A DNA stretch of 64,000 nucleotides. Origin: Stigmatella ashevillena. Lineage in GTDB: Bacteria; Myxococcota; Myxococcia; Myxococcales; Myxococcaceae. Where the stretch lies: the NCBI RefSeq assembly GCF_028368975.1, contig NZ_JAQNDM010000002.1:5450425-5514424 (forward strand), in the 5' to 3' direction. The notes beneath the pieces are model-generated. The model was not told the DNA's origin and made no database searches. It was given only the letters and a program-made list of their open reading frames with translations. The position numbers and the translations under genes are program-made. Of this stretch, positions 1 to 64,000 are shown piece after piece; positions within the stretch are counted from its first letter, which is position 1, and each line of letters begins with the position of its first letter.

Positions 1-855
1 CGAGTTGATCTTCGCGATGTAGGCGACACGATCGTCGGAAAAGGCCTCGGGGTTGGAGAGGATCTCTTGGCAGGCAGGTTTCATCTTCTGCGCGTTCGTC
101 GAGGCCGTCGCGTTGAAGATGCTGAAGCCGACGCGCACCCCACTTAGGTCCTTGAAGACCTGCTTGAGCGCCGCCTTGGCCGTCACATACTTGGGCGGGT
201 TGAAGTTGAGGAAGCGACCCCAGAGGATGAAGTTGATGTTCGTGCGCGTGTTGTTGGTCGAGCTGTTGTACACCCGGAAGTAGCCCTTGGTGCTCAGGCA
301 CGACAGGCACTTGACGTATTGGGCCGCGCCCCCGGCGTTGTTCCAGTTCGGCACTTGCGCCTGACAGGCGCTCTCTCGCGTGTTCCAGTTCGGGGTGGGG
401 CTGCTCTGGTTACCCCAGAGCCCCATGGCGTAGTACCGATTGTCCTGGAAGAGGTAGTTGAAGCCGGTGTCCGAGCCAAGGCCCGTGCCCGGATCCGGAA
501 CGGGATACACGGTGGACGGGTTCCAGCCGTGACTGTCGGAGAACGCTTGCAGCATGGGGTTCTCGCACCCATTCACGGTGGCGTCGTAGAAAGCCTTGTA
601 GTCACTGTTGGTGATCTGCGGCAGCTCCTCCATGAAGACCGAGGTGTCGATGATGAAGTGGATGGTGGGCGGCAGGCGCCCGGAAACCGAAGCGCTCAAA
701 AACCGCTCATCGCTTGGCGGTTCGCTGTTCACCACATCCTGAATGAGGGACGTGGTGAGCTGACAGCAAGCCGGACTGTTGCTGGAGGAGCCGAGCTGTG
801 CGAACGCTGCTCCCGCAGCGCCCAACAGCATCAGGCCCAGGCAAAACCGCTTCAT
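1..855 (-). CDS. PilY1-like secreted protein, 5' part only
   Basis: These are the first 285 codons of a secreted protein; the rest lies beyond the left edge. The N-terminus MKRFCLGLMLLGAAGAAFA is a signal peptide. Around residues 64-75 the segment TIHFIIDTSVFM looks like the first strand of a von Willebrand factor A-like fold with a reduced MIDAS motif, as in the N-terminal half of PilY1-type pilus-tip proteins. The following part is rich in Asn, Tyr and Trp and holds paired cysteines (CLSC). ATG at 855 is preceded by a GAGGGGG ribosome site about 8 bases upstream. From family knowledge such proteins sit at the type IV pilus tip and act in adhesion and twitching. The assignment rests on the N-terminal part only, because the diagnostic C-terminal propeller is not in the window. 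Confidence 0.6.
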   Translation of the reverse strand, partial: MKRFCLGLMLLGAAGAAFAQLGSSSNSPACCQLTTSLIQDVVNSEPPSDERFLSASVSGRLPPTIHFIIDTSVFMEELPQITNSDYKAFYDATVNGCENPMLQAFSDSHGWNPSTVYPVPDPGTGLGSDTGFNYLFQDNRYYAMGLWGNQSSPTPNWNTRESACQAQVPNWNNAGGAAQYVKCLSCLSTKGYFRVYNSSTNNTRTNINFILWGRFLNFNPPKYVTAKAALKQVFKDLSGVRVGFSIFNATASTNAQKMKPACQEILSNPEAFSDDRVAYIAKINS

Positions 856-982
856 GGCGATACCCCCTCAATGCAAGCATCGCGCAAACCTGTTTTTCAG
901 GCAACAGCAAGCACGCCCCGAGTCGGGGGGCCCTGCTCAAACGGTGCTCATTCCCGGTCTGGGATTGCCTTTCCGTCAACCC

Positions 983-2167
983 TCACGCTCGAACGAGGGG
1001 CTGATGCTCCCGTGACAATTTTTCCAGCATGGCCACCCCTTCCGCCATCCCTGGCAGTGCCTGGGATTCGGCCTGGAAGCGCCGGGCCCGCTCGCGGTAC
1101 GAGCCATCCCGCATCATCTCTCGCACCTGCTGGCGGAGAATCTCCGGGGTGAGTGTGTCTGGGTTGACCCGACGCCCCACCCCCAGCCGCTCGCAGGACT
1201 GGGCGTTCATGGGTTGATCCGCCGCCAACGGCATGATGAGCACCGGCAATCCCACGTACAGCGCGCTCATCACACTGTTGTATCCCCCGTGCAAAATGGC
1301 CAGCTCACATCGGGGCAAGAGCAGCGATTGGGGGATGTAACGCTCCACGTGCACATTCGAGGGCTGCGGTCCCAGCCGCGCCGGATCCATGTCCCGGCCC
1401 ACCGTGACGATGAGCTCCACCGGCTCCTCCCGGAGCGCCTCGGTGATGGTGCTCAGGTACCGGATGAGCTTGTTGAACACCGTGCCCAGCGTCGCGTAGA
1501 CCACCGGGCGGCTGCCCAGCGACGCCATCCACTCCGGCAATCGCTCACAGCCCGATTGATCAAACACTTCCAGCTTCAAGTATTGCGTCGTGGACGGAAG
1601 CGGCCCGCCGAAATACGCCGCCGGCATGAAGGACAGGTGCAGGTACCGGAAGAGGGCTTTCAACTCGGGGTCCGGCGGCAGGCCCTGCTCCGCCCGGACG
1701 ACATCCAAGCGCCGGGCGAAGAGGGCCTTGTTCTCCTCTCCCAGGCTGCCCGTGCCTCCCACCTGAATGGTGGCGTAGGGAATGCCCTGCTGCTCGGCCA
1801 CCATGGGCCCCGCGAACTCCGCCGACTCGCTGATGAGGAGGTCCGGCCGCCAGCGCTTGCACACCTTGCCCAGGTCTCGCGCCATCGGGCGGGCCAACCG
1901 GTCCACGAAGAGATCCAGCACCTTCTCGAGCTGCTCCGGAAGGCCGAGCCGCGACAGGGGCTCCGCATCGCGCTGCACGTCAAAGCCCAGCGACTCGAAG
2001 CTCGCCCCCGCCGGAAAGACGAGAAAGCCACTGGCCTCCACCTGGGACCGGAACGCCTCGGCGGCGGCGAAGGCCACCTCATGGCCGGCCTGCTGAAGCG
2101 CCCGGGCTGTCGGTACCAGTGGGTGAAAGTGACCGGTCGCAGGTGTGGTGGTGAAGAGAACACGCAT
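983..2167 (-). CDS. GT1 family glycosyltransferase (macrolide/UGT type)
   Basis: A 394-residue GT-B fold glycosyltransferase of family GT1. The N-terminus MRVLFTTTPATGHFHPLVP is the classic acceptor-domain start with the catalytic-type His after TG. The C-terminal donor domain carries ILHGGYNSVMSALYVGLP and PLAADQPMNAQ, which correspond to the nucleotide-sugar binding HGG...P...DQ...NA pattern of MGT/EryCIII-like enzymes. Known relatives move an activated sugar to a macrolide, polyketide, sterol or carotenoid; the acceptor cannot be told here and no biosynthetic cluster surrounds it. It is divergent from the LytS-type kinase gene, with about 217 bases between the starts. Length is normal for the family. 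Confidence 0.85.
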   Translation of the reverse strand: MRVLFTTTPATGHFHPLVPTARALQQAGHEVAFAAAEAFRSQVEASGFLVFPAGASFESLGFDVQRDAEPLSRLGLPEQLEKVLDLFVDRLARPMARDLGKVCKRWRPDLLISESAEFAGPMVAEQQGIPYATIQVGGTGSLGEENKALFARRLDVVRAEQGLPPDPELKALFRYLHLSFMPAAYFGGPLPSTTQYLKLEVFDQSGCERLPEWMASLGSRPVVYATLGTVFNKLIRYLSTITEALREEPVELIVTVGRDMDPARLGPQPSNVHVERYIPQSLLLPRCELAILHGGYNSVMSALYVGLPVLIMPLAADQPMNAQSCERLGVGRRVNPDTLTPEILRQQVREMMRDGSYRERARRFQAESQALPGMAEGVAMLEKLSREHQPLVRA

Positions 2168-2384
2168 GGCTCAAGCCCCCCCAAGGCTGTGGTTTCACTG
2201 AGGGTAGCTCCCGCCCGCACGAAGGCTTGCGCCAGACATCCGCGCTCCCGGAACTCTGTTCAACACCTGGGAGAGGCACGCGGACCGGTGTTGAGACGCA
2301 CGCTTCGCAAGCGCCTCCGGGCCGAGGCTCTGTTGCTCCCTCAACCCCCCCGGCGCGCCGTCCCTTGGCGGCGCGCATTGACCC

Positions 2385-3536
2385 ATGAGGGCCAACCCTG
2401 AAACCATCCCCTCCGTGCAGACCGAACGGACAGCGCCTTCCGCTCCCTGGTGGAGCTGGCGCACGGGGGGCCTCATCCTGGCGGGGTGGACCCTCGTGGG
2501 GATCATGGGCCTGTCGTACGCGTGGACCTCTTCCCAGCTCTCCGGCCGGGCCCCGGTGACGCTCCGGACGGTGGGCAACTCGCTGGAGAGCGTCTGGCTC
2601 TGGGCGCTGATGACGCCCCTCATCTTCGCCTGCTGCGAGCGCTTCCCGGTGGTCCGCCCCCGGTGGGCCCGCCACCTGGGCTGCCACCTGGTGCTGTGCG
2701 TGGCGCTCTGGGCGGTGGAGATGGGGCTCGCCTGGCTGCTCCAGCCCTGGATCGGCCATCCCAACAGGCCCTTCCTGCTGACCATGGCGGAGGGCGCCCT
2801 GCTCAGCATCTACAGCTATGGCGGCATGGCGGCCATCGGCCACGCCCTGCGCTTCTACCGCCTCTATATGGAGCGCCGGGTGCGCACCTCGGAGTTGGAG
2901 ACGCAGCTGGTGCGCGCGCAATTCCTGGCGCTCCAGATGCAACTGCGCCCCCACTTCCTCTTCAATGCCCTCAACGCCATCACCGGCCTCATCCGCACCG
3001 GGGATTCGAAGGGCGCCGTGCAGATGACGGTGGGGCTCGCGGATCTGCTGCGCGCGGTGCTGCGCGGGGATGACTCGCAGGAGGTCCCCCTCCACCAGGA
3101 GTTGGACTTCGTGGCGCGCTACCTGCGCATCGAGCAGCTCCGCTTCCAGGAGCGGCTGCACACCGAGATTCACGTGGACCCCTCGGCCAGCGATGCCCTG
3201 GTCCCCCACCTGCTCCTGCAACCCCTGGTGGAGAACGCCGTGCGCCACGGGGCGCGCGCCGAGGCGCAGAACCGGGTGGACATCCACATCACCCGGGAGT
3301 CGGACATGCTCTGGCTGCGCGTGCGGGACACGGGCCTGGGCCCGAATCCTCCCGGCAGCATCGCGCCCGAGCCCGGCGTGCCCCGGGAGGGGGGCATCGG
3401 GCTGACCAATACCCGCGCCCGGCTGCGCCACCTCTATGGGGATGGGCATCGGCTGGAGTTACTGCACGCCGAGGGAGGGGGCGCCGTGGCCGAGGTCGCC
3501 ATTCCCTACCGGCGCGCGGCGAGGGCGGTGCAGTGA
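2385..3536 (+). CDS. LytS/YehU-type sensor histidine kinase
   Basis: A 383-residue sensor kinase. The first 165 residues hold four hydrophobic segments (starting near GLILAGWTLVGIMGL) with no extracellular domain, followed by a short helix and the His_kinase domain with the phospho-acceptor motif LRPHFLFNALNAI. The C-terminal HATPase has LVENAVRHG as N-box and DTGLGPNP as G1 box, and ends with a GIGLTNTRARL G2 region. Its stop overlaps the start of the LytTR regulator gene (ATG at 3533), so the two are translationally coupled and form one two-component system. LytS-like kinases usually sense membrane or cell-surface conditions; the signal is not evident. ATG at 2385 gives a short soluble N-terminus before the first membrane helix. 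Confidence 0.9.
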   Translation: MRANPETIPSVQTERTAPSAPWWSWRTGGLILAGWTLVGIMGLSYAWTSSQLSGRAPVTLRTVGNSLESVWLWALMTPLIFACCERFPVVRPRWARHLGCHLVLCVALWAVEMGLAWLLQPWIGHPNRPFLLTMAEGALLSIYSYGGMAAIGHALRFYRLYMERRVRTSELETQLVRAQFLALQMQLRPHFLFNALNAITGLIRTGDSKGAVQMTVGLADLLRAVLRGDDSQEVPLHQELDFVARYLRIEQLRFQERLHTEIHVDPSASDALVPHLLLQPLVENAVRHGARAEAQNRVDIHITRESDMLWLRVRDTGLGPNPPGSIAPEPGVPREGGIGLTNTRARLRHLYGDGHRLELLHAEGGGAVAEVAIPYRRAARAVQ

Positions 3537-4354
3537 CGGCGGGAGACGTCTCCGCCCCCATCCGCGTGCTGGTGGTGGACGACGAGCGCATCGCCCGGCA
3601 GAGCCTCCTGTCGCTGCTGGCCACCGACACGGAGGTGCGCGTGGTGGGCGAGTGCGCCAGCGGCTCCCAGGCGGTGGAGGCCCTGCGCCAGCACCCAGTG
3701 GACGTGCTCTTCCTGGACGTGGAGATGGCGGGGATGGATGGCTTCCAGGTGCTGCGGCAGGCGGGCCCCGAACTCACCGCCGCCGTCGTCTTCGTCACCG
3801 CGTATGACACCCATGCCCTCAAGGCCTTCGAGGTGCACGCGCTCGACTACCTCCTCAAGCCCTTCGATGACGAGCGCTTCGCCCACGTGCTCGCCCGAGC
3901 CAAGGAGCACGTGCGCAACGGGCGCATCCAGAGCCTAGCCCGGCAGCTCGCGGGGCTCCTGGGCGCCTCTGCCCCGTCCCCTGCCGCCGCCCCGGTGACG
4001 CCTCCCCCCGAGCCCCCGCGCTACCTCGAGCGGCTGGTGCTCAAGGATGTGGGCCGGGTCGCCTTCCTCAACGTGGAGGAGGTGGATTGGCTCGAGGCCG
4101 AGGACTACTACATCCAGGTGCACACCGCCGGGCAGACGCACCTCATCCGCCAATCCCTGCGGGAGTTGGAGACGCAGTTGGATCCCCGCCGCTTCGTGCG
4201 CATCCACCGCTCCACCATCGTCAACGTGGAGCGCGTGAAAGAGCTTCGCCCGCTCTTTCACGGCGAGTACCACGTCATCCTCCGGAATGGACACCAGCTC
4301 AAGCTCAGCCGCAGCTACCGCGCGCGGCTGGATGCGCTGCTCGGCCGGACGTGA
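3533..4354 (+). CDS. LytTR-family response regulator
   Basis: A 273-residue DNA-binding response regulator. Residues 7-120 are a receiver domain with acidic pair VVDDE, phospho-acceptor Asp in VLFLDVEMAGMDG, and the conserved Lys in LLKPFDD. A Pro/Ala-rich linker (about residues 143-160) leads to a LytTR domain containing DWLEAEDYYIQVHT and RRFVRIHRSTIVNVERV, typical of the ten-stranded DNA-binding fold of LytR/AgrA. It overlaps the LytS kinase gene by four bases and is the obvious partner. It converges with the lipoprotein gene ending at 4361, leaving only six bases between stop codons. Confidence 0.92.
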   Translation: MTAGDVSAPIRVLVVDDERIARQSLLSLLATDTEVRVVGECASGSQAVEALRQHPVDVLFLDVEMAGMDGFQVLRQAGPELTAAVVFVTAYDTHALKAFEVHALDYLLKPFDDERFAHVLARAKEHVRNGRIQSLARQLAGLLGASAPSPAAAPVTPPPEPPRYLERLVLKDVGRVAFLNVEEVDWLEAEDYYIQVHTAGQTHLIRQSLRELETQLDPRRFVRIHRSTIVNVERVKELRPLFHGEYHVILRNGHQLKLSRSYRARLDALLGRT

Positions 4355-4360
4355 GCGTTG

Positions 4361-4960
4361 TCAACGGGTGGGGCGCATGGGCTCCGCGCGAATCACCCGG
4401 GCCGTAGGCTCTGCAGACGCCTCCCGCGAGCCCTCTACGTAGGCCACGCGCACCTCGGTGCCCTCGCTCAAGGACTCGGGCGCCATCGCCTTGCCCGCCT
4501 GCACCGAGCAGGTGACGTTGGCCGTGAGCAGCTTCACCGGCCCCCGCCCCGGAACGTCCACCGTGACCAGCCCGTTCGAGGTGAAGGTGAGGATCCCCGA
4601 GACCACCGTCACCGGCTCGCGGTCCTGGAGCGCGTCCACGCAGAGGTGCTTCTCCCCCCCCACAGTCCCCGCCCCGCCCATGCCCTCTTCCAGCCACGTC
4701 GGCTTGCTCAGGGACAGCTTCAGCTCCCGCGCCACCTGCCCGTAGAAGCGGCGCTTTTCCCCCGAGGGCTCCCAGGCCTCGCCCTCACTCGGGAACTGCC
4801 CGGTGTCCACCGTCGCCGCGCCGCCCCCTCCCGAGCTCGCCGCGACCGGAGGTGCCTCTTCCGGGCCCGTGGGCGCCGGGGCTCTCGCCATCTGGCTTCC
4901 ACAGGCCATCGCGCCCATCCCCAACACCGTGCACCCCAGCTGAATCCACCGTCTCATCAT
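4361..4960 (-). CDS. Hypothetical lipoprotein
   Basis: A 199-residue predicted lipoprotein. The N-terminus MMRRWIQLGCTVLGMGAMAC ends in a lipobox (GAMA|C), followed by a Pro/Ala/Gly-rich spacer. The body (from about residue 65) contains KLSLSKPTWLEEG, a Cys-bearing HLCVDALQDRE stretch and several short beta-like segments (GILTFTSNGLVTVDVPG); no family is recognised. The ATG at 4960 overlaps the stop of the upstream membrane-protein gene as ATGA and has AGGAGG four bases away, so the pair is translationally coupled. A second in-frame ATG lies at 4957. The protein is probably anchored to a membrane and works with its co-transcribed neighbour, which is inference from gene order. Confidence 0.75.
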   Translation of the reverse strand: MMRRWIQLGCTVLGMGAMACGSQMARAPAPTGPEEAPPVAASSGGGGAATVDTGQFPSEGEAWEPSGEKRRFYGQVARELKLSLSKPTWLEEGMGGAGTVGGEKHLCVDALQDREPVTVVSGILTFTSNGLVTVDVPGRGPVKLLTANVTCSVQAGKAMAPESLSEGTEVRVAYVEGSREASAEPTARVIRAEPMRPTR

Positions 4961-5481
4961 GGCCCCTCCTCGAATGCGCGCTGCTCGAACTCCGCGAGGG
5001 CCACCCGGCGCCGCTCGGCCGCGGCGAACAGCAACCCCAAGGGCAACCCGTAGAAGACCGCGTGCAACACCAGTTGGAAGAACTGGGGCACGCTCAAGAA
5101 CCAGGGGTAGTAACCGCGCGAGATGAACTGGAAAGTCACCACCCACACGCCCAGCGCGAAGAGCATCCCCATGGCGGACTGGTGCGTGCCCTGGGGCCGC
5201 AGGTCCACCGCCATCCGCGCATCCACCAGCGAGTACGCCAGGCCGAAGAACGCCGACAGCACGAGGTGAATGCCCAGGCCAGCGATGGCCGTCAGCCCCA
5301 ACGGCATGTCCATGAGCGCCCGCGAGCCCAACGCCACGCTGGCCGCGTAGCGCAGGGGCTCCAGCACTCCGGTACCGCCAAACAAGGAGGCCAGGCACTC
5401 CGCCAGGGCGAACACCAGCCCCGCCACGAGTCCGAACCCCAGCCCATTCTTCGCCGACCAAGGGGTCTTGGACCAGGCCAT
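4957..5481 (-). CDS. Small integral membrane protein of unknown function
   Basis: A 174-residue protein beginning MAWSKTPWSAKNG with four hydrophobic segments: FGLVAGLVFALAECLASLF, a segment around LTAIAGLGIHLVLSAFFGLA, one around MGMLFALGVWVVTFQFI, and FFQLVLHAVFYGLPLGLLF. It ends in a charged tail. The family is not recognised. The reading frame extends upstream to 5562, but ATG at 5481 has GAGGAG seven bases in front and removes an unlikely basic N-terminus. The gene overlaps the downstream lipoprotein gene by four bases and is likely the first gene of this two-gene operon. Confidence 0.7.
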   Translation of the reverse strand: MAWSKTPWSAKNGLGFGLVAGLVFALAECLASLFGGTGVLEPLRYAASVALGSRALMDMPLGLTAIAGLGIHLVLSAFFGLAYSLVDARMAVDLRPQGTHQSAMGMLFALGVWVVTFQFISRGYYPWFLSVPQFFQLVLHAVFYGLPLGLLFAAAERRRVALAEFEQRAFEEGP

Positions 5482-5771
5482 GCCGTGTCTCCTCGTGCGA
5501 GGCGCGTCCCCATGACGCACCGGGGGGCTCGCTGCCGGGCCCTCCCTCCAGAGGGTTGTCATCTCCGAGACGAAGGGCAGACGCCGCAGCGCCGGCCCCC
5601 GGCTCCTTGCCCGTCCTCCCGGCGCGCGGCCAAGCGCTCTTGCCTGCCCTCCTCTCCACCGAAAAAAGGTGGAGAAAGTGAATTCCAGGCATACAAGCGT
5701 CCCAGGAGGGCCAAGTCCTCTCAGGCGTTACACTGCCCGGAGACTCTCCTCACCCCTCCCAGCAGGCGCCC

Positions 5772-7400
5772 ATGCAGGACAAGCCCTTCACCGACGTTTC
5801 CACCGCAGCCACCCCCCGGCGCGTGAGGGAAGAGTCCTCACGCCCTGTTTTCGTCCTCACCGTCGTCTCACACCCCGCCCCCCACCGCGCCGGGGAGCGG
5901 TTGGTGCTGGGGACGCTCTCCTCCGGGCACGCCGTGGCCGTGTCCCGCGTCGGCCCGGACTTCGTCCTGCCCGGCGCCACGCTCGGCATGCCCCTGGCCG
6001 ACACCTTCATCAGCCGCAAGCCGTTGCTCTTCGAGTCCGCGGGCCCGGACCGGGTGCGGCTGCGCGTGGAAGAGGGGGGCACGCAGGTGCTCGTGGGGGA
6101 TCAACCGCTGGTGGGCGCCCGCGAGTTCAGCCCCGAGGCGCTGCGCGAGGGGGTGCCGCTCGTGCTCGCCGATCGGGTCGTGCTGCTGCTGCACCAAAGC
6201 CTCTCCTTCACGCCCTCCGACGACGACGCGTTGGGCATGGTGGGCCACGGCCAGGGCACCCGCCGCGTCCGCGAAGATGTGCTCCGCGTGGCGGATCTCA
6301 AGGTGCCCGTGCTCATCCGCGGGGAGACGGGCGCTGGCAAGGAGCTGGTCGCCCGGGCCATCCACGAGCGCAGTCCCCGCCGCAAGGGTCCCTTCATCAG
6401 CGTGAACCTGGGCGCCATCCCCAAGGAGCTCGCCGCCGCCGAGCTCTTCGGCGCGAAGAAGGGCGCCTACACGGGCTCGACCCAGGAGCGCGAGGGCTTC
6501 TTCCGCGCCGCCCACCAGGGCACCCTCTTCCTGGACGAGGTGGGCGAGGCCCCCGCCGAGGTGCAGGTGATGCTGCTGCGCGCCCTGGAGACGGGAGAAG
6601 TCTACCCGGTGGGCGGCACCGCGCCCGTGGCCGTCGACACCCGGCTCATCACCGCCACGGACGCGGACCTGGAGGCGCGCATCGTCCAGGGGACCTTCAA
6701 GGCGCCGCTGCTGCACCGGCTGGCGGGCTATGACATCCAGGTGCCTCCCCTGCGCGAGCGCCGCGAGGACATCGGCGTGCTCTTCCACCACTTCGCCCGC
6801 GAGGAGCTCCAGTCGCTGGGTGAGGGCCACGGGCTGGAGTCCCTCGCCGCCCAAGGCGCCCCCTGGCTGCCGGCCTCCCTGGCGGTCCGCCTGGTGCGCT
6901 TCTCCTGGCCCGGCAATGTCCGCCAGCTGCGCAACCTGACGCGGCAGATCATCATTGGCAGCCGCGGCATGGGGGCCCTCCAGGCCACCCCCCGCATCGA
7001 ACAGGAGCTGGCCTCCGCCGGGCCTGCGCCCACCGGACGCGCCCCGGAGTTCTCCCCTCCCACGCCCGCCGCCACGCCCGCCGCCACGCCCGCCGAAGAG
7101 CCCGAGGCCGTCCGCCGCAAGCCCTCCGAGGTGAGCGACGCGGAGCTGCTGGAGGCGCTGCGCACCAGCGCGTGGGATCTCAAGGCCGCGGCTCAGCGCC
7201 TGGGCATCACCCGTCCCTCGCTCTACGTGCTCATCGACAAGAGCCCCAGCCTGCGCACCGCGGGAGACTTGAGCGTCGAGGAAATCTCCCGCTGTTTCCG
7301 AGAATGCAAGGGAGACCTGGACACCATGGCGCAGCGCCTCGAGGTCTCCAAGCGCGGGCTCCAACGCCGCGTCCGAGAGCTGGGGCTGGGTAACACCTGA
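5772..7400 (+). CDS. FHA-like sigma-54-dependent enhancer-binding protein
   Basis: A 542-residue activator of sigma-54 RNA polymerase. The N-terminal 140 residues resemble an FHA/pSer-pThr-type beta-sandwich (repeating V-strand pattern LVLGTLSSGHAVAVSR) rather than a receiver. The AAA+ domain has Walker A GETGAGKE near residue 183, sigma-54 contact loop GAYTGS near 231 instead of the usual GAFTGA, and Walker B TLFLDEVGE near 251. Two C-terminal helix-turn-helix segments follow: a Fis-like AAQRLGITRPSLYVLID near 475 and AQRLEVSKRGLQRRVREL near 523. It is followed at once by an inverted repeat and a sigma-54 promoter, so the adjacent small gene is its likely target. FHA-type activators of myxobacteria respond to Ser/Thr phosphorylation; the convergent kinase gene is a candidate partner by inference. 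Confidence 0.88.
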   Translation: MQDKPFTDVSTAATPRRVREESSRPVFVLTVVSHPAPHRAGERLVLGTLSSGHAVAVSRVGPDFVLPGATLGMPLADTFISRKPLLFESAGPDRVRLRVEEGGTQVLVGDQPLVGAREFSPEALREGVPLVLADRVVLLLHQSLSFTPSDDDALGMVGHGQGTRRVREDVLRVADLKVPVLIRGETGAGKELVARAIHERSPRRKGPFISVNLGAIPKELAAAELFGAKKGAYTGSTQEREGFFRAAHQGTLFLDEVGEAPAEVQVMLLRALETGEVYPVGGTAPVAVDTRLITATDADLEARIVQGTFKAPLLHRLAGYDIQVPPLRERREDIGVLFHHFAREELQSLGEGHGLESLAAQGAPWLPASLAVRLVRFSWPGNVRQLRNLTRQIIIGSRGMGALQATPRIEQELASAGPAPTGRAPEFSPPTPAATPAATPAEEPEAVRRKPSEVSDAELLEALRTSAWDLKAAAQRLGITRPSLYVLIDKSPSLRTAGDLSVEEISRCFRECKGDLDTMAQRLEVSKRGLQRRVRELGLGNT

Positions 7401-7402
7401 GC

Positions 7403-7453
7403 CTGTCTCACGTTACGTGTTGACACGTCCAGGAACATGTCAACATGAGACAG
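7403..7453. promoter_or_regulatory. Inverted-repeat enhancer candidate (UAS) for a sigma-54 activator
   Basis: Two nested inverted repeats begin three bases after the activator stop codon. The outer arms are CTGTCTCA (7403-7410) and TGAGACAG (7446-7453); the inner arms are TTGACACGT (7420-7428) and ACATGTCAA (7435-7443). The site ends 52 bases before the -24 element at 7505, the usual distance for an enhancer. The 14-mer TGACACGTCCAGGA at 7421-7434 recurs exactly at 31826-31839, again upstream of a sigma-54 promoter. A simple terminator for the activator gene is the main alternative, but there is no T-run. Confidence 0.6.
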
Positions 7454-7504
7454 ACGCCGAGCCCCCCGGGGCCCGCGCCAACGCAGTACCTCCTGCGCGG
7501 GTCC

Positions 7505-7520
7505 TGGTACGGCGTCTGCA
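7505..7520 (+). promoter_or_regulatory. Sigma-54 (-24/-12) promoter
   Basis: The 16-mer TGGTACGGCGTCTGCA fits the TGGCACG-N4-TTGCA consensus, with GG at 7506-7507, exactly ten bases, then GC at 7518-7519. Transcription would start near 7531, leaving a 45-base leader with an AAGGAG ribosome site before the ATG at 7576. Confidence 0.65.
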
Positions 7521-7575
7521 CTGGCGGATCCGCAGCCTGACTTTCAGGACATCACACAAGGAGAAACGTGAACCC

Positions 7576-7953
7576 ATGGCCGACTTGACCATCACCGTGA
7601 GCGACAGGGACGAGCCCGACTATTCCCCTGAAGGCAGCACGGCCCCCCATCCCACGCGCGGCCTCATCCGGCAAGGCGGCACCGTCGAGTTCAAGCTGGC
7701 CATCGGGTCAGATCCCGTCACCGTGACGTTCCCCAATGGCTCCCCGTTCGCTCTGACGGGCCCCATCCTGCTGGGCGGCATCAGCCAGCAAACCCAGCAG
7801 GACAAGACCGTTGCGTTCCAGACGGTCCCAGCGAATTACAAATACGTGGTCACCCCGCAGAATCCCCCCCCTCCACACCCCGGTAAGGATCCCGAGCCCC
7901 CCACCACGGTCTCGGGCGATCTGGAAGTCACTCCGGGATTCACGCCCGCGTGA
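7576..7953 (+). CDS. Small hypothetical protein, probable sigma-54 target
   Basis: A 125-residue acidic protein without signal peptide or membrane helix. It starts MADLTITVSDRDEPDYSPEG, has a beta-rich centre (GGTVEFKLAI, DPVTVTFPNG, YKYVVTPQ) and a Pro-rich segment NPPPPHPGKDPEPP before a last strand. The strand pattern is compatible with a small Ig- or cupredoxin-like sandwich, but no copper ligands stand out and the family is not recognised. ATG 7576 was chosen because the sigma-54 promoter at 7505-7520 and the AAGGAG at 7559-7564 both lie downstream of the earlier in-frame starts. It is therefore most likely switched on by the activator encoded just upstream. Confidence 0.7.
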   Translation: MADLTITVSDRDEPDYSPEGSTAPHPTRGLIRQGGTVEFKLAIGSDPVTVTFPNGSPFALTGPILLGGISQQTQQDKTVAFQTVPANYKYVVTPQNPPPPHPGKDPEPPTTVSGDLEVTPGFTPA

Positions 7954-7984
7954 GCCCTGCCGGGAGCCCGCGCCTCAGGGCTCC
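7952..7984. terminator. Bidirectional hairpin between convergent genes
   Basis: GAGCCCTG (7952-7959) pairs with CAGGGCTC (7976-7983), and alternatively GGAGCCC (7963-7969) pairs with GGGCTCC (7978-7984). The hairpin covers both stop codons of the convergent small gene and kinase-TPR gene. No T-run follows on either strand, so termination is inferred from position only. Confidence 0.4.
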
Positions 7985-10900
7985 TCGGCCATGCCCAGGT
8001 GGGGATTGAGGGCAAGCGCCTGCTCCAGCACCTTGCGCGCCTCGCTCCGCCAGCCTTCCCGCTGGGACACAGGTACCGGTGTCTCCGACAGCATCAGGAG
8101 CAAGCGCGCCCGCGCGGCGAGGGCCTGAGCCCAGTGGGGCCGCGCCGCCAGGGCCTCCTCGACCCGCGCCAGCCCCTCTTGCAGCACGGAAGAGGGATCC
8201 TTGCCCGTGTGCGCCAGCCATGCCGCCCAGGCGAGGTGCAGCCGCCCCAGGGCCAGGCGGTACTCGTGCCACTCGGGGTCCTTCTCGATCGCCCTCCGGA
8301 AGAAGCCCGCGGCCTGCTCGAAGTCCTCGCTCCGCGCCAGGCCTCGCTGGGCCCGCCAGCGCGCGCGGACGCCCTGCACCTCGCCCTCGTAGCGCAGCGC
8401 GAAGCCCAGCTGCGGGTTGAGCTCGAACGCCTGGTGCAGGGCCGCCTCGGCCTCATCGAGCCGCGGCCCCGGATCCCGGCCCTGCCGCAGCTCCCACAGC
8501 GCCAACGTGTGCTGCGCCTTGGCCACGTTCGCCCGGAACTGCGCCTGCCGGGGAATCCGCTCCAGGGCCTCCCGGAAGGACTCCAGGGCATTGCGGATGC
8601 TCTCGGAAGGGTCCTCGCCGCGCTGGCTCCGGTAGAGCCCCCGCCAGGCATGCACCTCGCCCAGGTTGTTGTAGGCAAAGCCCTGCTTGGGCGCCACGTC
8701 CCGGGCCTGCTCGAACGAGGCCTGGGCCACGTCCAGCAGCGCGAACGGATCCTGCCCCTCCTCCCACGCCAGCTCCGAGCGCCACAGCAGCGCGCCGCCC
8801 AAAGCGTTGTGGAACTGCGGCAGCTTCGCGTTGATGGCGAGCCCCTGGCGGTACAGCGCGATGGCCTTCTCCAGCTCCGGCGCCGCCGCGCCCCCGCGGT
8901 TGTACTGCCGCCGGGCCCGCCACTCGTGCACCTGGGCCCCGTAGTAGTAGGGCACATTGTTGCCCGCGTCGATGCCGCGCGCCCGTTCGAGCGCCTCCCG
9001 GGCCCGCTCCAAATCCGCGTCCGCGTCCACCGCCCGGGGGTGGGAGGCCCGCTTGAAGTACGCGGTCCCCAGGTTGACCCAGCCATCCACCGGCTTCGCG
9101 TCGAGCGCGATGGCCGCCTGGTACGCGGCAATCGCCTGGTCGCGGTGGGCCAGCGAGTCACTGCCCCCTTGGTCCTCGTAGTCCGCCCAGATCTTGAAGC
9201 TGTGCCCCAGTTCGATCTGAACCCCGTAGTCCCAGTTCGCCGGGGGAACGCGCTCGAAGGACTGGACCGCCTGGCGCAGTTGCTCGCCCGGATCCTCGCC
9301 GCGCTCCTGGCGGTAGCGCGCCCACAGGCGCAGGACCTGGGCCAGCTCGAGGGAGGGCTGCGACTCGCCGGGCGCCAGCACCTGGGCGGACCGCGCGGAG
9401 GCCAGGGCCTTCTCCACCAGGGGCAACACCTCGCCGCCCTGCTGCATGCGGAACTCGGCCAGCCGCCGGTGGAACTTGGACTCCAGCACCCGGGCCTTGA
9501 AGGAATCCGGCGCGGCGGTGAGCGCGTGCGCCAGCGCCTCCACGCCCCGCTCATAGTGGGGTTGCACCTCGCCCTGGCTGTAGAGCTCCAGGTGCAGGGA
9601 GGCCAGGTGCAGGGAGGCCAGGGCCGAATGCACGGCGGGCTCGCTCTCGCCAATGCGGGCCGCCTCGGAGTACGCCTGACCGGCGGACTCGATGTCGGCC
9701 AGCGCCCCGGGCCGGTCCCCTTGGTTGCGGCGCTGGAAGGCCCGCGCCTGGAAGATGTCTCCGCGCAGTTGGGGGCCCTCGTGGAACCAGGGGTAGGTGG
9801 TGCCCATGGCGTTCAGCTCGCTCAGCGCCTCCGCGTGACGCCCCTCGTAGAAGGCCATGAGCGCCGCCACGTAGTGCGGAGAGGGGGCATCGGCGCCCTC
9901 GCTCTGCCGCAGGTAGCCGAGGGCCGGATCCCGGTAGCGCTGCTCCAACGCCTGACGGCGAAGCTCGCGCTGCCCGGTGTCCCGGATGCGCTCCACTTCC
10001 AGCAGTTGCTCCTGGTAGAGCTGCCCCAGCGCGAGCGCCAGCGCATAGGCCACGCGCGCGTCGTGGTACCCCCCGCGCCAGGCGGCCTCGAGCCGGGGCA
10101 GGGCCCCCTCGGCATCCCCCAGCGCGAGCAGGGCGCGCCCCAGGGCATAGTTGCCGGGTGCCTGCGCCGGCTCGCCCCCCTGGCGGATCTCCTCTTCCAG
10201 GGCGGCCATGTCCTCCCGAAGGGCGCGGCGGTCCGGGCGCGTGTCGTGCAGCGGCGCCAGCGAAGCGTAGCGGGCCTGGGCCTCCATGCGCTCCACGCGC
10301 TCGGTGAAGCGGCGGGCGAGGCGCTCGCGCAACGCCACCTCGCGCTGGGTGAGCAGCGCCTGGGCCAGGGCGAGCAGCACGCCCAGCAGCGCCGCGGAGC
10401 CCAGCCCCACCACGAGCCGGTGCTTGCGCAGCTTCTTGCGCAGCCGGTACCCGGCCCCGGCCCTCCGTGCGCGCACGGGCTCGCCGGAGAGGAAGCGCTC
10501 CAGGTCCTCGGACAGGGCGCGCGCCGAGTCGTAGCGGGCCGTGCGGTCCTTCTCCAGACACTTGGAGACGATGGCCTCGAGGTCCACGGGGAGGCCGGGG
10601 ACGCGCTCCCGGAGCGGGCGAGGCTCCTCGGACTGGATGCGCTGGAGGAGCCCCAGCGCGTTGTCCGCTATGAAGGGCGGCACCCCCGCGAGCACCTGGT
10701 AGAGGGTGGCGCCCAGGCTGTAGACGTCCACGCGGAGATCCAACGCGCTGCCCTCACCCCGGGCCTGCTCGGGGGCCATGTAGTGGGGCGTTCCGAGCAC
10801 GTCGCCCGTGGCGGTGTGCTCCGCGTGCCAGTCACGCGCCAGGCCGAAGTCCATCACGTAGGGCTTGAGCGCCCCCTCCTCGGAGCGCTCGATGAGGATG

Positions 10901-11592
10901 TTAGAGGGCTTGAGGTCTCGGTGGATGAGACCGGCGCGGTGGGCGGCGTGGACCCCTTCGGCCACATCGCGGAGCACGCGCAGCTTCTGCTCCAGGGTGA
11001 GCTCGTGGGCGAGCTGGCCCAGGTGGCGCCCGTTCACGTACTGCATGGCGATGAAGGCGCGGCCTTGGACTTCGCCCACCTCGTACATCTCGCACACGCG
11101 CTCATGGAGCACGCGGGCCTGGGCGCGGGCCTCGGAGAGGAAGCGCTGGGCGAGCTCGGGCACGGCATCGCGCACGAACTTGAGCGCCACGTTGCGGCGC
11201 AGGCGCGGATCATACGCGAGGAACACCTGGCCCATGCCGCCTTGGCCGAGGAAGCGCACCGGCTGGTATCGGTCCCAGTGGGGCAGCGGGAAGGAGGGCT
11301 CCGAGGAGGACGGAGCAGGAACGCCCGGCTGGCGGGTGGCGGGGGCCTCGAAGGGCGAAGCGGGCGCGGGCGGAGGCGTGGGAGTGTCCTGAGGCTCGGT
11401 CCGGTTCCTCAAGGAGGAGAGGGTCTGCGGGGAGAGCTGTCCGCGCTCCAGGAGGAGTTCCAGGGGGCTGCGTTGCAGCCGGAGGGCCTCGGCGCGCAGG
11501 GCCTCCATCTCGCCCCGGGACAGAATGCCCTCGACCATCGCGAAGCGAAGCTCATCCTCGTACTCCGCTTGCCACGGGCCAGGTGGGCTCAC
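7975..11592 (-). CDS. Ser/Thr protein kinase with TPR sensor region
   Basis: A 1205-residue eukaryotic-type kinase. After about 90 residues of linker the kinase domain starts at YQPVRFLGQGGMGQVFLA (Gly loop), with ALKFV (ATP Lys), HRDLKPSN near residue 222, DFGLARDW and GTPHYMAPEQARG. A single membrane helix (VGLGSAALLGVLLALAQALL) lies near residues 393-415. The remaining roughly 790 residues are helical TPR-like repeats (for example AIALYRQGLAINAKLPQFHNALG and similar units), probably extracytoplasmic protein-protein interaction surface. All catalytic motifs are intact. The frame is open to 11724, but the GTG at 11592 (VSPPGPWQAEYEDELRF) fits the family N-terminus; only a TATATG-like element and no ribosome site precede it, so a leaderless message is possible. 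The gene converges on the small sigma-54 target gene. Confidence 0.88.
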   Translation of the reverse strand: MSPPGPWQAEYEDELRFAMVEGILSRGEMEALRAEALRLQRSPLELLLERGQLSPQTLSSLRNRTEPQDTPTPPPAPASPFEAPATRQPGVPAPSSSEPSFPLPHWDRYQPVRFLGQGGMGQVFLAYDPRLRRNVALKFVRDAVPELAQRFLSEARAQARVLHERVCEMYEVGEVQGRAFIAMQYVNGRHLGQLAHELTLEQKLRVLRDVAEGVHAAHRAGLIHRDLKPSNILIERSEEGALKPYVMDFGLARDWHAEHTATGDVLGTPHYMAPEQARGEGSALDLRVDVYSLGATLYQVLAGVPPFIADNALGLLQRIQSEEPRPLRERVPGLPVDLEAIVSKCLEKDRTARYDSARALSEDLERFLSGEPVRARRAGAGYRLRKKLRKHRLVVGLGSAALLGVLLALAQALLTQREVALRERLARRFTERVERMEAQARYASLAPLHDTRPDRRALREDMAALEEEIRQGGEPAQAPGNYALGRALLALGDAEGALPRLEAAWRGGYHDARVAYALALALGQLYQEQLLEVERIRDTGQRELRRQALEQRYRDPALGYLRQSEGADAPSPHYVAALMAFYEGRHAEALSELNAMGTTYPWFHEGPQLRGDIFQARAFQRRNQGDRPGALADIESAGQAYSEAARIGESEPAVHSALASLHLASLHLELYSQGEVQPHYERGVEALAHALTAAPDSFKARVLESKFHRRLAEFRMQQGGEVLPLVEKALASARSAQVLAPGESQPSLELAQVLRLWARYRQERGEDPGEQLRQAVQSFERVPPANWDYGVQIELGHSFKIWADYEDQGGSDSLAHRDQAIAAYQAAIALDAKPVDGWVNLGTAYFKRASHPRAVDADADLERAREALERARGIDAGNNVPYYYGAQVHEWRARRQYNRGGAAAPELEKAIALYRQGLAINAKLPQFHNALGGALLWRSELAWEEGQDPFALLDVAQASFEQARDVAPKQGFAYNNLGEVHAWRGLYRSQRGEDPSESIRNALESFREALERIPRQAQFRANVAKAQHTLALWELRQGRDPGPRLDEAEAALHQAFELNPQLGFALRYEGEVQGVRARWRAQRGLARSEDFEQAAGFFRRAIEKDPEWHEYRLALGRLHLAWAAWLAHTGKDPSSVLQEGLARVEEALAARPHWAQALAARARLLLMLSETPVPVSQREGWRSEARKVLEQALALNPHLGMAEEP

Positions 11593-12029
11593 ACGCGGAG
11601 CATATAATGATGCAGGTCCGGGCACGCTCCTTGCCGACCGCGTGGACGGGCAATGCGCTGGGCAGCAAGGCGCATGGCCAGCGCATCCAAGCCTGAGCCA
11701 TGGACCGGCGACTCTTGAGACCACCCGGAAGCCTAGAAACTGTGCTGAGGCTCTTCTGATGACGGCTCGTGGGCTGTTCGCCTCTTGCAGTTACGGTGTT
11801 TTTAGCGAAGGTTTTCCTGGAAAAAGCCCCGTGAGCGAGCAGCCAAGCAAGAGACTCTCCTAGGAAGTTCCAACTATTCCAGCAACTTAGCGCCAATCTG
11901 GCTACCCAGCCAGCAGACTACACAAACCTGCTTGCGTTTGCGTCGATTATACTTATTCTCACGTACAAGCCCGCGAGCGCATGCGTAGTCCCGCGCGTTT
12001 GGACGGCGCGTCCGGCCATGGAGAGTCCC
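11593..12029. other. Intergenic region, left edge of accessory island
   Basis: About 435 bases lie between the kinase-TPR start and the antitoxin gene. I see no convincing gene; the short open frames have atypical composition. The right half (11880-11960) is clearly AT-richer than the flanks and carries TATACT at 11948-11953, a possible -10 element for the toxin-antitoxin operon, without a good -35 at 17 bases. GGTTTTCC/GGAAAAAGCC near 11810-11830 is a weak hairpin. Confidence 0.4.
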
Positions 12030-12533
12030 ATGACTTCGCCCACGGATGTTCTTTCCCCTCTTGGCACTCCACGCGTTTCAGAGCCAGTCAGCGTCCGTGA
12101 CGCGGCATTGTCCCAAGTTCAGCAGCTCGCGCAGCTCATCACTCAAGAACTGCGCGGCCACGAGAACCAACCGCTCTTCTCACTGCTTGGGCCCCGTCAT
12201 GAGTCCATGCCCCTGCCGACAGACGTGCTCCATCTGCTCCAGCAACTTCTCGCCATTCTTGCGTCTGGTGACGCCGTCACGGTGGTGCCCGTTCACAAGG
12301 AGCTGACAACTCAGCAAGCCGCCAATCTCCTCAACGTTTCACGTCAGTATCTCGTGCAACTGCTCGATGAAGGGAAGATCCCCTTCCGGCGGACGGGCTC
12401 TCATCGGCGCATTTACAGCAAAGACGTGCTCGAATACCGCGCGCGGCGGAAACCGGATCGGCGCGCACAACTCGACGCGATGATTCAGGAAACCCAAGAG
12501 GCAGGAGGGTATCCCGAGTTCGAGCAGCCGTAG
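12030..12533 (+). CDS. HTH (excisionase-type) antitoxin of a PIN toxin
   Basis: A 167-residue protein with an N-terminal helical region (about residues 25-90) and a C-terminal MerR/excisionase-like helix-turn-helix: ELTTQQAANLLNVSRQYLVQ and EGKIPFRRTGSHRRI, followed by a basic ARRKPDRRAQL tail. This architecture is the usual antitoxin partner of PIN_3-type toxins. GGAGAG lies six bases before the ATG at 12030; the ATG at 12018 has no ribosome site. The PIN gene begins 16 bases downstream, so they are one operon. By analogy it would neutralise the toxin and bind its own promoter. Confidence 0.85.
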   Translation: MTSPTDVLSPLGTPRVSEPVSVRDAALSQVQQLAQLITQELRGHENQPLFSLLGPRHESMPLPTDVLHLLQQLLAILASGDAVTVVPVHKELTTQQAANLLNVSRQYLVQLLDEGKIPFRRTGSHRRIYSKDVLEYRARRKPDRRAQLDAMIQETQEAGGYPEFEQP

Positions 12534-12549
12534 AGGGAAAACGCTGCCC

Positions 12550-13077
12550 GTGATTTACGCTCCGTTCCCAGTCATCCTTGATGCGAACGTTCTGATTTCT
12601 CTCAGCATTTGCGACACCTTCTTGGGAGCAGCCGACGAGGGTCTGATCCAGATCTACTGGACGGAACATATCCTGGAGGAGACACGCCGGAACCTCGTCA
12701 AAGCCATCTGTCTGCCAGAGGCACACGCCGCCAAACGCATCGCCGCCATGAAGCAGGCCTTCCCTGAAGCGATGGTCACAGGGCACGAATGGCTCATTCC
12801 CGCGATGAGAAATGCCGAGAAAGACCGGCATGTGCTCGCCGCAGCCGTGCATGCCAAGGCGCAGACAATCGTGACGAACAATCTGCGCGATTTTCAAGAA
12901 GAGCACTTACCGGTCGGCATTCAGGCCCAGACTCCCGACACCTTCCTTCAACATCTGCTCAGTCATGATCGAAAGGCCATGCTGGAGTTGCTGCATGCTC
13001 AGCGCTTCTGCCTCTGTCCCCCAACACAGAACGATGAGTGTCTGGTGAGGTACAACGAACCGCCCCTGGACTGGTGA
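12550..13077 (+). CDS. PIN-domain ribonuclease toxin with a replaced C-terminus
   Basis: A 175-residue PIN-fold protein starting at GTG. Acidic catalytic motifs are present: VILDANVLIS (Asp11), a conserved Glu in TEHILEETRRNL, DRHVLAAAVHAKAQ, and TNNLRDF with the last Asp. Family members are RNases kept silent by the upstream HTH antitoxin. The residues after about LLHAQR are odd: the end DECLVRYNEPPLDW is closely related to EECLARYDEPLSDW, the end of the DUSAM protein at 13893-14687. The original C-terminal region therefore seems to have been cut off and replaced by the tail of a duplicated DUSAM gene. Toxicity and antitoxin binding may be altered; the catalytic core looks complete. Confidence 0.8.
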   Translation: MIYAPFPVILDANVLISLSICDTFLGAADEGLIQIYWTEHILEETRRNLVKAICLPEAHAAKRIAAMKQAFPEAMVTGHEWLIPAMRNAEKDRHVLAAAVHAKAQTIVTNNLRDFQEEHLPVGIQAQTPDTFLQHLLSHDRKAMLELLHAQRFCLCPPTQNDECLVRYNEPPLDW

Positions 13078-13492
13078 CATCCCGGTGCACTCCCTCTTCC
13101 CCGTGCGTCGCCTCCAGCGCTCGCGCCACCTGTCCCAGCACCCTCAACACTTCTCTCGACGTGCGCGCCTGCCTTGCTCCCCACGCGTACAACGACTCCC
13201 CTTCCACCCACTCCATCACCACGTACGGGAACACGCCTCCCCCCGGCATCTCCCATCCTCCTCTCGCGTGAAGCCTCGGCACTGAGTCATGCCGGATGCG
13301 TGAGAGCAACTCCGCCTCCCTCTCGAAGCGTGGATCCCTCTCATGCAGCGCCAGCTTCAACGCATACGGCCCTCCGGCCCCCTCTTTCACGGACTCCACC
13401 CGATACACCGCGCCATAGGAGCCATGGCCCTCTCGGCTCACCACTCGCCAGGCGCCTATCCGCGTCTCGGGTTCCAGCCTGTCGGGCGTCAC
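13078..13492 (-). pseudogene. Truncated Ser/Thr kinase (N-lobe to catalytic loop)
   Basis: This is a nearly identical copy of the 5' part of the kinase gene at 14725-16122. It begins VTPDRLEPETRIGAWRVV, keeps the Gly loop GHGSYGAVYRV, ALKLALHERDPRFE and VMEWVEGESLY, and breaks off exactly after GVHRDV, where the intact copy continues KGDN. Beyond this point the frame runs antisense through the PIN gene to a stop at 12959. Without the catalytic Asn, DFG and C-lobe it cannot be an active kinase. The breakpoint coincides with the PIN stop codon and matches a deletion of the stretch equivalent to 14688-15677 in the intact locus. Confidence 0.8.
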
Positions 13493-13552
13493 TCCCCTCA
13501 GTGTAAAGACCGGCCAGACTTCTTGGCTCAAGCGCCTACCTGCTGGAACACC

Positions 13553-13873
13553 ATGAGCTGCTGTATCCAGAACAACCCACTCACGGCTGTGTCCAGTTGC
13601 GGCGCAGATCCCTTGGAAGCTGCGAAGATCCTCAAAACGTTGGAGGAGCTCAACGAGGCCACACAGACCGCCACCGTGAAGGGAACCGACGAGCCCGACC
13701 GCGAAGAGGAGGGAGAAGGGGAAGGCGAAGGCACACCGGAGTGGAAGAAGAAGTGTATGGCGTACTACGTGGACTGCCAACAAGACGGCTGGACAGGCCG
13801 CTGTGGCGATTGCTTCAGGTATTGTGAAGGTCAGCGGGGGAAGTGGCCGTTCAAGAAGTGCCACGAGCGGTAG
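13553..13873 (+). CDS. Small Cys-rich protein, orphan toxin-like module
   Basis: A 106-residue protein starting MSCCIQNNPLTAVSSCG, with a highly acidic low-complexity stretch (GEGEGEGTPE) near residues 55-65 and a C-terminal Cys-rich module: KKCMAYYVDCQQDGWTGRC, then CGDCFRYCEG and KWPFKKC. The same cysteine and WP spacing occurs in the lipoprotein gene at 35993-36514, which carries a lipoprotein signal. This copy has none, and the DNA just upstream belongs to the broken kinase, so the 5' part of a longer gene was probably lost. The DUSAM gene follows after 19 bases and may be its immunity or partner gene. No family name is recognised; toxin function is inference from context. Confidence 0.6.
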   Translation: MSCCIQNNPLTAVSSCGADPLEAAKILKTLEELNEATQTATVKGTDEPDREEEGEGEGEGTPEWKKKCMAYYVDCQQDGWTGRCGDCFRYCEGQRGKWPFKKCHER

Positions 13874-13892
13874 CAGGAGAGGCCGGAGCATC

Positions 13893-14687
13893 ATGACCGA
13901 AGAGAACAAGCCCGATTGGGGTCCCATCCGAGGGCTGGCCCGGCGGGTTCTAGAGCGGGGCGATGCGCTGGAACTCAGTGACGACACGCGCAGGCTCTTG
14001 GACGAGGGGGCCCGGGAAGTCGCCATCCCTCCCCAAGACGTGGAGGACGCCTTGCGCAGCGTCCCTTCGGCAACCACCCTCCTCCGGGAAATCTGGCGTC
14101 GACTGGAGGGCGGCGAGGAGCGGCTGTCGGACGTCACTTACCGGGCGTATCGCCTCCGGGACCGAGGCGATTTCAAGGCGGCTCGGCAGTTGATGGAGGA
14201 AGCCCTCTCGATCGAGCCCGTGCCCCTGTACCGGCAGATTGCAGAGACCGTGCTTGCGAATCTGACAAGGCTCGAGGCGGTTGCGGAGAACGGGCACGTT
14301 GAAGCGGACTTTCAACCGTGGGAGCAGCTCCGTGTCCTGGCTCGACGGGTTCAGCATGGGAAACCTCTGGAACTGAGTGATGGCCTCCGCGACTTCATGC
14401 GGCAGACCGCCCCGTCCGTGGCCATCCGCGAGACCGAAGCGGCAGAGGCCCTCGTGACCGCGGAGGGCGCCCAGGCGCTCCTGACGCAGATGCTGGAGCG
14501 CATCGAGGACGGCAAGCAACGCATCACGCAGGCCCTCTCCCGGATGACGGCCTGCCGGGAAGCGGGGGACCGCGACGGTGCTCTTCAAGCACTGCGCGAC
14601 GTTCTCACGGTAGAGATCGTCCCAACGTATCGCCAGATGGCCGAAGAGTGCTTGGCGAGGTACGACGAACCGCTTTCGGACTGGTGA
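13893..14687 (+). CDS. DUSAM domain protein (two repeats)
   Basis: A 264-residue soluble helical protein made of two tandem DUSAM-type units. Each has a start like GLARRVLERGDALELSDDTR (repeat 2: VLARRVQHGKPLELSDGLRD), an Ala/Glu-rich centre with VAI and a final segment PLYRQIAETVLANL / PTYRQMAEECLARYDE. DUSAM (DUF2379) is a myxobacterial paralogous family, often next to variable secreted or toxin-like proteins; its biochemical role is unknown. The ATG at 13893 has CCGGAG upstream. The very end of this gene has a related copy at about 13032-13077, now forming the tail of the PIN toxin. Confidence 0.8.
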   Translation: MTEENKPDWGPIRGLARRVLERGDALELSDDTRRLLDEGAREVAIPPQDVEDALRSVPSATTLLREIWRRLEGGEERLSDVTYRAYRLRDRGDFKAARQLMEEALSIEPVPLYRQIAETVLANLTRLEAVAENGHVEADFQPWEQLRVLARRVQHGKPLELSDGLRDFMRQTAPSVAIRETEAAEALVTAEGAQALLTQMLERIEDGKQRITQALSRMTACREAGDRDGALQALRDVLTVEIVPTYRQMAEECLARYDEPLSDW

Positions 14688-14724
14688 TTGCCTCTCGACG
14701 CGATGTTCTTGAGGCCGACGCTGC

Positions 14725-16122
14725 TCATTCCGAAGTGGAGGGACGGCGAAGCTCCAACACAGGGACGTAACAGCCTCCCTGCCAATCGAACGTGTTGTCT
14801 CCGCAGGGTGGCTGGGGTGCCTCCCGAGGAAGCAGCCAACAGCCTCCGTTGATCTCCTTCTCGTACTGCTGGCCGCACGGTGGACGGCGCTGCCCCGGAA
14901 ACGGCTTCTTGGGCATCCCCAGCCCTACCCCTGCCTGACCGGTTTCAACCAGCCCTCCGTCCAAGGCCAACGGACGTGCGACCTCCGCGAGCCCTACCCT
15001 CTTCTCGTCCGTCCGCCTCTCCCCCTCTCTGCCTTCCACCGACAGCCTTCCTCCCATCCACCCCATCCCCACCGCCAGACAAACTCCCACTGCCCACCCC
15101 ATCCACGGCTTCCACGGAGACGTAAGGCGCGGCGGCATGAGCCGCACCTTCGGCTTCGCCGGCGCCTGCTCATCTCTCGACCCTCTCCTTGGCCCAATGG
15201 GTTGGTCCGCCTCCGGCCCTGCATTCTTCTCCGCGTTCTCCAACTGCTCCGCTACCTCGGACGCACTTCCCCGCTCGAATGGCTCTTCGCTCAGCATCTG
15301 CCGGATGAGCCCCGCAAGCTCCGGCGCCAGCGAACCCCACCTCTCCGGCTCCTCCCACCCGGGCGACACGAACTCGTACCCCTCCTCCATCTGCTTCAGC
15401 TCCACCTCCGGCGGATACCGGCCCGCCACCAGCCGGTACGCCGTCACTCCCAGCGCATACACATCATCCGCTGGCAGCGCCTCGTAACGTGCCATCGGCT
15501 GCTTGCGACTCTCCCACTGGAAGCGCAGCGACTCCGGGCTGTAGTACTGCGGCGTTCCCGGCGGCGGCGGTTGCCTCGTCAGCACTGGCGCCCTCCGGTA
15601 ATTGCACGAGCCGAAGTCCATCAACACCGCTCGGCCATCCGCGCTCCTCACGCGAATGTTGTCCCCCTTCACGTCTCGGTGCACTCCCTCCTCCCCGTGC
15701 GTCGCCTCCAGCGCTCGCGCCACCTGCCCCAGCACCCTCAACACCTCTCTCGACGTGCGCGCCTGCCTCGCTCCCCACTCGTACAGCGACTCCCCTTCCA
15801 CCCACTCCATCACCACGTACGGGAACACGCCTCCCCCCGGCATCTCCCATCCTCCTCTCGCGTGGAGCCTCGGCACTGAGTCATGCAGGATGCGTGAGAG
15901 CAGCTCTGCCTCCCTCTCGAACCGTGGATCCCGCTCATGCAGCGCCAGCTTCAACGCATATGGCCCTCCGGCTCTCGGCTCCACCGGCTCCACTCGGTAC
16001 ACCGCTCCATACGAGCCATGGCCCTCTCGGCTCACCACTCGCCAAGCGCCTATCCGCGTCTCGGGTTCTAGGCTGTCGGGCGTCACTCCCCTCAGCGTAG
16101 CCTCACACCCTTTCCCTTCCAA
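14725..16122 (-). CDS. Membrane Ser/Thr protein kinase with Cys-rich tail
   Basis: A complete eukaryotic-type kinase, about 453-465 residues. Motifs: GHGSYGAVYRV Gly loop, ALKLAL, HRDVKGDN, a DFGS metal-binding motif, and GTPQYYSPES. A membrane helix (WAVGVCLAVGMGWMGG) follows, then an outer tail holding two copies of a PPCG-x7-8-GGC-W/Y-x-P element (PPCGQQYEKEINGGCWLLP and PPCGDNTFDWQGGCYVPV). Such tails are frequent on myxobacterial kinases of this subfamily. The start is uncertain: TTG at 16122 has no good ribosome site, while GTG at 16086 (VTPDSLEPETR) matches the usual family N-terminus and the start of homology to the broken copy at 13078-13492. The SitA-like toxin gene is divergent, about 86 bases from the TTG. 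Confidence 0.85.
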   Translation of the reverse strand: MEGKGCEATLRGVTPDSLEPETRIGAWRVVSREGHGSYGAVYRVEPVEPRAGGPYALKLALHERDPRFEREAELLSRILHDSVPRLHARGGWEMPGGGVFPYVVMEWVEGESLYEWGARQARTSREVLRVLGQVARALEATHGEEGVHRDVKGDNIRVRSADGRAVLMDFGSCNYRRAPVLTRQPPPPGTPQYYSPESLRFQWESRKQPMARYEALPADDVYALGVTAYRLVAGRYPPEVELKQMEEGYEFVSPGWEEPERWGSLAPELAGLIRQMLSEEPFERGSASEVAEQLENAEKNAGPEADQPIGPRRGSRDEQAPAKPKVRLMPPRLTSPWKPWMGWAVGVCLAVGMGWMGGRLSVEGREGERRTDEKRVGLAEVARPLALDGGLVETGQAGVGLGMPKKPFPGQRRPPCGQQYEKEINGGCWLLPREAPQPPCGDNTFDWQGGCYVPVLELRRPSTSE

Positions 16123-16207
16123 TCTTCAGAAGCACGTCCAAGTCCGCGAGGTTCTCTCTCTTTGGTACGGCGGTCTATTCTGCTCTCCACTCAAGAGGGG
16201 GTGACCC

Positions 16208-17596
16208 ATGAGGCCGTGGCACATGCTGGAACGGATTCTGTGGCCGGTGCTCTGGCGATTCCAACCGCTTCTCCTTGCATTGGCGGTGGGGTGCAGCGGC
16301 ATACCACCCGTCGTCCGAGCGAAACACGCCAGCCCGGGAAGATCCGTTGTTTACCTTACCCGCTCTGCGGACCTGCAACCCGTCGTGTTGGACAAAGAGG
16401 AGTTCCAGAGGGCCTTCAGGCAACTGGCGCGCGTGGTGCGACTGTCAGGCACCCCGCGTCAGACGGTGGAGAAGATGTTTCAGATGGATCCCCAGTCTGG
16501 CAGCTACCTCTACCTGCCAAGGGACAAGAAGCTGGTGCCGATGGGGCCGGACGAGCCCCTGGAAGGGGCGTTGCCGAAGGAGGACTTGGAGACGGCGGAG
16601 CACTACAAGCTCTGGTGCCAACGTGTCCACCACTTCGACGGCGACTGTCTCGGGGGTGCACTTGTAGGGGGGCGCTACCTGGATATGCACGGCCGCTATC
16701 TCTGGGCGCTGGCCCTGAGCAAGAGCCCGGTACTTGATGAGATGAAGACGGCTTTGGGTGAGAGGGTGGAAACCAGCGCCCTCATCAGCACGGTCTTGTG
16801 GACGTTGGGTTCCATGCTGCTGATCCTCGCGCTCAACCCCATCGCTCCGGCGCTGGTGGCGGTGGTGAGCCTTGGGCTGATTCTGTACGTGGGCATCGAC
16901 ACGCTGCACAACCTCGTCACGGGGTGGCTCGAGTTGATGGAAGCCGTGAAGGTGGCTGCCACTTTCGAGCACATTCGCGGTGCGGGCGAGCGCTTCGGAA
17001 AACGCATCGGGCGCGAGGCAGCGCGCTCGGTCGCCATGCTGCTGATGGCCGCCATTGGCTCGACAGCCAAACAGTTTGCGGCCAAGGTGCCGACGCTGCC
17101 CGGCTCGGCGCAGGTGGCCATGCAGGCCGCGGGCAAGGCAGGAATCCCGCTGCCCGCCCTGGGAGCGGTCGAAGAAGTCGCGCTCACGGCAGAGGGAGTC
17201 AGCGTCACGGTGGCTGCCACCGCGATGACAATGGCGGCGAGTGGCGGTGGCGGCACGGGCCCCTGCATCGAGACTCACCACATCGCCACCATTTGCAACG
17301 ACAAATCCACTGACCGCGGCGGTCCGTGGACGCCACGCTTCCGCCGCATCTTCGCCAGAGCAGGCATGACGATGGAGGACCCCGCGAACAAAATACCCCT
17401 TCCAGGGCATTACGGACCACACCCTGAGCGGTATCACCAGTTCGTCCTCAAGACACTGGAAGAGGCAACAGAGACCTGTCGAAGCGCCGCTGAGTGCCGG
17501 GCGGCGCTGACCGGCGCACTCAAGCGACTGGCCAAGCAGATCTCCACCCCGGGAACCGAACTGAACCAACTCGTCACCCAGCAGCAACCGCGCTAG
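16208..17596 (+). CDS. SitA-like lipoprotein toxin with AHH nuclease domain
   Basis: A 462-residue lipoprotein: LLLALAVGC is a lipobox ending at about residue 29. The middle part contains a long hydrophobic stretch (VLWTLGSMLLILALNPIAP and VAVVSLGLILYVGI, about residues 197-240) and Ala/Gly-rich helices. The C-terminus is an AHH-type HNH/endoVII nuclease: His357-His358 in ETHHIATICN, then FRRIFARAGMTMEDPANKI, PLPGHYGPHPERYHQFV with the further His residues. This layout matches the SitA polymorphic toxins of myxobacteria, lipoproteins handed between cells by TraAB outer-membrane exchange. The adjacent Imm11 gene supports a toxin/immunity pair. ATG 16208 has AGAGGGGG upstream. Delivery by outer-membrane exchange is inference from the lipobox and architecture. 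Confidence 0.8.
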   Translation: MRPWHMLERILWPVLWRFQPLLLALAVGCSGIPPVVRAKHASPGRSVVYLTRSADLQPVVLDKEEFQRAFRQLARVVRLSGTPRQTVEKMFQMDPQSGSYLYLPRDKKLVPMGPDEPLEGALPKEDLETAEHYKLWCQRVHHFDGDCLGGALVGGRYLDMHGRYLWALALSKSPVLDEMKTALGERVETSALISTVLWTLGSMLLILALNPIAPALVAVVSLGLILYVGIDTLHNLVTGWLELMEAVKVAATFEHIRGAGERFGKRIGREAARSVAMLLMAAIGSTAKQFAAKVPTLPGSAQVAMQAAGKAGIPLPALGAVEEVALTAEGVSVTVAATAMTMAASGGGGTGPCIETHHIATICNDKSTDRGGPWTPRFRRIFARAGMTMEDPANKIPLPGHYGPHPERYHQFVLKTLEEATETCRSAAECRAALTGALKRLAKQISTPGTELNQLVTQQQPR

Positions 17597-17611
17597 AGGG
17601 AGCCCATACCC

Positions 17612-18169
17612 GTGCGTTTCTTCGAACTCGCCGACGATGTGAATGTCCCCCACCGCTGGGATCTCGCCACGCCGACCGACAGTCACGGCCAGAAGGTAGA
17701 CGACAGGCTGTTCAAGCTCGGGGAACCGGTCCACCTCCAGGAACGCTTGAGAATCCCCGTCGAGTTCGCGGGCACGCCCCTTGACTACACGGAAGCGGGC
17801 GTCGGGCTACCGGTTGTCCATGTCCGGGTCGCCTTGATGTTCTCGCAACTGGCTCCTGACGACGTTCAGTTGATCCCCGTGGACGTGGTGGGCCAGCCAG
17901 ATCAGTACCTCATCCTCGTCGCCACACGTCTCATCCGCTGTATCGACGAGCAGGCGTCCCGGATCGAACTCTGGACGCATGAGGACGGGGTGCCTCACAA
18001 GGTGGGTCAGTATTTCTCCGTGCGCGACCTGCGCATCGACAAGACCAAGGTGGGAGGTGCTCGGGTGTTCCGCATGGAGGGGTGGCGGAGTTCGCTCATC
18101 GTCTCCGAGACGATCAAGGAAGCATTGACGCGCATGGGCGCCACAGGCACGAGGTTTGAGGAGGTCTAG
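17612..18169 (+). CDS. Imm11-family immunity protein
   Basis: A 185-residue cytoplasmic protein beginning at GTG with MRFFELADDVNVPHRWDLA. The C-terminal half has the family pattern: PDDVQLIPVDVV, LVATRLIRCIDEQASRIELW, RDLRIDKTKVGGARVFRMEG, and a last helix SETIKEALTRMGATGTRFEEV. Imm11 (DUF1629) proteins protect producers against associated polymorphic toxins. It starts 15 bases after the AHH toxin gene, with GAGGGAG as ribosome site, so it is the cognate immunity gene. A paralogue, without an obvious toxin on its strand, lies at 34834-35406. Confidence 0.82.
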   Translation: MRFFELADDVNVPHRWDLATPTDSHGQKVDDRLFKLGEPVHLQERLRIPVEFAGTPLDYTEAGVGLPVVHVRVALMFSQLAPDDVQLIPVDVVGQPDQYLILVATRLIRCIDEQASRIELWTHEDGVPHKVGQYFSVRDLRIDKTKVGGARVFRMEGWRSSLIVSETIKEALTRMGATGTRFEEV

Positions 18170-18376
18170 AGCACCCGCCCAAACCGTTCTCGGAGAAGAA
18201 ACGGGCTGGGCACCTGGATGTGCCTTCCCCACAGCGGCGGCGCGAGGCCCACCTGGGTGGATCAGGCAGATTATTTGCACCCGGCCCGAACCTAACGCAC
18301 GTTGACAGATGAGTACCCGATTCACACCTTCCAGGATGGCGGTGCGCAGCGCACGCCTGAAGACAACGAGAAGACC

Positions 18377-18619
18377 ATGAGCGAGCAAAAGTTCACCGCG
18401 AGCCCGGCGATCCCCGGCCTGACGTTGACCGACTGGATTGCCATCCAGGCCCTGGCCGCCCGCATCGGCTCTGGCAAGGAGACGCCGGACGAGGCCACGA
18501 ACGAAGAAGCCGTGTCATGGGCCTACAAGCTCGCCGACGCCATCATCAAAAAGAAGGCAGAGCGCGAGGCCGCCGGCACCCGCGTCCGCACCGAGGACTT
18601 CTACCCCCCGGAGGAATGA
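18377..18619 (+). CDS. Small phage-like protein
   Basis: An 80-residue protein starting MSEQKFTASPAIPGLTLTDW. The layout GLTLTDWIAIQALAARI, then an acidic spacer, then AVSWAYKLADAIIKKK, resembles short accessory proteins of tailed phages and prophages that share a GMT-x-DYFA...A..LADA pattern. The frame stays open to 18302 upstream, but ATG 18377 is where the conserved part begins. No other phage genes flank it, so it would be a remnant or a stray cargo gene. Confidence 0.5.
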   Translation: MSEQKFTASPAIPGLTLTDWIAIQALAARIGSGKETPDEATNEEAVSWAYKLADAIIKKKAEREAAGTRVRTEDFYPPEE

Positions 18620-18877
18620 ACGCATTTCCTGCTCCGCCCCCTCCCCGCCCATCAACGTTGAATGGCTCGCGCAGGTGCGCAGCACGTTGCAGCGGAAGTC
18701 CCGGGGCGGGCATGAGCATTTCCGGGCAGGAGTGGCTTCTGCTGCCGTCTCCCTACAACGGGCACGCACTCCCTCTGCCGGGTTCCTTGGAGGCTTGACG
18801 CCAAGGCACCTTCGGACTGAGTTGCTTCCAACAACTCGGGAACTCCGGCGTTCCCGCTGAACGACGAAGCGGGGTGG

Positions 18878-19216
18878 GTGCTGCGCCATTTTCCGAATCG
18901 GGTTGAGACGGTCGCGAACGCGTGGGCACAGAAGGCGATTGAAGAGCGCGCTTGGAAGTTTGTAGGGGACGCTCCAACTGGGGAGTCCAATCCATTCGAC
19001 GTTCAAGTCCTTGAATCCACGATAGGCGCCATCGAGCGTCTGCCTCACTCAATGATTCGGGAGGTTGTGAACCGGGTTCCTGATGATTTCCTGGGAGACG
19101 ATCAGAAACAGCGGATACTCAGCGGACTCCTCAAGAGGCAGTCGACTCTGCGATCATCGTTGGTTAGTTTCTTCGGGGAGCTGAAATGGTCTGGAGACGC
19201 CCAAAAATGTGGGTAG
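18878..19216 (+). CDS. Unrecognised helical protein, possibly a 3' remnant
   Basis: A 112-residue reading frame starting at GTG (VLRHFPNRVETVANAWAQK) and ending after LVSFFGELKWSGDAQKCG. It is predicted helical and contains RLPHSMIREVVNRVPDDFLG, a segment that recalls the C-terminal end of HipA-like kinases (a weak resemblance). The frame is closed by a stop at 18818-18820, and the 258 bases before the GTG contain no gene I can recognise, which fits a gene that lost its 5' part. It overlaps the next gene by 31 bases. Confidence 0.4.
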   Translation: MLRHFPNRVETVANAWAQKAIEERAWKFVGDAPTGESNPFDVQVLESTIGAIERLPHSMIREVVNRVPDDFLGDDQKQRILSGLLKRQSTLRSSLVSFFGELKWSGDAQKCG

Positions 19217-19764
19217 CCCCCATCCTGTTCCGCCGGGACCCTACCCGTCCGTCCGAGAACCGCATTCCCTTAGGGCTTGCGATGGGCCTCGAAGTCCGGA
19301 AGGGCTTCTTTGGCCGCAAGCAGGGCATCCTTGTGCTGTGGACGCGCGAGCCGACGCACTTCTCTGAGGCGGAGCGCACTGCACTCGGCCCTACTTACCG
19401 GCGCTTGCTCCTTGAGCGCCCGGGCTACATTGCCCGTGCGTTCGAGCGGGCAATGGGCGGGACCCGAGGGCCTTTTGAGGCCCTCCAGAAGTTTGCCGAG
19501 GAGAACAGGGCGTCACTCTGGGTGACGGAGCCGCAGAAGGTCTTGGTGCCCCATTCCGTGCTCCGGCCTGCGAAGGCGAAAGCTCGCGAAGTTTTCAATG
19601 ACGCAGTCGCCGCAGTGATGGTGGGGGCTAAGCCACAAGACTTGTCCGCCTCGAGCCGGAAGTCGGTCCCCGGCAAACGCGTCATTCCGCCTGAACAGTT
19701 GGAGCCCTGGATGATTGAACGTCAATTCAATGGCCAGGGGTGGATCGAAGCATCCGCACTCTAA
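19186..19764 (+). CDS. Hypothetical protein in a two-gene unit
   Basis: A 192-residue basic soluble protein, MVWRRPKMWVAPILFRRDP at the N-terminus, with beta-like GLEVRKGFFGRKQGILVLW and helical YRRLLLERPGYIARAFERAM segments. No family is recognised. GGGGAG lies five bases before the ATG at 19186, inside the end of the upstream frame, so the two are probably co-translated. It ends 17 bases before the convergent lipoprotein gene, marking the right edge of the accessory island. Confidence 0.5.
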   Translation: MVWRRPKMWVAPILFRRDPTRPSENRIPLGLAMGLEVRKGFFGRKQGILVLWTREPTHFSEAERTALGPTYRRLLLERPGYIARAFERAMGGTRGPFEALQKFAEENRASLWVTEPQKVLVPHSVLRPAKAKAREVFNDAVAAVMVGAKPQDLSASSRKSVPGKRVIPPEQLEPWMIERQFNGQGWIEASAL

Positions 19765-19781
19765 GGTGGACGCAGGACCCC

Positions 19782-20717
19782 TCACGGAGACCAGTGCGCG
19801 CGGCGGCTCACCCACGACTCGCCGCCCCGCCCATCCCTCACCACCGCCCAGAACACCACGTCCTGCGCGGTGTTGGCCTCCTCGGGCGGCTCCCACTCCG
19901 TGCGGTGCCGCCCCGGCCCGTCGCCGAAGCCCACGCCGCCCGTCTCCTCGGGCGCGAACTCGCCCAGCGTCGTGTGCCACGACACCTTCCAGGCCTCCCG
20001 CAGCGCCACCGACTCCTGGCGCAGGCCCGGCACCACGTAGTCCTCTTGCAGCGCCGTCACATCCGGGACCTTCACCACGAACGGCCCCCGACCCGTCAGC
20101 TCCGGCACGCCGTCCGCCGCCCACGGAGCCTCCTCCAGGAGCAGCCCCGGCAGCACCGGGAGCTGGTTGACCGCCATGCCCGGCACCCGCGGGCACGAGA
20201 ACACCATCAGCTTCTGCGCGTACACCGCCTCTTCGCCCTCCCCCTCGCCCGCCCGGGCGTACAGCATCAGCGGCATGCGCAGCCCTCCCAGCCCCTTGTA
20301 CGGATCCTCCGCCAGCACCCGCGCCAGCAGCGGGGTGCCGTCCGCCACGGTCAGCGCCCCCGGGCGGATGGTGAGCGCCAGCTCGGGCTCGTTCGTGGTG
20401 CCCTCCGCGAGTTGCACGCGATCCGCCGCCTCCTCGCACGTCTCGTCCTCGGGATCCGCGCACGCGTACAGCGTGTAGCGGATGGCCCGGCCGTTGCCCA
20501 CCGGGTCCACCAGCAGCGCCCGGAACGTCACCGCTCCACTCAGCGCCGCCTGCGCCTCGGGCGTGTCCTCGCACGTGGGGGCCATCAACTCCGATGGCTC
20601 CGTGGCCAGGCCGAGCACGCGGAAGTCATGCACCCGCGAGGCCTTGTCCTCGGGATCCACACAGGCCACGGCGCCCAGGCACAACAGCAGCGCGGTGCTT
20701 CGCATCAGGGCCTTCAT
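19782..20717 (-). CDS. Lipoprotein of the TonB/ExbBD operon
   Basis: A 311-residue lipoprotein: MKALMRSTALLLCLGAVAC carries the lipobox AVAC. The mature part is acidic, holds cysteine-containing loops (TLYACADPEDETCEE) and several beta segments, and ends GESWVSRRAHWSP. No family is recognised. It starts one base after the stop of the TonB-dependent receptor gene and is the last gene of the exbB-exbD-tonB-receptor operon, so it is probably a surface or periplasmic accessory of that receptor; this is inferred from gene order. Confidence 0.75.
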   Translation of the reverse strand: MKALMRSTALLLCLGAVACVDPEDKASRVHDFRVLGLATEPSELMAPTCEDTPEAQAALSGAVTFRALLVDPVGNGRAIRYTLYACADPEDETCEEAADRVQLAEGTTNEPELALTIRPGALTVADGTPLLARVLAEDPYKGLGGLRMPLMLYARAGEGEGEEAVYAQKLMVFSCPRVPGMAVNQLPVLPGLLLEEAPWAADGVPELTGRGPFVVKVPDVTALQEDYVVPGLRQESVALREAWKVSWHTTLGEFAPEETGGVGFGDGPGRHRTEWEPPEEANTAQDVVFWAVVRDGRGGESWVSRRAHWSP

Positions 20718-20718
20718 C

Positions 20719-23430
20719 TCAGAAGCTTCCTTTCACGCCCACCACGGGCAGCAACGGAATGCCCGGCACCTCGTACTCGTCCCGGTAGCGGTAGTCATTG
20801 AAGACGAACTCGGCGTTCTTCGCGTTGTAGAGGTTCTGCACGTCCAGGTACGCAGTGAGCGTCCAGCTCTCCATCTGCCAGCTCTTGTCCACGCGCACAT
20901 CGAGCTGGTGGAAGCCCGACGCCCGCGAGGAGAAGTACGGGCCATACGTGGGCTGGTACACGTTCCCATCCGCCCCGTACACGTCCTGCCGGTGGTCCAG
21001 CGGCGTCACCGGCCGGCCCGCCGTGTAGCGGAAACGGCCGCCCAGCTCCCAGCCGTTGCCGAGCACGTAGCTGCCCACCAGCGTGAGGATGTGCGTCTGG
21101 TCCCACTGGCTCAGGCCGTACGCGTCGTCCCCCGTGCCCCCATCGATGAAGCTGTCGCGGATGGCCGGCAGCGGCTCCTCGCGTCCATCCTCGGCGCGGC
21201 TCAGGGTGTACGAGAGCCAGCCGAACCACTTGTCCGTGGGGGAGGCCCGCTCCTTCTTCACCATCAGCTCCAGCCCATACGCGCGCCCCAGGCCCTCGTT
21301 GCTGAAGCGCTCCTGGACGATGGTGCCATCGGGCTGGGTGAGCACCTGCCCCGGAGACACCACGTTCTTGAAGCGGCGGTTGAAGAAGCCCGTCAGGTCC
21401 ACCTGGAAGGACTGCGCCACGCGGTGCTCCACGCCCAGGCTGGTCTGGAAGGCGCGCTGGTAGCCCAGGCGGGGATTGCCATAAGGCAGAAAGGCGAACC
21501 GGGGTGTATCCGGCGGCTGGCTGTAGAGGCCCGCCGAGCCCTTCAGGGCCGTGCGCTCGTTGGCCGTGTACCGCGCCCACAGCCGGGGATCCAACGCCAC
21601 GTTGCGCTGGCTGCCCACGATCTGGAGGTTGGCGCGCACGCCCGGCGTGAGGACGAAGGCGCCGAGCTTGTAATCCGACTCCAGGAACAGCGCCCCGTCG
21701 AAGCCGCTGATGCGCAGTTTCTCCTCGAGGCTCTCCGCCTCGGGAGACGCGCCCGGAAAGGGCACGTATTCGAAGCCCGGCGGGGCATCGGCCACGACGT
21801 CGAAGCGCCCGTGCTCGAAGACCAGGTCCACGCCCGTGCGCAAGGTGAGGGCGGAGGACAGCTCCAGCGCCAGCGTCTCGCGGGCTCCCAGCGAGTAAAT
21901 GGTGTCCTTCTCGGTATAGGAGGAGCCCACCTCGGTGTCGTACTTGTCGATGCCCGCGTAGGGCGCGAACACCGAGGTGATGTTGCCGACCCGATAGGTC
22001 CAGTCCCCCTTGAGCCGGTGGAAGAGCGTATGGGACGACAGGGACAAGTCGTTCGCCTGGCTCTCTCCGGAGGACACCAGGGTGAGCTGATCATCCGAGC
22101 CGAACGCCATGATGTAGCCCGTGCTGCGCCGCTCCGGGGCCTCCTCCCCTTCCTTCCTCCGGGCCCCGAAGTCCACGCGGAGTTGGTAGTCCCAGTAGCG
22201 CGGCACCACCGAGAGCGTCTCGCCCTCCTCCTCGGGCAGGAAGAGGGGCAGCAGCGCATCGATATAAGAGCGCCGGGCCGAGGCGGCCACGCTGACGCCC
22301 TTGGCCACCGGGGCCTCCAGGAAGAAGCCCGCATCCAGCAGGTCCACCTTCACCGAGCCGTGCAGCGTGTCGACGGCCCCCTTGCGCGTGGTGACGTCCA
22401 CCACCCCGCCCACCGCGCGCCCGTACTGGCTTCCGTAGCCGCCCGGGTAGAAGTCCAGCGTGTCGAGGAACTCGGCGTTCACCACCGAGGGCCCCCCGAG
22501 CAGGTGGAAGAGGATGGGGATGTTCACCCCGTCCATCAGCGTGGCCGACTGGCCCGGGTTGGAGCCTCGCACCAGCAAGTCCCCGGCGATGAAGGGCGCT
22601 CGCGCCACACCCGGCAACGTCTGGAGGACACGGACCGGATCTCCAAAGGTGCCCGGCGTCTTCTGCGCCTCCTCGCGGGAGACGGTGCGACGCACCACCT
22701 CCTTCTTCGGCCGCTCGGAGCGCACCACCGTCTCGAACGCGCCCCCCGCCGGCACCAGGTAGAAGACGACTTCCGCCGTCTCGTGCGGCTTCAGCGTCTC
22801 GGTGGTCTGGTAGCGCTGGAAGTTGGAGGCAATCACGCGCACCGAGCACTCCCCCGGCACCACCTGGAGCGTGAAGCGGCCCTCCGCGTCCGAGGTGGCC
22901 TCCGGGGCTTCCGGGTCATCTCCGCAGCGCACCGTGGCCCCCGCCACGCGCGAGCGGCTGCCGCGCGAGATGAGCCGGCCGGTGAGCGTGGCCGTTGCCG
23001 GATTGGCTTCCTCGCCGACCTCGCCCGTCCCGGGCGCCGCAGTGGCGGTAAGGGTGAAGTGGTAGACGTACTCGACCTGCACGGCGGAAGGCACCCCGTC
23101 CACCTCGGCGGGGGTGAAGCGGAACTGGCGCACCGCCTCCACCGCCGCCTCGTCGAAGCCGTGGCCCACGGGCTCGGCGGGCTTCACCTCGGCGACCGTG
23201 CCGTCCTCGGCGATGGTGACGATGAGCCGCACATCGGCGGTGAGCCCCTGCGCGGCGGCCTCCGCCGGGTATTGCGCCGCCACGGACCGCACCAACTCGG
23301 GCGTCTTGGTGAGCTGCGGCGCGGATGCCTCGGCCGCCGGCGGCGGGGGGGGGACTTGCGCGAGCACGGGGGCACTCACCAGGAGCGAGGCGGCCGCGAG
23401 GGCTCCACGGGCTTTCATGTTCAAGGACAT
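20719..23430 (-). CDS. TonB-dependent outer-membrane receptor
   Basis: A 903-residue receptor. After signal peptide GALAAASLLVSAPVLA comes an unusual N-terminal TonB-C-like domain (VAAQYPAEAAAQGLTADVRL ... EAVRQFRFTPAEVDG, about residues 40-120), then a carboxypeptidase-regulatory-like beta domain (TLTGRLISRGSRSRVAGATV), the plug (DPVRVLQTLPGVAR, GSNPGQSATLMDGVNIP) and a beta-barrel ending VPGIPLLPVVGVKGSF. The ligand is unknown; such fused receptors in myxobacteria occur with their own ExbBD-TonB, as here. ATG 23430 is preferred over the TTG at 23451 because it leaves a normal signal peptide. It is co-transcribed with the genes on both sides. Confidence 0.88.
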   Translation of the reverse strand: MSLNMKARGALAAASLLVSAPVLAQVPPPPPAAEASAPQLTKTPELVRSVAAQYPAEAAAQGLTADVRLIVTIAEDGTVAEVKPAEPVGHGFDEAAVEAVRQFRFTPAEVDGVPSAVQVEYVYHFTLTATAAPGTGEVGEEANPATATLTGRLISRGSRSRVAGATVRCGDDPEAPEATSDAEGRFTLQVVPGECSVRVIASNFQRYQTTETLKPHETAEVVFYLVPAGGAFETVVRSERPKKEVVRRTVSREEAQKTPGTFGDPVRVLQTLPGVARAPFIAGDLLVRGSNPGQSATLMDGVNIPILFHLLGGPSVVNAEFLDTLDFYPGGYGSQYGRAVGGVVDVTTRKGAVDTLHGSVKVDLLDAGFFLEAPVAKGVSVAASARRSYIDALLPLFLPEEEGETLSVVPRYWDYQLRVDFGARRKEGEEAPERRSTGYIMAFGSDDQLTLVSSGESQANDLSLSSHTLFHRLKGDWTYRVGNITSVFAPYAGIDKYDTEVGSSYTEKDTIYSLGARETLALELSSALTLRTGVDLVFEHGRFDVVADAPPGFEYVPFPGASPEAESLEEKLRISGFDGALFLESDYKLGAFVLTPGVRANLQIVGSQRNVALDPRLWARYTANERTALKGSAGLYSQPPDTPRFAFLPYGNPRLGYQRAFQTSLGVEHRVAQSFQVDLTGFFNRRFKNVVSPGQVLTQPDGTIVQERFSNEGLGRAYGLELMVKKERASPTDKWFGWLSYTLSRAEDGREEPLPAIRDSFIDGGTGDDAYGLSQWDQTHILTLVGSYVLGNGWELGGRFRYTAGRPVTPLDHRQDVYGADGNVYQPTYGPYFSSRASGFHQLDVRVDKSWQMESWTLTAYLDVQNLYNAKNAEFVFNDYRYRDEYEVPGIPLLPVVGVKGSF

Positions 23431-23460
23431 GGCTTCAAGGTCCAGCGGCAATCAGAAGGC

Positions 23461-24261
23461 TCAATCGAGCAGGAATGTGTATGCATACTTCATTTCGGTG
23501 GAGACGGCCTCACCTGCCTTGAGGGCAGGCTTGAAGCGAAAGCGCAGGATGGCTTCGCGCGCCGCCGCCTCGAGCCCATGGCCGGGGCCTGAGAGGACCC
23601 GGGCCGCCACCACGCGGCCCTCGGTATCAATGGTGATGGACAGCGTCACCGTGCCCTCGATGCCCGCCCGGCGCGCCTCCTCCGGGTAGGGCACCTTCAC
23701 TTCGCTCGCGAGCCGGGGCTCGCTGTCCACCTGGTAGATGGGCGTGTACTTCGGGGCCGCGTAGGCCTTCACCTCCGAGGGGGCGCGGGCCTTGTCCCCC
23801 GTGCGGCCGTAGAGCGTGTTGCCCACCGGGGCCGCGAAGCCTCCTGCGCTCGTGGTAGAGGACATGGACAGGCCCACCACCAGGGGCGCCTTGGTAGGCG
23901 TGGGTGTGTCATTGGGAGGCGGGGGCGCATCCACCGGCGGAGGCGGCAGGGGCCGGGGGGCCTCGGCCACCTTGAGGCGGGGAGGACGCACGGCCTTCGG
24001 CGGAGGCGGCGCGGGCTTCGGCTCCTCCTTCACCTCGGGCGGAGGCGGCGGGGGCACTGGCCGCGTCACCTCCACCATCACCATCTCCACGGCCCGCCGC
24101 GGCTCGGGAGCCGCCGCTGGCCGCAGGTGGAGCACCGCCAACCCTCCCCCGTGCAGGGCGAGTGAGCCCAGCACGAAGCCCACCAGCCACCCGTTGCCGC
24201 CGCGAGCTCTCTCCGGCACTCCTTCGTCGAGGACAGCCTGTCTCATGAAAGCCGTGTGCAT
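23461..24261 (-). CDS. TonB-family energy transducer
   Basis: A 266-residue TonB-like protein: one membrane helix near residues 25-45 (LVGFVLGSLALHGGGLAVLHL), a long Pro-rich periplasmic spacer (PVPPPPPPEVKEEPKPAPPP) and a C-terminal TonB domain with VPYPEEARRAGIEGTVTLSI, a glycine-rich GPGHGLEAAAREAI and FRFKPALKAGE. It transmits the proton-motive force from ExbB/ExbD to the receptor encoded next. Its stop is 30 bases before the receptor start. The N-terminus has about 24 cytoplasmic residues and includes MHTAFMRQAVLDEG. Confidence 0.88.
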   Translation of the reverse strand: MHTAFMRQAVLDEGVPERARGGNGWLVGFVLGSLALHGGGLAVLHLRPAAAPEPRRAVEMVMVEVTRPVPPPPPPEVKEEPKPAPPPPKAVRPPRLKVAEAPRPLPPPPVDAPPPPNDTPTPTKAPLVVGLSMSSTTSAGGFAAPVGNTLYGRTGDKARAPSEVKAYAAPKYTPIYQVDSEPRLASEVKVPYPEEARRAGIEGTVTLSITIDTEGRVVAARVLSGPGHGLEAAAREAILRFRFKPALKAGEAVSTEMKYAYTFLLD

Positions 24262-24271
24262 GGACCCACCG

Positions 24272-24700
24272 TCAGCCTGGCGAGGGCGTGGGGCGCACGT
24301 CCTTCTCGATGTTGAGGGCGAACTTGGCGATGCCCTGCCCCTTCACCACGTCGATGAGCCGCATCACCCGGCCGTAGGGAATGGACTGGTCCGCGCTGAT
24401 GATGGCCCGGGTGTCCTTGTCCTTGGCCACCGCCTCGGCCACCTTCCGGGACAGCTCCGCCTCGCCCACCTCGGCGCCGTCGAAGAAGAACTTCCCGTCC
24501 TTGTCGAGCACCACGTTGACCAAGCCCTGCACCGTCTCCCCGCCGTTGGCGGCCCGGGGCAAGTCCACCTCCACCGTCTCGCGGACGATGAAGTTGGCCG
24601 TCACCATGAAGATGATGAGCAGCACCAGCACCACGTCCACCAACGGCGTGACGTTGATGCCTGTGATTTCCTCGTCGTTGTCGGAAGCTCCACCGGCCAT
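24272..24700 (-). CDS. exbD: ExbD/TolR-family biopolymer transport protein
   Basis: A 142-residue protein with a short cytoplasmic N-terminus, one membrane helix with the functional Asp (TPLVDVVLVLLIIFMVTANFI) and a periplasmic domain ending NIEKDVRPTPSPG. It forms the proton channel with ExbB. Its ATG lies two bases after the ExbB stop, and TonB starts 10 bases downstream, so the order exbB-exbD-tonB-receptor is a tight operon. Confidence 0.9.
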   Translation of the reverse strand: MAGGASDNDEEITGINVTPLVDVVLVLLIIFMVTANFIVRETVEVDLPRAANGGETVQGLVNVVLDKDGKFFFDGAEVGEAELSRKVAEAVAKDKDTRAIISADQSIPYGRVMRLIDVVKGQGIAKFALNIEKDVRPTPSPG

Positions 24701-24702
24701 GG

Positions 24703-25377
24703 CTAGTTCGCCTCCGAGCGCAGGCTGCCCACGAGCGCGTGGCCCAGCGCCGTGGTGCGGCTGGTGAGCGTCTTGAGCTGGCGGTTGAAGATGTTGAAGG
24801 CCACCACCGCGGGAATCGCCACCGCGAGCCCCACCGCCGTGGCCACGAGCGCCTCGGAGATGCCCGCCATCACCGTCTGCTGGATGGCGCCCCCCTTGGC
24901 GCTGAGCGAGCCCAAGTCGTGGAACGCCTTGATGATGCCCAGCACCGTGCCGAACAGCCCGATGAACGGCGCGTTGTTGCCCAGCGTGCCCAGGAAGGAC
25001 AGGAAGCGCTCATATTGAGGACGCTCCCGGGCGACAACGGAGGCGATGAGCTGCTCCACCGCATCCGCGCCTCGCGAGGACGCGGCCAGAGCCTCCTGGA
25101 TGACCGCTGCCTCCATGCCGCGGCGGCCCTTCACCGCCGCGCTCACGGCCTCGAACTCTCCCCGGGAGAGCCGGACCGCCAGCTCTTCGGAGTGGGAGAG
25201 CCGGTGGCGCGCGAAGTAGAGCGAGCGCTCCAGCATGATGGCGATGGACAGCACCGACAGGACGGTCAGCACCCACAACACCCACTCGGCGCTGGTGAGC
25301 GTCACTCCGAGCAACTTGCTGCTGAGCCACCCCAGTTGCTCCGTGGAGGCCTGCGCGAGCACGAACATGGACGACAT
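24703..25377 (-). CDS. exbB: ExbB/TolQ-family proton channel protein
   Basis: A 224-residue MotA/TolQ/ExbB protein: an N-terminal periplasmic/hydrophobic part (SAEWVLWVLTVLSVLSIAIM), cytoplasmic loop with ERPQYERFLSFLGTLGNNAPF, then two helices (FIGLFGTVLGIIKAFHDLG and ISEALVATAVGLAVAIPAV). It is the first gene of the operon. A shortened copy of its first 50 codons and leader occurs at 30472-30642. The leader has TGAGGGG before ATG 25377; no Fur-like box was recognised, so the inducing signal is open. Confidence 0.92.
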   Translation of the reverse strand: MSSMFVLAQASTEQLGWLSSKLLGVTLTSAEWVLWVLTVLSVLSIAIMLERSLYFARHRLSHSEELAVRLSRGEFEAVSAAVKGRRGMEAAVIQEALAASSRGADAVEQLIASVVARERPQYERFLSFLGTLGNNAPFIGLFGTVLGIIKAFHDLGSLSAKGGAIQQTVMAGISEALVATAVGLAVAIPAVVAFNIFNRQLKTLTSRTTALGHALVGSLRSEAN

Positions 25378-25458
25378 GGTGATTTCCCCTCACGAACCGC
25401 GTGGTGCGAAGGGAACACCGGTGCCGCCGCGATGTGTCACCGCGAAAACGCGGGGCCC

Positions 25459-26952
25459 CTACTGGCCCTGCATCTGCCTCGCGCGGAGCTGGGCCTCGAT
25501 CTGCTTGCGCAGCTCCGGAGGCAGCTGGTCCAAGCCACCCACCTGACGGGGCCCGCCCGGAGGCATCTCCGGCTTCTTGAAGAGCTGGAGCCCCTGCGCC
25601 AGCCGCGTCTTCACGTACTCGGGGACCGCGTAGGCCTGGGAGTCAATGGTGCTCCGGGCATGAACGGACTTCAGGCCGTCCGCGCCCGCTGGCGTGTCCT
25701 TGCCCAGCCGCAGAATCTGCGGCGCCACGCCTTCGAGCGAGACCTCGATGAGCGCCGTCGGCGTTCCCACTCCCAATTGAGCATCGGTCATCGCGCCCGC
25801 GAGGACGCGCTCCGCGCGCAGCGAGCCCACCCAGCCCAGCACGGACTCCACCTGGCTGGAGTCGAAGTCGAAACCCGCCGGCAGCGGCCTCGGCTCAATC
25901 ACCTGCCACTGCGCGCCATGCCTCGCGGCCTGGACCACCGTCGAGCCCGTTTGCAGCTTCAGCTTCGTCACCTTGGTGGGATCGAACCGGAACAGGTGCA
26001 GGTCCCTCAGGTCCGCCAGGCGCTTGCGCAGAGCGTCCGCGCTGTAGGCGGCGAGTTGGTACACCTGCGCGTCCCCGTCAACCCGGGCGGCGACCGCCGC
26101 GTCCTTCTGGCCCTCGGGCGCCGGGGCGATGTGGACGGTGACGCTCTTGCCGTCTTTGAGCTTCGCCTCGATCGTGTCGTGCGCGCCACCCAGCCCCGTG
26201 GCCGCGTCCGCCGCCGCCTCCCCTTCGAGGAAGTCCTGGGCGCTGAGCGAGGCAAGCTGCCGCGCCAGTTGGTCCGCCAGCGACGGGTCGAACCGGAAGC
26301 CCGGGGGAAGCACCGTCCCCTCCGCCACGCTCCACGCCCCCGGCTTGTCACCGGCGTTCAGGGTCAACACCTCGCCGTCCTTCGAGCGCAGGGTGAGCTG
26401 CGTGAGGTCCTCCCCCTTGAGCGAGAGCAGGGCGCGCTTGCGCCAGTCCTTCACGTCCTTGCGCACCGCCCCGTCCAGCCAGCCGCGCGCCACGAACACC
26501 TCGTCCGTGCCCGCCTTGCGCACGTAGGCCCCGCCATTCTTCGCGGCCTTGCCGAGCACCAGTTGAATCTCCGGGACGCCCGGCTGGACGACCTTGAGCG
26601 TGAGCCCCTTGGCCTCATCCACCTCGTACTCCGCATGCGTCTGCGCGCGCTCGGTCACGAAGTCGGGGTTGCGCAACTGGCCCAGCGCGTCCAATGCGCC
26701 GGTGACCAGGGACTCCTCCGCCACGTACTTCGAATCCGGCTTCTTCGGGTCCATCACCCGCCACACGGCCCCGTCCTTCTCCAGCCGAACCGAGCGCGCG
26801 CCTCCCAGCTCGAGCGCGGTGACCGTGTCCTTGTCCACCTTCGGCAGTTCGAGCTTGCGCACCCCCTCGTTCACATGGTCCTCGCGGGTGGCCAGCACCG
26901 CCACGAGCAGCACGGCGAAGACGCCCAAGACGATGATCGTTCCCTTGTTCAT
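25459..26952 (-). CDS. DUF4340 protein of Gld-like ABC operon
   Basis: A 497-residue protein with one N-terminal membrane helix (GTIIVLGVFAVLLVAVLATR) and a large extracytoplasmic DUF4340 region: repeated beta-alpha units such as VTALELGGARSVRLEKDG and FRFDPTKVTKLKLQTGSTVV. DUF4340 proteins are found with Gld-type ABC transporters, as here, 18 bases after the GldG-like gene. It is the last gene of the four-gene operon and ends with LRKQIEAQLRARQMQGQ. Its biochemical role is unknown. Confidence 0.85.
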   Translation of the reverse strand: MNKGTIIVLGVFAVLLVAVLATREDHVNEGVRKLELPKVDKDTVTALELGGARSVRLEKDGAVWRVMDPKKPDSKYVAEESLVTGALDALGQLRNPDFVTERAQTHAEYEVDEAKGLTLKVVQPGVPEIQLVLGKAAKNGGAYVRKAGTDEVFVARGWLDGAVRKDVKDWRKRALLSLKGEDLTQLTLRSKDGEVLTLNAGDKPGAWSVAEGTVLPPGFRFDPSLADQLARQLASLSAQDFLEGEAAADAATGLGGAHDTIEAKLKDGKSVTVHIAPAPEGQKDAAVAARVDGDAQVYQLAAYSADALRKRLADLRDLHLFRFDPTKVTKLKLQTGSTVVQAARHGAQWQVIEPRPLPAGFDFDSSQVESVLGWVGSLRAERVLAGAMTDAQLGVGTPTALIEVSLEGVAPQILRLGKDTPAGADGLKSVHARSTIDSQAYAVPEYVKTRLAQGLQLFKKPEMPPGGPRQVGGLDQLPPELRKQIEAQLRARQMQGQ

Positions 26953-26970
26953 CGCGTTCTCTCCCGAAGC

Positions 26971-28599
26971 TCAGATGGTGACGCGGCTGCGGCGGGACTC
27001 GCGCATCCGCCAACGCACCAGACCGAAAGCGGTCAGCAAGAAGGGGATGCCCAACACGTTCCCGTACTTCACGGCGTTGCGCGTGCCGTCCGTGAGGTCC
27101 TTGTCCAGCGGCGCCTCCGCGAACCCTCGGGCGCGCATGTTCAAGAGCCCCGAGTCGAGCAGCAGCCAGTCGGCCACGTTGAGCAGGAAGGCTTGGTTGG
27201 CCGAGCCCATGAAGTCATCCCACAGCGCCGACGAGCCGCCCGCGACGATGACACGGGGCGCTCCCTGGCTCTCGGCGAGCACCGGCGCCGAGGTGCTCGT
27301 GCTCGCCTCCTCGGCGAAGTGGCTCTTGAGCTTGCCGGACACCTGGACGATGAGCGGATACGGCCCCCCCACGGCGGGGTTCTCCTCGCGCCAGTCCCGG
27401 CGGGGGTTGATGTTGAAGGGCTTGGACTCCAGCCAGCTCGTCTTCGAGGACTTCGCGAGCACCGTGCCCTGCACGCCCTCCGGCGGCTGGAGCGTCACCT
27501 GCGTGGTGAAGGGCAGCAGCACCCCGCCAATCCCCTTGGACACCGGGCTGTCCCCCTCCAACTGCGCCAGCAGCGGGATGAACGGGTAGGGCACCGGCAC
27601 GTCGATGACCATGAAGCCGCGCTGTTCCTGCATGGAGAGCTGTCCGGAGCGCGCATCCGCCACGAGCTGCTCCCCCAGCTTCACCCCATAGGTGGCCAGC
27701 AGCGGCGCCAGCCCGTGCTCCGCGTCGGAGGGCTCGAAGGTGCGCGGATCCACCTGGATGGCATCCAGGAAGAACGCCGCGCTCTTGCCCCCCATCAGGT
27801 ACTGGTCGATGGCCTTGAGCTCGTTGGGCTTGAGCGCCGTCTTGGGGCCGATGACGAGCAGCGCATCCACCGCTGCGTCCACCCGCTCGCTCTCGCCCAG
27901 CTCCACCGGGCGGACCTCGTAGAGCTGCCCGAGAAGCTGCTGCACGCGGCGCAGCTTCTCCTGGAGCGCCGGCTCTCCATGCCCTTGCAGCACGCCAATG
28001 ACGGGCGTCTTGGGGCGCGTCAGCTTGCGCACCAGCGTGGTGAAGTCGTACTCGAGCGTCTGGGTATCGGCCACCACCGGGATGACTTCCTTCTTCTCCT
28101 GGTGCTTGAGGATGATGCCCATGTAGGCCCGCTTGGTCTGCACCTGGTCGTCCTCGACGACGCGGACCTCCACCGGCTGCACGCCCTCCTGGGCCAGCTC
28201 GCGCTCCACCGACGTGGGCTCCCGGAACGAGCGGCCGAAGATGTCGCGCTTCATCTCCCGCTTCGCCTCCTTGTCGGCGTCCGTCTCCTGCGTCATCGGG
28301 TCCAGGAACTCGAAGCTCAGCTTGCCCTGGGACGCGGCGCGGTACTCCTCGAGCAAGTCGCGCACGTAGCGGGCGTTGCTCGAATACGGCGGCGGCAGCT
28401 TGTCGGTGAAGTAGGCGGTGACGGTGACTGGATCCTCCAACTCCTCCATGGCCTTCCGGGACGCCTCGGACAGCGTGTAGGTCTTGTCCCGGGTGAAGTC
28501 CAGGCGCGTGAAGGCCCGCAGGCCGAGGATGTTGAGCAGGATGAGGCTGCCGGTGATGCCCAGCAGCAGGACGGTGGCGTTGAGGGTGTTCTTTCTCAT
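26971..28599 (-). CDS. GldG-like auxiliary component of ABC transporter
   Basis: A 542-residue protein with a membrane helix at each end (VLLLGITGSLILLNILGL near residue 10-28 and YGNVLGIPFLLTAFGLVRW at the C-terminus) enclosing an extracytoplasmic region of the ABC_transp_aux family: YTLSEASRKAMEELEDPVTV, VIGVLQGHGEP and DALLVIGPKTALKPNELKAI. This is the GldG arrangement known from gliding-associated ABC systems. ATG 28599 lies eight bases after the permease stop. Much longer open frames upstream are shadows of the permease gene. Confidence 0.87.
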   Translation of the reverse strand: MRKNTLNATVLLLGITGSLILLNILGLRAFTRLDFTRDKTYTLSEASRKAMEELEDPVTVTAYFTDKLPPPYSSNARYVRDLLEEYRAASQGKLSFEFLDPMTQETDADKEAKREMKRDIFGRSFREPTSVERELAQEGVQPVEVRVVEDDQVQTKRAYMGIILKHQEKKEVIPVVADTQTLEYDFTTLVRKLTRPKTPVIGVLQGHGEPALQEKLRRVQQLLGQLYEVRPVELGESERVDAAVDALLVIGPKTALKPNELKAIDQYLMGGKSAAFFLDAIQVDPRTFEPSDAEHGLAPLLATYGVKLGEQLVADARSGQLSMQEQRGFMVIDVPVPYPFIPLLAQLEGDSPVSKGIGGVLLPFTTQVTLQPPEGVQGTVLAKSSKTSWLESKPFNINPRRDWREENPAVGGPYPLIVQVSGKLKSHFAEEASTSTSAPVLAESQGAPRVIVAGGSSALWDDFMGSANQAFLLNVADWLLLDSGLLNMRARGFAEAPLDKDLTDGTRNAVKYGNVLGIPFLLTAFGLVRWRMRESRRSRVTI

Positions 28600-28607
28600 C
28601 GCGGGCC

Positions 28608-29327
28608 TCACTGGCGAACGTTGCCCAACGTGCGCGTGGTCAATCCCAGCCCCACCACGGTGAGCGTCACGTAGAAGAGGACATCGCGCGAGTCGAGCAC
28701 GCCCCGGGCGATGTTGTCGAAGTGGTAGTCCACCGAGAGGTACTGCAAGAGCTCCGCGAGCGTCTGCGGCAGCACCACCGCGAACTTGTCGATGAAGTAG
28801 AAGGCAAAACACAGCACCAGCCCGACGATGAAGCCGACAATCTGGTTGCGGCTGAGTGCGCTCGCCCACAGCCCGATGGCCAGGAAGCTCGAGGCCATGA
28901 GCAACAGGCCCACGTAGCCCATCACCACCGGGCCCCAATCGAGCGACGTGCCCTCCGCGGTGAGCGCCGCCACGCTCAAGGGATACGGCAGGGTGAGCAG
29001 CAGCCCCACGCCCACCATGCCCAGCGCCGCGAGGAACTTGCCCGTCACCACCTGCCAATCCCGCACCGGCAGGGTGAGCAGCAGTTCCAACGTGCCCGAC
29101 TTCCGCTCCTCGGCGATCAGCCGCATGGTGACCGCCGGCACGAAAATCACGAACAGCACCGGCGCCAAGCCAAAAAAGCCGCGCAACGAGGCCTGGCCCG
29201 CGACGAACAGCGTACTGAAGTAAAGCCACCCCGACGTGAGCAAGAAACCGCCGAGCACGATGTATGCCACCGGCGAATTGAAGAAGCTCTTGAACTCACG
29301 CCGGGCCACGGCGAGTGTCATTCCCAT
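28608..29327 (-). CDS. ABC transporter permease (GldF-like)
   Basis: A 239-residue ABC-2 type permease with six hydrophobic segments, starting with MTLAVARREFKSFFNSPVAY and including FVPAVTMRLIAEERKSGTLE, the conserved cytoplasmic EExxSGT motif of this family, then LLMASSFLAIGLWASAL and a final VLFYVTLTVVGLGLTTRTL. With the ATPase gene upstream and the GldG-like gene downstream it makes an exporter. The start is taken at ATG 29327 because AGAGG is seven bases upstream; ATGs at 29333 and 29321 are also in frame. Confidence 0.88.
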   Translation of the reverse strand: MGMTLAVARREFKSFFNSPVAYIVLGGFLLTSGWLYFSTLFVAGQASLRGFFGLAPVLFVIFVPAVTMRLIAEERKSGTLELLLTLPVRDWQVVTGKFLAALGMVGVGLLLTLPYPLSVAALTAEGTSLDWGPVVMGYVGLLLMASSFLAIGLWASALSRNQIVGFIVGLVLCFAFYFIDKFAVVLPQTLAELLQYLSVDYHFDNIARGVLDSRDVLFYVTLTVVGLGLTTRTLGNVRQ

Positions 29328-29369
29328 TCGCATACCTCTGGTGAGATGGAACCTGCGTCTGGCCGGGTG

Positions 29370-30359
29370 TCACGCCGCGCGGGGCGGGGCCCCGGCTTTC
29401 GCGGCCTCGCCACCGGTGAGCTTGCGGAAGGTTTCCTCCAGGCTCACGTGCTGGCGCTTCATCTCCAGCAAGCAGAAGTCATGGCGCACCGCCGCCTCGA
29501 AGAGCGCTCGGCGGATGTCCTCCGCGCCGTACCGCAGGCTGAAGCCCAACGTGCCGCTGCCCTCGGCCTCGCCCCTCTCCACCCCGGTGACGCCCGGCAC
29601 CTGGGCCAGCACCGAGTGCACCTGCTCGGGCTGCAAGGGGCTCCCGGAGCGAGAGGCCAGCACCACCGTCACCGTGCCCCCTTCCGCGGTGGTGAGCCGC
29701 TCGGGCGCGTCATCCGCCACCACCTTGCCCTCGCTGATGATGAGGACACGGCTGCACGTGCTCTGCACCTCGCTCAGGATGTGCGTGCTCAGGATGACCG
29801 TCTTCTCCCGGCCCAAGTCTCGAATGAGGTTTCGGATCTCGACAATCTGGTTCGGGTCCAGGCCGCTCGTCGGCTCGTCGAGGATGAGCAGGTCCGGGTC
29901 ATGAAGGATGGCCTGGGCCAACCCCACGCGCTGCCGGTAACCCTTGGACAGTTGCTGGATGTCCTTGCCCAGCACGGAGCCCAGGCCACAGCGCTCCACC
30001 GCGGAGCGGATGCGCGCCTGGCGCTGCTCCCGGGGCACCCCGCGCACGTCGGCGATGAAGTCCAGGTAGTCCCGGACCATCATCTCCTCATACAGGGGGT
30101 TGTTCTCCGGCAGGTAGCCCATCATCCGCCGCGTGACGACGGAGTCCACCGTGACGTCCACGCCGTTGACCTGGGCAACCCCCGAGGTCGGCGTGACAAA
30201 GCCCGCCAGAATTTTCATGGTGGTGGACTTGCCCGCCCCGTTGGGACCCAGGAAGCCCACCACCTGGCCCCGAGGAACTTCGAAGCTCACCCCGCGCAAT
30301 GCCTGTGCATTGCCATAGGACTTCGTCAGGCCCTCGATGCGAATCATCGGTTGAGACAC
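29370..30359 (-). CDS. ABC transporter ATP-binding protein (GldA-like)
   Basis: A 329-residue ATPase. Walker A is GPNGAGKST, the signature is QLSKGYRQRVGLAQAI, Walker B is LLILDEPTSGLD and the H-loop follows in VILSTHIL. A roughly 100-residue C-terminal domain (EGGTVTVVLASRSGSPLQPE ...) follows, as in GldA/NatA-type exporters. GTG 30359 (VSQPMIRIEGLTKSYG) is chosen for the GAGGTGG ribosome site six bases away; the frame stays open to 30407. It is the first gene of the operon with permease, GldG-like and DUF4340 genes. The transported substrate is not known. Confidence 0.9.
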   Translation of the reverse strand: MSQPMIRIEGLTKSYGNAQALRGVSFEVPRGQVVGFLGPNGAGKSTTMKILAGFVTPTSGVAQVNGVDVTVDSVVTRRMMGYLPENNPLYEEMMVRDYLDFIADVRGVPREQRQARIRSAVERCGLGSVLGKDIQQLSKGYRQRVGLAQAILHDPDLLILDEPTSGLDPNQIVEIRNLIRDLGREKTVILSTHILSEVQSTCSRVLIISEGKVVADDAPERLTTAEGGTVTVVLASRSGSPLQPEQVHSVLAQVPGVTGVERGEAEGSGTLGFSLRYGAEDIRRALFEAAVRHDFCLLEMKRQHVSLEETFRKLTGGEAAKAGAPPRAA

Positions 30360-30471
30360 GATATCCACCTCGTGAAGCGACCTCATGAGTCGATGCGGGC
30401 CTTCCACTAGAATGCCCTGCGGCGCCTGTCAACGCGGCAGACATGCGATTTCTTCCCGGGCCGGGGAATTT

Positions 30472-30642
30472 TCAGGCGGATGGCTGGAAGCAGGCCAGTT
30501 CGCGCTCCAGCATGATGACAATGGACAGCATCACCAGACAGAGCAGCACCCCCACCCCCCACTCCGCCAAGCCAACCCCCCTGGCGCTGAGCCAGCCCAG
30601 GAGCCCCTCCGGCACCTGGGCGAACACGAACAGAACCCACAT
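30472..30642 (-). pseudogene. Truncated exbB copy with its leader
   Basis: A 56-codon frame, MWVLFVFAQVPEGLLGWLSA, then AEWGVGVLLCLVMLSIVIML, ends shortly after LERELACFQPSA. It matches the first 50 residues of ExbB at 24703-25377 (FVLAQ...LGWLSS...AEWVLWVLTVLSVLSIAIMLER). The 65 bases before the ATG also match the exbB leader: both have GTGACA, CGGTGTTCC and GGTTCGTGA-GGGG at equivalent places. The channel helices are missing, so it cannot work as a proton channel; a leader-derived or microprotein role is only a possibility. Confidence 0.7.
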
Positions 30643-30699
30643 AGGACCCCCTTCACGAACCACGGCGTGAGAGAGGAACACCGCCCCCCGGGCAATCTG

Positions 30700-31689
30700 T
30701 CACTGCTCCCCGGAAAGGGAGAGGCCACCCGCAGGGTCCCCCGGGGGTATCGCGAGGGAGCACCGCAGCAACAGGGCGTCCGTGCCACGGACCAGCAGGT
30801 CGATGCGTCCGCGGGCCGGGCTCACCGCGACGGGCCGGGAACCTGGCGTTCCCCCCAGCGGCTCCCAGGGTTGCCAGCCGCCGAGGTGCTCCTCGAACGG
30901 GAGGTGCCACAACAGGCCCCGGTCCCCTCGCGCGAAGACATCCAACCGGCCCGGCCCCCAGCTGCTCACCGTGGGGCCCGAGGTGAGCACGCCGGCCCGC
31001 GCCTGCCATTTGCCCCACCCTCCCTGGTGCGCATCGAAGGTGAGCTGCCAGAGCCCATTCTCGATGCCCCGCCCGAAGACATCGATGCGGCCCTCGCCCC
31101 AGCTCACCGCCGCAGGCTCCGAGGTGAGCAGCCCTCCCAGCGGATTCCAGGGCAGCCACCGCCGCTCGGTGGGGTCGTACTGGAGGTGCCACAAGGCATT
31201 GCCTGCCCCCCGGGCAAAGACATCCATCCGGCCCGAGGCGCTGGAGGTCACCGCCGGGCCTGAGGTGAGCGCCCCCCCCAGCGGCCTCCAGGGCAGCCAC
31301 CGCGCCCCGACCGGCTCGAACTGGCGGTGCCACAGGGTGTTGTTCGTATGGCGGACGAAGACATCCATCCGGCCATCCGGCCAGCTCACCGCCGCGGGCT
31401 CCTGGCTGAAGCCGCCCCCCAGCGTTTGCGGAGGCTGGAGCGTCCCCTTCTTTACATCCAGCACCCGGTGGACCAGCCCGTTCCGAGCAGTACGGAGAAA
31501 CACATGCAGGCGCCCCCCCGCCTTCACGCTCACGGCCGGCTCCGAGGGGGAGCTCACGTGGAGCGGCTTCCAACAGGAGGCCAAGGGCAAGAGCGGCTCT
31601 CCGGGAGCCTGACCGAACGACGCCGGAGCCACCACGCACAGCGTCAAACCCCACACCCCGGCAGCCCTTCTCAACGTCGCTTTCAACAC
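30700..31689 (-). CDS. Secreted PLL-type beta-propeller (lectin-like) protein
   Basis: A 329-residue exported protein. GTG 31689 starts VLKATLRRAAGVWGLTLCVV, a signal peptide ending near FGQA. The mature part is five to six repeats of about 48 residues with a common pattern: GRMDVFARGAGNALWHLQY, then W-x-PLGG-x-LTSGPAVTS (for example GGALTSGPAVTSSASGRMDV). This is the repeat of PLL-like fucose-binding lectins and DUF346 propellers. AGGAG lies before the GTG. A sigma-54 promoter and an inverted-repeat enhancer sharing 14 bases with the site at 7421-7434 precede it, so expression is probably controlled by the activator at 5772-7400. Sugar binding is predicted from family only. Confidence 0.8.
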   Translation of the reverse strand: MLKATLRRAAGVWGLTLCVVAPASFGQAPGEPLLPLASCWKPLHVSSPSEPAVSVKAGGRLHVFLRTARNGLVHRVLDVKKGTLQPPQTLGGGFSQEPAAVSWPDGRMDVFVRHTNNTLWHRQFEPVGARWLPWRPLGGALTSGPAVTSSASGRMDVFARGAGNALWHLQYDPTERRWLPWNPLGGLLTSEPAAVSWGEGRIDVFGRGIENGLWQLTFDAHQGGWGKWQARAGVLTSGPTVSSWGPGRLDVFARGDRGLLWHLPFEEHLGGWQPWEPLGGTPGSRPVAVSPARGRIDLLVRGTDALLLRCSLAIPPGDPAGGLSLSGEQ

Positions 31690-31728
31690 CGGTGACTCCT
31701 GGAGAGGGGTGCGCGCCGGCCTGACCCA

Positions 31729-31744
31729 GGCACGAAGCACGCCA
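31729..31744 (-). promoter_or_regulatory. Sigma-54 (-24/-12) promoter of the beta-propeller gene
   Basis: Read on the minus strand the 16-mer TGGCGTGCTTCGTGCC gives GG at 31743-31742, ten bases, GC at 31731-31730. The predicted start of transcription, near 31718, leaves about 28 bases to the GTG at 31689. The upstream ATG at 31740 would lie inside the promoter, which supports the GTG start. Confidence 0.62.
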
Positions 31745-31805
31745 ACCGCTCTCCCAGGAGCTCCGAGGGGCCCCAGGGGGGCCTCGGCGGGATTCGACTG
31801 TGTTT

Positions 31806-31839
31806 GGACATGTCAGGACACCGGCTGACACGTCCAGGA
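31806..31839. promoter_or_regulatory. Inverted-repeat enhancer candidate, second copy
   Basis: GGACATGTCAG (31806-31816) and CTGACACGTCC (31825-31835) form 11-base arms with one mismatch around an 8-base spacer. The 14-mer TGACACGTCCAGGA at 31826-31839 is identical to 7421-7434. The site is about 62 bases upstream of the -24 element at 31744. Half-site order is reversed with respect to the first copy (ACATGTCA before TGACACGT). Confidence 0.6.
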
Positions 31840-31847
31840 GGCGCGGC

Positions 31848-33971
31848 TCAGCGCGCCCCGACCGGCCCGCGCGGCAGGTACACCTGGAAGAGCGTGCCCT
31901 CCTGATCCGAGGAGCTCACCTCCATGTGGCCGCCGTGCGCCCGGGTGATTTCCCGGGTGATGAACAGCCCCAGCCCCAGGTGCTCGCGCGTCACCTCGTC
32001 CCCCACGAGCTGCGCCTGCGGCGGGTAGAAGAACGGGTTGAACATCTCCGAGAGCACCTCGGCCGGAATCGCCTCTCCCTCGCGCCGCACCTCCAGCACC
32101 ACCTCCATGCCCTCGGCCAGCAGCCGCACGTCCACCGGCCGGTCCACCGGGCCCGTGCGCAGCGAGTAACCCAGGAGCGTGCTCAACAGCTCCACCAGCC
32201 GCTCCCGGTCCCAGATGCCGCGCGCGTCCCCGCGCTTCACGTAGCGCACCAGCCGGTCCGGGTGCTCCAACTCCACCGCCGCCACCACGTCCTGCGTCAC
32301 CATGTCCAGGTCCACCCGCGAGCGCAGGAGCACCAGCCCCGCCCCCAGGTACGTGCGCGTGAAGTCCAGCACCTGCCCCACCGTGCGCCCCATCCGCTCC
32401 GCGCCCTGGGAGATGCGCCCCGCGGCCTTCGTGTCCGCCTCCGACAACGTCCCGCGCCGCAAGAGCGTCGAGGCCGCCATGGTGATGGCCGACAGCGGCG
32501 CCCGCAGCTCGTTGCCGACGATGTCCATCAGCCGCTCGCGCACCGCCTCCGCGCGCTTCTGCTCGCGCAAGTCCCGCGTCACCGCCCCCAGCGCCACTGG
32601 GCGCCCCGTCTCCCGGTGCGCCAGCGTGAAGAGGTGGTGGCGCACCGGAATCGCCTCGCCCGTACGCCGGTGGCGCAGCCGCAACTCGCCCTCCCAACTG
32701 CCGCGCTCGCGCACCGCGCGGAACGCCGTGCGCGCCAGCTCCCGGTCCTCCGCCAGGTACGTGTCCATCACCGAGGCGCTCCGGAACGCCTCCGGGCTCT
32801 CGAAGCCCAGCATCTCCTGGCCCGCCGGGTTCAGGTACATGGGCTGCCCGCTCAGCGAGGTGATGCCAATGCACTCGGAGGAGCGCTCCACCAGCGTCAG
32901 GAACTGCTCCTTGCGCTCGGCCCCCACGTCCGACTGCACCACCACCGTGCCCACCACCGCCCCGTCCACCCGGACCGGCACCGCCGCGATGCGCGCCAGC
33001 ACATCCCCGCCCGCCTTCGCGTGGCGCACCAGCAGCTCGCGCGTGGTGGCCGCACCCGCAAGGGCCCGCGCCAGCGGCTCCTCGTCCGCCGCCACCCGCT
33101 CCTGGGTCTCCGGCGCCCGCGGCTGCAGCCGCTCCAGCAGCGCCACCCGGCCCGCGGGCATGGAAGCGGCCCCATCGGCGCCCAGCATCTCCAGCGCCGC
33201 CCGGTTGGCCCGGAGCGGGCTGTTCTCGGAGAGCACGTAGGCGGAGCCCTCCACCGACTGGAGCACCCCGTCGAGCTCCGCTTCGCGCCGCCGCAGGAGC
33301 GCCCGGAGCGTCTTCAGCTCGGCCTCGCGCTCGGTGGCCGCCTTCGCCGCCTCGGCGTGCGCCAGGAGGGGCCCGCCGCCCCGCGCCACCAGCGCCAGCC
33401 CTCGCTCCTCGGCCTCGCCGAAGGCCCCCGCCCGGGGGGAGACGACGACGAGCACCGCGAGCAGCCGCTCTCCGCACGCCAGGGAGGCCACCACCAGGGC
33501 CCGCGCGCCCAGCTTGCGGCACGCCTCGCGCTCCACGCGCGCGTCGGCCTCGGTGTCATCCACGCGCCACACCAGGCGCGCCTTCGAGGCGGCGCCCCCG
33601 GGGTTCAAGTCCAACCCCAGCTTCTCGCCCACCGTGCGGGCGAGGCTTCCGGTGGCCACGCGGCCGACGAGCTCTCCCTGCTCCAGCGTGGCCAGCACCG
33701 CCCCCGAGGCCCCGGTCAGCTCCTGCGCCCGGGCGGTGAGCAGTTGCTTGAGCTGCTCCACGTCGCCGCGGTCCGCCACGGCGGCCGCCTCGCCTTGAAT
33801 CTCTCCCAGCCGCTGCGGCGAGTCGTCCGGGCGCACCGTGGGGGTCCCGGCCGAGGACCTGCGGCCCCCCTCATCGGGCCGGACCGCGGGCAGCCCGGTC
33901 TGGGACTTGCGGGAAGAGGGGTCATCGGAGCGGACCGTGGGAATCGACGTCTGGGACTTGCGCGAGGACAT
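31848..33971 (-). CDS. Histidine-kinase-like sensor lacking the phospho-acceptor His
   Basis: A 707-residue soluble sensor protein. The N-terminus holds three imperfect repeats around SRKSQT-x2-P-x-VR-x-DD (residues 3-50). A GAF-like domain (about 70-210), two PAS-like regions (second one with FLTLVERSSECIGITSLSG, about 355-470) and a HisKA/HATPase pair follow. The H-box reads MDIVGNELRAPLSAI with Asn487 where the His belongs. The N-box (LLSTLLGYSLRT) lacks its Asn residues and the DxGxG G1 box is absent (VRREGEAIP), while the G2 box HLGLGLFITREI remains. It should not autophosphorylate, so a scaffold or signal-inhibitor role is more likely. The sigma-54-driven propeller gene follows on the same strand. 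Confidence 0.83.
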   Translation of the reverse strand: MSSRKSQTSIPTVRSDDPSSRKSQTGLPAVRPDEGGRRSSAGTPTVRPDDSPQRLGEIQGEAAAVADRGDVEQLKQLLTARAQELTGASGAVLATLEQGELVGRVATGSLARTVGEKLGLDLNPGGAASKARLVWRVDDTEADARVEREACRKLGARALVVASLACGERLLAVLVVVSPRAGAFGEAEERGLALVARGGGPLLAHAEAAKAATEREAELKTLRALLRRREAELDGVLQSVEGSAYVLSENSPLRANRAALEMLGADGAASMPAGRVALLERLQPRAPETQERVAADEEPLARALAGAATTRELLVRHAKAGGDVLARIAAVPVRVDGAVVGTVVVQSDVGAERKEQFLTLVERSSECIGITSLSGQPMYLNPAGQEMLGFESPEAFRSASVMDTYLAEDRELARTAFRAVRERGSWEGELRLRHRRTGEAIPVRHHLFTLAHRETGRPVALGAVTRDLREQKRAEAVRERLMDIVGNELRAPLSAITMAASTLLRRGTLSEADTKAAGRISQGAERMGRTVGQVLDFTRTYLGAGLVLLRSRVDLDMVTQDVVAAVELEHPDRLVRYVKRGDARGIWDRERLVELLSTLLGYSLRTGPVDRPVDVRLLAEGMEVVLEVRREGEAIPAEVLSEMFNPFFYPPQAQLVGDEVTREHLGLGLFITREITRAHGGHMEVSSSDQEGTLFQVYLPRGPVGAR

Positions 33972-34232
33972 GGCCTGACTCGGATACCGCGTGAGATGGC
34001 GTCAATGGAAGCCTGCATGAAAAGGGGACCGCCCCGGTGGCGTGAATCCGCCACCCCCGCACATTGGCCCCACATGTAACGCCCCGCTCTCGGGGTGGGG
34101 ATGGCGAGCCTTGACGCGGAAAGTCTAGACCGGAAGGCTCTTGCGCCAGAGGGCTTCGTCGATCTTCCTGTTGACCATGAGCTGCGGAAGTCAGGCCCAA
34201 GCAGGAACGCGCACAGCTACAGAGGTATCCCC

Positions 34233-34790
34233 ATGAGCATCCACGACATCATCTTGGCCACTCAAGGGCTCCTGGGCCGCACCCTGAACGCGGCTCAGTC
34301 CCCCCAGGACAAGGAGTTCCTCAAGGTGGCGGCGGCGGCGCTCCGGTTCATCTCGGAGACGGGAGCCGTTTACCCTTTCGAGGACTACCTTCAGTTGAGC
34401 CAAGAAGCCCCCCCTTACGCGGCCGCATCTTTCGCGGCTCGGGAGGCAGCGGAAACATGGCTTCAGCAACACCCCGAACCACCCCATGGGGCGTTTGTAT
34501 TGATCTCAGACGACTACCACATTGTCATGTATGTCCGGGAACTCAACGACCGGCGTCTCTTCCCTCACCCTGTCCTGCAAAGTTATCTCGCGCAACTCAC
34601 GCCAAAGGCTCCCAGCGGCTCAGAGCATTCTTTTGATACACTGGAGAATGGAATCGCCTGGCTGCACGCTCAACCCGAGTCCCTCCCACGCGTCTACCTG
34701 AGCATCGCGGGCATCCCTCACGTTGCCCTGTATCATCGCAATCTCCACCATTACGCGCTGTATCCGCTCCCAAAGGCAAAGCTGGAATGA
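34233..34790 (+). CDS. Hypothetical protein with two internal repeats
   Basis: A 185-residue soluble protein (MSIHDIILATQGLLGRTLNA). After a helical first third it has two copies of one unit: APPYAAASFAAREAAETWLQ ... HIVMYVRELNDRRLFPHP and APSGSEHSFDTLENGIAWLH ... HVALYHRNLHHYALYPLP. Each unit has an Ala/Trp-Leu helix, a PEP or PES turn, a beta strand and an aromatic-x-R-x-L-x3-L-P end. The same general layout is known to me from unannotated myxobacterial proteins near toxin/immunity loci, but no named family. It precedes the Imm11 gene by 43 bases on the same strand and may be a second immunity protein. AGAGGT precedes the ATG. Confidence 0.65.
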   Translation: MSIHDIILATQGLLGRTLNAAQSPQDKEFLKVAAAALRFISETGAVYPFEDYLQLSQEAPPYAAASFAAREAAETWLQQHPEPPHGAFVLISDDYHIVMYVRELNDRRLFPHPVLQSYLAQLTPKAPSGSEHSFDTLENGIAWLHAQPESLPRVYLSIAGIPHVALYHRNLHHYALYPLPKAKLE

Positions 34791-34833
34791 GTTGATTCGC
34801 GGTCTGCGCTCAAGACGGAGGATAAGGCAGATC

Positions 34834-35406
34834 ATGTCGAGAAGATTCTTTGCGGCCGAAATCGACGTGTACGTACCAGGCCGGTGGTACCTCTCCGAGC
34901 CTACGGCCTCGGATGGACAAGCACTCGACGACATCTGGCAATTCATCGACGGAAAGCCGCTGCGGCTCTCTGGGCGCTTGCGAATCCCTCTCGACAGGCC
35001 CGGCAGACCACTGGACATCGACTTCGCCGGAGCGGGACAGACGCCTGTTGTGAATGCAGCGGTCGCCTCCGTCTTCCAGACGCTGGCCTCTGACACCGTT
35101 CAGCTCATCCCGGCCGACGTCGAGGGACAAGCAGCGCCCCATTACATTCTCAACGTGTCCCGGCTCATCGACGCCGTTGATGAAGGGGCCTGCCGGTCGG
35201 TGGAACGCTGGCGGCCAGAAGATGGCCGCCCAGACAGGGTTGGCGAGTACCACGCCATCGAGGGTCTGCGGATCGACCCGGTGAAGGTCGGCAGCGCCCG
35301 TGTCTTTCGCTTGTGGGGCTACAGCTTGCCTATCATCCTCGATAAGGCCGTCAAGGTCGCTCTGGAACAGAGCGGGTGTGCAGGAGCCAAGTTCACGGAA
35401 GTCTAA
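34834..35406 (+). CDS. Imm11-family immunity protein without adjacent toxin
   Basis: A 190-residue protein that shares the Imm11 C-terminal pattern with 17612-18169: SDTVQLIPADVE, ILNVSRLIDAVDEGACRSVE, EGLRIDPVKVGSARVFRLWG and LDKAVKVALEQSGCAGAKFTEV. The N-terminus MSRRFFAAEIDVYVPGRWYL is also of family type. There is no toxin gene upstream on this strand, only the internally repeated protein at 34233-34790; the nearest toxin-like gene is convergent at 35993-36514. It could be an orphan immunity gene that protects against other strains. A GGAGG ribosome site lies about ten bases before ATG 34834. Confidence 0.78.
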   Translation: MSRRFFAAEIDVYVPGRWYLSEPTASDGQALDDIWQFIDGKPLRLSGRLRIPLDRPGRPLDIDFAGAGQTPVVNAAVASVFQTLASDTVQLIPADVEGQAAPHYILNVSRLIDAVDEGACRSVERWRPEDGRPDRVGEYHAIEGLRIDPVKVGSARVFRLWGYSLPIILDKAVKVALEQSGCAGAKFTEV

Positions 35407-35453
35407 GCTCCCGGACATAGATGTTGATCACCTCCGCCATGTCCGGGGGCTTA
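35404..35453 (+). terminator. Long stem-loop overlapping the Imm11 stop codon
   Basis: TAAGCTCCCGGACAT (35404-35418) pairs with ATGTCCGGGGGCTTA (35439-35453) over 15 positions, one of them a U-G pair, leaving a 20-base loop that contains TGATCA. The TAA stop of the Imm11 gene is part of the stem. There is no T-run after it, so it is either a terminator of the immunity operon or an mRNA-protecting structure. Confidence 0.5.
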
Positions 35454-35501
35454 GGTACCGCACCCAAGGAAGGGGGGCGGGCTCACTTCTACTCCCTCGT
35501 G

Positions 35502-35990
35502 CTACGCGGGAGGGCTGATGCCCGAGGCTGCTGAGACCGCCCGAGCGTGCGCAATGCTGCGCATCCCCTCGCGGCGCAGGTAATGGCTCTTCAGGATGCG
35601 CTTGAGCCGCCTCTCCACGTCATCCAGCATGGCAAACGCTTCACGGGCCTTCTCTGGGAAGCGTGGCAATGACTGGACATAGAGACAGGCCACATGGATC
35701 CGATGGGTCATGTCTGCAGACCCAAGCCGCTTGATGCGCCTTAAGAGCACGCCAAATTCTTCCCACCCTACGTCCTCGGCGTATGCCTCCGTGAGGAGGT
35801 GCTTCGCGGTGATCCGCTGGATGTGCAGGCGTTCGGCGTGCGTTCTCGTCTCGCGGATCAGCTCTTTTTCTTGCGCCAGCACGGCCCGTTTCAGCTCTGC
35901 ATATGGCGCCTTTGCCTTGTAGAGCCTCACGAGGAGGCCATCGCGACGGTCCGCAACGCTCTGTCGCCAATCTTTGCGCGTGGATCGCAC
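35502..35990 (-). CDS. Helical protein coupled to a lipoprotein gene (possible immunity)
   Basis: A 162-residue basic, all-helical protein from GTG 35990 (VRSTRKDWRQSVADRRDGLL) to ARAVSAASGISPPA. Segments such as LKRAVLAQEKELIRETRTHA and RLKRILKSHYLRREGM are amphipathic. The family is not recognised. An ideal AGGAGG with six-base spacing precedes the GTG, and the TGA that closes the extended lipoprotein frame (35995-35993) sits inside this start region, so the gene is translationally coupled to that frame. In analogy with neighbouring toxin/immunity pairs it may be the immunity or chaperone partner. Long open frames upstream in the same phase are shadows. Confidence 0.55.
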   Translation of the reverse strand: MRSTRKDWRQSVADRRDGLLVRLYKAKAPYAELKRAVLAQEKELIRETRTHAERLHIQRITAKHLLTEAYAEDVGWEEFGVLLRRIKRLGSADMTHRIHVACLYVQSLPRFPEKAREAFAMLDDVERRLKRILKSHYLRREGMRSIAHARAVSAASGISPPA

Positions 35991-35992
35991 CG

Positions 35993-36514
35993 TCAACCTC
36001 CTGGGCAGGGGTGTTCGTTTGCTTCTGCTGGCCACTGTCCGTCGCGCAGGCAGAGCTCCATGCATGACTGACACTGACTCTCTCCCCATACACGGCGCTC
36101 TATATCCCCCGCGAAAAACTCTTTTCATTCCACGTAGTGATCCCTGCAGGTCACGCGCCAGCGCTGCTTTTCCTTGAGCGTGGGAATCGGCGGGAAAAAC
36201 GGCTCCGGGCTCCCTTTGGGTTCGGGCCGATGGTTGGGCTTGGGCTGGTTGCCGGTCTTGGGCTGGAGCCTGGGGCCCGCAGTTCCCGTACAGCGCACCC
36301 AGGTCCCTGGGTGTTCCTTGAGACAACAGGTTTCCCTGTCGTCGCCCGCCTGGCATCCCAAGCCGTTCATGTAGCAGCCAGCTCCACTCAGCGCCCCAGC
36401 CATGAGCAGCAGCCCACAGAGCAGGCTTGAGCTTCGATGCTGTCTGACCTTGCCGGGTTTCCAATGGGGGAGCCATCCGCCGACTGCGGGCCCACGCGAG
36501 CCCAGTTCCAGCAT
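35993..36514 (-). pseudogene. Lipoprotein with Cys-rich tail interrupted by an in-frame UGA
   Basis: The frame opens at ATG 36514; a lipobox follows in LLCGLLLMAGALSGAGC. A Pro/Lys-rich spacer (PKPNHRPEPKGSPEPFFPPI) leads to VTCRDHYVE and then TGA at 36127-36125. In the same phase the sequence continues KEFFAGDIERRVW, then CQSCMELCLRDGQWP and HPCPGG, up to a TGA at 35995-35993 just before the next gene's start. The cysteine/WP pattern of the part beyond the UGA matches 13553-13873, where the residue at the UGA position is Cys (YYVDC). So one base change from TGC or TGT to TGA, or less likely selenocysteine insertion, explains the break. The truncated 129-residue product would still be a lipoprotein. 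Confidence 0.65.
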
Positions 36515-36649
36515 ACACGCTACTTTTCCCCTCTAGCGTACCGGCCGGGAAGGTTGGGGGAATGCACAGGACTCGCCAATCAGGAACGGTGGATACCCCA
36601 AGAGAGGCGCTCTTGGGCCTCAGATGACAGGGCAATACAATGGGTGCCT

Positions 36650-37612
36650 ATGCGTGAAGACAAGATCATCGCGCGCATCGCCCGTGCGCTCGCGGAAGGC
36701 GATGCGGTCGAAGGGCTCATCCGGACGTTGTCCGCGACGGACCTCCAGTCCCTGATGCTTCGCGTCTACCGAGAGCGGAGTGCCCGCCGGACGCCCGCGG
36801 AGCTGCTGGAGCAATACCAGCAGCGTGCGATGGTGAGGCCCCGCTCCGTGGAGGTCCGCACGCTTTTGGAGGTCGAGCGGGCAGCCTTTGGACAAGCCCA
36901 TGCGTTCGAGGCCGTGGACCTCGCCCCCGTGGCGCCGCTCGGGATCAACTCGGTGCTGGGGCAGATCGACCAGAACAACTGTCTCGCCACCATTCGGAGT
37001 GCCGAAGTGCTCGCCGACCCCACCACCTCCCAGGCGCTCGAGTGTGCCCGGCGCAGGAAGGCCGGGGACAGGGAGACGATCCGGCTCTGCGCGAGGTCCA
37101 AGCAACTGCGGCTCCAGCCCTTCGACAAGCCCGGCTTCTCGCCGCACTTCACGATCTTCTCCCTGGTGACCGCGGGCCGGGATCGGGGCTCGCTCACCTT
37201 CGAGCTGGAGAGTCTGAGAGAGCACCTGAGCGTCTACCTCGCCCTCTTGCGGCACCTGGGCTCCCTGGGGTTCCACTTCGCCTCCGTGGACATCGCCGTG
37301 AGCGACACCGCCGATGACGAGGGGCGGCTGGCGCGCGCACAGGCCGAGGTGCTCGCGCCGCTCGCGGCCGAATACCCAGAGGCCCTCTTGCGGATCGATC
37401 GGACGCGCGAGCAGGGGCGCCACTACTACTCCGGTCTCTGTCTGCGGCTCGATGCCGTCAATCACGAGGGCCAGCGCGTCAACCTCGCGGATGGGGGCTT
37501 CACGAACTGGACGCAGCGGCTGCTCTCGAACGCGAAGGAGCGGCTCCTCGTCAGCGGCATCGGCATCGAGCTGATCGTGCTGTTCTTCCGCTCCTCCGTT
37601 CAGGGCAGGTAG
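36650..37612 (+). CDS. Conserved hypothetical protein
   Basis: A 320-residue soluble protein. After a helical N-terminus (IIARIARALAEGDAVEGLIR) comes an alpha/beta core with GINSVLGQIDQNNCLATIRS, QLRLQPFDKPGFSPHFTIFS, ASVDIAVSDTADD, LLRIDRTREQGRHYYSGLCL and VNLADGGFTNWTQRLLSNAK. The patterns look like a conserved enzyme or nucleotide-binding family, with a faint likeness to class II aminoacyl-tRNA-synthetase-like folds, but I cannot name it. ATG 36650 is used because the conserved part starts there. It overlaps the convergent flavoenzyme gene by 13 bases at the 3' end. Confidence 0.6.
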   Translation: MREDKIIARIARALAEGDAVEGLIRTLSATDLQSLMLRVYRERSARRTPAELLEQYQQRAMVRPRSVEVRTLLEVERAAFGQAHAFEAVDLAPVAPLGINSVLGQIDQNNCLATIRSAEVLADPTTSQALECARRRKAGDRETIRLCARSKQLRLQPFDKPGFSPHFTIFSLVTAGRDRGSLTFELESLREHLSVYLALLRHLGSLGFHFASVDIAVSDTADDEGRLARAQAEVLAPLAAEYPEALLRIDRTREQGRHYYSGLCLRLDAVNHEGQRVNLADGGFTNWTQRLLSNAKERLLVSGIGIELIVLFFRSSVQGR

Positions 37613-39114
37613 CGCCCGGGAGCCAGGATGCCGCGCGGGTCCAGCGCGGCCTTGAGCGCCTTGAGCACCGCCTGCGAGTCATCCTCCGGCGTGAAGGGCA
37701 GCACCGGCGCTTGGATGCCCAGGCGCGCCGGGTAGTAGCCCGCTCCCCCCAGCGCCTGCTGCAAGGCGTGGTAGCACTCCATCGCGCGCACATCCTCTCC
37801 CTCGGCCTCCCGGTCATAGATGATCGCCACCACCAGATAGGCACACCGCGCCGAGACGCCCAGCACGCACAGGTTGGGCTCGAAACCGAACCGCAGCGGC
37901 AGGGGCTCGGCGAGGGCCAGGGCCGTCTCCAGGTGGGAGGCCGTCATCGGCACCGCGCAGGACAACCAGATGAAGCCGCACCCGTCACGCTCCGGCTCAG
38001 GCACCTCGGGCATGGGCGTGCGCTTGCGCCAGTACATCATCCGCAAGTTGCGCGCCGAGGGCACCTGCCGCAGTCCCCCCGCACCGAGCTCCTCCTCCCG
38101 CCGGAAGGTGAGGGTGGGCAGGGCCTCCTTCAGCACGTGCTCCACCCGCTCCTGGGCGGCCTGGGCCTGGGCTTCGCTCGGCGCCTCGAGCACGCAGCTC
38201 AGGTGCCAGGGAAAGACGTTCCACTCGGCCCGCAGCTTCTGGCGCTGGGACTCGGACAGCGGCGTGAGCTCCCGGGCCGCCTCCCACGGGTACTGGCCGA
38301 GCACGGAAAAGACCTTGTAGTCGTTCCACAGCGAGAAGGCCTCGCGCAGGGTGCCCTCCAGCCGAAGCTGCCGCAGCCGCTCCATCACCGGGCCCAGTTG
38401 GAAGGGATCCTCCAGGACCCCCGACACCAGCCGGAGACAGGGCGCCCGGGGCGCCAGCCAGAAGGTCATCCGTGTCACGATGCCCAGATTCGACTGGCTG
38501 AAGAGCCCATCCAGGCCAGGGCCCGCGCCCCAGCGCAGCACGGACGCCGCCTGGGCCTGCGGGTAACGCCCGGGCCCGGTGCGAAGGACCTCTCCGGTGG
38601 GCAGCACCACCTCCAGGCCGCACACGTGCTGGAAGATGTCCCCATGAGGCCCCGTGCCATCCCCCCGCTCGAGCGCGTTGCCGATGAGGCTCGCCTGAGG
38701 CGGCCCTCCAATGGTGGCCAGTTGCAGCCGTGAGCCTTGCTCCTCCAGGAAGGCATGCGCCTGCGCGAACGTGACGCCCGGCTCCACGGTGAGGTACGCC
38801 AGCTCCTCGCTGAACTCGAGCACGCGGTTCATCCGGCACAGGTCCACCAGCACCCCGCTCTGGGCCGGCACCCGCGAGCCATATCCCTGGTTGCGCCCGG
38901 CGCTCACCGGGGTGATGGGCACCCGCATCTGCTGGGCGATTTGCACGCAGGCGCGCACCTCTTGGAGGGTTCCGGGGCGCAGCACCGCACCGACGGCCTG
39001 GGTGGTGGCGAAGGTGGCGGTGCGGGAGCGGGTGAGGGTCGCCTCGTCGGAGAGCACGTGCGCTTCACCCAACTCCCGGCGCCATGCGTCGAGTGCCTCT
39101 TGCAGCCGGTCCAT
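37600..39114 (-). CDS. VAO/PCMH-family FAD-linked oxidase
   Basis: A 504-residue flavoprotein of the vanillyl-alcohol oxidase/4-cresol dehydrogenase type. The FAD-binding domain shows VGAVLRPGTLQEVRACVQIA, PVSAGRNQGYGSRVPAQSG, LAYLTVEPGVTFAQAHAFLE and, in the second half of that domain, IGNALERGDGTGPHGD; the C-terminal cap ends DPRGILAPGRYLP as in this family. Typical substrates are p-substituted phenols or related alcohols; no cytochrome subunit gene is adjacent. ATG 39114 starts MDRLQEALDAWRRELGEAHV. The gene is divergent from the sigma-54-controlled pair at 39330-41687. Confidence 0.83.
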   Translation of the reverse strand: MDRLQEALDAWRRELGEAHVLSDEATLTRSRTATFATTQAVGAVLRPGTLQEVRACVQIAQQMRVPITPVSAGRNQGYGSRVPAQSGVLVDLCRMNRVLEFSEELAYLTVEPGVTFAQAHAFLEEQGSRLQLATIGGPPQASLIGNALERGDGTGPHGDIFQHVCGLEVVLPTGEVLRTGPGRYPQAQAASVLRWGAGPGLDGLFSQSNLGIVTRMTFWLAPRAPCLRLVSGVLEDPFQLGPVMERLRQLRLEGTLREAFSLWNDYKVFSVLGQYPWEAARELTPLSESQRQKLRAEWNVFPWHLSCVLEAPSEAQAQAAQERVEHVLKEALPTLTFRREEELGAGGLRQVPSARNLRMMYWRKRTPMPEVPEPERDGCGFIWLSCAVPMTASHLETALALAEPLPLRFGFEPNLCVLGVSARCAYLVVAIIYDREAEGEDVRAMECYHALQQALGGAGYYPARLGIQAPVLPFTPEDDSQAVLKALKAALDPRGILAPGRYLP

Positions 39115-39170
39115 GCCTTCTCCCTGAGGGGCGCTGAAGCGCGCCGGGTCCCGCCGAGTCTACCGGTGAG

Positions 39171-39201
39171 GACTGCTGTCACCGCCTGGCGAACAGCAGT
39201 C
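39171..39201. promoter_or_regulatory. Inverted-repeat enhancer candidate, third type
   Basis: GACTGCTGT (39171-39179) and ACAGCAGTC (39193-39201) are perfect nine-base arms with a 13-base spacer. The site ends 79 bases before the -24 element at 39280. The sequence is unrelated to the TGACAYGT sites at 7.4 and 31.8 kb, so a different sigma-54 activator would be expected. Confidence 0.5.
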
Positions 39202-39279
39202 ACCAGTTGAAGGGGGGAGACGGAGCCTCCCGCGGCGGTCTCCCAAGGGAAACCGGTGCTTCCGCCCCCCCGGAAGGGT

Positions 39280-39295
39280 TGGCACGCCACCTGCT
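39280..39295 (+). promoter_or_regulatory. Sigma-54 (-24/-12) promoter, near-perfect
   Basis: TGGCACGCCACCTGCT differs from TGGCACG-N4-TTGCW in one base only. GG at 39281-39282 and GC at 39293-39294 are ten bases apart. Transcription would begin near 39306, 24 bases before the ATG at 39330. Confidence 0.72.
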
Positions 39296-39329
39296 TTATC
39301 CCTGTCCGACCCCTCGCTGAGAGACTCCC

Positions 39330-40610
39330 ATGACCACCGCCATCTCCGGTAACCGCCCCCTGATTCCCACGGCCGTCACGGCTCCTTCGGAAGCCCTGGC
39401 CCAGAAGATCGCCCTGCCCGTCGAGAACGTTCAGAAGCGGCTGGTGACGAACCTGCAAGACACCGCGTCGTTCGCCCCGGCGGCCAAGGTGGCCGCGGGC
39501 CTGCCCTCGCTGCTGGGTGGCGCCGCCGGCGCCGTGGGCCAGGCGGCCCTGGGCGCACAGTCCGTGGCGGGCGGACTCCTGGGAGGGGCGACCGGTGCCC
39601 TGGCCACCGCCCAGGCGGGCCTCCAGCATGCGGCGGGTCTGGCCTCGGGCCTTGCGGCTCAGTTCGCCGGGCTGCAGGGCGCGGCTGCGGGCGCCCTCTC
39701 GGGGGCGGCCCAGATGCCCCTGAACATCGCCCAGCAGGTCGCTGGCGCCATCAATGGAGGCTCCAATGGCGGCTTGAATGGCGGCTCGGGCATGCGGCAG
39801 CTCGATGTGCTCCAAGGCATGGCCCATTCCCAGGGCGCCCTGTCCCCGGCCAACGTCGAGGCGGGAGCGTACAGCGCGGCCGAACTGGGACAGCAGTACG
39901 CCGACCCAAGCCAGTACGGCGCGTACGCCGATCCGGGCCTGGAGGGAGCCTACGCCGACCCGGGCCTGGAGGGGGCCTACGCCGACCCCGCGGCCGGCGA
40001 TCTGAGCCAGTTCTTCGGCGCGGCCGAGCTGGCGGGCGGTGTGGCCGATCTGGCGGGTGGGGTGGCCGACCTGGCCGACCTGCGCAAGCCTTCTGCTCCG
40101 CAGTCCCCGTCCACCTCCAAGCCCTCCGGTCCGGAGTCGAAGCCGTCCGCCCCGGACGCCAAGCCTTCCTCGCCGGACGTGAAGCCCTCCTCCTTCGCGA
40201 ACAAGGCCGATGACCTCGCCAAGGGCGCGCTGAAGACGGGCGGCAAGGCCCTCGGCCGGTTCGTCCCGGGCGCCAACGTCGCCATCGCGGGCCTGGACAT
40301 CGCCACCGCCGTCAAGACGTTCAAGGACCCCAACGCGAGCGTGGGCGACAAGGTCACCTCGGGCATCGTCGCCGGTGGCTCGGCGCTGGCCGCGACCAAC
40401 ATCCCCATCGTCTCCCAGGTGGGCGGCGCCATCTCGACGGGCGTCTCCATCGGCAGCGAGGTGGTGAAGAACTTCGGTGGTGAGATCAAGGACACCGCCA
40501 AGAAGGTGGGCGAGGGCATCAAGGACACCGCCGAGAAGGTGGGCGAGGGCATCAAGGACACCGCCAAGAAGGTGGGCGAGGGCGTCAAGGACTTCTTCAA
40601 GGGCTGGTAG
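39330..40610 (+). CDS. Ala/Gly-rich repeat protein, sigma-54 controlled
   Basis: A 426-residue low-complexity protein without a signal peptide. The first 150 residues are Ala/Gly/Leu-rich (GLPSLLGGAAGAVGQAALGA). Then come short repeats: GAYADPGLE three times near residues 195-210, AGGVADLAGGVADLADL, KPSAPDAKPSSPDVKPSS, and four C-terminal copies of an 11-residue IKDTAKKVGEG element with a final VKDFFKGW. A hydrophobic part (ANVAIAGLDIATAV, GIVAGGSALAATNIPIVSQV) lies before the last repeats. The overall look is of a structural or secreted fibre/pore-like polypeptide, but no family is recognised. It has a very good sigma-54 promoter and is followed after 39 bases by a trigger-factor-like chaperone gene. 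Confidence 0.7.
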   Translation: MTTAISGNRPLIPTAVTAPSEALAQKIALPVENVQKRLVTNLQDTASFAPAAKVAAGLPSLLGGAAGAVGQAALGAQSVAGGLLGGATGALATAQAGLQHAAGLASGLAAQFAGLQGAAAGALSGAAQMPLNIAQQVAGAINGGSNGGLNGGSGMRQLDVLQGMAHSQGALSPANVEAGAYSAAELGQQYADPSQYGAYADPGLEGAYADPGLEGAYADPAAGDLSQFFGAAELAGGVADLAGGVADLADLRKPSAPQSPSTSKPSGPESKPSAPDAKPSSPDVKPSSFANKADDLAKGALKTGGKALGRFVPGANVAIAGLDIATAVKTFKDPNASVGDKVTSGIVAGGSALAATNIPIVSQVGGAISTGVSIGSEVVKNFGGEIKDTAKKVGEGIKDTAEKVGEGIKDTAKKVGEGVKDFFKGW

Positions 40611-40649
40611 TTCCTCCTCCTTCCTCCTCGTGTCTCCCAGGGTGACCCC

Positions 40650-41687
40650 ATGAACTCCATCGCGATTCCGCAGCTGTCGTCTCCGCTCCCGCAGGATGAT
40701 CAATCGGTGCTGAGCGTGCTTCCCCGGGTGGAGGCCCCGTCGCTGGAGAACCTGTCCGTCACCCTCACGCCGCCGGAGGCGTTCACCCCGGCGCAGGTCC
40801 AGGCGCGCTTCCTGGAGCTGGCGCGTGCCCTGGCCACCGAGCGCTGCCGCTACCCGAGCGAGAAGGTGGCGTGGGGCGACGAGGTGCTGTTCGACATCGT
40901 CGGCTACAGCCGGGGCCAGCTCATCCCCTTCAGCGTGCGCACCGGCGAGTGGGTGCGGCTGGAGGCCGAGCCCCTGCTGCCCGGGCTCTACGAGGCGCTG
41001 GTGGGCCGCTCGCCCCGGGAGAAGGTGGCCGTGGACATCACCCTGCCCGCCCACTACCCCGTCGAGTCCCTGCGGGGGGCCCCCGCGCGCTTCGTCCTGC
41101 AGCTGTGGGGGGCGCGCGAGGTGACGTATCCCAAGCTGGACTCCCCCGCCTTCCTGAAGGCCTTTGGCGCCGCCACCCTGGCGGAGGCCATGAAGAAGGT
41201 CGTGCGCCAGATGGAGGCCGAGGCCTCGCAGCTGCTGCTGAGCCAGGTGCAGCGGCAGGTGCTGGCCACGGTGGCGGCGCGCACGCGGGTGCAGGTGCCC
41301 TCGCACCTCGTGGATGAGGAGATCCACCGCCGCTGGAGCGCCAGCGAGGGCCAGGCGCTCACCCAGCTGGGCTTTGACGACGCGCACCGGGACGCGTCCC
41401 TCCGGGGCTGGCTGGAGGATGCGCAGACGCGGGCCGAGGTGGAGCTGCGGCTGCGCATCGGCCTGGCGCTGGGGGCCATCTGCAAGCGGGACAAGCTGTC
41501 CCCCACCGCGCAGCGGGTGCAGAAGCTCATCCAGGACGAGGCCACCGCCGCCGGACTGCCGCTGCACCAGGTGATGGCCGCCCTGAAGGCCGAGCCCCAG
41601 AACCTGGCCCGGATTGATCAGATGGCCTGGCACCTCACGGCCGTGGACCACGTCATGAGCCGTGCCAAGATCCAGGTGGCGGCCTGA
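40650..41687 (+). CDS. Trigger-factor-like chaperone
   Basis: A 345-residue protein laid out like trigger factor without the ribosome-docking tip. Residues 75-150 form an FKBP-like peptidyl-prolyl isomerase domain (DEVLFDIVGYSRGQLIPFSV, LLPGLYEALVGRSPREKVAV, ITLPAHYPVESLRGAPARFV). The C-terminal arm region follows: LDSPAFLKAFGAATLAEAMK, QRQVLATVAARTRVQVPSHL and VDEEIHRRW, equivalent to the VP-x-x-LV-x-x-E element of Tig. No GFRxGKxP ribosome-binding signature is found. It is co-transcribed with the repeat protein at 39330-40610, so it is probably a private chaperone for that protein. ATG 40650 is used. Confidence 0.75.
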   Translation: MNSIAIPQLSSPLPQDDQSVLSVLPRVEAPSLENLSVTLTPPEAFTPAQVQARFLELARALATERCRYPSEKVAWGDEVLFDIVGYSRGQLIPFSVRTGEWVRLEAEPLLPGLYEALVGRSPREKVAVDITLPAHYPVESLRGAPARFVLQLWGAREVTYPKLDSPAFLKAFGAATLAEAMKKVVRQMEAEASQLLLSQVQRQVLATVAARTRVQVPSHLVDEEIHRRWSASEGQALTQLGFDDAHRDASLRGWLEDAQTRAEVELRLRIGLALGAICKRDKLSPTAQRVQKLIQDEATAAGLPLHQVMAALKAEPQNLARIDQMAWHLTAVDHVMSRAKIQVAA

Positions 41688-41755
41688 CGAACGCGACAGG
41701 AACGGCCGCCGATGCCATGCGGTGACGGGGGCGAGGACGAGCCCCCCGGGGTCCG

Positions 41756-44700
41756 CTACGGTGAGATCGTCACGGAGTCGAGGTTGACGTGGCCCGAGTC
41801 TCCCGAGCTGTAGACGTAGGCGAGGGTATGGGTGCCCACGTTCAACGGGATTCGCGCGGTGTAGGTCGACCAGCTGTTCCAGTCCGCCGTCGCGGGCAGG
41901 GTGATCTGGGTGCGCACGCCATTCACCACCAGGGAGAGCGTCCTGTCCGAGCCGTTGCCGTTGCTGTACTTCAGGGTCGCGGAGTAGGTGCCCGCCGTGC
42001 TGGCCTGCAAGCTGAACGTGGTGGCCGCTCCAGAGTTCCAGTACCCGGCGACGAACCCGCGTCCGGAGTAGCCCGGGTGGTCATTCAGGGAGATCGCCCC
42101 CGAGGACAGCGCCGCATCCTCCGCCTCGAGCACGAGCATCGGAGGAGGAGGCGGTGAGATCGTCACGGAGTCGAGGTTGACGTGGCCCGAGTCTCCCGAG
42201 CTGTAGACGTAGGCGAGGGTATGGGTGCCCACGTTCAACGGGATTCGCGCGGTGTAGGTCGACCAGCTGTTCCAATCCGCCGTCGCAGGCAAGGTGATCT
42301 GGGTGCGCACGCCATTCACCACCAGGGAGAGCGTCCTGTCCGAGCCGTTGCCGTTGCTGTACTTCAGGGTCGCGGAGTAGGTGCCCGCCGTGCTGGCCTG
42401 CAAGCTGAACGTGGTGGCCGCTCCGGAGTTCCAGTACCCGGCGACGAACCCGCGTCCGGAGTAGCCCGGGTGGTCGTTCTGGGAGATCGCTCCCGAGGAC
42501 AGCGCCGCGTCCTCCGCCTCAAGCACCCGCGTCAGGGGGGGAGTGGGGGGAGTGCTCGGGGTGCCGTCGACCACGACCGTCCGCGCCACCCCAGCCGCGA
42601 CGCGCACCGCGGTGTACGGACCGTAGACATCGACACCCGTCGTCCACCCCTCGCCCGAGGCAGCCTTGAGCGCCGCGAGATCGCCGTAGCGGGTGGGGGC
42701 GGCCCCATTGATCCGCGCTGCCGTGCCCATCGTGGCGTTGACCTTCACGAGGTAGTGGGTGAGCGCCGGGCTGAAGCTGCCGGTCTTCGCCTGGGTCTCC
42801 ACGGTGACGGAGGTGCTCGTGCGCTGCGCGGTGATGCGCTGCTTGAAGAAGACCCCGTTCTCATAGGCCCGGGTCAGGCCGTCGTCGTCGTAGAGGGTGA
42901 ACTCGCTCTGGGTCGTGGTGGGGAAGACATCAAGGTCGATCTGCTTGACGGGCTTCTCGCTCACGTACTGCAACACCTCCTGGGTCGGGAGGATGGCGCC
43001 TGCCTTGACGAACAGCGGGATGTCCTGCCAGGTGGACGCGTTGACCGGGTAACTGAATGTGAGGGGACCCGTGTAAACGGAGCCACGGGTGTAATCGATC
43101 CAGGTGCCCGCGGGCAGGTACACCTGCTTGCTGGCTGCCCCCTGCTCGACGACGGGAGCCACGAGCAGCCACTCGCCGAACATCCACTCGCTGGTGAGGT
43201 TCGCGGCGTTCGGGTCGGTGGGATAGTCGTAGAACAGAGGCCGCACCAGACCGATGCCCGTCTCGTAGTTGATCCGCTCATGGGCATACAGGTAGGGCAT
43301 CAACCGGCTGCGCAGCTCGAGCGCCCCCTTGGCCGCGCTCTCGGCGGTGGCCCCGTAGACCCACGGTTGGCGCTGCTTGCCATCGACGCCATGGGCCCGA
43401 TAGATGGGCACGAACGCGCCGAACTGCATCCAACGCGCGTAGTTCTCCGAGGACGGATCCCCGAAGAAGCCGCCGATGTCCATGCCCCATTTGCTCTCGC
43501 CGATGTTGATGCTGGTGAGCATGCGGGTGCGCTGCTCGGCCATCGTGCCGAACCCCGATTCGATGTCGCCGGACCACATGCCGTAGCCGTAGCGCTGGGC
43601 GCCGAGGTAGAAGTTGCGGCTGAGCGAGAACACCCGCCGGTCCGAGACCGCCCGCTGCCCGTCATACAGCGACCGCTGCATGTTGAAGTGCTGGAGGCTG
43701 TTAAACAGCGTCCCGTTCGCCTCGTCGGCCTCGTCGTTCCACCAGCCCGCGATGCCCGAGTCGAACAGTGTCCGGGAGTGCTGCCAATACCAGTCACGGC
43801 ACGTCTGCTTGGAGAAGTCGACGTCGTTGGCGGGCCGACCCGAGAAGTACTCGGTGTAATCGGCCTGGCCCGGGTAGAAGCAGCCGTTGGTGCGCGCCCA
43901 CTGTCCCTGCGCGGTGGTGCCGCCGCCCGCCTTCCCGACGATCACCCGGGGCTTCATGATGCCCATCAACATGACGCCCCGGGCCGCCATGTCCCGGGCG
44001 AACGTCCCGGACGCCCCGCTGGGGAACTTGTTCGGGTTCACGTTGCCGCTGGCGGAGGTCGAGTTCCACCGGAACTCGCCGTAGTCGTCCTCGCCCCAGG
44101 CCTTGAAGTCAAAGTCCAGGGTGAAGGCGTCCAGGGGGATCTTCCGATCCCGGTAGCCCTGGACGAGCGAGAAGACCTCCGTCTGCGTGGTGCCCCATTC
44201 GCTGTTGTTGAACCCCAGGGCCCACTTGGGTGACAGGGCAGGCTTGCCGGAGATCTCCGCGACGCCCGCCATCACCTGCCGGGGCGGACCGGCCAGGACG
44301 TAGTATGCGACGTTGCGCGTCGACACGCCACTGAACTCCAAGGTGGTGTCGGTGATGGCGAAGTCTCCATCGATGGAGTCCACCAGCAACCCATACCGGT
44401 GGGTGAAGGCGAGCGGAGCCCCACCATCGCCTTGCATGTTGGCGTTGACCCGGCCGCCGTCGTTGCGCTGCATGCCCTCGGCGATGTTCTGCTTGGGGTC
44501 CTTCTCGGCCCAGGCCACCGGGTTGCCGGTGATGCCATAGAACGCCTGCCCGGACGCGTGGTTGAACTTCACGCCGTCCGCGTACACGCCCTCAGCGACC
44601 TGCTCGCTCAGCACCAACGCTCCCGTGGAATCGAAGACGGAGAGGCGGGCGGGATTCCGGCTGATCTTCACGGTCAGCTGCGCCGTGGTGACCACGATGG

Positions 44701-45007
44701 GATTGGATGCCGTGTCGGCGGAGGTGATGTTGCCCGTGGCCCACGTCTTGGCGGGATCGATGACGGCGGTGGCGGGGTCGGCGACGCCATTGGGGCGGTA
44801 GTCCACCTTGACGATGTCCGGGCGCAGGACCTGGACCAGGAGCTTGTCAGCGCCGACGAGGAGGGTGAGGGTGTCACCCGAAAGGGAGGCACTGGTGACG
44901 GACCCGAGGGCGGCGTGAGCGGGCAGGGCCGACAGGCCGATTCCGGCCATGGAGGAGAGCAACGCGGTCGCGAGAAATCTCGCTCGGCGGCGGTGGGATG
45001 CGGACAT
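41756..45007 (-). CDS. Secreted GH31 glycosidase with two C-terminal CBMs
   Basis: A 1083-residue exported enzyme. MSASHRRRARFLATALLSSM starts a long signal peptide ending at PAHA. Then come the GH31 N-terminal beta-sandwich, the TIM barrel (ALGFNNSEWGTTQTEVFSLV, with the nucleophile Asp in GIAGWWNDEADE near residue 425 and GMWSGDIESGF beyond), the proximal beta domain, and a DUF5110-type region (FTLYDDDGLTRAYENGVFF). Two CBM35/CBM6-like modules follow, each LEAEDAALSSGAIS ... LDSVTISP, almost identical. GH31 members are alpha-glucosidases, alpha-xylosidases or transglucosidases; substrate is unknown. GGAGG lies seven bases before ATG 45007; the upstream in-frame start at 45142 would destroy the signal peptide. 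Confidence 0.88.
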   Translation of the reverse strand: MSASHRRRARFLATALLSSMAGIGLSALPAHAALGSVTSASLSGDTLTLLVGADKLLVQVLRPDIVKVDYRPNGVADPATAVIDPAKTWATGNITSADTASNPIVVTTAQLTVKISRNPARLSVFDSTGALVLSEQVAEGVYADGVKFNHASGQAFYGITGNPVAWAEKDPKQNIAEGMQRNDGGRVNANMQGDGGAPLAFTHRYGLLVDSIDGDFAITDTTLEFSGVSTRNVAYYVLAGPPRQVMAGVAEISGKPALSPKWALGFNNSEWGTTQTEVFSLVQGYRDRKIPLDAFTLDFDFKAWGEDDYGEFRWNSTSASGNVNPNKFPSGASGTFARDMAARGVMLMGIMKPRVIVGKAGGGTTAQGQWARTNGCFYPGQADYTEYFSGRPANDVDFSKQTCRDWYWQHSRTLFDSGIAGWWNDEADEANGTLFNSLQHFNMQRSLYDGQRAVSDRRVFSLSRNFYLGAQRYGYGMWSGDIESGFGTMAEQRTRMLTSINIGESKWGMDIGGFFGDPSSENYARWMQFGAFVPIYRAHGVDGKQRQPWVYGATAESAAKGALELRSRLMPYLYAHERINYETGIGLVRPLFYDYPTDPNAANLTSEWMFGEWLLVAPVVEQGAASKQVYLPAGTWIDYTRGSVYTGPLTFSYPVNASTWQDIPLFVKAGAILPTQEVLQYVSEKPVKQIDLDVFPTTTQSEFTLYDDDGLTRAYENGVFFKQRITAQRTSTSVTVETQAKTGSFSPALTHYLVKVNATMGTAARINGAAPTRYGDLAALKAASGEGWTTGVDVYGPYTAVRVAAGVARTVVVDGTPSTPPTPPLTRVLEAEDAALSSGAISQNDHPGYSGRGFVAGYWNSGAATTFSLQASTAGTYSATLKYSNGNGSDRTLSLVVNGVRTQITLPATADWNSWSTYTARIPLNVGTHTLAYVYSSGDSGHVNLDSVTISPPPPPMLVLEAEDAALSSGAISLNDHPGYSGRGFVAGYWNSGAATTFSLQASTAGTYSATLKYSNGNGSDRTLSLVVNGVRTQITLPATADWNSWSTYTARIPLNVGTHTLAYVYSSGDSGHVNLDSVTISP
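41761..42540. repeat. Two tandem 393-bp copies encoding CBM modules
   Basis: The segment beginning GTGAGATCGTCACGG at 41761 starts again at 42154, a period of 393 bases (131 codons). The copies differ at only a handful of bases over about 370 and give essentially the same protein (SLNDHPG against SQNDHPG). Such near-identity points to recent duplication or ongoing gene conversion within the GH31 gene. Confidence 0.9.
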
Positions 45008-45293
45008 GGAACAACCTCCCGGGATGGGAATGGGATGCGCGCGGCGCGAAGACAGATCGGCGGAGCCCGGCATCGGAGCGGAAAGAAGCTGCGGACAAGC
45101 TGCCAGAGGCAGGCCCCCTGAACTGGGGGTCTCTGGAACCATGACACCGGGAAAACATGCCTACAAGAAAAAGCAGCTTAAACGGCTTTAAAGGACCCCA
45201 GCCCGGCGGATGACGCACCGCGCGGGCCCGGGGTCACCGGCAGAGCAAAAAGCAGCGCGGGGGGCCACGGGGAGCAACCCGAGGAGCCAACGG

Positions 45294-45860
45294 CTACAGG
45301 GGCGCTGGCTTCGGGGGCTCATGGGCCTGCGTGTTTGGGCCTGCCTCCGGTGTGCTTTCCCTCCCTGATGGGCATTGGGTCCGGATGCGGAGGGGGGCCA
45401 GTGGGGCTCCATTGAGATCACGAAATGCGAGGTCCACGTCGATGCATGTGGGGCTGGGCTCCCTTAGGAAACCCTTCGTGAAAAGCGGGATGCGAACATC
45501 CTTGCCATACCAATAGCCGGGCTTCAGGAGCAGAAGATCCTCTTGGCTTGGAGGTTTGGCATACACGTCCATGAGCACGAACGGGAGCGGTTGCCCTGTT
45601 TCACAAGCCGAGACGGACTCTGTCGTGAGATAGGCGGTCTCGATGAGGCGCTTGTCCAGGAGAAGGCCTTGGTTCGTGGCGGAGAGCAAAAGACGTCCCG
45701 AGAGCGTCTCGCCATCGCAGTGGATGTCTTGAAAGAGGGCTTCGGCGAGCCCTCGCCGCGTCGGCGAAGAATGAGCCTCAGTCCGGGCGAATGGCTCCCT
45801 CGCGCATGCGAGAAGCAGGAGAGGCGCGCCAAGCGCGAACAGAAAGACGTTTACTCGCAT
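45294..45860 (-). CDS. Hypothetical lipoprotein
   Basis: A 188-residue lipoprotein with signal MRVNVFLFALGAPLLLLAC (lipobox LLLAC). The mature part contains CDGETLSGRLLLSATNQGLL, ETGQPLPFVLMDVYAKPPSQ, and a basic loop WYGKDVRIPLFTKGF, then a Pro-rich tail. No family is recognised. The ATG at 45860 has no clear ribosome site. The gene lies upstream of the GH31 gene on the same strand but 286 bases away, so co-transcription is uncertain. Confidence 0.6.
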   Translation of the reverse strand: MRVNVFLFALGAPLLLLACAREPFARTEAHSSPTRRGLAEALFQDIHCDGETLSGRLLLSATNQGLLLDKRLIETAYLTTESVSACETGQPLPFVLMDVYAKPPSQEDLLLLKPGYWYGKDVRIPLFTKGFLREPSPTCIDVDLAFRDLNGAPLAPLRIRTQCPSGRESTPEAGPNTQAHEPPKPAPL

Positions 45861-46295
45861 GGCAGCAGTCCATTGTCAGCGGGAACCCCCAGCCCTTGTC
45901 CGTGATGCCATCCACAAGGAAGTAGGGGCATTCCAGTCAAGGCCAGTGCCGCGAATGCGTTGCGTGTGAATGAAGGCACCGTACGAGCCCATGTCTTGGA
46001 GACTTTGCCTGCGAAAACAACCGCGGCTGCTGGGTCCCTCGTCTCGAGGCAGAGGATTATTCAGGATGGGATCCGATGGCAATTTGCGTGGCTGCCCTCG
46101 GTGTCCGTGACGCGGCATCTCTTTCGCACTCATGAAGCAGTTGGACCTCCTCCAGGGGCGGCCAGGGGACGGGAGGCGGAATCCCCTCGCCCGAGAAGGC
46201 GGCCTATGCCGGTAAGGACAACAGCCGCATTACAGCCCACAGCACTCGAGAGGCGGGTCGGTCCGTCCGGATGACGATCATCGCCTACGGCAGCG
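45861..46295. other. Intergenic region without recognisable gene
   Basis: About 435 bases separate two minus-strand genes. Short open frames on both strands (for example 45876-46133 minus and 45960-46274 plus) show no signal, domain or ribosome site. No hairpin with a T-run or clear promoter was seen; it may hold decayed sequence. Confidence 0.4.
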
Positions 46296-47324
46296 CTACA
46301 GGAACTCGTCCCCTCCCCCCGTCTCCGGCGCCTGCGCGGAGAGGAGAACATCCCCGGGCCGCTGCTCCACGCGGAGGCCCAGGCCCATGGCCGACAGCTC
46401 CTCGAGCGCGGCGAGGGCCTCCATGACGGGCTGGACATCGGCGACCCGGGCAGGCACGGCGATGCGCTCAAGACGCGAGCCCGCCCGTTCCAGCAGCGCG
46501 TGCGGAGGGAGTGCCTCGATGTATCGGCCATACAGATAGGCAGGCGCGATCAGCTGGGCGACCTCAGGGGGCGAGACGGTCGCGACACTCGCATCGAAGC
46601 GCGCCCTCACCTCCTCCACCGAGGTGTCCTGGCGCCACAGGCCGAGCAGGGAGCGCAGAAAGTCCATCCACGGTTGCGACCGGGACGAGCCCATCTGGGC
46701 CGAGGCGACCTCCAGCGCCCGCTCGGCGCGTGCGGGATCGGGCTCGACGAAGAACAGCGGCAGCACCTCCTCAAGGCTTGGAGTGTAGAGGGGCTCGGCG
46801 AGTCGCTCCGGCGCACCCGTGAACGAGCGCAGCGTCTCGGGTTTGAGCGGCTCACCCGCCAGCCAGCGGCACCACAGCGCCTCGAGCGAGCCCGCGGCGA
46901 GCGACGCGCGGCGCAGCAGATGGGCTCGTGCCTGCTCCACGCCCCCGAACAACAGGACGGTCACCAGCTCCTCGGCGGGAGGCCCCTCGGGGAATTCGAG
47001 CGCATCCGCCCCCGTCCAGCGCGCGTACCGCTTGCGCTTCAGGTCGCGCTGGACCTCGCGCGCCACCTCGCTCCACGCGGACCAGGGCACACCGAGCGCC
47101 GCGTAGTCCTTCCGGAGGCCCTCATCCGCGGGGGCCGAGACCTCGTTGGGGCGCTTCTTGAACTCGGCCCGCACTCGCTTGAGCTCCTTCGCGAGCGCGG
47201 GCAGTTCCTCCGCCGGACAGCCGCCGGTCAGGAGCCGGAGGTGAGAGATGGGAACGCCGTGCAACTTGAGCAGCCAGGATTTGAACGCCGACCAGGCGGG
47301 TACGGGGAGGTGTCGGAATTCCAC
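46296..47324 (-). CDS. Hypothetical protein
   Basis: A 342-residue soluble, mostly helical protein starting at GTG (MEFRHLPVPAWSAFKSWLLK when read as Met) with AGGA seven bases upstream. The N-terminus includes LKLHGVPISHLRLLTGGCP; a central helical part has AEELVTVLLFGGVEQARAHL and PSLEEVLPLFFVEPDPARAE. It ends in an acidic tail GGGDEFL. No family is recognised; a myxobacteria-restricted family is my guess. Its neighbours do not suggest a role. Confidence 0.6.
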   Translation of the reverse strand: MEFRHLPVPAWSAFKSWLLKLHGVPISHLRLLTGGCPAEELPALAKELKRVRAEFKKRPNEVSAPADEGLRKDYAALGVPWSAWSEVAREVQRDLKRKRYARWTGADALEFPEGPPAEELVTVLLFGGVEQARAHLLRRASLAAGSLEALWCRWLAGEPLKPETLRSFTGAPERLAEPLYTPSLEEVLPLFFVEPDPARAERALEVASAQMGSSRSQPWMDFLRSLLGLWRQDTSVEEVRARFDASVATVSPPEVAQLIAPAYLYGRYIEALPPHALLERAGSRLERIAVPARVADVQPVMEALAALEELSAMGLGLRVEQRPGDVLLSAQAPETGGGDEFL

Positions 47325-47462
47325 GCTCTGTCCTCGCTCAGGCGCCAGGCCCGCTCCCCCGCGAGGGGTCGTCGGGCCATGGGGCCTGCTCCGTCATGAG
47401 AGGCCCAAGCCCCCTGCCTGCCCCCTGAGGGTGTGGCGCCTGCCTGCGGGTTGCCGTTACCG

Positions 47463-48056
47463 CTAGCAGGGGTTCTGGCAGATCTGGCTTCCGCCGATAT
47501 ACAGGTCCCAACCCACCAGATTGTAGGCACAGTCAATCGGGATGGAATAGCCGCTCACGTTGAAGCGCGTGCCGCCAATCCACCCGCACCAACTGGGGCA
47601 ACTCATGAGCGTGTTCTCCTGAGGGGAAAAGTTACGCGAGTTGCCGGAGCACCCGACGTGGGCCACCAGCGGAGAATGGCAAGACACCGTATGCGGAAAT
47701 GAACTGGCATTGAACACCCGGAAGTCCTGGCTGCCGGGGCAGGCCATCCGAGAGACGTCGGTCGTGCCGATAGCGTCGATACGGTAGGCCCCCTCCTCGA
47801 GCACCAGGGTGATGTTCTTCCCGATGTCGGCACCAGCGAAGGTGACCTCGACCGCCAGGATGGAGCCATCCGTGTTCGCCGCGACGTTCTTCACGCGGTA
47901 GAACTCGGACACGCCAGCGTCCGCCTGCGCGGACTGAAGCGCATTGCGCTCCTGCTCCAGGCGCAACTGGATGCCCTGCTCCACCGTCCCATAGCGACTG
48001 GCAATGCCCTCGTTCACGTTGAATATTGAACCACAACAGAATAGTTTCTCATCCAA
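47463..48056 (-). CDS. Cys-rich secreted-type protein, 5' end doubtful
   Basis: A 197-codon frame from TTG 48056. The first dozen codons (DEKLFCCGSIF) look unrelated to the rest and lie in an AT-rich patch. From GTG 48017 (VNEGIASRYGTVEQGIQLRL) the protein is coherent: a helix QERNALQSAQADAGVSEFYR, two beta segments (GSILAVEVTFAG, NITLVLEEGAYRIDAIG) and a C-terminal Cys-rich part (SRMACPGSQDFRVF, VSCHSPLVAHVGCSG, SCPSWCGWIGG, IPIDCAYNLVGW, SQICQNPC). Such a disulfide-rich C-terminus is expected in an exported protein, yet there is no signal peptide, so the 5' end may have been lost. No family is recognised. Confidence 0.5.
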   Translation of the reverse strand: MDEKLFCCGSIFNVNEGIASRYGTVEQGIQLRLEQERNALQSAQADAGVSEFYRVKNVAANTDGSILAVEVTFAGADIGKNITLVLEEGAYRIDAIGTTDVSRMACPGSQDFRVFNASSFPHTVSCHSPLVAHVGCSGNSRNFSPQENTLMSCPSWCGWIGGTRFNVSGYSIPIDCAYNLVGWDLYIGGSQICQNPC

Positions 48057-48136
48057 CTATCCGTATGACCTAATGCGCAGAGGGCCCGCGCCGGTCACCC
48101 GGAACGGCCCCTGCCAAGCCGCGAGAGCGTGCGTGC

Positions 48137-49513
48137 CTATTTCACAGAGTAGGCCACCGTGCCGCTGCATGACGTGTCGAGGTCGCAGCCCGCGTGAATC
48201 TCATACTTGCCGTCCTCGTCCGTTGGCACCGTGTAGACGAGCTTCTGGTGGGCACAGGTGGCGTCGGGAGCTGCCGGGCTCACCTCCCTCTTGCCCGTCG
48301 GGAGGACCTGGAAGAGCCGCAGGTAGGTGTCACCGGTATCGGAGCCACCCGTGACTCCGCAGGTCCCTACGGTGAGCGTCTTCCCGCTCATGAGCGAAAT
48401 CATCTGGGTGGACGTGTTGACCGTGGCACTGCCGGTATGGCTGGCGCTGAACGAGAACGCTCCCGCCGTCCCACTCACCTTACCGCCCGAGATGGCGTAT
48501 GCCACCGTGCCGCTGCACGAGGTGTTGCTGGAGCAACCCGCGCGAAGCTCATAGAAGCCCCCTTCGCCCGCTGGCACCGTATAGGTGATTTTGGACAGCA
48601 GGCCGCAGCCACTGGCGTCGTTGCTGCTCTTCACCCGGCTGTCTCCGGATTCGAGGACGCGGTAGAGACGCAGGTATGTGTTACCGGTGCCAGAGCTTCC
48701 CGGTACTCCGCAGGTTCCCAGGGTGATTGTCTGCCCCTCCAGCAGCGGAATGCGGTGATTCTGGGTGTTGCGCGTCGCGCTGTCGGTGCTGTGGGCTTGA
48801 TAGGCGTAGGACATGCCATAGAGCGTCCGCACGGCAAGGATGTCCAACGTGCTCAGGGTTCGCTGGCTGGTGCAGTAATTCATCACCGAGTCAGGATCCC
48901 AACCGCCGATGGTGTAATCCCCGAGAGACCCTTGGGGGGTGTCCGTGCAGTCGGCGGGCGTATCGAGGCGGTTATGCTCATGGTTGAAGCCAATGGCATG
49001 TCCGAACTCATGGCGCGCATTGCCCTCGATGCAGGATTGCCGCTTCGCCTCCGAGTTCTTGCAGGAAGGCTTGTAGTTGTTGAAGGTGAAATTGAGAGTC
49101 ATTCCATTCGTCTTTCCATCGATCTGCTTGCCCAGTTTGGAGGAGGGATTCTCGTCAGCGATACGGATGCGGATGCCCATCGAGCTTGCTTGGCACGCGT
49201 TCCACCCACTGAAGCGGAGGTTTGAGTTGGCTTCCCAGGAAGACTGGATCGCCGAGCGCACCCACGCCCGCTCGGTGGCGTCATTGCCAGGGTTCTCCCA
49301 GCAGACTGGAATGGAGCTGGGCATTGGAATCCACAACGCGGCTGACTGATAGAAGGCACGCTGCTTGGCCGTGCCGAGCGAGTCCGTGACGTCCTGCTCG
49401 CCCGGGTCATCCATGGGTCCCATTTCGCCGCAGGCAGTCAGCATCGCCAAGAGCGAGAGTGCAATCACAGCGCTTCTCTGGAACGGCTTGCTCATCACGT
49501 GATGGGTATTCAT
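48137..49513 (-). CDS. Metzincin-type zinc protease, lipoprotein
   Basis: A 458-residue lipoprotein protease. Lipobox LAMLTAC ends at Cys28. The catalytic domain (about residues 50-235) has HEFGHAIGFNHEH at 168-180, fitting HExxHxxGxxH, and the Met-turn in DSVMNYC. Two similar C-terminal beta-sandwich repeats of about 100 residues follow, each TLGTCGV/TVGTCGV ... TYLRL ... GCSSNTSCSGTVAY / GCDLDTSCSGTVAY, which may serve substrate or surface binding. MNTHHVMSKPFQRSAV at ATG 49513 is chosen for GGGGGAAG upstream; ATGs at 49495 and 49543 are also possible. It probably digests external proteins, as myxobacterial predatory proteases do (inference). Confidence 0.85.
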   Translation of the reverse strand: MNTHHVMSKPFQRSAVIALSLLAMLTACGEMGPMDDPGEQDVTDSLGTAKQRAFYQSAALWIPMPSSIPVCWENPGNDATERAWVRSAIQSSWEANSNLRFSGWNACQASSMGIRIRIADENPSSKLGKQIDGKTNGMTLNFTFNNYKPSCKNSEAKRQSCIEGNARHEFGHAIGFNHEHNRLDTPADCTDTPQGSLGDYTIGGWDPDSVMNYCTSQRTLSTLDILAVRTLYGMSYAYQAHSTDSATRNTQNHRIPLLEGQTITLGTCGVPGSSGTGNTYLRLYRVLESGDSRVKSSNDASGCGLLSKITYTVPAGEGGFYELRAGCSSNTSCSGTVAYAISGGKVSGTAGAFSFSASHTGSATVNTSTQMISLMSGKTLTVGTCGVTGGSDTGDTYLRLFQVLPTGKREVSPAAPDATCAHQKLVYTVPTDEDGKYEIHAGCDLDTSCSGTVAYSVK

Positions 49514-49671
49514 GTCTTCCCCCTGTTGCGCGGTCTTGCTCACGGCCTGTCGCTCTTCGCGAAAAGCCCTGAGTGTCGTGAGGGTACGGAAGGCGTGGCT
49601 CCCACGCTGTAAGCCGTTTCACGCGCGGGTTGTGAACGGGCTCTCACCGGCGCATAGACGGGAGGGGCCGC

Positions 49672-51519
49672 TCAGCCCAGCACGGACTTGCCGGCGCGGA
49701 GCAGATCGAACAGCGCTTCCCGCTCCAACTCGCCGGAGGCGAAGGCGGCACGGACGAAGACCTTCTTGAGCACCGTGCTGGTGGCGTCGAACTCGCCATT
49801 CTTGAAGTGGTGACGGGCCTTCACCCTGGCCTGGACGTCGTGGTCGTCCTCGATGACCACATCCGCCTTCAGCTTTCCGCCCACGCGCAGCGAGTTGTCA
49901 TTGTGGTGCCCCCACACGACCTGGGCCTCCAGGTCTCCACCCACCACCACCTCGCCATCCGAGTCCACGCCCGTGGCGCGCAGCGAGCCTCCCACCACGA
50001 GCAAGCCCTCCGGCCCCGCGTTGCGCAGCACCCCCCTCACCGTCAGGTCCCCCGTCACCAGAAGGGGGCCGTCGAGGTGCACGCTGCCTTGGAGCGCCAG
50101 GTCCCCCAGGACGAAGCGAGGGGCGCCGGTGAAGTCCTTCGCCTGGGAGTCGGAGGGAAGGACGGTGCGGGCCAGCGCCACCACCGCCATGACGGTCCAA
50201 GGCGTCTCGTGCTGGAGTCCCGTCGCGACCGCGTCCCAGGACGTCACGCCCTGGAGCCAGAGCGACTTCAACACCCGCTCCACCGCGCCCACGTCCTTGT
50301 CCTCGAAGTACCAGGCCTTGAGGAGCGAGGCCTTCTGCTTCGCCAGGGCGGACAGGAGCGGCTGGAGGTCCAGCGTGCCCTTCGCTCCGCCCGAGGGACG
50401 CGGCGCGCCCAGCAGCGGAGTCCAGCCGGCGCCCGCGTTGGGGTTGGCGCCCGAGTCGAGCAGCGCCTGGGCCACCTCCGGTGACCGCGCGTTGAAGAGG
50501 GCGGTCCGTCCATTCTCGTCGAGCGCATCCACCGGGGCGCCGCCCTTGACGAGCACGGAGATGCAGGAGACCGCGCCCTTCTCGGCGGCGAGGTGCAGCG
50601 GAGTGGCCGACTCGCCGTCCACCGCGGACGCGGAGAGCCCCAGGCCGAGCAGCGCCTTCACCAGCGGCGCGTCGTCCACCATCGCGGCGAGGTGGAGCAG
50701 CCCCTGCCCGTCCTCGTTCCGGGACTCCAGGCTCGCTCCCAGCGCGCGCAGGGCCAACACCCGGGCGACCCGGCCGCCCCCGAAGCCAGGGCCGAAGAAC
50801 GGAGCGGCGTCCTGTCCCGCCGCGAACAGCACCCCGGCGTCGAGCTCCTGGGCCTTCTTCCCCTTCGGACGCGCCGCCGGCTTCTGCTTTCGCAGCCACG
50901 CCACGAAGCCCTCGTCGGAGAAGGCGCCCTGCAGGCCGCTGAAGCACTCCGGGGCGTCGTCCTCCACGTCGAAGAGGCGTTGCTCGGGCGACTCCTCCAC
51001 CTGGGCGAGCAGCACCGGGTAGCCCTTCTTGCCGGGGCCCTGCCGCACGGCGCGCCAGGCATCGAGTCCCCGACGGGCCCGTCCATGGTCCGGCAGCGGG
51101 CGCAGGCCCTCCGCTTCCTCCAGCGCGGCCTCCACGGCGTCGAGCTGGGCATCCGTGGGCACGCCACGGACGACCTCTTCCGCCCACAGACTCAGGGCCA
51201 GGGAGCGCGCTCGCTGGGCATCGCTCAGCTTGCCGCCGGACCGGGTGCCTCGCGTCAGCGCGAGGACGCGGTCCCTCGCCTTCCAGTGCTCCGCCTTCAG
51301 CTCCCGCTCCCAGCGGTACGGGTCCGTGCGGCGCGAGGCGTCCAGCGCCCAGCTCAGGGAGTGTAGCGCCATCAGCCGCTCCGGCTCCACCTCCAGCACC
51401 TGACGCAGGAGGGGAACGGCGTCATCCACTTGGGGCGGCGACTCGTCGAGCAGGCCGTCCACCTTCTTCATCAGCTTGGAGACATCCACTGTCTTCGGAG
51501 GATTGGGGGCACGAGCCAT
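49672..51519 (-). CDS. Ankyrin-repeat protein with polymer-forming-like C-terminus
   Basis: A 615-residue cytoplasmic protein. The N-terminal third is helical (LLDESPPQVDDAVPLLRQVL). Ankyrin repeats span about residues 270-370: DGQGLLHLAAMVDDAPLVKA, ESATPLHLAAEKGAVSCISV, and ENGRTALFNARSPEVAQALL. The last 170 residues have regular glycine-spaced beta turns (LGDLALQGSVHLDGPLLVTG, VVGGSLRATGVDSDGEVVVG, GDLEAQVVWGHHNDNSLRVGG), a pattern like right-handed beta-helix polymer-forming proteins. ATG 51519 begins MARAPNPPKTVDVSKLMKKV. The longer open frame to 51975 is not used: it runs through the IS66 remnant. Function is unknown. Confidence 0.78.
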   Translation of the reverse strand: MARAPNPPKTVDVSKLMKKVDGLLDESPPQVDDAVPLLRQVLEVEPERLMALHSLSWALDASRRTDPYRWERELKAEHWKARDRVLALTRGTRSGGKLSDAQRARSLALSLWAEEVVRGVPTDAQLDAVEAALEEAEGLRPLPDHGRARRGLDAWRAVRQGPGKKGYPVLLAQVEESPEQRLFDVEDDAPECFSGLQGAFSDEGFVAWLRKQKPAARPKGKKAQELDAGVLFAAGQDAAPFFGPGFGGGRVARVLALRALGASLESRNEDGQGLLHLAAMVDDAPLVKALLGLGLSASAVDGESATPLHLAAEKGAVSCISVLVKGGAPVDALDENGRTALFNARSPEVAQALLDSGANPNAGAGWTPLLGAPRPSGGAKGTLDLQPLLSALAKQKASLLKAWYFEDKDVGAVERVLKSLWLQGVTSWDAVATGLQHETPWTVMAVVALARTVLPSDSQAKDFTGAPRFVLGDLALQGSVHLDGPLLVTGDLTVRGVLRNAGPEGLLVVGGSLRATGVDSDGEVVVGGDLEAQVVWGHHNDNSLRVGGKLKADVVIEDDHDVQARVKARHHFKNGEFDATSTVLKKVFVRAAFASGELEREALFDLLRAGKSVLG

Positions 51520-51605
51520 GTCGGGCCGAAAATACCGCCCCCTCCGCGTCAGGTCTCTCCCTTCTTCACCCTTGGACACATCCTGTCCCCGAAGGCGCTG
51601 CGCGC

Positions 51606-51957
51606 GTGCACAGGCACGGGCTGTCGCGTCACCGTCCCGCACGCGCTGCACTCCAATTGGAGGCGGCGGCTTGCGAACCCGCCGCTCGGAGCTTCTGGCG
51701 AGAGCGCTCCAACTCGGTCGAGCGCGGTTTCCGTAAAGGCTGCCCAGCACGGCACTCCCAGCGTGGGCTTGGCGAAGTTCCGTGGGAGCCCGCCGGGCTG
51801 GTGGCGGTGGTGGTGGCCGAGCCGAAGAAGCCGGGGCGGCCAGCCGGGGCGCAGGCAGCCAGAGCCGGTGACGGTGGTGGCCCCGGGGGGCTTTCGAGTG
51901 GAGGGGTTGAGCCTGGAGGCGGCGGCGCAGTTGCTGCGGAGGCTTATGTGCTGACGC
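51606..51957 (+). mobile_element. Degenerate IS66-type TnpA remnant
   Basis: In one plus-strand frame the sequence gives FWRER...PAGLVAVVVAEPKKPGRP, and in the next frame from about 51870 VTVVAPGGFRVEGLSLEAAA followed by QLLRRLMC and a stop at 51957. That is the C-terminal signature of the small IS66-family transposition protein, split by at least one frameshift. Only about 300 bases remain, with no ends or TnpB/TnpC. It lies just upstream of the nuclease-toxin gene. Confidence 0.55.
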
Positions 51958-52067
51958 CTTGAGCGAGCGGGTCATTCCACGGTTGTCAATGGGACGGACG
52001 ACCGTCTATCGTGGATCGAGCCAGTCCCTCCTCAAGAGTGGGGTGGGCTCCAGGGGGGATTCCCATT

Positions 52068-53699
52068 ATGGGCGACGAAGCAGTTGGCCGGGTGGGCATC
52101 ATCCAGTGGGACGGTATACCGGAGGTGCGACTGCGCTCGACGAGCAGTACCTCCGGGGCAAACGTCATTCAATCGCTGCCATTCAATACACAGGTCCAGA
52201 TCATCAGCCGCGTGGCGAATGGCTGGTCCTTCGTCGCCACCCGCGGCGGGCAGATGGGCTTCGTTGCCTCTGAATACATCTGGACCCAGATGCCTGAACC
52301 TTGCGCAAGGCTGCACCGGGTCGAACAAGGCATCCCAGGTACTGCCATCGCCATTGCTGAAACCTATTACGGCGATCTGGCAGCCCATTGGGGGCAGGAT
52401 CTGCGCTTCTATGTCAATGTCCTCGCGCACGCGAATCGCGTGCCCGTGCTGTCGGGCACGGCCGGTTGGCGCAAGGTACACTTCCAATACGACAGACTGA
52501 TCTGGATCCCGAGTCGGCAATACGCTCAATCCCTGGAAGGCGTTGTCAACTCGGGCTCGATCTCCTACAACCTTGCCACGACCCTGGGCTCCACGGCCGC
52601 TCGAGTCGTGCAGCTCTGGGACGACTACCATCGCGCGATCTTCCTGTCGACGCGCTATCTCCAGGAAGCCGTCACGCGACATGCCGAGAAAGCGCTGCGC
52701 GACATCATCGTGGCGCTCGCAGAGATGGTGGTGGGTGGGATCGCGGTGCTGGCGATCTCCACCACGATAGGCGCGGCGGTGGGGGCACTGGCTGGAGGTG
52801 CCGGCGCCGTGCCGGGGGCAGCCGCCGGGTTCGAGGTTGGCCTCATCATCCTCGAGTGGTTGGGACTGGCGATGTTGATGAACTGGGTCGTCGAGTCTCT
52901 CTGGAAGGTCGCCAAGGCCTTCGCCACTTTCTTCGGCACGGTGTGGAATGCTCGTGGGAGCGCGGCCGCCATCGATCGCGCCGCTCGCGAATTCGCCGAG
53001 GCCATCGCAACCTTGATCGCCGCCATCCTGGAGGGGCTGATCATGCTGGCGATGTCTCGTGGGGTGTCCTGGCTGGTGAAGTCTCTTCGGGGGACGGCCC
53101 TTGGTCGCAAGATCGGTGAGACCCGGCTGGCGGAATGGCTCAACCGGCGCATCGATGCCTTTCGGGAAGCGCGTGCCGGACGCCCTCGAGAAGTCCTGGG
53201 GAATCTTGCCAAGAAGGTGGTCGAAGGCCGCTTCTTTCGACAAGTGGAACTCGTCCAGCTGACGAAGAAGGGGAAGAACAAGACGCTCGGAGAATTTGAT
53301 GGGATCGACATGATTCGGAAGATGTTCATCGAATTCAAGACGGCGCGGAGACTTCATAAGGCAAACCCACCGAGATCCGCGGCGGACTGGGCCGACTCCG
53401 CGATTTTCAGCAGCACTGTTGCACGCATCCAGGCACTGCTGGTCGAGGCGACCGGAACACGGGTGACTCAGCGAGGGTCGCCCGAAGTTCCCACCCTCGC
53501 GGAGATCCAGGGCTTTCGGCGCCTGCAGTTCCGCATCGACGCGGACACTCCGGCGCTGCGTGCAGGGGTGGCGCAAGCACTCAGCAAGCTCCGTGCGGCC
53601 TACCCCACCTGGACGTTCGAGGTGCAGTGGGGCATCAACATCCTCTTGCCCCCCCTGCCGGATTGGGCCACCCAGGGCCATGCTCAAGAGAGCCGCTGA
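52068..53699 (+). CDS. Polymorphic toxin: SH3, LysM-like, membrane segment, nuclease tip
   Basis: A 543-residue protein without a signal peptide. Residues about 8-75 are a bacterial SH3 domain (VRLRSTSSTSGANVIQSLPF ... GWSFVATRGGQMGFV). Next is a LysM-like region (GTAIAIAETYYGDLAAHWGQ, RKVHFQYDRLIWIPS). Then come helices and a glycine-rich hydrophobic segment (VVGGIAVLAISTTIGAAVGA and LIILEWLGLAMLMNWVV). The C-terminal 160 residues show EFDGIDMIRKMFIEFKTARR, an acidic-to-ExK arrangement as in PD-(D/E)XK nucleases (Glu-Phe-Lys near 421). The next gene overlaps the stop codon by one base and is a small acidic protein, the layout of a toxin/immunity pair. Nuclease activity is predicted, not shown. 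Confidence 0.68.
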   Translation: MGDEAVGRVGIIQWDGIPEVRLRSTSSTSGANVIQSLPFNTQVQIISRVANGWSFVATRGGQMGFVASEYIWTQMPEPCARLHRVEQGIPGTAIAIAETYYGDLAAHWGQDLRFYVNVLAHANRVPVLSGTAGWRKVHFQYDRLIWIPSRQYAQSLEGVVNSGSISYNLATTLGSTAARVVQLWDDYHRAIFLSTRYLQEAVTRHAEKALRDIIVALAEMVVGGIAVLAISTTIGAAVGALAGGAGAVPGAAAGFEVGLIILEWLGLAMLMNWVVESLWKVAKAFATFFGTVWNARGSAAAIDRAAREFAEAIATLIAAILEGLIMLAMSRGVSWLVKSLRGTALGRKIGETRLAEWLNRRIDAFREARAGRPREVLGNLAKKVVEGRFFRQVELVQLTKKGKNKTLGEFDGIDMIRKMFIEFKTARRLHKANPPRSAADWADSAIFSSTVARIQALLVEATGTRVTQRGSPEVPTLAEIQGFRRLQFRIDADTPALRAGVAQALSKLRAAYPTWTFEVQWGINILLPPLPDWATQGHAQESR

Positions 53700-54016
53700 T
53701 GTCCGTCGCGATCCGCATCAAGTTCAAGGCGCCAGGCCGAGACGACCTCCACATCCCAGTAGCCGCCCAAGGGCTGTATCACACCGTGTGGCTTCCCACG
53801 GCGGAGAGGCTGGGCCTCAAATGGGTTCCGCTGTTCGAGAACGGGCCCACCCTCGACGTGAAGGATCTGCTCGCGGTGATGGATGAACTCCAGAAACTGC
53901 GCGCTGGGCTGGCAGGGGATTCAAAGAATGTCTGGCTCTTGGAGCGCATCGATTTCATTCTGGAGGAACTCAGCGAAGTAGACTTGGACGAGGTCTCCGA
54001 GATCTTCGTTGGGTGA
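53699..54016 (+). CDS. Probable immunity protein of the nuclease toxin
   Basis: A 105-residue acidic protein: MSVAIRIKFKAPGRDDLHIP, a beta-rich first half, then LDVKDLLAVMDELQKLRAGL and an acidic C-terminal helix (FILEELSEVDLDEVSEIFVG). The ATG overlaps the toxin stop as TGATG, indicating coupled translation. No family is recognised; the role rests on size, charge and gene order. The next 255 bases hold no gene. Confidence 0.6.
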   Translation: MSVAIRIKFKAPGRDDLHIPVAAQGLYHTVWLPTAERLGLKWVPLFENGPTLDVKDLLAVMDELQKLRAGLAGDSKNVWLLERIDFILEELSEVDLDEVSEIFVG

Positions 54017-54216
54017 AGCGCTCGCCGGAGGGGGCCTCCGTGACACCGGATTGTGTTGCACCGCATGGGGCGAGTCTGCGGGCCTGTTGGCCCATCGCCT
54101 GCCGCCTCCTCTCTGCTCTCGCCCGTTCCCTTCAACACTGCCCCTATCCTTCTGATGCGCTCCGGATTTGGTCCAAATTTGGGTGCGCCAAGAACCGATT
54201 TGGTTCCGAAATGTAA

Positions 54217-54260
54217 ACCCGCCCTCTTTCCCAGAGGGAGAGCGCTTGAGAGCGGCGGGT
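54217..54260 (-). terminator. Hairpin with T-rich end downstream of the tmRNA-like element
   Basis: On the minus strand ACCCGCC (about 54260-54254) pairs with GGCGGGT (about 54223-54217), enclosing CCCTCT/AGAGGG (54238-54233 and 54227-54222), and is followed by TTACATTT. It lies 11 bases beyond the hairpin at 54269-54303 and could end transcription of that unit or of the gene at 54320-54775. Confidence 0.45.
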
Positions 54261-54268
54261 TGCTCGGC

Positions 54269-54303
54269 TTGGAGGCGGCGGGAATCGAACCCGCCGCCTC
54301 CAA
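54269..54303 (-). other. tmRNA-like 3' hairpin: attachment-site remnant or terminator
   Basis: On the minus strand TTGGAGGCGGCGGG and CCCGCCGCCTCCAA make a perfect 14-bp stem around the loop TTCGATT. The 24 bases from the second half of the stem onward, GCGGG-TTCGATT-CCCGC-CGCCTCC-A, match the T-arm and acceptor strand of a tmRNA/tRNA 3' end, a common integration site of mobile DNA. The D-arm and anticodon or mRNA-like parts are absent and no CCA follows. It may be an integration scar, or only a strong terminator for the gene whose stop is at 54320. Confidence 0.45.
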
Positions 54304-54319
54304 CTGTCGCCGGGCGACA

Positions 54320-54775
54320 TCAAGGCTGTGCCAAACAGGCCTCTTCGTAGCCCCACCGATCCTGCTGTCGACCGGAATCCAGTACCTTCCTCAACTCCTC
54401 CATCGAGAGGGTGGGAGGCACATCAACCGCCAATAGCCGCGGCAAATGGCTCAATTCCGTCTCGCAACCCAACTCTTTGAAGAGGGCACGCACAGCCGGA
54501 ACGTCGGCCGGGTCATAAACGACGACGCGGAGGGTGCTGTGCCCCGAGGGCTGAACGACCTCCTTGAAGCGAAAAGCGCCCTCCTCCTGAGTCGCGGAGA
54601 CAATGTCGTTCACGGCAATTCCAAGCGCGAAGAAGGGCATGTTGTCGATCTTGAAGAGGCCATCATCGACCTTGATGGCCCAGAGCGTCTCGGCGCTGGC
54701 GGGTGGATAACCCTCCTCGTCTTGCTCGAGTTCAAACAGGATTTTGGCGTGCTACTCGGCCACAAGCTCATTCAT
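54320..54775 (-). pseudogene. DUF4265 protein gene with an early in-frame stop
   Basis: The frame starts MNELVAE at ATG 54775, meets TAG at 54754-54752, and continues in the same phase HAKILFELEQDEEGYPP, LWAIKVDDGLFKIDNMPFFA, LGIAVNDIVSATQEEGAFRF and GHSTLRVVVYDPADVPAVRA to a stop at 54320. The part after the TAG has the full DUF4265 pattern, and no good start codon lies between the TAG and the ATG at 54640, which is inside the domain. So the gene is probably inactivated by one nonsense change. DUF4265 has no known biochemical role. Confidence 0.65.
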
Positions 54776-55048
54776 GGTCGGAGCGCCTTCACTGGTCCTT
54801 GTCACTTTTCTTGATATTGCAATCACGGCACAAGAGCTGTCCGTTATCTGGATCATCAAGAGTGGGTACATGCTGCTATCCTGAGGGATGCCAACGAGTT
54901 CCCGCAAGCCGCTTGCGAACGTAAGCCGACTGCACGGCCTCTCAGCCTACCCGGTGCACGGCCCAAGGCCCGTCAGCGACCCTTCGCAGTAGCGCCATAC
55001 CCCTCCCTCTCACGCAACAGTGCCCCTGTCCCTCCGCTGTTGAGGATC
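54776..55048. other. Non-coding stretch between two decayed genes
   Basis: No gene or RNA is recognised. GCAAGC-C-GCTTGC at 54904-54916 is a short palindrome. The region lies between two inactive genes and is probably old insertion/deletion debris. Confidence 0.35.
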
Positions 55049-55462
55049 TCAAACCTTCCCAGTACGAACTGGCTTGTAGAAGTCCACCACTTTGTGGAAC
55101 TCCACTGCGCTGTTGTCGTGGAAGTACGGGGCAGTGCGACCTATCCCTCTCAGCGTCGGCACGTTAAACGCTTCAAAGTCATTGGGCTGACCTGTGATCA
55201 TGGCGCGCCTTGGATCGGCGGAAAAGAACTGAGGAACCGTGCGAGAACCGTCCGTGTAGAAGCGGTATCGGTAACGTGGAAAGCTGACCGTGCCGTCGGG
55301 TCTGAGGGCAGGAAACAACGCATCATGGACTTCCCGATTCGTGAGGGTGGCTTTTGCTCCGCAGGCGAGAGGCTCAGCTCGTCTTTCACGTCGGGCACGC
55401 CCTCCGGAGTCGGTGCGACAAGCGCCCACCGCGATCAGCGCGATGGCCCTACGGCCCAGCAT
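55049..55462 (-). pseudogene. C-terminal fragment of a di-haem cytochrome c peroxidase
   Basis: From about residue 35 of this frame the sequence is typical of the second half of MauG/CCP-type peroxidases: TLTNREVHDALFPAL, QFFSADPRRAMITGQPNDFE, AFNVPTLRGIGRTAPYFHDN and VEFHKVVDFY. The first haem domain and both CXXCH motifs are absent, the beginning (MLGRRAIALIAVGACRTDSG) is not of this family, and the end KPVRTGKV is cut short. It is a remnant without haem-binding capacity. Confidence 0.6.
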
Positions 55463-55539
55463 GAAGGGCGGGGGTTGATTGGCGCTCGCATCCGGAGAGC
55501 CTTGCCACCTGCCAGGGAGGGGGCTAGCGTGGAGTCCTC

Positions 55540-56643
55540 GTGGGAAGTCCCGCAGCGCAGCATCTGACGCTTTTCACGCGGCGGCGTTGGCTGGTCGGCA
55601 TGGCCTTGGCCGTAGGCGTCGGGCTGCTGCAGACCGCCCCCGAGTTCCTCGACGACGAGCGCTTCGAGAGCATTGCTCTTCGGTTCTTGCTATGGGTGCT
55701 CGAAACTCCGCTGCAGCTGCTCGCGCTGTCGGTCACGTTCACCTCCGGCGTCAAGCGGCGGCTCAGTACGACGAGGGCGTTGGTCGCCAGCCTCCTTGTC
55801 GCCGTGGCCATCGGGGTGCTCTTCGCCCTCGCCTTCGTGTTCGTGTTCGAAAGGCTCCTGGGTTTCGAGCTGGATGAAAAGGGGCTGCTGTCGTTCCCGC
55901 TCGCAGCCGGATTCGGCGCCATGGTGGGCATCTTCATCGCCGGCATCTGGGGGCTTGCCTTCGTGTCCCCTCACGTGACCGAGCAGGCCCAGCTCCGCGC
56001 GCTCGAAACGGAGCAGCTGCGCTTCGAGGCCGAGCAGCTCAGGGTTTCCTCGGAGATGGCACGATTGCGCTCGCAGCTCGAGCCGCATTTCCTCCTCAAC
56101 ACGCTCAACACGATCGCGGGACTGGTGACACAAAATCCCCGTGAGGCCCGGCGCCTGATTGGATGTCTCGGCGACCTGTTGCGTGATTCGCTGCAGGGGC
56201 AAAATGAGATGCAGACGCTCGACCAAGAGGTCACGTGGCTCAGGCGTTACGCGGAGATCCTCGAGTCGCGCCACGGTGACGCGCTCCGCTTCGATTGGGA
56301 CATTCCTCCCGACGTCGGCGGCGTGCTGCTGCCGACGCTGTTGCTGCAGCCCCTGGTAGAGAACGCGGTCCAGCATGGTGCGCTGTGTCGAGCCGGCGGC
56401 GGCCGGGTGGCCGTGCGTGCCATGCTCCAGGGGGCGGGCGCTGAGTCGAAGCTCGTATGCACGGTGACGGACAACGGTCCCGGCCTCTCGCCGAGCGAGC
56501 CGCGCTCTGGCGCACTCGGCCTCCGCGCTGTGCGTCGCCGGCTCGAGCTCAGGTGCCCCGGGTCGGCCTTGCGTTTGCAATCGTCGAGTGAAGGGACCTC
56601 GGCGGTCATCGAGGTTCCCGTGACTGCGGGAGGAGCGGCATGA
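55540..56643 (+). CDS. LytS/YehU-type sensor histidine kinase (second copy)
   Basis: A 367-residue kinase beginning at GTG with GGAG five bases upstream. Four hydrophobic segments (LVGMALAVGVGLLQ, LLWVLETPLQLLALSVTF, SLLVAVAIGVLFALAFVFVF, GFGAMVGIFIAGIWGLAFV) are followed by a coiled-coil (ALETEQLRFEAEQLRVSSEM) and the His_kinase motif LEPHFLLNTLNTI. The HATPase has LVENAVQHG and DNGPGLSP. It overlaps the LytTR regulator start by four bases (ATGA). It is a separate system from 2385-4354, with different regulator sequence; the stimulus is unknown. Confidence 0.88.
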   Translation: MGSPAAQHLTLFTRRRWLVGMALAVGVGLLQTAPEFLDDERFESIALRFLLWVLETPLQLLALSVTFTSGVKRRLSTTRALVASLLVAVAIGVLFALAFVFVFERLLGFELDEKGLLSFPLAAGFGAMVGIFIAGIWGLAFVSPHVTEQAQLRALETEQLRFEAEQLRVSSEMARLRSQLEPHFLLNTLNTIAGLVTQNPREARRLIGCLGDLLRDSLQGQNEMQTLDQEVTWLRRYAEILESRHGDALRFDWDIPPDVGGVLLPTLLLQPLVENAVQHGALCRAGGGRVAVRAMLQGAGAESKLVCTVTDNGPGLSPSEPRSGALGLRAVRRRLELRCPGSALRLQSSSEGTSAVIEVPVTAGGAA

Positions 56644-57422
56644 GCGGTGAGGGCGGCGAAAAGCTGCGTTCACTCGTCGTCGAGGACGAGTGGGCAGCGC
56701 GAAACTACCTCGTCGAGCTCTTGGATGGCTCCAACCTGGCCCAGGTCACGGGCGCCGTCGCGTCCGCAAAGGAGGCTCGGGAGATCCTGCTCGGCGACGG
56801 GCGGCTCGCGTTCGATGTCGTGTTTCTGGACATTCGGCTCTCCGGCGGCAGAAACGAGGGGCTGGACATCGCGCGCGAGCTCGCAGCGCTGTCCCAGCCT
56901 CCCTTGCTCGTGCTCGCGACCGCGTTCAATGTGCACGCGCCCGAAGCGTATGATCTCGGAGTCGCCGACTACCTGCTCAAACCCTTCACCGAGCAACGCG
57001 TCGAGCAGTGTTTGCACAGGCTTCGGGCACGCCGTCCGAGGCTGCAGCCCGCGGGCCCCCTGCGAATCGCCGCGCGGCGGCAGAAGAGTCTGGTCTTCTT
57101 CGACCGCGACGAAGTGTGGGCGTTCGAGGCGGCGGAACGCTTGACTCGAGTGCACACCGCCCAGGGTGTTTTCGACGTGGACCTGTCGCTGTCTGCGATT
57201 GAGGCATCATTCGGCCGTGCGCTCGCTCGAGTCCACCGTAACTGGCTGGTCAATGTGACGCACATCAAGGAGTTCGAGCGCGACAGCGAAACCCGGGTAT
57301 GGGTGGGCGAGGGGCTGGTGGCGGACGGTCGCGGTATCCATGTGCCTGTTGCTCGTGAGCGCGCGCAACAGTTGCGCGACATGCTGCTCGCCAGCGCGAC
57401 GGGGTTACGCCGCAAGACTTGA
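56640..57422 (+). CDS. LytTR-family response regulator (second copy)
   Basis: A 260-residue regulator. The receiver has VVEDEWAARNYL, phospho-acceptor Asp in VVFLDIRLSGG, and Lys in LLKPFTEQ; the LytTR domain contains VFFDRDEVWAFEAAERLTRV and ARVHRNWLVNVTHIKEFERD. The stop is followed by 159 bases without a gene before the convergent monooxygenase gene. It forms a two-component system with the overlapping kinase gene. Confidence 0.88.
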   Translation: MSGEGGEKLRSLVVEDEWAARNYLVELLDGSNLAQVTGAVASAKEAREILLGDGRLAFDVVFLDIRLSGGRNEGLDIARELAALSQPPLLVLATAFNVHAPEAYDLGVADYLLKPFTEQRVEQCLHRLRARRPRLQPAGPLRIAARRQKSLVFFDRDEVWAFEAAERLTRVHTAQGVFDVDLSLSAIEASFGRALARVHRNWLVNVTHIKEFERDSETRVWVGEGLVADGRGIHVPVARERAQQLRDMLLASATGLRRKT

Positions 57423-57581
57423 GCTCGATGGCACGCGGACCAGGGTCCGGCGAGAGCTTGCTCTGCGCGACAGGAGCAAGCGCACGCAGGTCACGCACTC
57501 GGTTCGTGTCCGCAGGTTCGAGCTGGGAGCCCCGCCCCCTGGCGTACGTGCCGACATCGCAAACGGCAGCCTCACCCGCCG

Positions 57582-58766
57582 CTAGTCGTTCTTGAGCGCG
57601 AACGGCAGCGTCAGCGCTCCGAAGTCCGGAATGCCGCCTGGGGAGGCGGTCTCCCCCTCATCCGTCGGGTCGTCAGGCTGAGCGTTCTGCTCCAGCGCAA
57701 TGTCCTGATTGCGAATCACATAGGCGCGCAGGCCGTCCTCGTACGCGGCGATCCCACCCACCAGATCATCCTTGTGCGTGGCGAGCCCGCCGGCCAGGAC
57801 GTAGGCGCCGACCATCGCGACCGTGGTGCCCTGACCTGTCCCCAGAGAGATGGCGTAGCCAGCATCGCCGACCAACACGATCCGCCCGCGTGACCAACTG
57901 TTCATGCGAACCTGACTCAGCGAGTAGAAGTGGAAGTCGGTCGCGCGCAGCATGTGTTCCACGATCTGCGGAATCACCCAGCCCGCGCCGGCGACGCGAT
58001 CGGCCAGCAACCGTTTCTGCGCGTCGATGTCTCGGAAGTCGTAGTCGATCCCCTTCGGAGCGCTGAAGCCGAGATACGCCCTCGCGTTGACGTCCTTTCG
58101 CAGGCCCATGACCAGCGCGCCGACAGAGTCAGGCTGCTGGTACATGACTTGCCAGCGCTCAAGACCGAGGAAGTTCGGCATGCCGAACGTCGCGACGTAC
58201 AGGTCACCGAAAGTGCGCAGGAACTGCTCGTCGGGGCCGAAGGCAATCCTCCGCACCCGCGAATACAATCCGTCGGCGCCAATCACGAGCTCGAACCGGC
58301 GCGGCGCGGCCGTGACGAACGTGACGTCGACGCCCGACCCGTCCTGGGTCAGCGACTCAATGGAATCACCGAAGATGTACTCGACCTGGTCGCCCACGGC
58401 TTCGTGAAGCACGTGACAGAGGTCATCGCGCATGATCTCGACATCGGCGCTGTCGAGCCGGCCGCCCGTCAAGGTGCTCTCCGTGCTCCGGAAGATTTCC
58501 TGACCGTCCGAGTCGACCACGGCCATTCCCGTCAGCTTCGTGCTTCGCTCACGCATCGCGCCGAGGATGGCCATCCGCTCCGCGACCTCGAGGGCCGGAC
58601 CGCGCACATCGAGCGCATGACCACCCGGACGCAGATGCGGCGCACGCTCGACCATCGTGACCGCGAAGCCGTAGCGGACGAGCCAATAGGCGATCGTGAG
58701 ACCAGAAATGCTGGCGCCGGAGACCAGCACCCGGGTGTCGGTACGCTTCGGAGTCGTGGAGTTCAT
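57582..58766 (-). CDS. FAD-dependent aromatic-hydroxylase-like monooxygenase
   Basis: A 394-residue group A flavoprotein monooxygenase. The N-terminal Rossmann motif is VLVSGASISGLTIAYWLVRY, with GGHALDVRG after the FAD Glu (MVERAPHLRPGG); the DG motif is LVIGADGLYSRVR and the GD motif is RIVLVGDAGYAISLGTGQGT. Such enzymes hydroxylate aromatic or polyketide substrates or antibiotics with NAD(P)H. A LysR gene is divergent, 87 bases away, so this gene is probably its target. ATG 58766; ribosome site GGGAGG cannot be seen clearly upstream, but the start fits the family. Confidence 0.87.
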   Translation of the reverse strand: MNSTTPKRTDTRVLVSGASISGLTIAYWLVRYGFAVTMVERAPHLRPGGHALDVRGPALEVAERMAILGAMRERSTKLTGMAVVDSDGQEIFRSTESTLTGGRLDSADVEIMRDDLCHVLHEAVGDQVEYIFGDSIESLTQDGSGVDVTFVTAAPRRFELVIGADGLYSRVRRIAFGPDEQFLRTFGDLYVATFGMPNFLGLERWQVMYQQPDSVGALVMGLRKDVNARAYLGFSAPKGIDYDFRDIDAQKRLLADRVAGAGWVIPQIVEHMLRATDFHFYSLSQVRMNSWSRGRIVLVGDAGYAISLGTGQGTTVAMVGAYVLAGGLATHKDDLVGGIAAYEDGLRAYVIRNQDIALEQNAQPDDPTDEGETASPGGIPDFGALTLPFALKND

Positions 58767-58780
58767 GGGAGGCCACCGTA

Positions 58781-58793
58781 GGTTTCTCGAACC
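58781..58793. promoter_or_regulatory. Candidate LysR operator in the divergent region
   Basis: GGTT-tctcg-AACC (58781-58793) is a short dyad with a T-N11-A spacing in the 87-base gap between the monooxygenase and LysR starts. It is the only symmetric element there; it is weak. Confidence 0.3.
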
Positions 58794-58853
58794 AAGCCGT
58801 CCAAGACATTGATTGCACTGCTATGATGCCTCTAGGGTAACGGTCTTGAGACC

Positions 58854-59813
58854 ATGGAACTCCGACACCTGCGCTACTTCGTGACGATCGCCGAGGAGCA
58901 GAACTTCCGCCGAGCCGCCACCATGCTCCACGTTTCGCAGTCTCCGCTGAGTCGGCAAATGAAGGACCTCGAGGAGGAGATGGGCGTTGCCCTCTTCGCG
59001 CCCGAGGGACGCGGAATCAAGCTCACGGCCGCTGGGAAGGCCTTCGCGGAGAGAGCCAGGAGCATCCTCGCGAGCGTCGACACAGCCGTCGACGAAGCCA
59101 AGGGAATCGCCGAAGGCAGGCTCGGCACCGTGGTCATCGGCTTTGAAACGGGAACGACCTTCATGGGCGCGTTCTTGTCCCTCGTCGCGGCGTTTCGCCG
59201 GCGAACGCCTCGTGTCGGCCTGCAGCTCGTCCCCATGAGCAGCCTCGAGCAGTGGACGGCGCTGCGGCAAGGGACGATTACCTTCGGCTACGGGGCCTAC
59301 GCGCCCAGTGACGACGCCCTGGGCCACCTGGAGATGAGCCATGACCGGCTCGGGCTGCTTCTCTCCCTTGAGCATCGACTCGCACGGCCCAAGAAGATCC
59401 GGCTTCGAGACATCGAGAGCGAGCGCGTGCTCCTCCAGCCACGTCAGCTCTATCCGCGGCTCCACGCGGACATCATCACGGCGGCGCGCACACAGGGCGT
59501 GACGCTGCACGTGACGGCAGAGGTGCTCGACCTGGAGGCGCTCCTGGCGCTGGTCGTGATCGGCGACGCGATCACCTTCCTCACGGAGAAGTACTGGGAA
59601 CCCGCTTCGCAGGCCTCGTTGCTGTGGCGGCCCGTGGAAGACCTCCACATCCATCTGAGCGAGTTCGTCACATGGCGCGCGGAGGACGCCGACGCGCCCG
59701 TCGTGCGAGCGCTGATCGAGAGCGCACGAGAAGTGAGCCCGATCCTGCAAGGCGCTGCAGACCGCACGCGCTCCTCCAAGGCCGCCCAGCGAAAACGTCG
59801 CAGCACGCGCTGA
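58854..59813 (+). CDS. LysR-family transcription regulator
   Basis: A 319-residue LysR protein. The winged HTH is at residues 1-60 (MELRHLRYFVTIAEEQNFRR, AATMLHVSQSPLSRQMKDLE) and the substrate-binding domain starts at TVVIGFETGTTFMGAFLSLV. A basic tail follows (SSKAAQRKRRSTR). LysR genes typically control the divergent neighbour, here the FAD monooxygenase, with a small aromatic molecule as effector; that is inference. ATG 58854 is a standard start. Confidence 0.9.
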   Translation: MELRHLRYFVTIAEEQNFRRAATMLHVSQSPLSRQMKDLEEEMGVALFAPEGRGIKLTAAGKAFAERARSILASVDTAVDEAKGIAEGRLGTVVIGFETGTTFMGAFLSLVAAFRRRTPRVGLQLVPMSSLEQWTALRQGTITFGYGAYAPSDDALGHLEMSHDRLGLLLSLEHRLARPKKIRLRDIESERVLLQPRQLYPRLHADIITAARTQGVTLHVTAEVLDLEALLALVVIGDAITFLTEKYWEPASQASLLWRPVEDLHIHLSEFVTWRAEDADAPVVRALIESAREVSPILQGAADRTRSSKAAQRKRRSTR

Positions 59814-59818
59814 GCGTC

Positions 59819-59997
59819 TCAACGGGCGACCACGAGAACAACGTGTGTCCCCTCTGCTTGGAACTGGGCCCAGTAGATGCCCGAATCATCCACGGCCAGG
59901 ACATTCCCAGGACTGTCCGCGTAGGCGATGTTCGTCACGGCGCCGCCGCTCTTGGAGATCTTGTTGAGCCCGTGTAGTCGTCCGGGTAGGCGCCGCC
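59819..59997 (-). pseudogene. 3' fragment of a beta-propeller-type lipoprotein
   Basis: The end of this minus-strand frame, LNKISKSGGAVTNIAYADSP, GNVLAVDDSGIYWAQFQAEG and THVVLVVAR, has the repeated SGGA ... LAVDxxxIYW pattern common in myxobacterial propeller lipoproteins. Just upstream a shift of frame is needed (DDYTG would continue in another phase), and the IS-like remnant begins. Only about 60 codons remain, so it is a broken gene. Confidence 0.45.
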
Positions 59998-60001
59998 GGA
60001 G

Positions 60002-60319
60002 ATGGCACGCTGCGCGGGCCCCTTGCGCTTCCTTCAGCAGTGCGTCAATGCGAGTGAGCGAGGCGCGCACGGGCAGCGCGTCTCCACCCTGGTGACCTAC
60101 GGCGTGGGCGTAGATGGGCACCGACACCTGCTGACAATCACGCTGAGCGCAAGCGAGCCGGAGGCCATGAAGTGCCTTCGCGAGGGCTCCGACTGGAAGC
60201 GCCTGCGCCCTGGACGCTACTGGCAGGTGATGCCGGGCAGGCCCCGGTACGCGCCCTGCGCCGTCCACCGCGTGTACGGTGTCCCGCAGGCCCCCGAGTA
60301 CGGGTCATCCGAGCCGTAG
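60002..60319 (+). mobile_element. Degenerate IS256/Mutator-type transposase remnant
   Basis: The frame translates to LVTYGVGVDGHRHLLTITLS and ASEPEA, which recalls the GV(D)-x-G-x-R-x-LLG strand of IS256-family transposases, but then departs and overlaps the M23 gene on the opposite strand. Only roughly 60 codons look related, and no terminal repeats were found. Confidence 0.35.
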
Positions 60320-60870
60320 CCGGGGACCCAGTACTCGAAGTGCAGGTGCGGCCCCGTGGAGGCCCCGGACGAGCCCACGCGCGCAATCCAGTTGCCGCAG
60401 GTGAGCGTGGTGCCCCGGGCGTACTGCTGTGTCCAGGCCTTCAGGTGCCAGTACCAGGTCTGGGTGTTATCTGGGTGCCGCATGATGATGTAGTTGGCCG
60501 TGTAGAGACCGCAGGCGGCGTACGGGTTGCCCTGGTCCCAGTAGTTGCACCTGTCGTAGTACCCGTCCACCGTGGACTCGATGTAGCCCCGGGCGGCGTT
60601 CATCGCCCAGACGCCGTAGTCCATCTTGCTGAACCCGCCGACCAGGGCGTAGTCGGTGCCCATGTGGCCGCTGTAGCGCACGCCGCCACAGGCGTAATCC
60701 CTGCCGCCGTAATCCCGGTACGCACTCACCACGCAGCCGCCGTTTCCGCACTGGTCCGCCAGCTGCGACGCGGGGAATCGGAACATCGTCTGCGCGGAGG
60801 AGACCGCCGGGAAGGCCAGCAGCGAGACCGCCAGCACCGCGGTGAGCGTCTTCGTCATCGAGCCAATCAC
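60217..60870 (-). CDS. Secreted M23-type peptidase
   Basis: A 217-residue exported protein. A signal peptide (TKTLTAVLAVSLLAFPAVSSA) starts at GTG 60870 or ATG 60858. The lysostaphin-type fold has HMGTDYAL (first metal ligands His and Asp) and GPHLHFEYW (HxH motif), with paired cysteines (CGNGGC, DRCNYW, CGLY, TCGNW, GACGTPY) for a disulfide-rich shell. It is predicted to cut peptidoglycan cross-bridges or small peptides. The GTG overlaps the stop of the upstream propeller gene as GTGA, so the two are coupled. Confidence 0.82.
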   Translation of the reverse strand: MIGSMTKTLTAVLAVSLLAFPAVSSAQTMFRFPASQLADQCGNGGCVVSAYRDYGGRDYACGGVRYSGHMGTDYALVGGFSKMDYGVWAMNAARGYIESTVDGYYDRCNYWDQGNPYAACGLYTANYIIMRHPDNTQTWYWHLKAWTQQYARGTTLTCGNWIARVGSSGASTGPHLHFEYWVPGYGSDDPYSGACGTPYTRWTAQGAYRGLPGITCQ

Positions 60871-61727
60871 TTGTCACCGCCCAGGTCCGGAGCCGCCGCG
60901 CCCGTGCGCACGTTCAGCGTCCAGAACGCGCCGCCGCCGGCGTTGTAGCGAAGCACGTCGTCACTCAACCACTCCATGTGGTGACTGGAAACGGGCGGGG
61001 GGACGAACTCCTTCGGGGGTCCACCAAACAGCATCCAGTTCTCCAGGCCCACGTTGGTGAGCTGCCGGGGCTCCGCGCCGTCCACGTCCGTGACGTAGAA
61101 GGACGCCACGGTGGTGCGGCCAGAGACGAAGATCACCGTCCTGCCATCCGGGGAGATGCTGGGCGTCGCGTCGACACCGGGACCGTCCGCCAGCACCTTC
61201 ACCTGGCCCTTCAGGTCGATGATGCCCACGGACGTCTCGTGCTTGTGGCTGGCGGACGTCTGCAGCGTGGCCACCAGCGCGTCGCCCTTCGCCGCCGGGA
61301 ACAGGTCTCCGCCCACGCCTCGGGCCAGCAGCCGCTCACGGCCGTTGGCCTCGCGCAGGCGCAGGTTGCCCTCGCCATCCAGCAGCGCCACGTCCCGCCC
61401 CACCGAGCGGGCCTCGCGGTACTTGAACTCCCGGTCCACCACGCGGACGGCGCCCGTCACCTCGTCGTACTGGACGATGGCCAGCAGCGGCAGCTCGTCC
61501 GTGCCCAGCGGCTGCTCCGGAATCTCCGCGACCACGCCCGCCAGCATTCCCCGGCCCTGGCCAAAGAGGTGGATGAAGCGCGCCTTGGGGCCGAACTCCT
61601 TCGCGACGACCGGGACGAGGCGCTCGCGCGCCTTCGTCACACGCCGCAGGTCCGCCGGGTTCATGCGGTCTGCTGCAAGGGCCTGGGTGGCCAACAACAC
61701 TGTCAGTGCCAGGAATGGCCTTTTCAT
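60867..61727 (-). CDS. TolB-like PD40 beta-propeller protein
   Basis: A 286-residue exported protein. MKRPFLALTVLLATQALA is a signal peptide. Later there are PD40/WD-type repeats: ATPSISPDGRTVIFVSGRTT, YVTDVDGAEPRQLTN and MEWLSDDVLRYNAGGGAF. The first half is a beta region with LLAIVQYDEVTGAVRVVDRE. Function unknown; coupling to the M23 peptidase gene by a GTGA overlap suggests a shared role in the envelope. Confidence 0.75.
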   Translation of the reverse strand: MKRPFLALTVLLATQALAADRMNPADLRRVTKARERLVPVVAKEFGPKARFIHLFGQGRGMLAGVVAEIPEQPLGTDELPLLAIVQYDEVTGAVRVVDREFKYREARSVGRDVALLDGEGNLRLREANGRERLLARGVGGDLFPAAKGDALVATLQTSASHKHETSVGIIDLKGQVKVLADGPGVDATPSISPDGRTVIFVSGRTTVASFYVTDVDGAEPRQLTNVGLENWMLFGGPPKEFVPPPVSSHHMEWLSDDVLRYNAGGGAFWTLNVRTGAAAPDLGGDK

Positions 61728-62045
61728 TTTGTTCCAGCTCGATGGGAGAAAACACGTGGGTGAAATATGGCGAAATGGTTTTCTCGCGCGCTGGCAGCGA
61801 GTTGCTTAGAAAGCTGGGTGACGGACGCCTATTTCTGCCCTTGAGCCGCCTGGATCCGGCCCCAGCCCCCCCGCCTGGTATGTGGTGCGGGACACATTCC
61901 AATGACTGCCATCACCGTCTCCTGTCCGTGAGGGCGCTCCTCCGCACGCCTTCCGTCCCTCGCATAAGCAGTTTTTTAGCATTTCGTTGGGACGGCTTTG
62001 GTCCCGGGGGCTCTACAGAGGTGGAACCCCTTGGTCCCGGACACC
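61728..62045. other. Divergent intergenic region
   Basis: The region of 318 bases holds the divergent starts of the propeller and HEAT genes. TTGGTCCCGG occurs twice close to the HEAT gene (at about 61999 and 62031). An AT-rich patch GCATAAGCAGTTTTTTAGCA lies near 61970. No gene or RNA was recognised; promoters are expected here, but no clear -35/-10 pair can be named. Confidence 0.4.
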
Positions 62046-63269
62046 ATGCCTCCAGACGCTCTGCCTCGCGCCACCTCCCCCATCCAGCGCCCTTCGCGCC
62101 GGCGCTTCATCCTCGGTGCCACAGTCCTGGGCGCGGCGGTCCTGCTCGCGGGTGTTGCGCTGATCGTCAGCCCTCATGAGGCGGAGGGCAGGGGCGAGAC
62201 GCATCCTGCGGCCGTGCCGGGCAGCCCGAACCAGGGGCCCCCCCGGCAGGGCGCCACTGCCGGGCTGAACGGCCCTGGAGGCGCTGCGCAGGAGGCCGTC
62301 GCAGCCCCTCCGAGGTTCGAATCCACGACGTGCTGGCCGGAACTGGAACGCTTCAACGACCACGTGACGATCGAGAACTTCCGCGCGTGGGCCGAGCCCC
62401 TGCTGGCCGCGCGCGAGCCGCTCGTCCGGGATTACCTGAAGGAGCGGCTCACGGAACTGATCGGGGGGGATGCGGGCCGCGCCAGCCAAGTGCTGGACTG
62501 GGTCCGCGAGGCCGGGCCCAAGGACTTCAAGGTGTACCTGTCGGCCCTCCGGGACTCCGAGGCCATCCACCTGCCCCAGGTCGCGGCGCGGCTCACGGAC
62601 ATGGGGTTGGATGGCAGTCTCGAGCCCAATCAACGCGCGGGCTTCCTGTCGGCCCTGGACACCCAGAAGCGGCTCGAACCCGCGGCGCTCACGCGGTTGG
62701 CGGACTTCGCCAAGGATCCCGTTTCCGGGGAGGCGGGCTGGGCCGCTACCCGCACCATCGCGCGGGTCATGAAGCGGGACTTCCACCAGAACGGCAGCCT
62801 CACGCCTTATCTGGACAAGCTGCTCACCATCGGCGCCGAATCGCCGGACGAGCAGATCCGCTACCTGGCACTGTCGATGCCCATGCACGCGGCGCCCGTG
62901 CTCGATGCCGAGGCCACCGAGCGGTACACGCGGATCCTCGCCACCGAGGGCAGCGAGGACGGCCGGGAGGCGGCGGTGCACAACCTCTCCCTGTCCCAGG
63001 ACAAGGCCAAGGTGCTGGAACTGTTCGGCCGCTCCTTCGAGACCGAGCAGGACGTGTGCGTGCGCTGGGCGCTGTTCCGCTTCGCGGCGCGCGCCGCGGG
63101 CAGGGACGCGCTCCCGGTCATGGCGAACATGGCCATGACGGACCCGCGCTTCCAGCCGGACTACCAGACCTTCGAGCGGCTCTATGCCAGCGGCACCCTG
63201 GACTTCGTGCGGCTGTGGAACAGCCTGCCCGATCAGGATCCTCACCACTGCCTTGACCGCCACGACTGA
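62046..63269 (+). CDS. Membrane-anchored HEAT-repeat protein
   Basis: A 407-residue protein with a Pro-rich basic start (PIQRPSRRRF), one membrane helix (ILGATVLGAAVLLAGVALIV, about 21-40), a Pro/Gly-rich spacer and about 290 residues of helical HEAT/ARM-type repeats outside (YLKERLTELIGGDAGRASQV, SALRDSEAIHLPQVAARLTD, GWAATRTIARVMKRDFHQNG). It ends with HHCLDRHD and contains CWPELERF near the start of the repeats. ATG 62046 lacks a strong ribosome site. A second HEAT protein follows 15 bases downstream and is probably co-transcribed. Confidence 0.7.
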   Translation: MPPDALPRATSPIQRPSRRRFILGATVLGAAVLLAGVALIVSPHEAEGRGETHPAAVPGSPNQGPPRQGATAGLNGPGGAAQEAVAAPPRFESTTCWPELERFNDHVTIENFRAWAEPLLAAREPLVRDYLKERLTELIGGDAGRASQVLDWVREAGPKDFKVYLSALRDSEAIHLPQVAARLTDMGLDGSLEPNQRAGFLSALDTQKRLEPAALTRLADFAKDPVSGEAGWAATRTIARVMKRDFHQNGSLTPYLDKLLTIGAESPDEQIRYLALSMPMHAAPVLDAEATERYTRILATEGSEDGREAAVHNLSLSQDKAKVLELFGRSFETEQDVCVRWALFRFAARAAGRDALPVMANMAMTDPRFQPDYQTFERLYASGTLDFVRLWNSLPDQDPHHCLDRHD

Positions 63270-63284
63270 GCCCGCGAGCCCGCT

Positions 63285-64000
63285 ATGACGCACTTCACCT
63301 CCTTCCGCTTGAGCGTGCCCGGCCTGCTGGCCCTCACGCTTTGCCCGCTGCTGACCGCGCCGGCCTTCGCGCAGGCGGCCTCCTTGGGCCCGGCCCCCGT
63401 ACACCAGGGGGAGACGTGCTCGGTTCAGGGCTTGATGGACCAGATCCGGCGAGGACTCGGCTCGAAGTCGGAGGCGTACAAGCGCTACCTGCGCACGCTC
63501 CTGTGCGAGTCCGCCGTCACCTTGCCCGACAGCGAGCTGCGGGCGGCATTCGAGCGGGAGGCGGATCCCGCCATGGCCGAGCACCTGGCGGCGGCCCTTG
63601 TCGCGCGGACCGAGCGCGGTGTGGACCCCAGTGCCATGCAGGCCGTGGCGAAGCGGGCCCTGGAGGATCGCGACCCACAGGTTCGCGCCGCCACGGTCCG
63701 CGCCATGCGGCGGACCAGCGCCACGGAGAGCACGGGCGACATGTATGAGCGTCTGGTGAGGGACGCCTCGCCCGAGGTGCGCATGGAGGCCGCAGCCAAC
63801 CTCATCGAGGACAACCAGTTCGTCTACTCAGGCCACCATGGCCCGGCCGCGGACATGGCGGTGGCGGCGGCGGCCGCCTCCACGGATCCGAAGGTGACCG
63901 CGAAGATCCTCGGCAGCCTCTCGACCGAGGCGATCAGCGACGGCTCGACAAGCCGACTCAAGTCACTGCTGCAAAGCGACGACGCGGACGTCCGCGCCGC
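63285..64000 (+). CDS. Secreted HEAT-repeat protein, 5' part only
   Basis: The first 238 codons of an exported protein; it runs off the right edge. MTHFTSFRLSVPGLLALTLC to PAFA is a signal peptide. HEAT-type repeats include AVAKRALEDRDPQVRAATVR, MYERLVRDASPEVRMEAAAN and MAVAAAAASTDPKVTAKIL. Two cysteines (ETCSVQG and LLCESA) may pair. It starts 15 bases after the preceding HEAT protein stop and likely acts with it. Confidence 0.7.
   Translation, partial: MTHFTSFRLSVPGLLALTLCPLLTAPAFAQAASLGPAPVHQGETCSVQGLMDQIRRGLGSKSEAYKRYLRTLLCESAVTLPDSELRAAFEREADPAMAEHLAAALVARTERGVDPSAMQAVAKRALEDRDPQVRAATVRAMRRTSATESTGDMYERLVRDASPEVRMEAAANLIEDNQFVYSGHHGPAADMAVAAAAASTDPKVTAKILGSLSTEAISDGSTSRLKSLLQSDDADVRA

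Follow-up and report, generated by a model that had tools for sequence, protein, structure and literature searches.

The window analysed here, a 64,000-nt stretch of the Stigmatella ashevillena genome, contains a gene for a sigma-54 activator, followed by a small gene and a convergent Ser/Thr kinase gene, and a distant gene for a PLL-type beta-propeller lectin (Table 1). Two exact copies of the 14-mer TGACACGTCCAGGA lie on the plus strand, at 7421-7434 and 31826-31839, and no further match with up to two mismatches was found in the window. An earlier note on this DNA had drawn attention to the string; its positions are exact, and in the whole 10.95-Mb genome it is present at these two places only (none for the reversed control). 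An exact common 14-mer is nevertheless unsurprising in itself, because the window contains 664 distinct 14-mers with a second copy more than 50 bp away, and 7 of 100 shuffles contained at least two matches to TGACACGTCCAGGA with up to two mismatches.

At both places the string overlaps a pair of 10-bp elements, hereafter operators, which precede a -24/-12 box. At site 1, past the activator gene, the operators lie 12 bp apart, about one helical turn. At site 2 the proximal operator is 20 bp from the distal one, about two turns, and the order on the minus strand is operators, box, and then the GTG of the propeller gene at 31689. According to PMC9765219, the sigma-54 consensus has GG and GC ten bases apart, in a sequence close to TGGCACG-N4-TTGC(T/A). 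Both boxes agree with it, TGGTACGGCGTCTGCA scoring 6.4 and TGGCGTGCTTCGTGCC 4.4 on a scale of 6.9; the latter is under our threshold for a strong box, and is conserved in 4/4 genomes. The earlier note had described, at each of the two places, a palindrome of half-sites 50-65 bases upstream of a GG-N10-GC promoter, taken to be of the sigma-54 type. Both pairs and both boxes were indeed found, at distances of 62 bp (site 1) and 61 bp (site 2), so that each site has the layout of an upstream activating sequence, with at least two operators at a set distance before a promoter. The genome has one sigma-54 gene, rpoN, as well as activator genes. We also observed an outer repeat, TGTCTCA/TGAGACA, around the operators of site 1 (7404-7452 of the window), with which the 3' end of the activator gene can form a long hairpin (-21.6 kcal/mol).

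Table 1. Features of the window and further operator arrays of the genome (arrays in coordinates of G000:C2; single product names there combine family tallies, protein clusters and reading by eye).
Feature	Position	Strand	Remark
Sigma-54 activator (enhancer-binding protein)	5772..7400	+	Pfam and AlphaFold model
Operator 1, site 1	7421..7430	.	TGACACGTCC
Operator 2, site 1	7433..7442	.	GAACATGTCA; two mismatches to consensus
Sigma-54 -24/-12 box, site 1	7505..7520	+	TGGTACGGCGTCTGCA, GG-N10-GC
125-aa beta-sandwich protein	7576..7953	+	predicted first target
Ser/Thr kinase with TPR repeats	7975..11724	-	convergent neighbour, candidate FHA input
PLL-type beta-propeller lectin	30700..31689	-	329 aa, GTG start
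Sigma-54 -24/-12 box, site 2	31729..31744	-	TGGCGTGCTTCGTGCC, GG-N10-GC
Proximal operator, site 2	31806..31815	.	TGACATGTCC on minus strand (31815-31806)
Distal operator, site 2	31826..31835	.	GGACGTGTCA on minus strand (31835-31826)
Array	~3809404		
Array	~5793731		phosphoesterase-like genes (predicted)
Array	~6409292		trypsin-like protease (predicted)
Array	~7613632		
Array	~8230787		amidohydrolase-like protein (predicted)
Array	~9827082		lipase-like protein (predicted)

We searched 20 genomes of five genera for pairs of TGACAYGT, in three orientations and 0-30 bp apart, and obtained 108 direct, 63 tail-to-tail and 58 head-to-head matches, counts that are not independent since the three orientation sets share elements. 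They collapse to 126 distinct places. The patterns read backwards gave no match in the own genome, in the 20 genomes or in 96 genomes; by this measure, the paired operators far exceed what chance would give. The 10-mers were 10-12, 20-22 or 31-33 bp apart in 95/108 direct, 57/63 tail-to-tail and 54/58 head-to-head pairs. The commonest class was 20-22 bp and the second 10-12 bp, while 31-33 bp was rare (9/229) and off-phase exceptions occurred, for example at 24 bp (9/229). In other genera, several relatives of the activator also have operators 32 bp apart in their 3' flanks. Of the genomes compared, G041, which belongs to the same genus group, is Hyalangium versicolor H56D21, as loci L221 and L009 agree at all 1000 bases compared.

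The putative functional unit is thus the 10-bp palindromic operator TGACRYGTCA, with a wider tendency to gcTGACRYGTCAgc: GC is favoured before the operator and G after it. The palindrome was not built in by the search, since among 175 TGACACGT elements that the pattern fixed on one side only, 163 continue with C and 113 with CA. The earlier note had described a palindrome of TGACAYGT half-sites, their order being reversed in the second copy. Each of these half-sites is, however, a whole operator and itself palindromic, so their order is without meaning; the apparent reversal is an orientation artefact, and all three orientations occur in the 20 genomes. Nor is the weight that had been placed on the 14-mer justified. 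Its AGGA end at site 1 is kept in G037 and not in G036 or G038, and at site 2 in none of the three relatives; with these last four bases mostly unconserved and so many recurring 14-mers in the window, we rejected the 14-mer as the recognised unit in favour of the 10-bp operator.

All 126 places were examined for a strong box, defined as a score of at least 5 at 20-170 bp from the array. Such a box pointing away from the array was found at 83 of them; many of the 126 places are homologous between species, so that they are not independent events. Controls in the same flanks gave 2/126 for boxes pointing towards the array, 1/126 for flanks read backwards and 1.7% for shuffled flanks; for a first control, random positions were drawn from these loci, most of them in coding DNA, and 3.1% reached a score of 5. 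The median distance between array and box start is 73 bp, and 80 of the 83 boxes start within 40-110 bp.

Exact and relaxed searches revealed at least eight operator arrays in this genome; because the reversed control gave one match per strand at three mismatches, single weak places at that level mean little. Five of the eight have a credible sigma-54 box: sites 1 and 2 with the scores given above, 3809404 (5.7, by eye), where three operators at ~21-bp steps precede the box, 8230787 (5.7) and 9827082 (6.4). No credible GG-N10-GC box was found at 5793731, 7613632 and 6409292, the last being a judgement by reading, as a box scored 4.4 sits inside the gene start and a GG-N10-GT element is closer to the array. 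Of the earlier proposal of a two-gene regulon tied to sigma-54 promoters, therefore, the promoter link survives a genome-wide search (5/8 arrays) and the restriction to two genes does not.

Two of the arrays without a box showed further peculiarities. The array at 5793731 (L006/L082) lies between two opposed phosphoesterase-like genes, of which the one on the minus strand seems to have lost its first part when compared with the G037 copy (L094), suggesting that the array was the site of a rearrangement. At 7613632-7613684 (L084), and at L092 in a second genome, three or four operators in a row precede a conserved gene, with no GG-N10-GC box on the conserved-gene side of the array.

The predicted activator consists of an FHA fold (residues ~25-145), an AAA+ domain (~155-415) and two HTH units (456-490 and 502-537), and thus combines the sigma-54 AAA+ domain and C-terminal HTH of enhancer-binding proteins. 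Pfam recognised Sigma54_activat (E 2.4e-57) and HTH_8 (E 9.4e-09), and residues 154-426 of the predicted model match NtrX (Z 17.1, rmsd 4.7, 250 aligned). The Pfam FHA profile was absent among the matches listed up to E 10, consistent with a divergent sequence, so the FHA label rests on the predicted fold. In VIA-align, residues 25-145 of the model aligned with the FHA domain of Bdellovibrio DgcB (Z 12.6, rmsd 2.0, 99 aligned) and residues 23-149 with that of ArnA (Z 12.3, rmsd 3.8, 110 aligned); no FHA chain was among the 50 Foldseek matches shown. The predicted fold thereby bears out the FHA-type activator of the earlier note. The model has a mean pLDDT of 73.9, with blocks of residues 31-140 at 84-95, and a PDB sequence search with the N terminus gave one match, to xanthine dehydrogenase (E 0.3). 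The two C-terminal three-helix HTH units align with each other (score 40; none of 500 shuffles scored as high, mean 18).

Operators often accompany the orthologues of the activator gene. At least one operator with up to one mismatch was found in the 3' flank of 9/12 orthologues (at least 71% identity, own gene counted) and of 2/20 paralogues, chosen from the lower-ranked matches listed in ten genomes (Fisher p 3e-4); the flanks without one belong to G032, G037 and G042. A similar sigma-54 box is present in 7/12 orthologous loci, own locus counted, and of 30 activator-family loci fetched, 25 had at least one operator and 22 an operator and a box. Among 96 genomes, a head-to-head pair at 20-21 bp occurs in 35/66 with an activator-family match and in 0/30 without, a co-occurrence that is confounded by kinship. 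Autoregulation of the activator through the operator was considered and rejected, as no operator with up to one mismatch lies in the 300 bp upstream of the gene, and 4/30 loci overall have one there.

The neighbours of the activator gene also recur. In seven neighbourhoods, chosen from 11 orthologues, a convergent Ser/Thr kinase gene (66-91% identity) adjoins the activator gene in 6/7, and the small gene was found by tblastn in 5/7, with a more distant one in G033. The kinase, small gene and array are all missing from G042; G032 keeps the kinase and small gene, with no operator with up to one mismatch in the flank, so the link between array and module is not strict. In G037, the nearest relative (activator 91% identical), the small gene no longer has its sigma-54 box, and there are two mismatches in each of the two operators. 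The box-bearing stretch before the small gene is gone from this locus (L046), the small gene itself being still open.

The small protein is modelled as a beta-sandwich (mean pLDDT 80.8). Its closest structural matches are cupredoxins (for plastocyanin, Z 8.2, rmsd 2.8, 91 aligned), a level that may reflect a common arrangement only, and Foldseek matched it to Shewanella SO1698 (E 6e-4, TM 0.51). A profile search of PDB sequences gave weak plastocyanin matches (best E 0.0055) and a plain PDB sequence search none; Pfam and NCBIfam gave no family beyond one chance-level NCBIfam match (E 0.19). SO1698 is titled an aspartic peptidase in the PDB. Close to its C terminus the small protein carries the string DPEP, which is missing from several orthologues.

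The propeller gene encodes a protein with what reads as a signal-peptide-like N terminus. As the earlier note had recognised, it is of the PLL type: eight distinct PDB sequences, annotated as PLL, PHL, PLL2, PLL3 or Photorhabdus genome segments, match it at E 2.6e-95 to 7.9e-62, the best being Photorhabdus PLL lectins. The matches comprise two or three stretches each, the best single stretch covering 89-281 of 330 residues, and similarity extends over most of the propeller. The Photorhabdus PLL/PHL lectins (PDB 8q82, 5c9o, 5mxe) are thus clear sequence relatives; here, the 329-aa putative lectin gene belongs to a myxobacterium and has a predicted sigma-54 promoter. Orthologues (E 1e-40 or better) occur in 4/96 family genomes, own counted: G000, G036, G037, where the propeller is shorter (261 aa), and G038. 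The propeller loci retain both operators and the box GGTTGGCGTGNTTCGTGCC in 4/4 cases, while the spacers diverge; in the three relatives a single T of the proximal operator is replaced by C, and in one genome one base of the box is changed. In all four the activator and propeller arrays are 20-27 kb apart, a constancy that may reflect shared descent only.

Predicted targets were scanned at 122 of the 126 places, L159, L178, L179 and L194 being left out as doubtful reading frames; since targets were chosen by a simple GC3 rule, single ones can be wrong. The 122 include nine terpene synthases, nine mechanosensitive channels, five FAD-binding proteins, four amidohydrolases and three trypsins. This set is diverse, and the operator may be used by more than one activator. 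The idea from the first loci of the genome, that all targets are secreted hydrolases, was not upheld by the wider set. We noted arrays with strong boxes before one protein cluster at nine loci (L111, L126, L131, L138, L143, L156, L170, L172, L184), taken here as presumably the nine terpene synthases of the tally. These we take to resemble geosmin synthase, a likeness suggesting that, in several genera, an earthy-odour terpene is controlled by sigma-54. Arrays also precede genes resembling mechanosensitive channels at L103, L105, L107, L125, L129, L139, L187, L200 and L205, and similar array-preceded genes lie beside activator relatives at L065, L067 and L071.

We consider it likely that both sites are sigma-54 upstream activating sequences made of phased TGACRYGTCA copies, with the FHA-AAA+-HTH-HTH activator of 5772-7400 as their most likely ligand. 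On sequence grounds, it is very likely that the arrays function as enhancers of a sigma-54 regulon. That this activator is the ligand is probable, given the gene adjacency, the conservation and the need of sigma-54 for an activator. The arrays might instead be real sigma-54 enhancers bound by a paralogous activator, or by several with overlapping specificity, the gene at 5.8 kb being one user. Two more activator relatives in this genome (58-65% identity) could share the operator, TGACGCGTC-like arrays lie beside 63-64% relatives in other genera, and the terpene synthases and mechanosensitive channels illustrate how diverse the predicted targets are across genera. We nonetheless regard this as unlikely, though worth some weight, because 18/20 paralogue 3' flanks are without an operator (up to one mismatch) and just one occurs in each of the remaining two, against the 9/12 of the orthologues.

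The palindromes could also be read as terminators or 3' hairpins of upstream genes, as the activator gene and a histidine kinase gene both end within ~20 bp of their array, hairpins fold at both sites (-21.6 and -20 kcal/mol, z -2.2 and -2.4), and the outer repeat of site 1 would extend the stem there. However, any palindrome pair yields a hairpin, no T run follows the stem at either site, and termination would explain neither the 11- and 21-bp spacing nor the box pointing away at 83/126 places. We therefore think this very improbable as a general explanation; the hairpin of site 1 may double as a terminator. Least credible of all is that the common 14-mer is a functionless coincidence of a GC-rich genome. 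The 664 recurring 14-mers speak for it, but the reversed controls of zero and the operator pair and box in 4/4 propeller loci speak strongly against it, and coincidence fits only the trailing AGGA.

Returning to enhancer arrays read by the FHA-type activator, the operators, their phasing, boxes, spacing, conservation and module synteny are present in the sequence, and an FHA-like fold is predicted; we infer from them the identity of the binding protein, a phospho-signal, looping and the direction of effect. The convergent Ser/Thr kinase (7975-11724) would probably supply the phospho-threonine signal that the FHA domain is presumed to read, and the activator would bind at least two operators facing the same side of the helix. 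Looping of the DNA would then bring the AAA+ ring to sigma-54 RNA polymerase ~60-85 bp downstream, and sigma-54 transcription would open after this contact. The targets would be the gene for the 125-aa beta-sandwich protein, the PLL lectin gene 24 kb away, and genes at at least six further arrays, three of which have strong boxes.

More tentatively, and with somewhat less than even confidence, we propose that Hyalangium and related myxobacterial genera share a sigma-54 network that extends across the family. In it, a subgroup of FHA activators that have a duplicated HTH, and are linked both to a small cupredoxin-like protein and to a convergent Ser/Thr kinase, would read one 10-bp palindrome in any orientation at whole-turn spacing (mostly two or one), and control secreted or surface products that vary between species (PLL lectin, lipase, trypsin-like protease, geosmin-type terpene synthase, mechanosensitive channels).

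Myxobacteria hold dozens of sigma-54 activators, and to our knowledge operators are known for only a few. Jelsbak, Givskov and Kaiser reportedly described, in 2005, M. xanthus enhancer-binding proteins with FHA, AAA+ and HTH domains and proposed a Ser/Thr kinase input for them; the activator studied here has the same layout, and we know of no operators or regulons for the M. xanthus proteins. The M. xanthus activator Nla28 is a two-component response regulator, and the FHA domain here stands in place of its response-regulator part. According to two papers (PMC9765219, PMC7910581), Nla28 recognises 8-bp quasi-palindromic units, CT(C/G)CG(C/G)AG, in tandem before -24/-12 promoters, with at least two and often three to five units each, and its putative targets are spread across the genome. 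The Nla28 regulon resembles the present case in having a myxobacterial sigma-54 activator with near-palindromic units in multiple copies upstream of -24/-12 promoters. It differs in that here the operator is TGACRYGTCA, the spacing is mostly phased to the helical turn, and there are two C-terminal HTH units.

No earlier report of the operator, its phasing or the target set was found in the open-licence papers searched. Judging by title and the start of the abstract, the 15 listed of 38 open-licence papers containing an operator string look unrelated, as do those on geosmin and a Myxococcus enhancer-binding protein. The open-licence literature gave no paper on Hyalangium and sigma-54 or on DP-EP, and a plasmid search gave no match.

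The architecture is thus that of known enhancer-binding proteins such as Nla28, and our analysis adds a candidate operator and candidate targets for one FHA subgroup. Such a short, specific and phased operator, combined with a sharp promoter distance, would allow this subgroup's targets to be predicted across many genomes from their sequence. It also suggests how a Ser/Thr kinase could act on a surface lectin and further secreted products, a path that can be tested, and is a clear example on which to study the role of the duplicated HTH.
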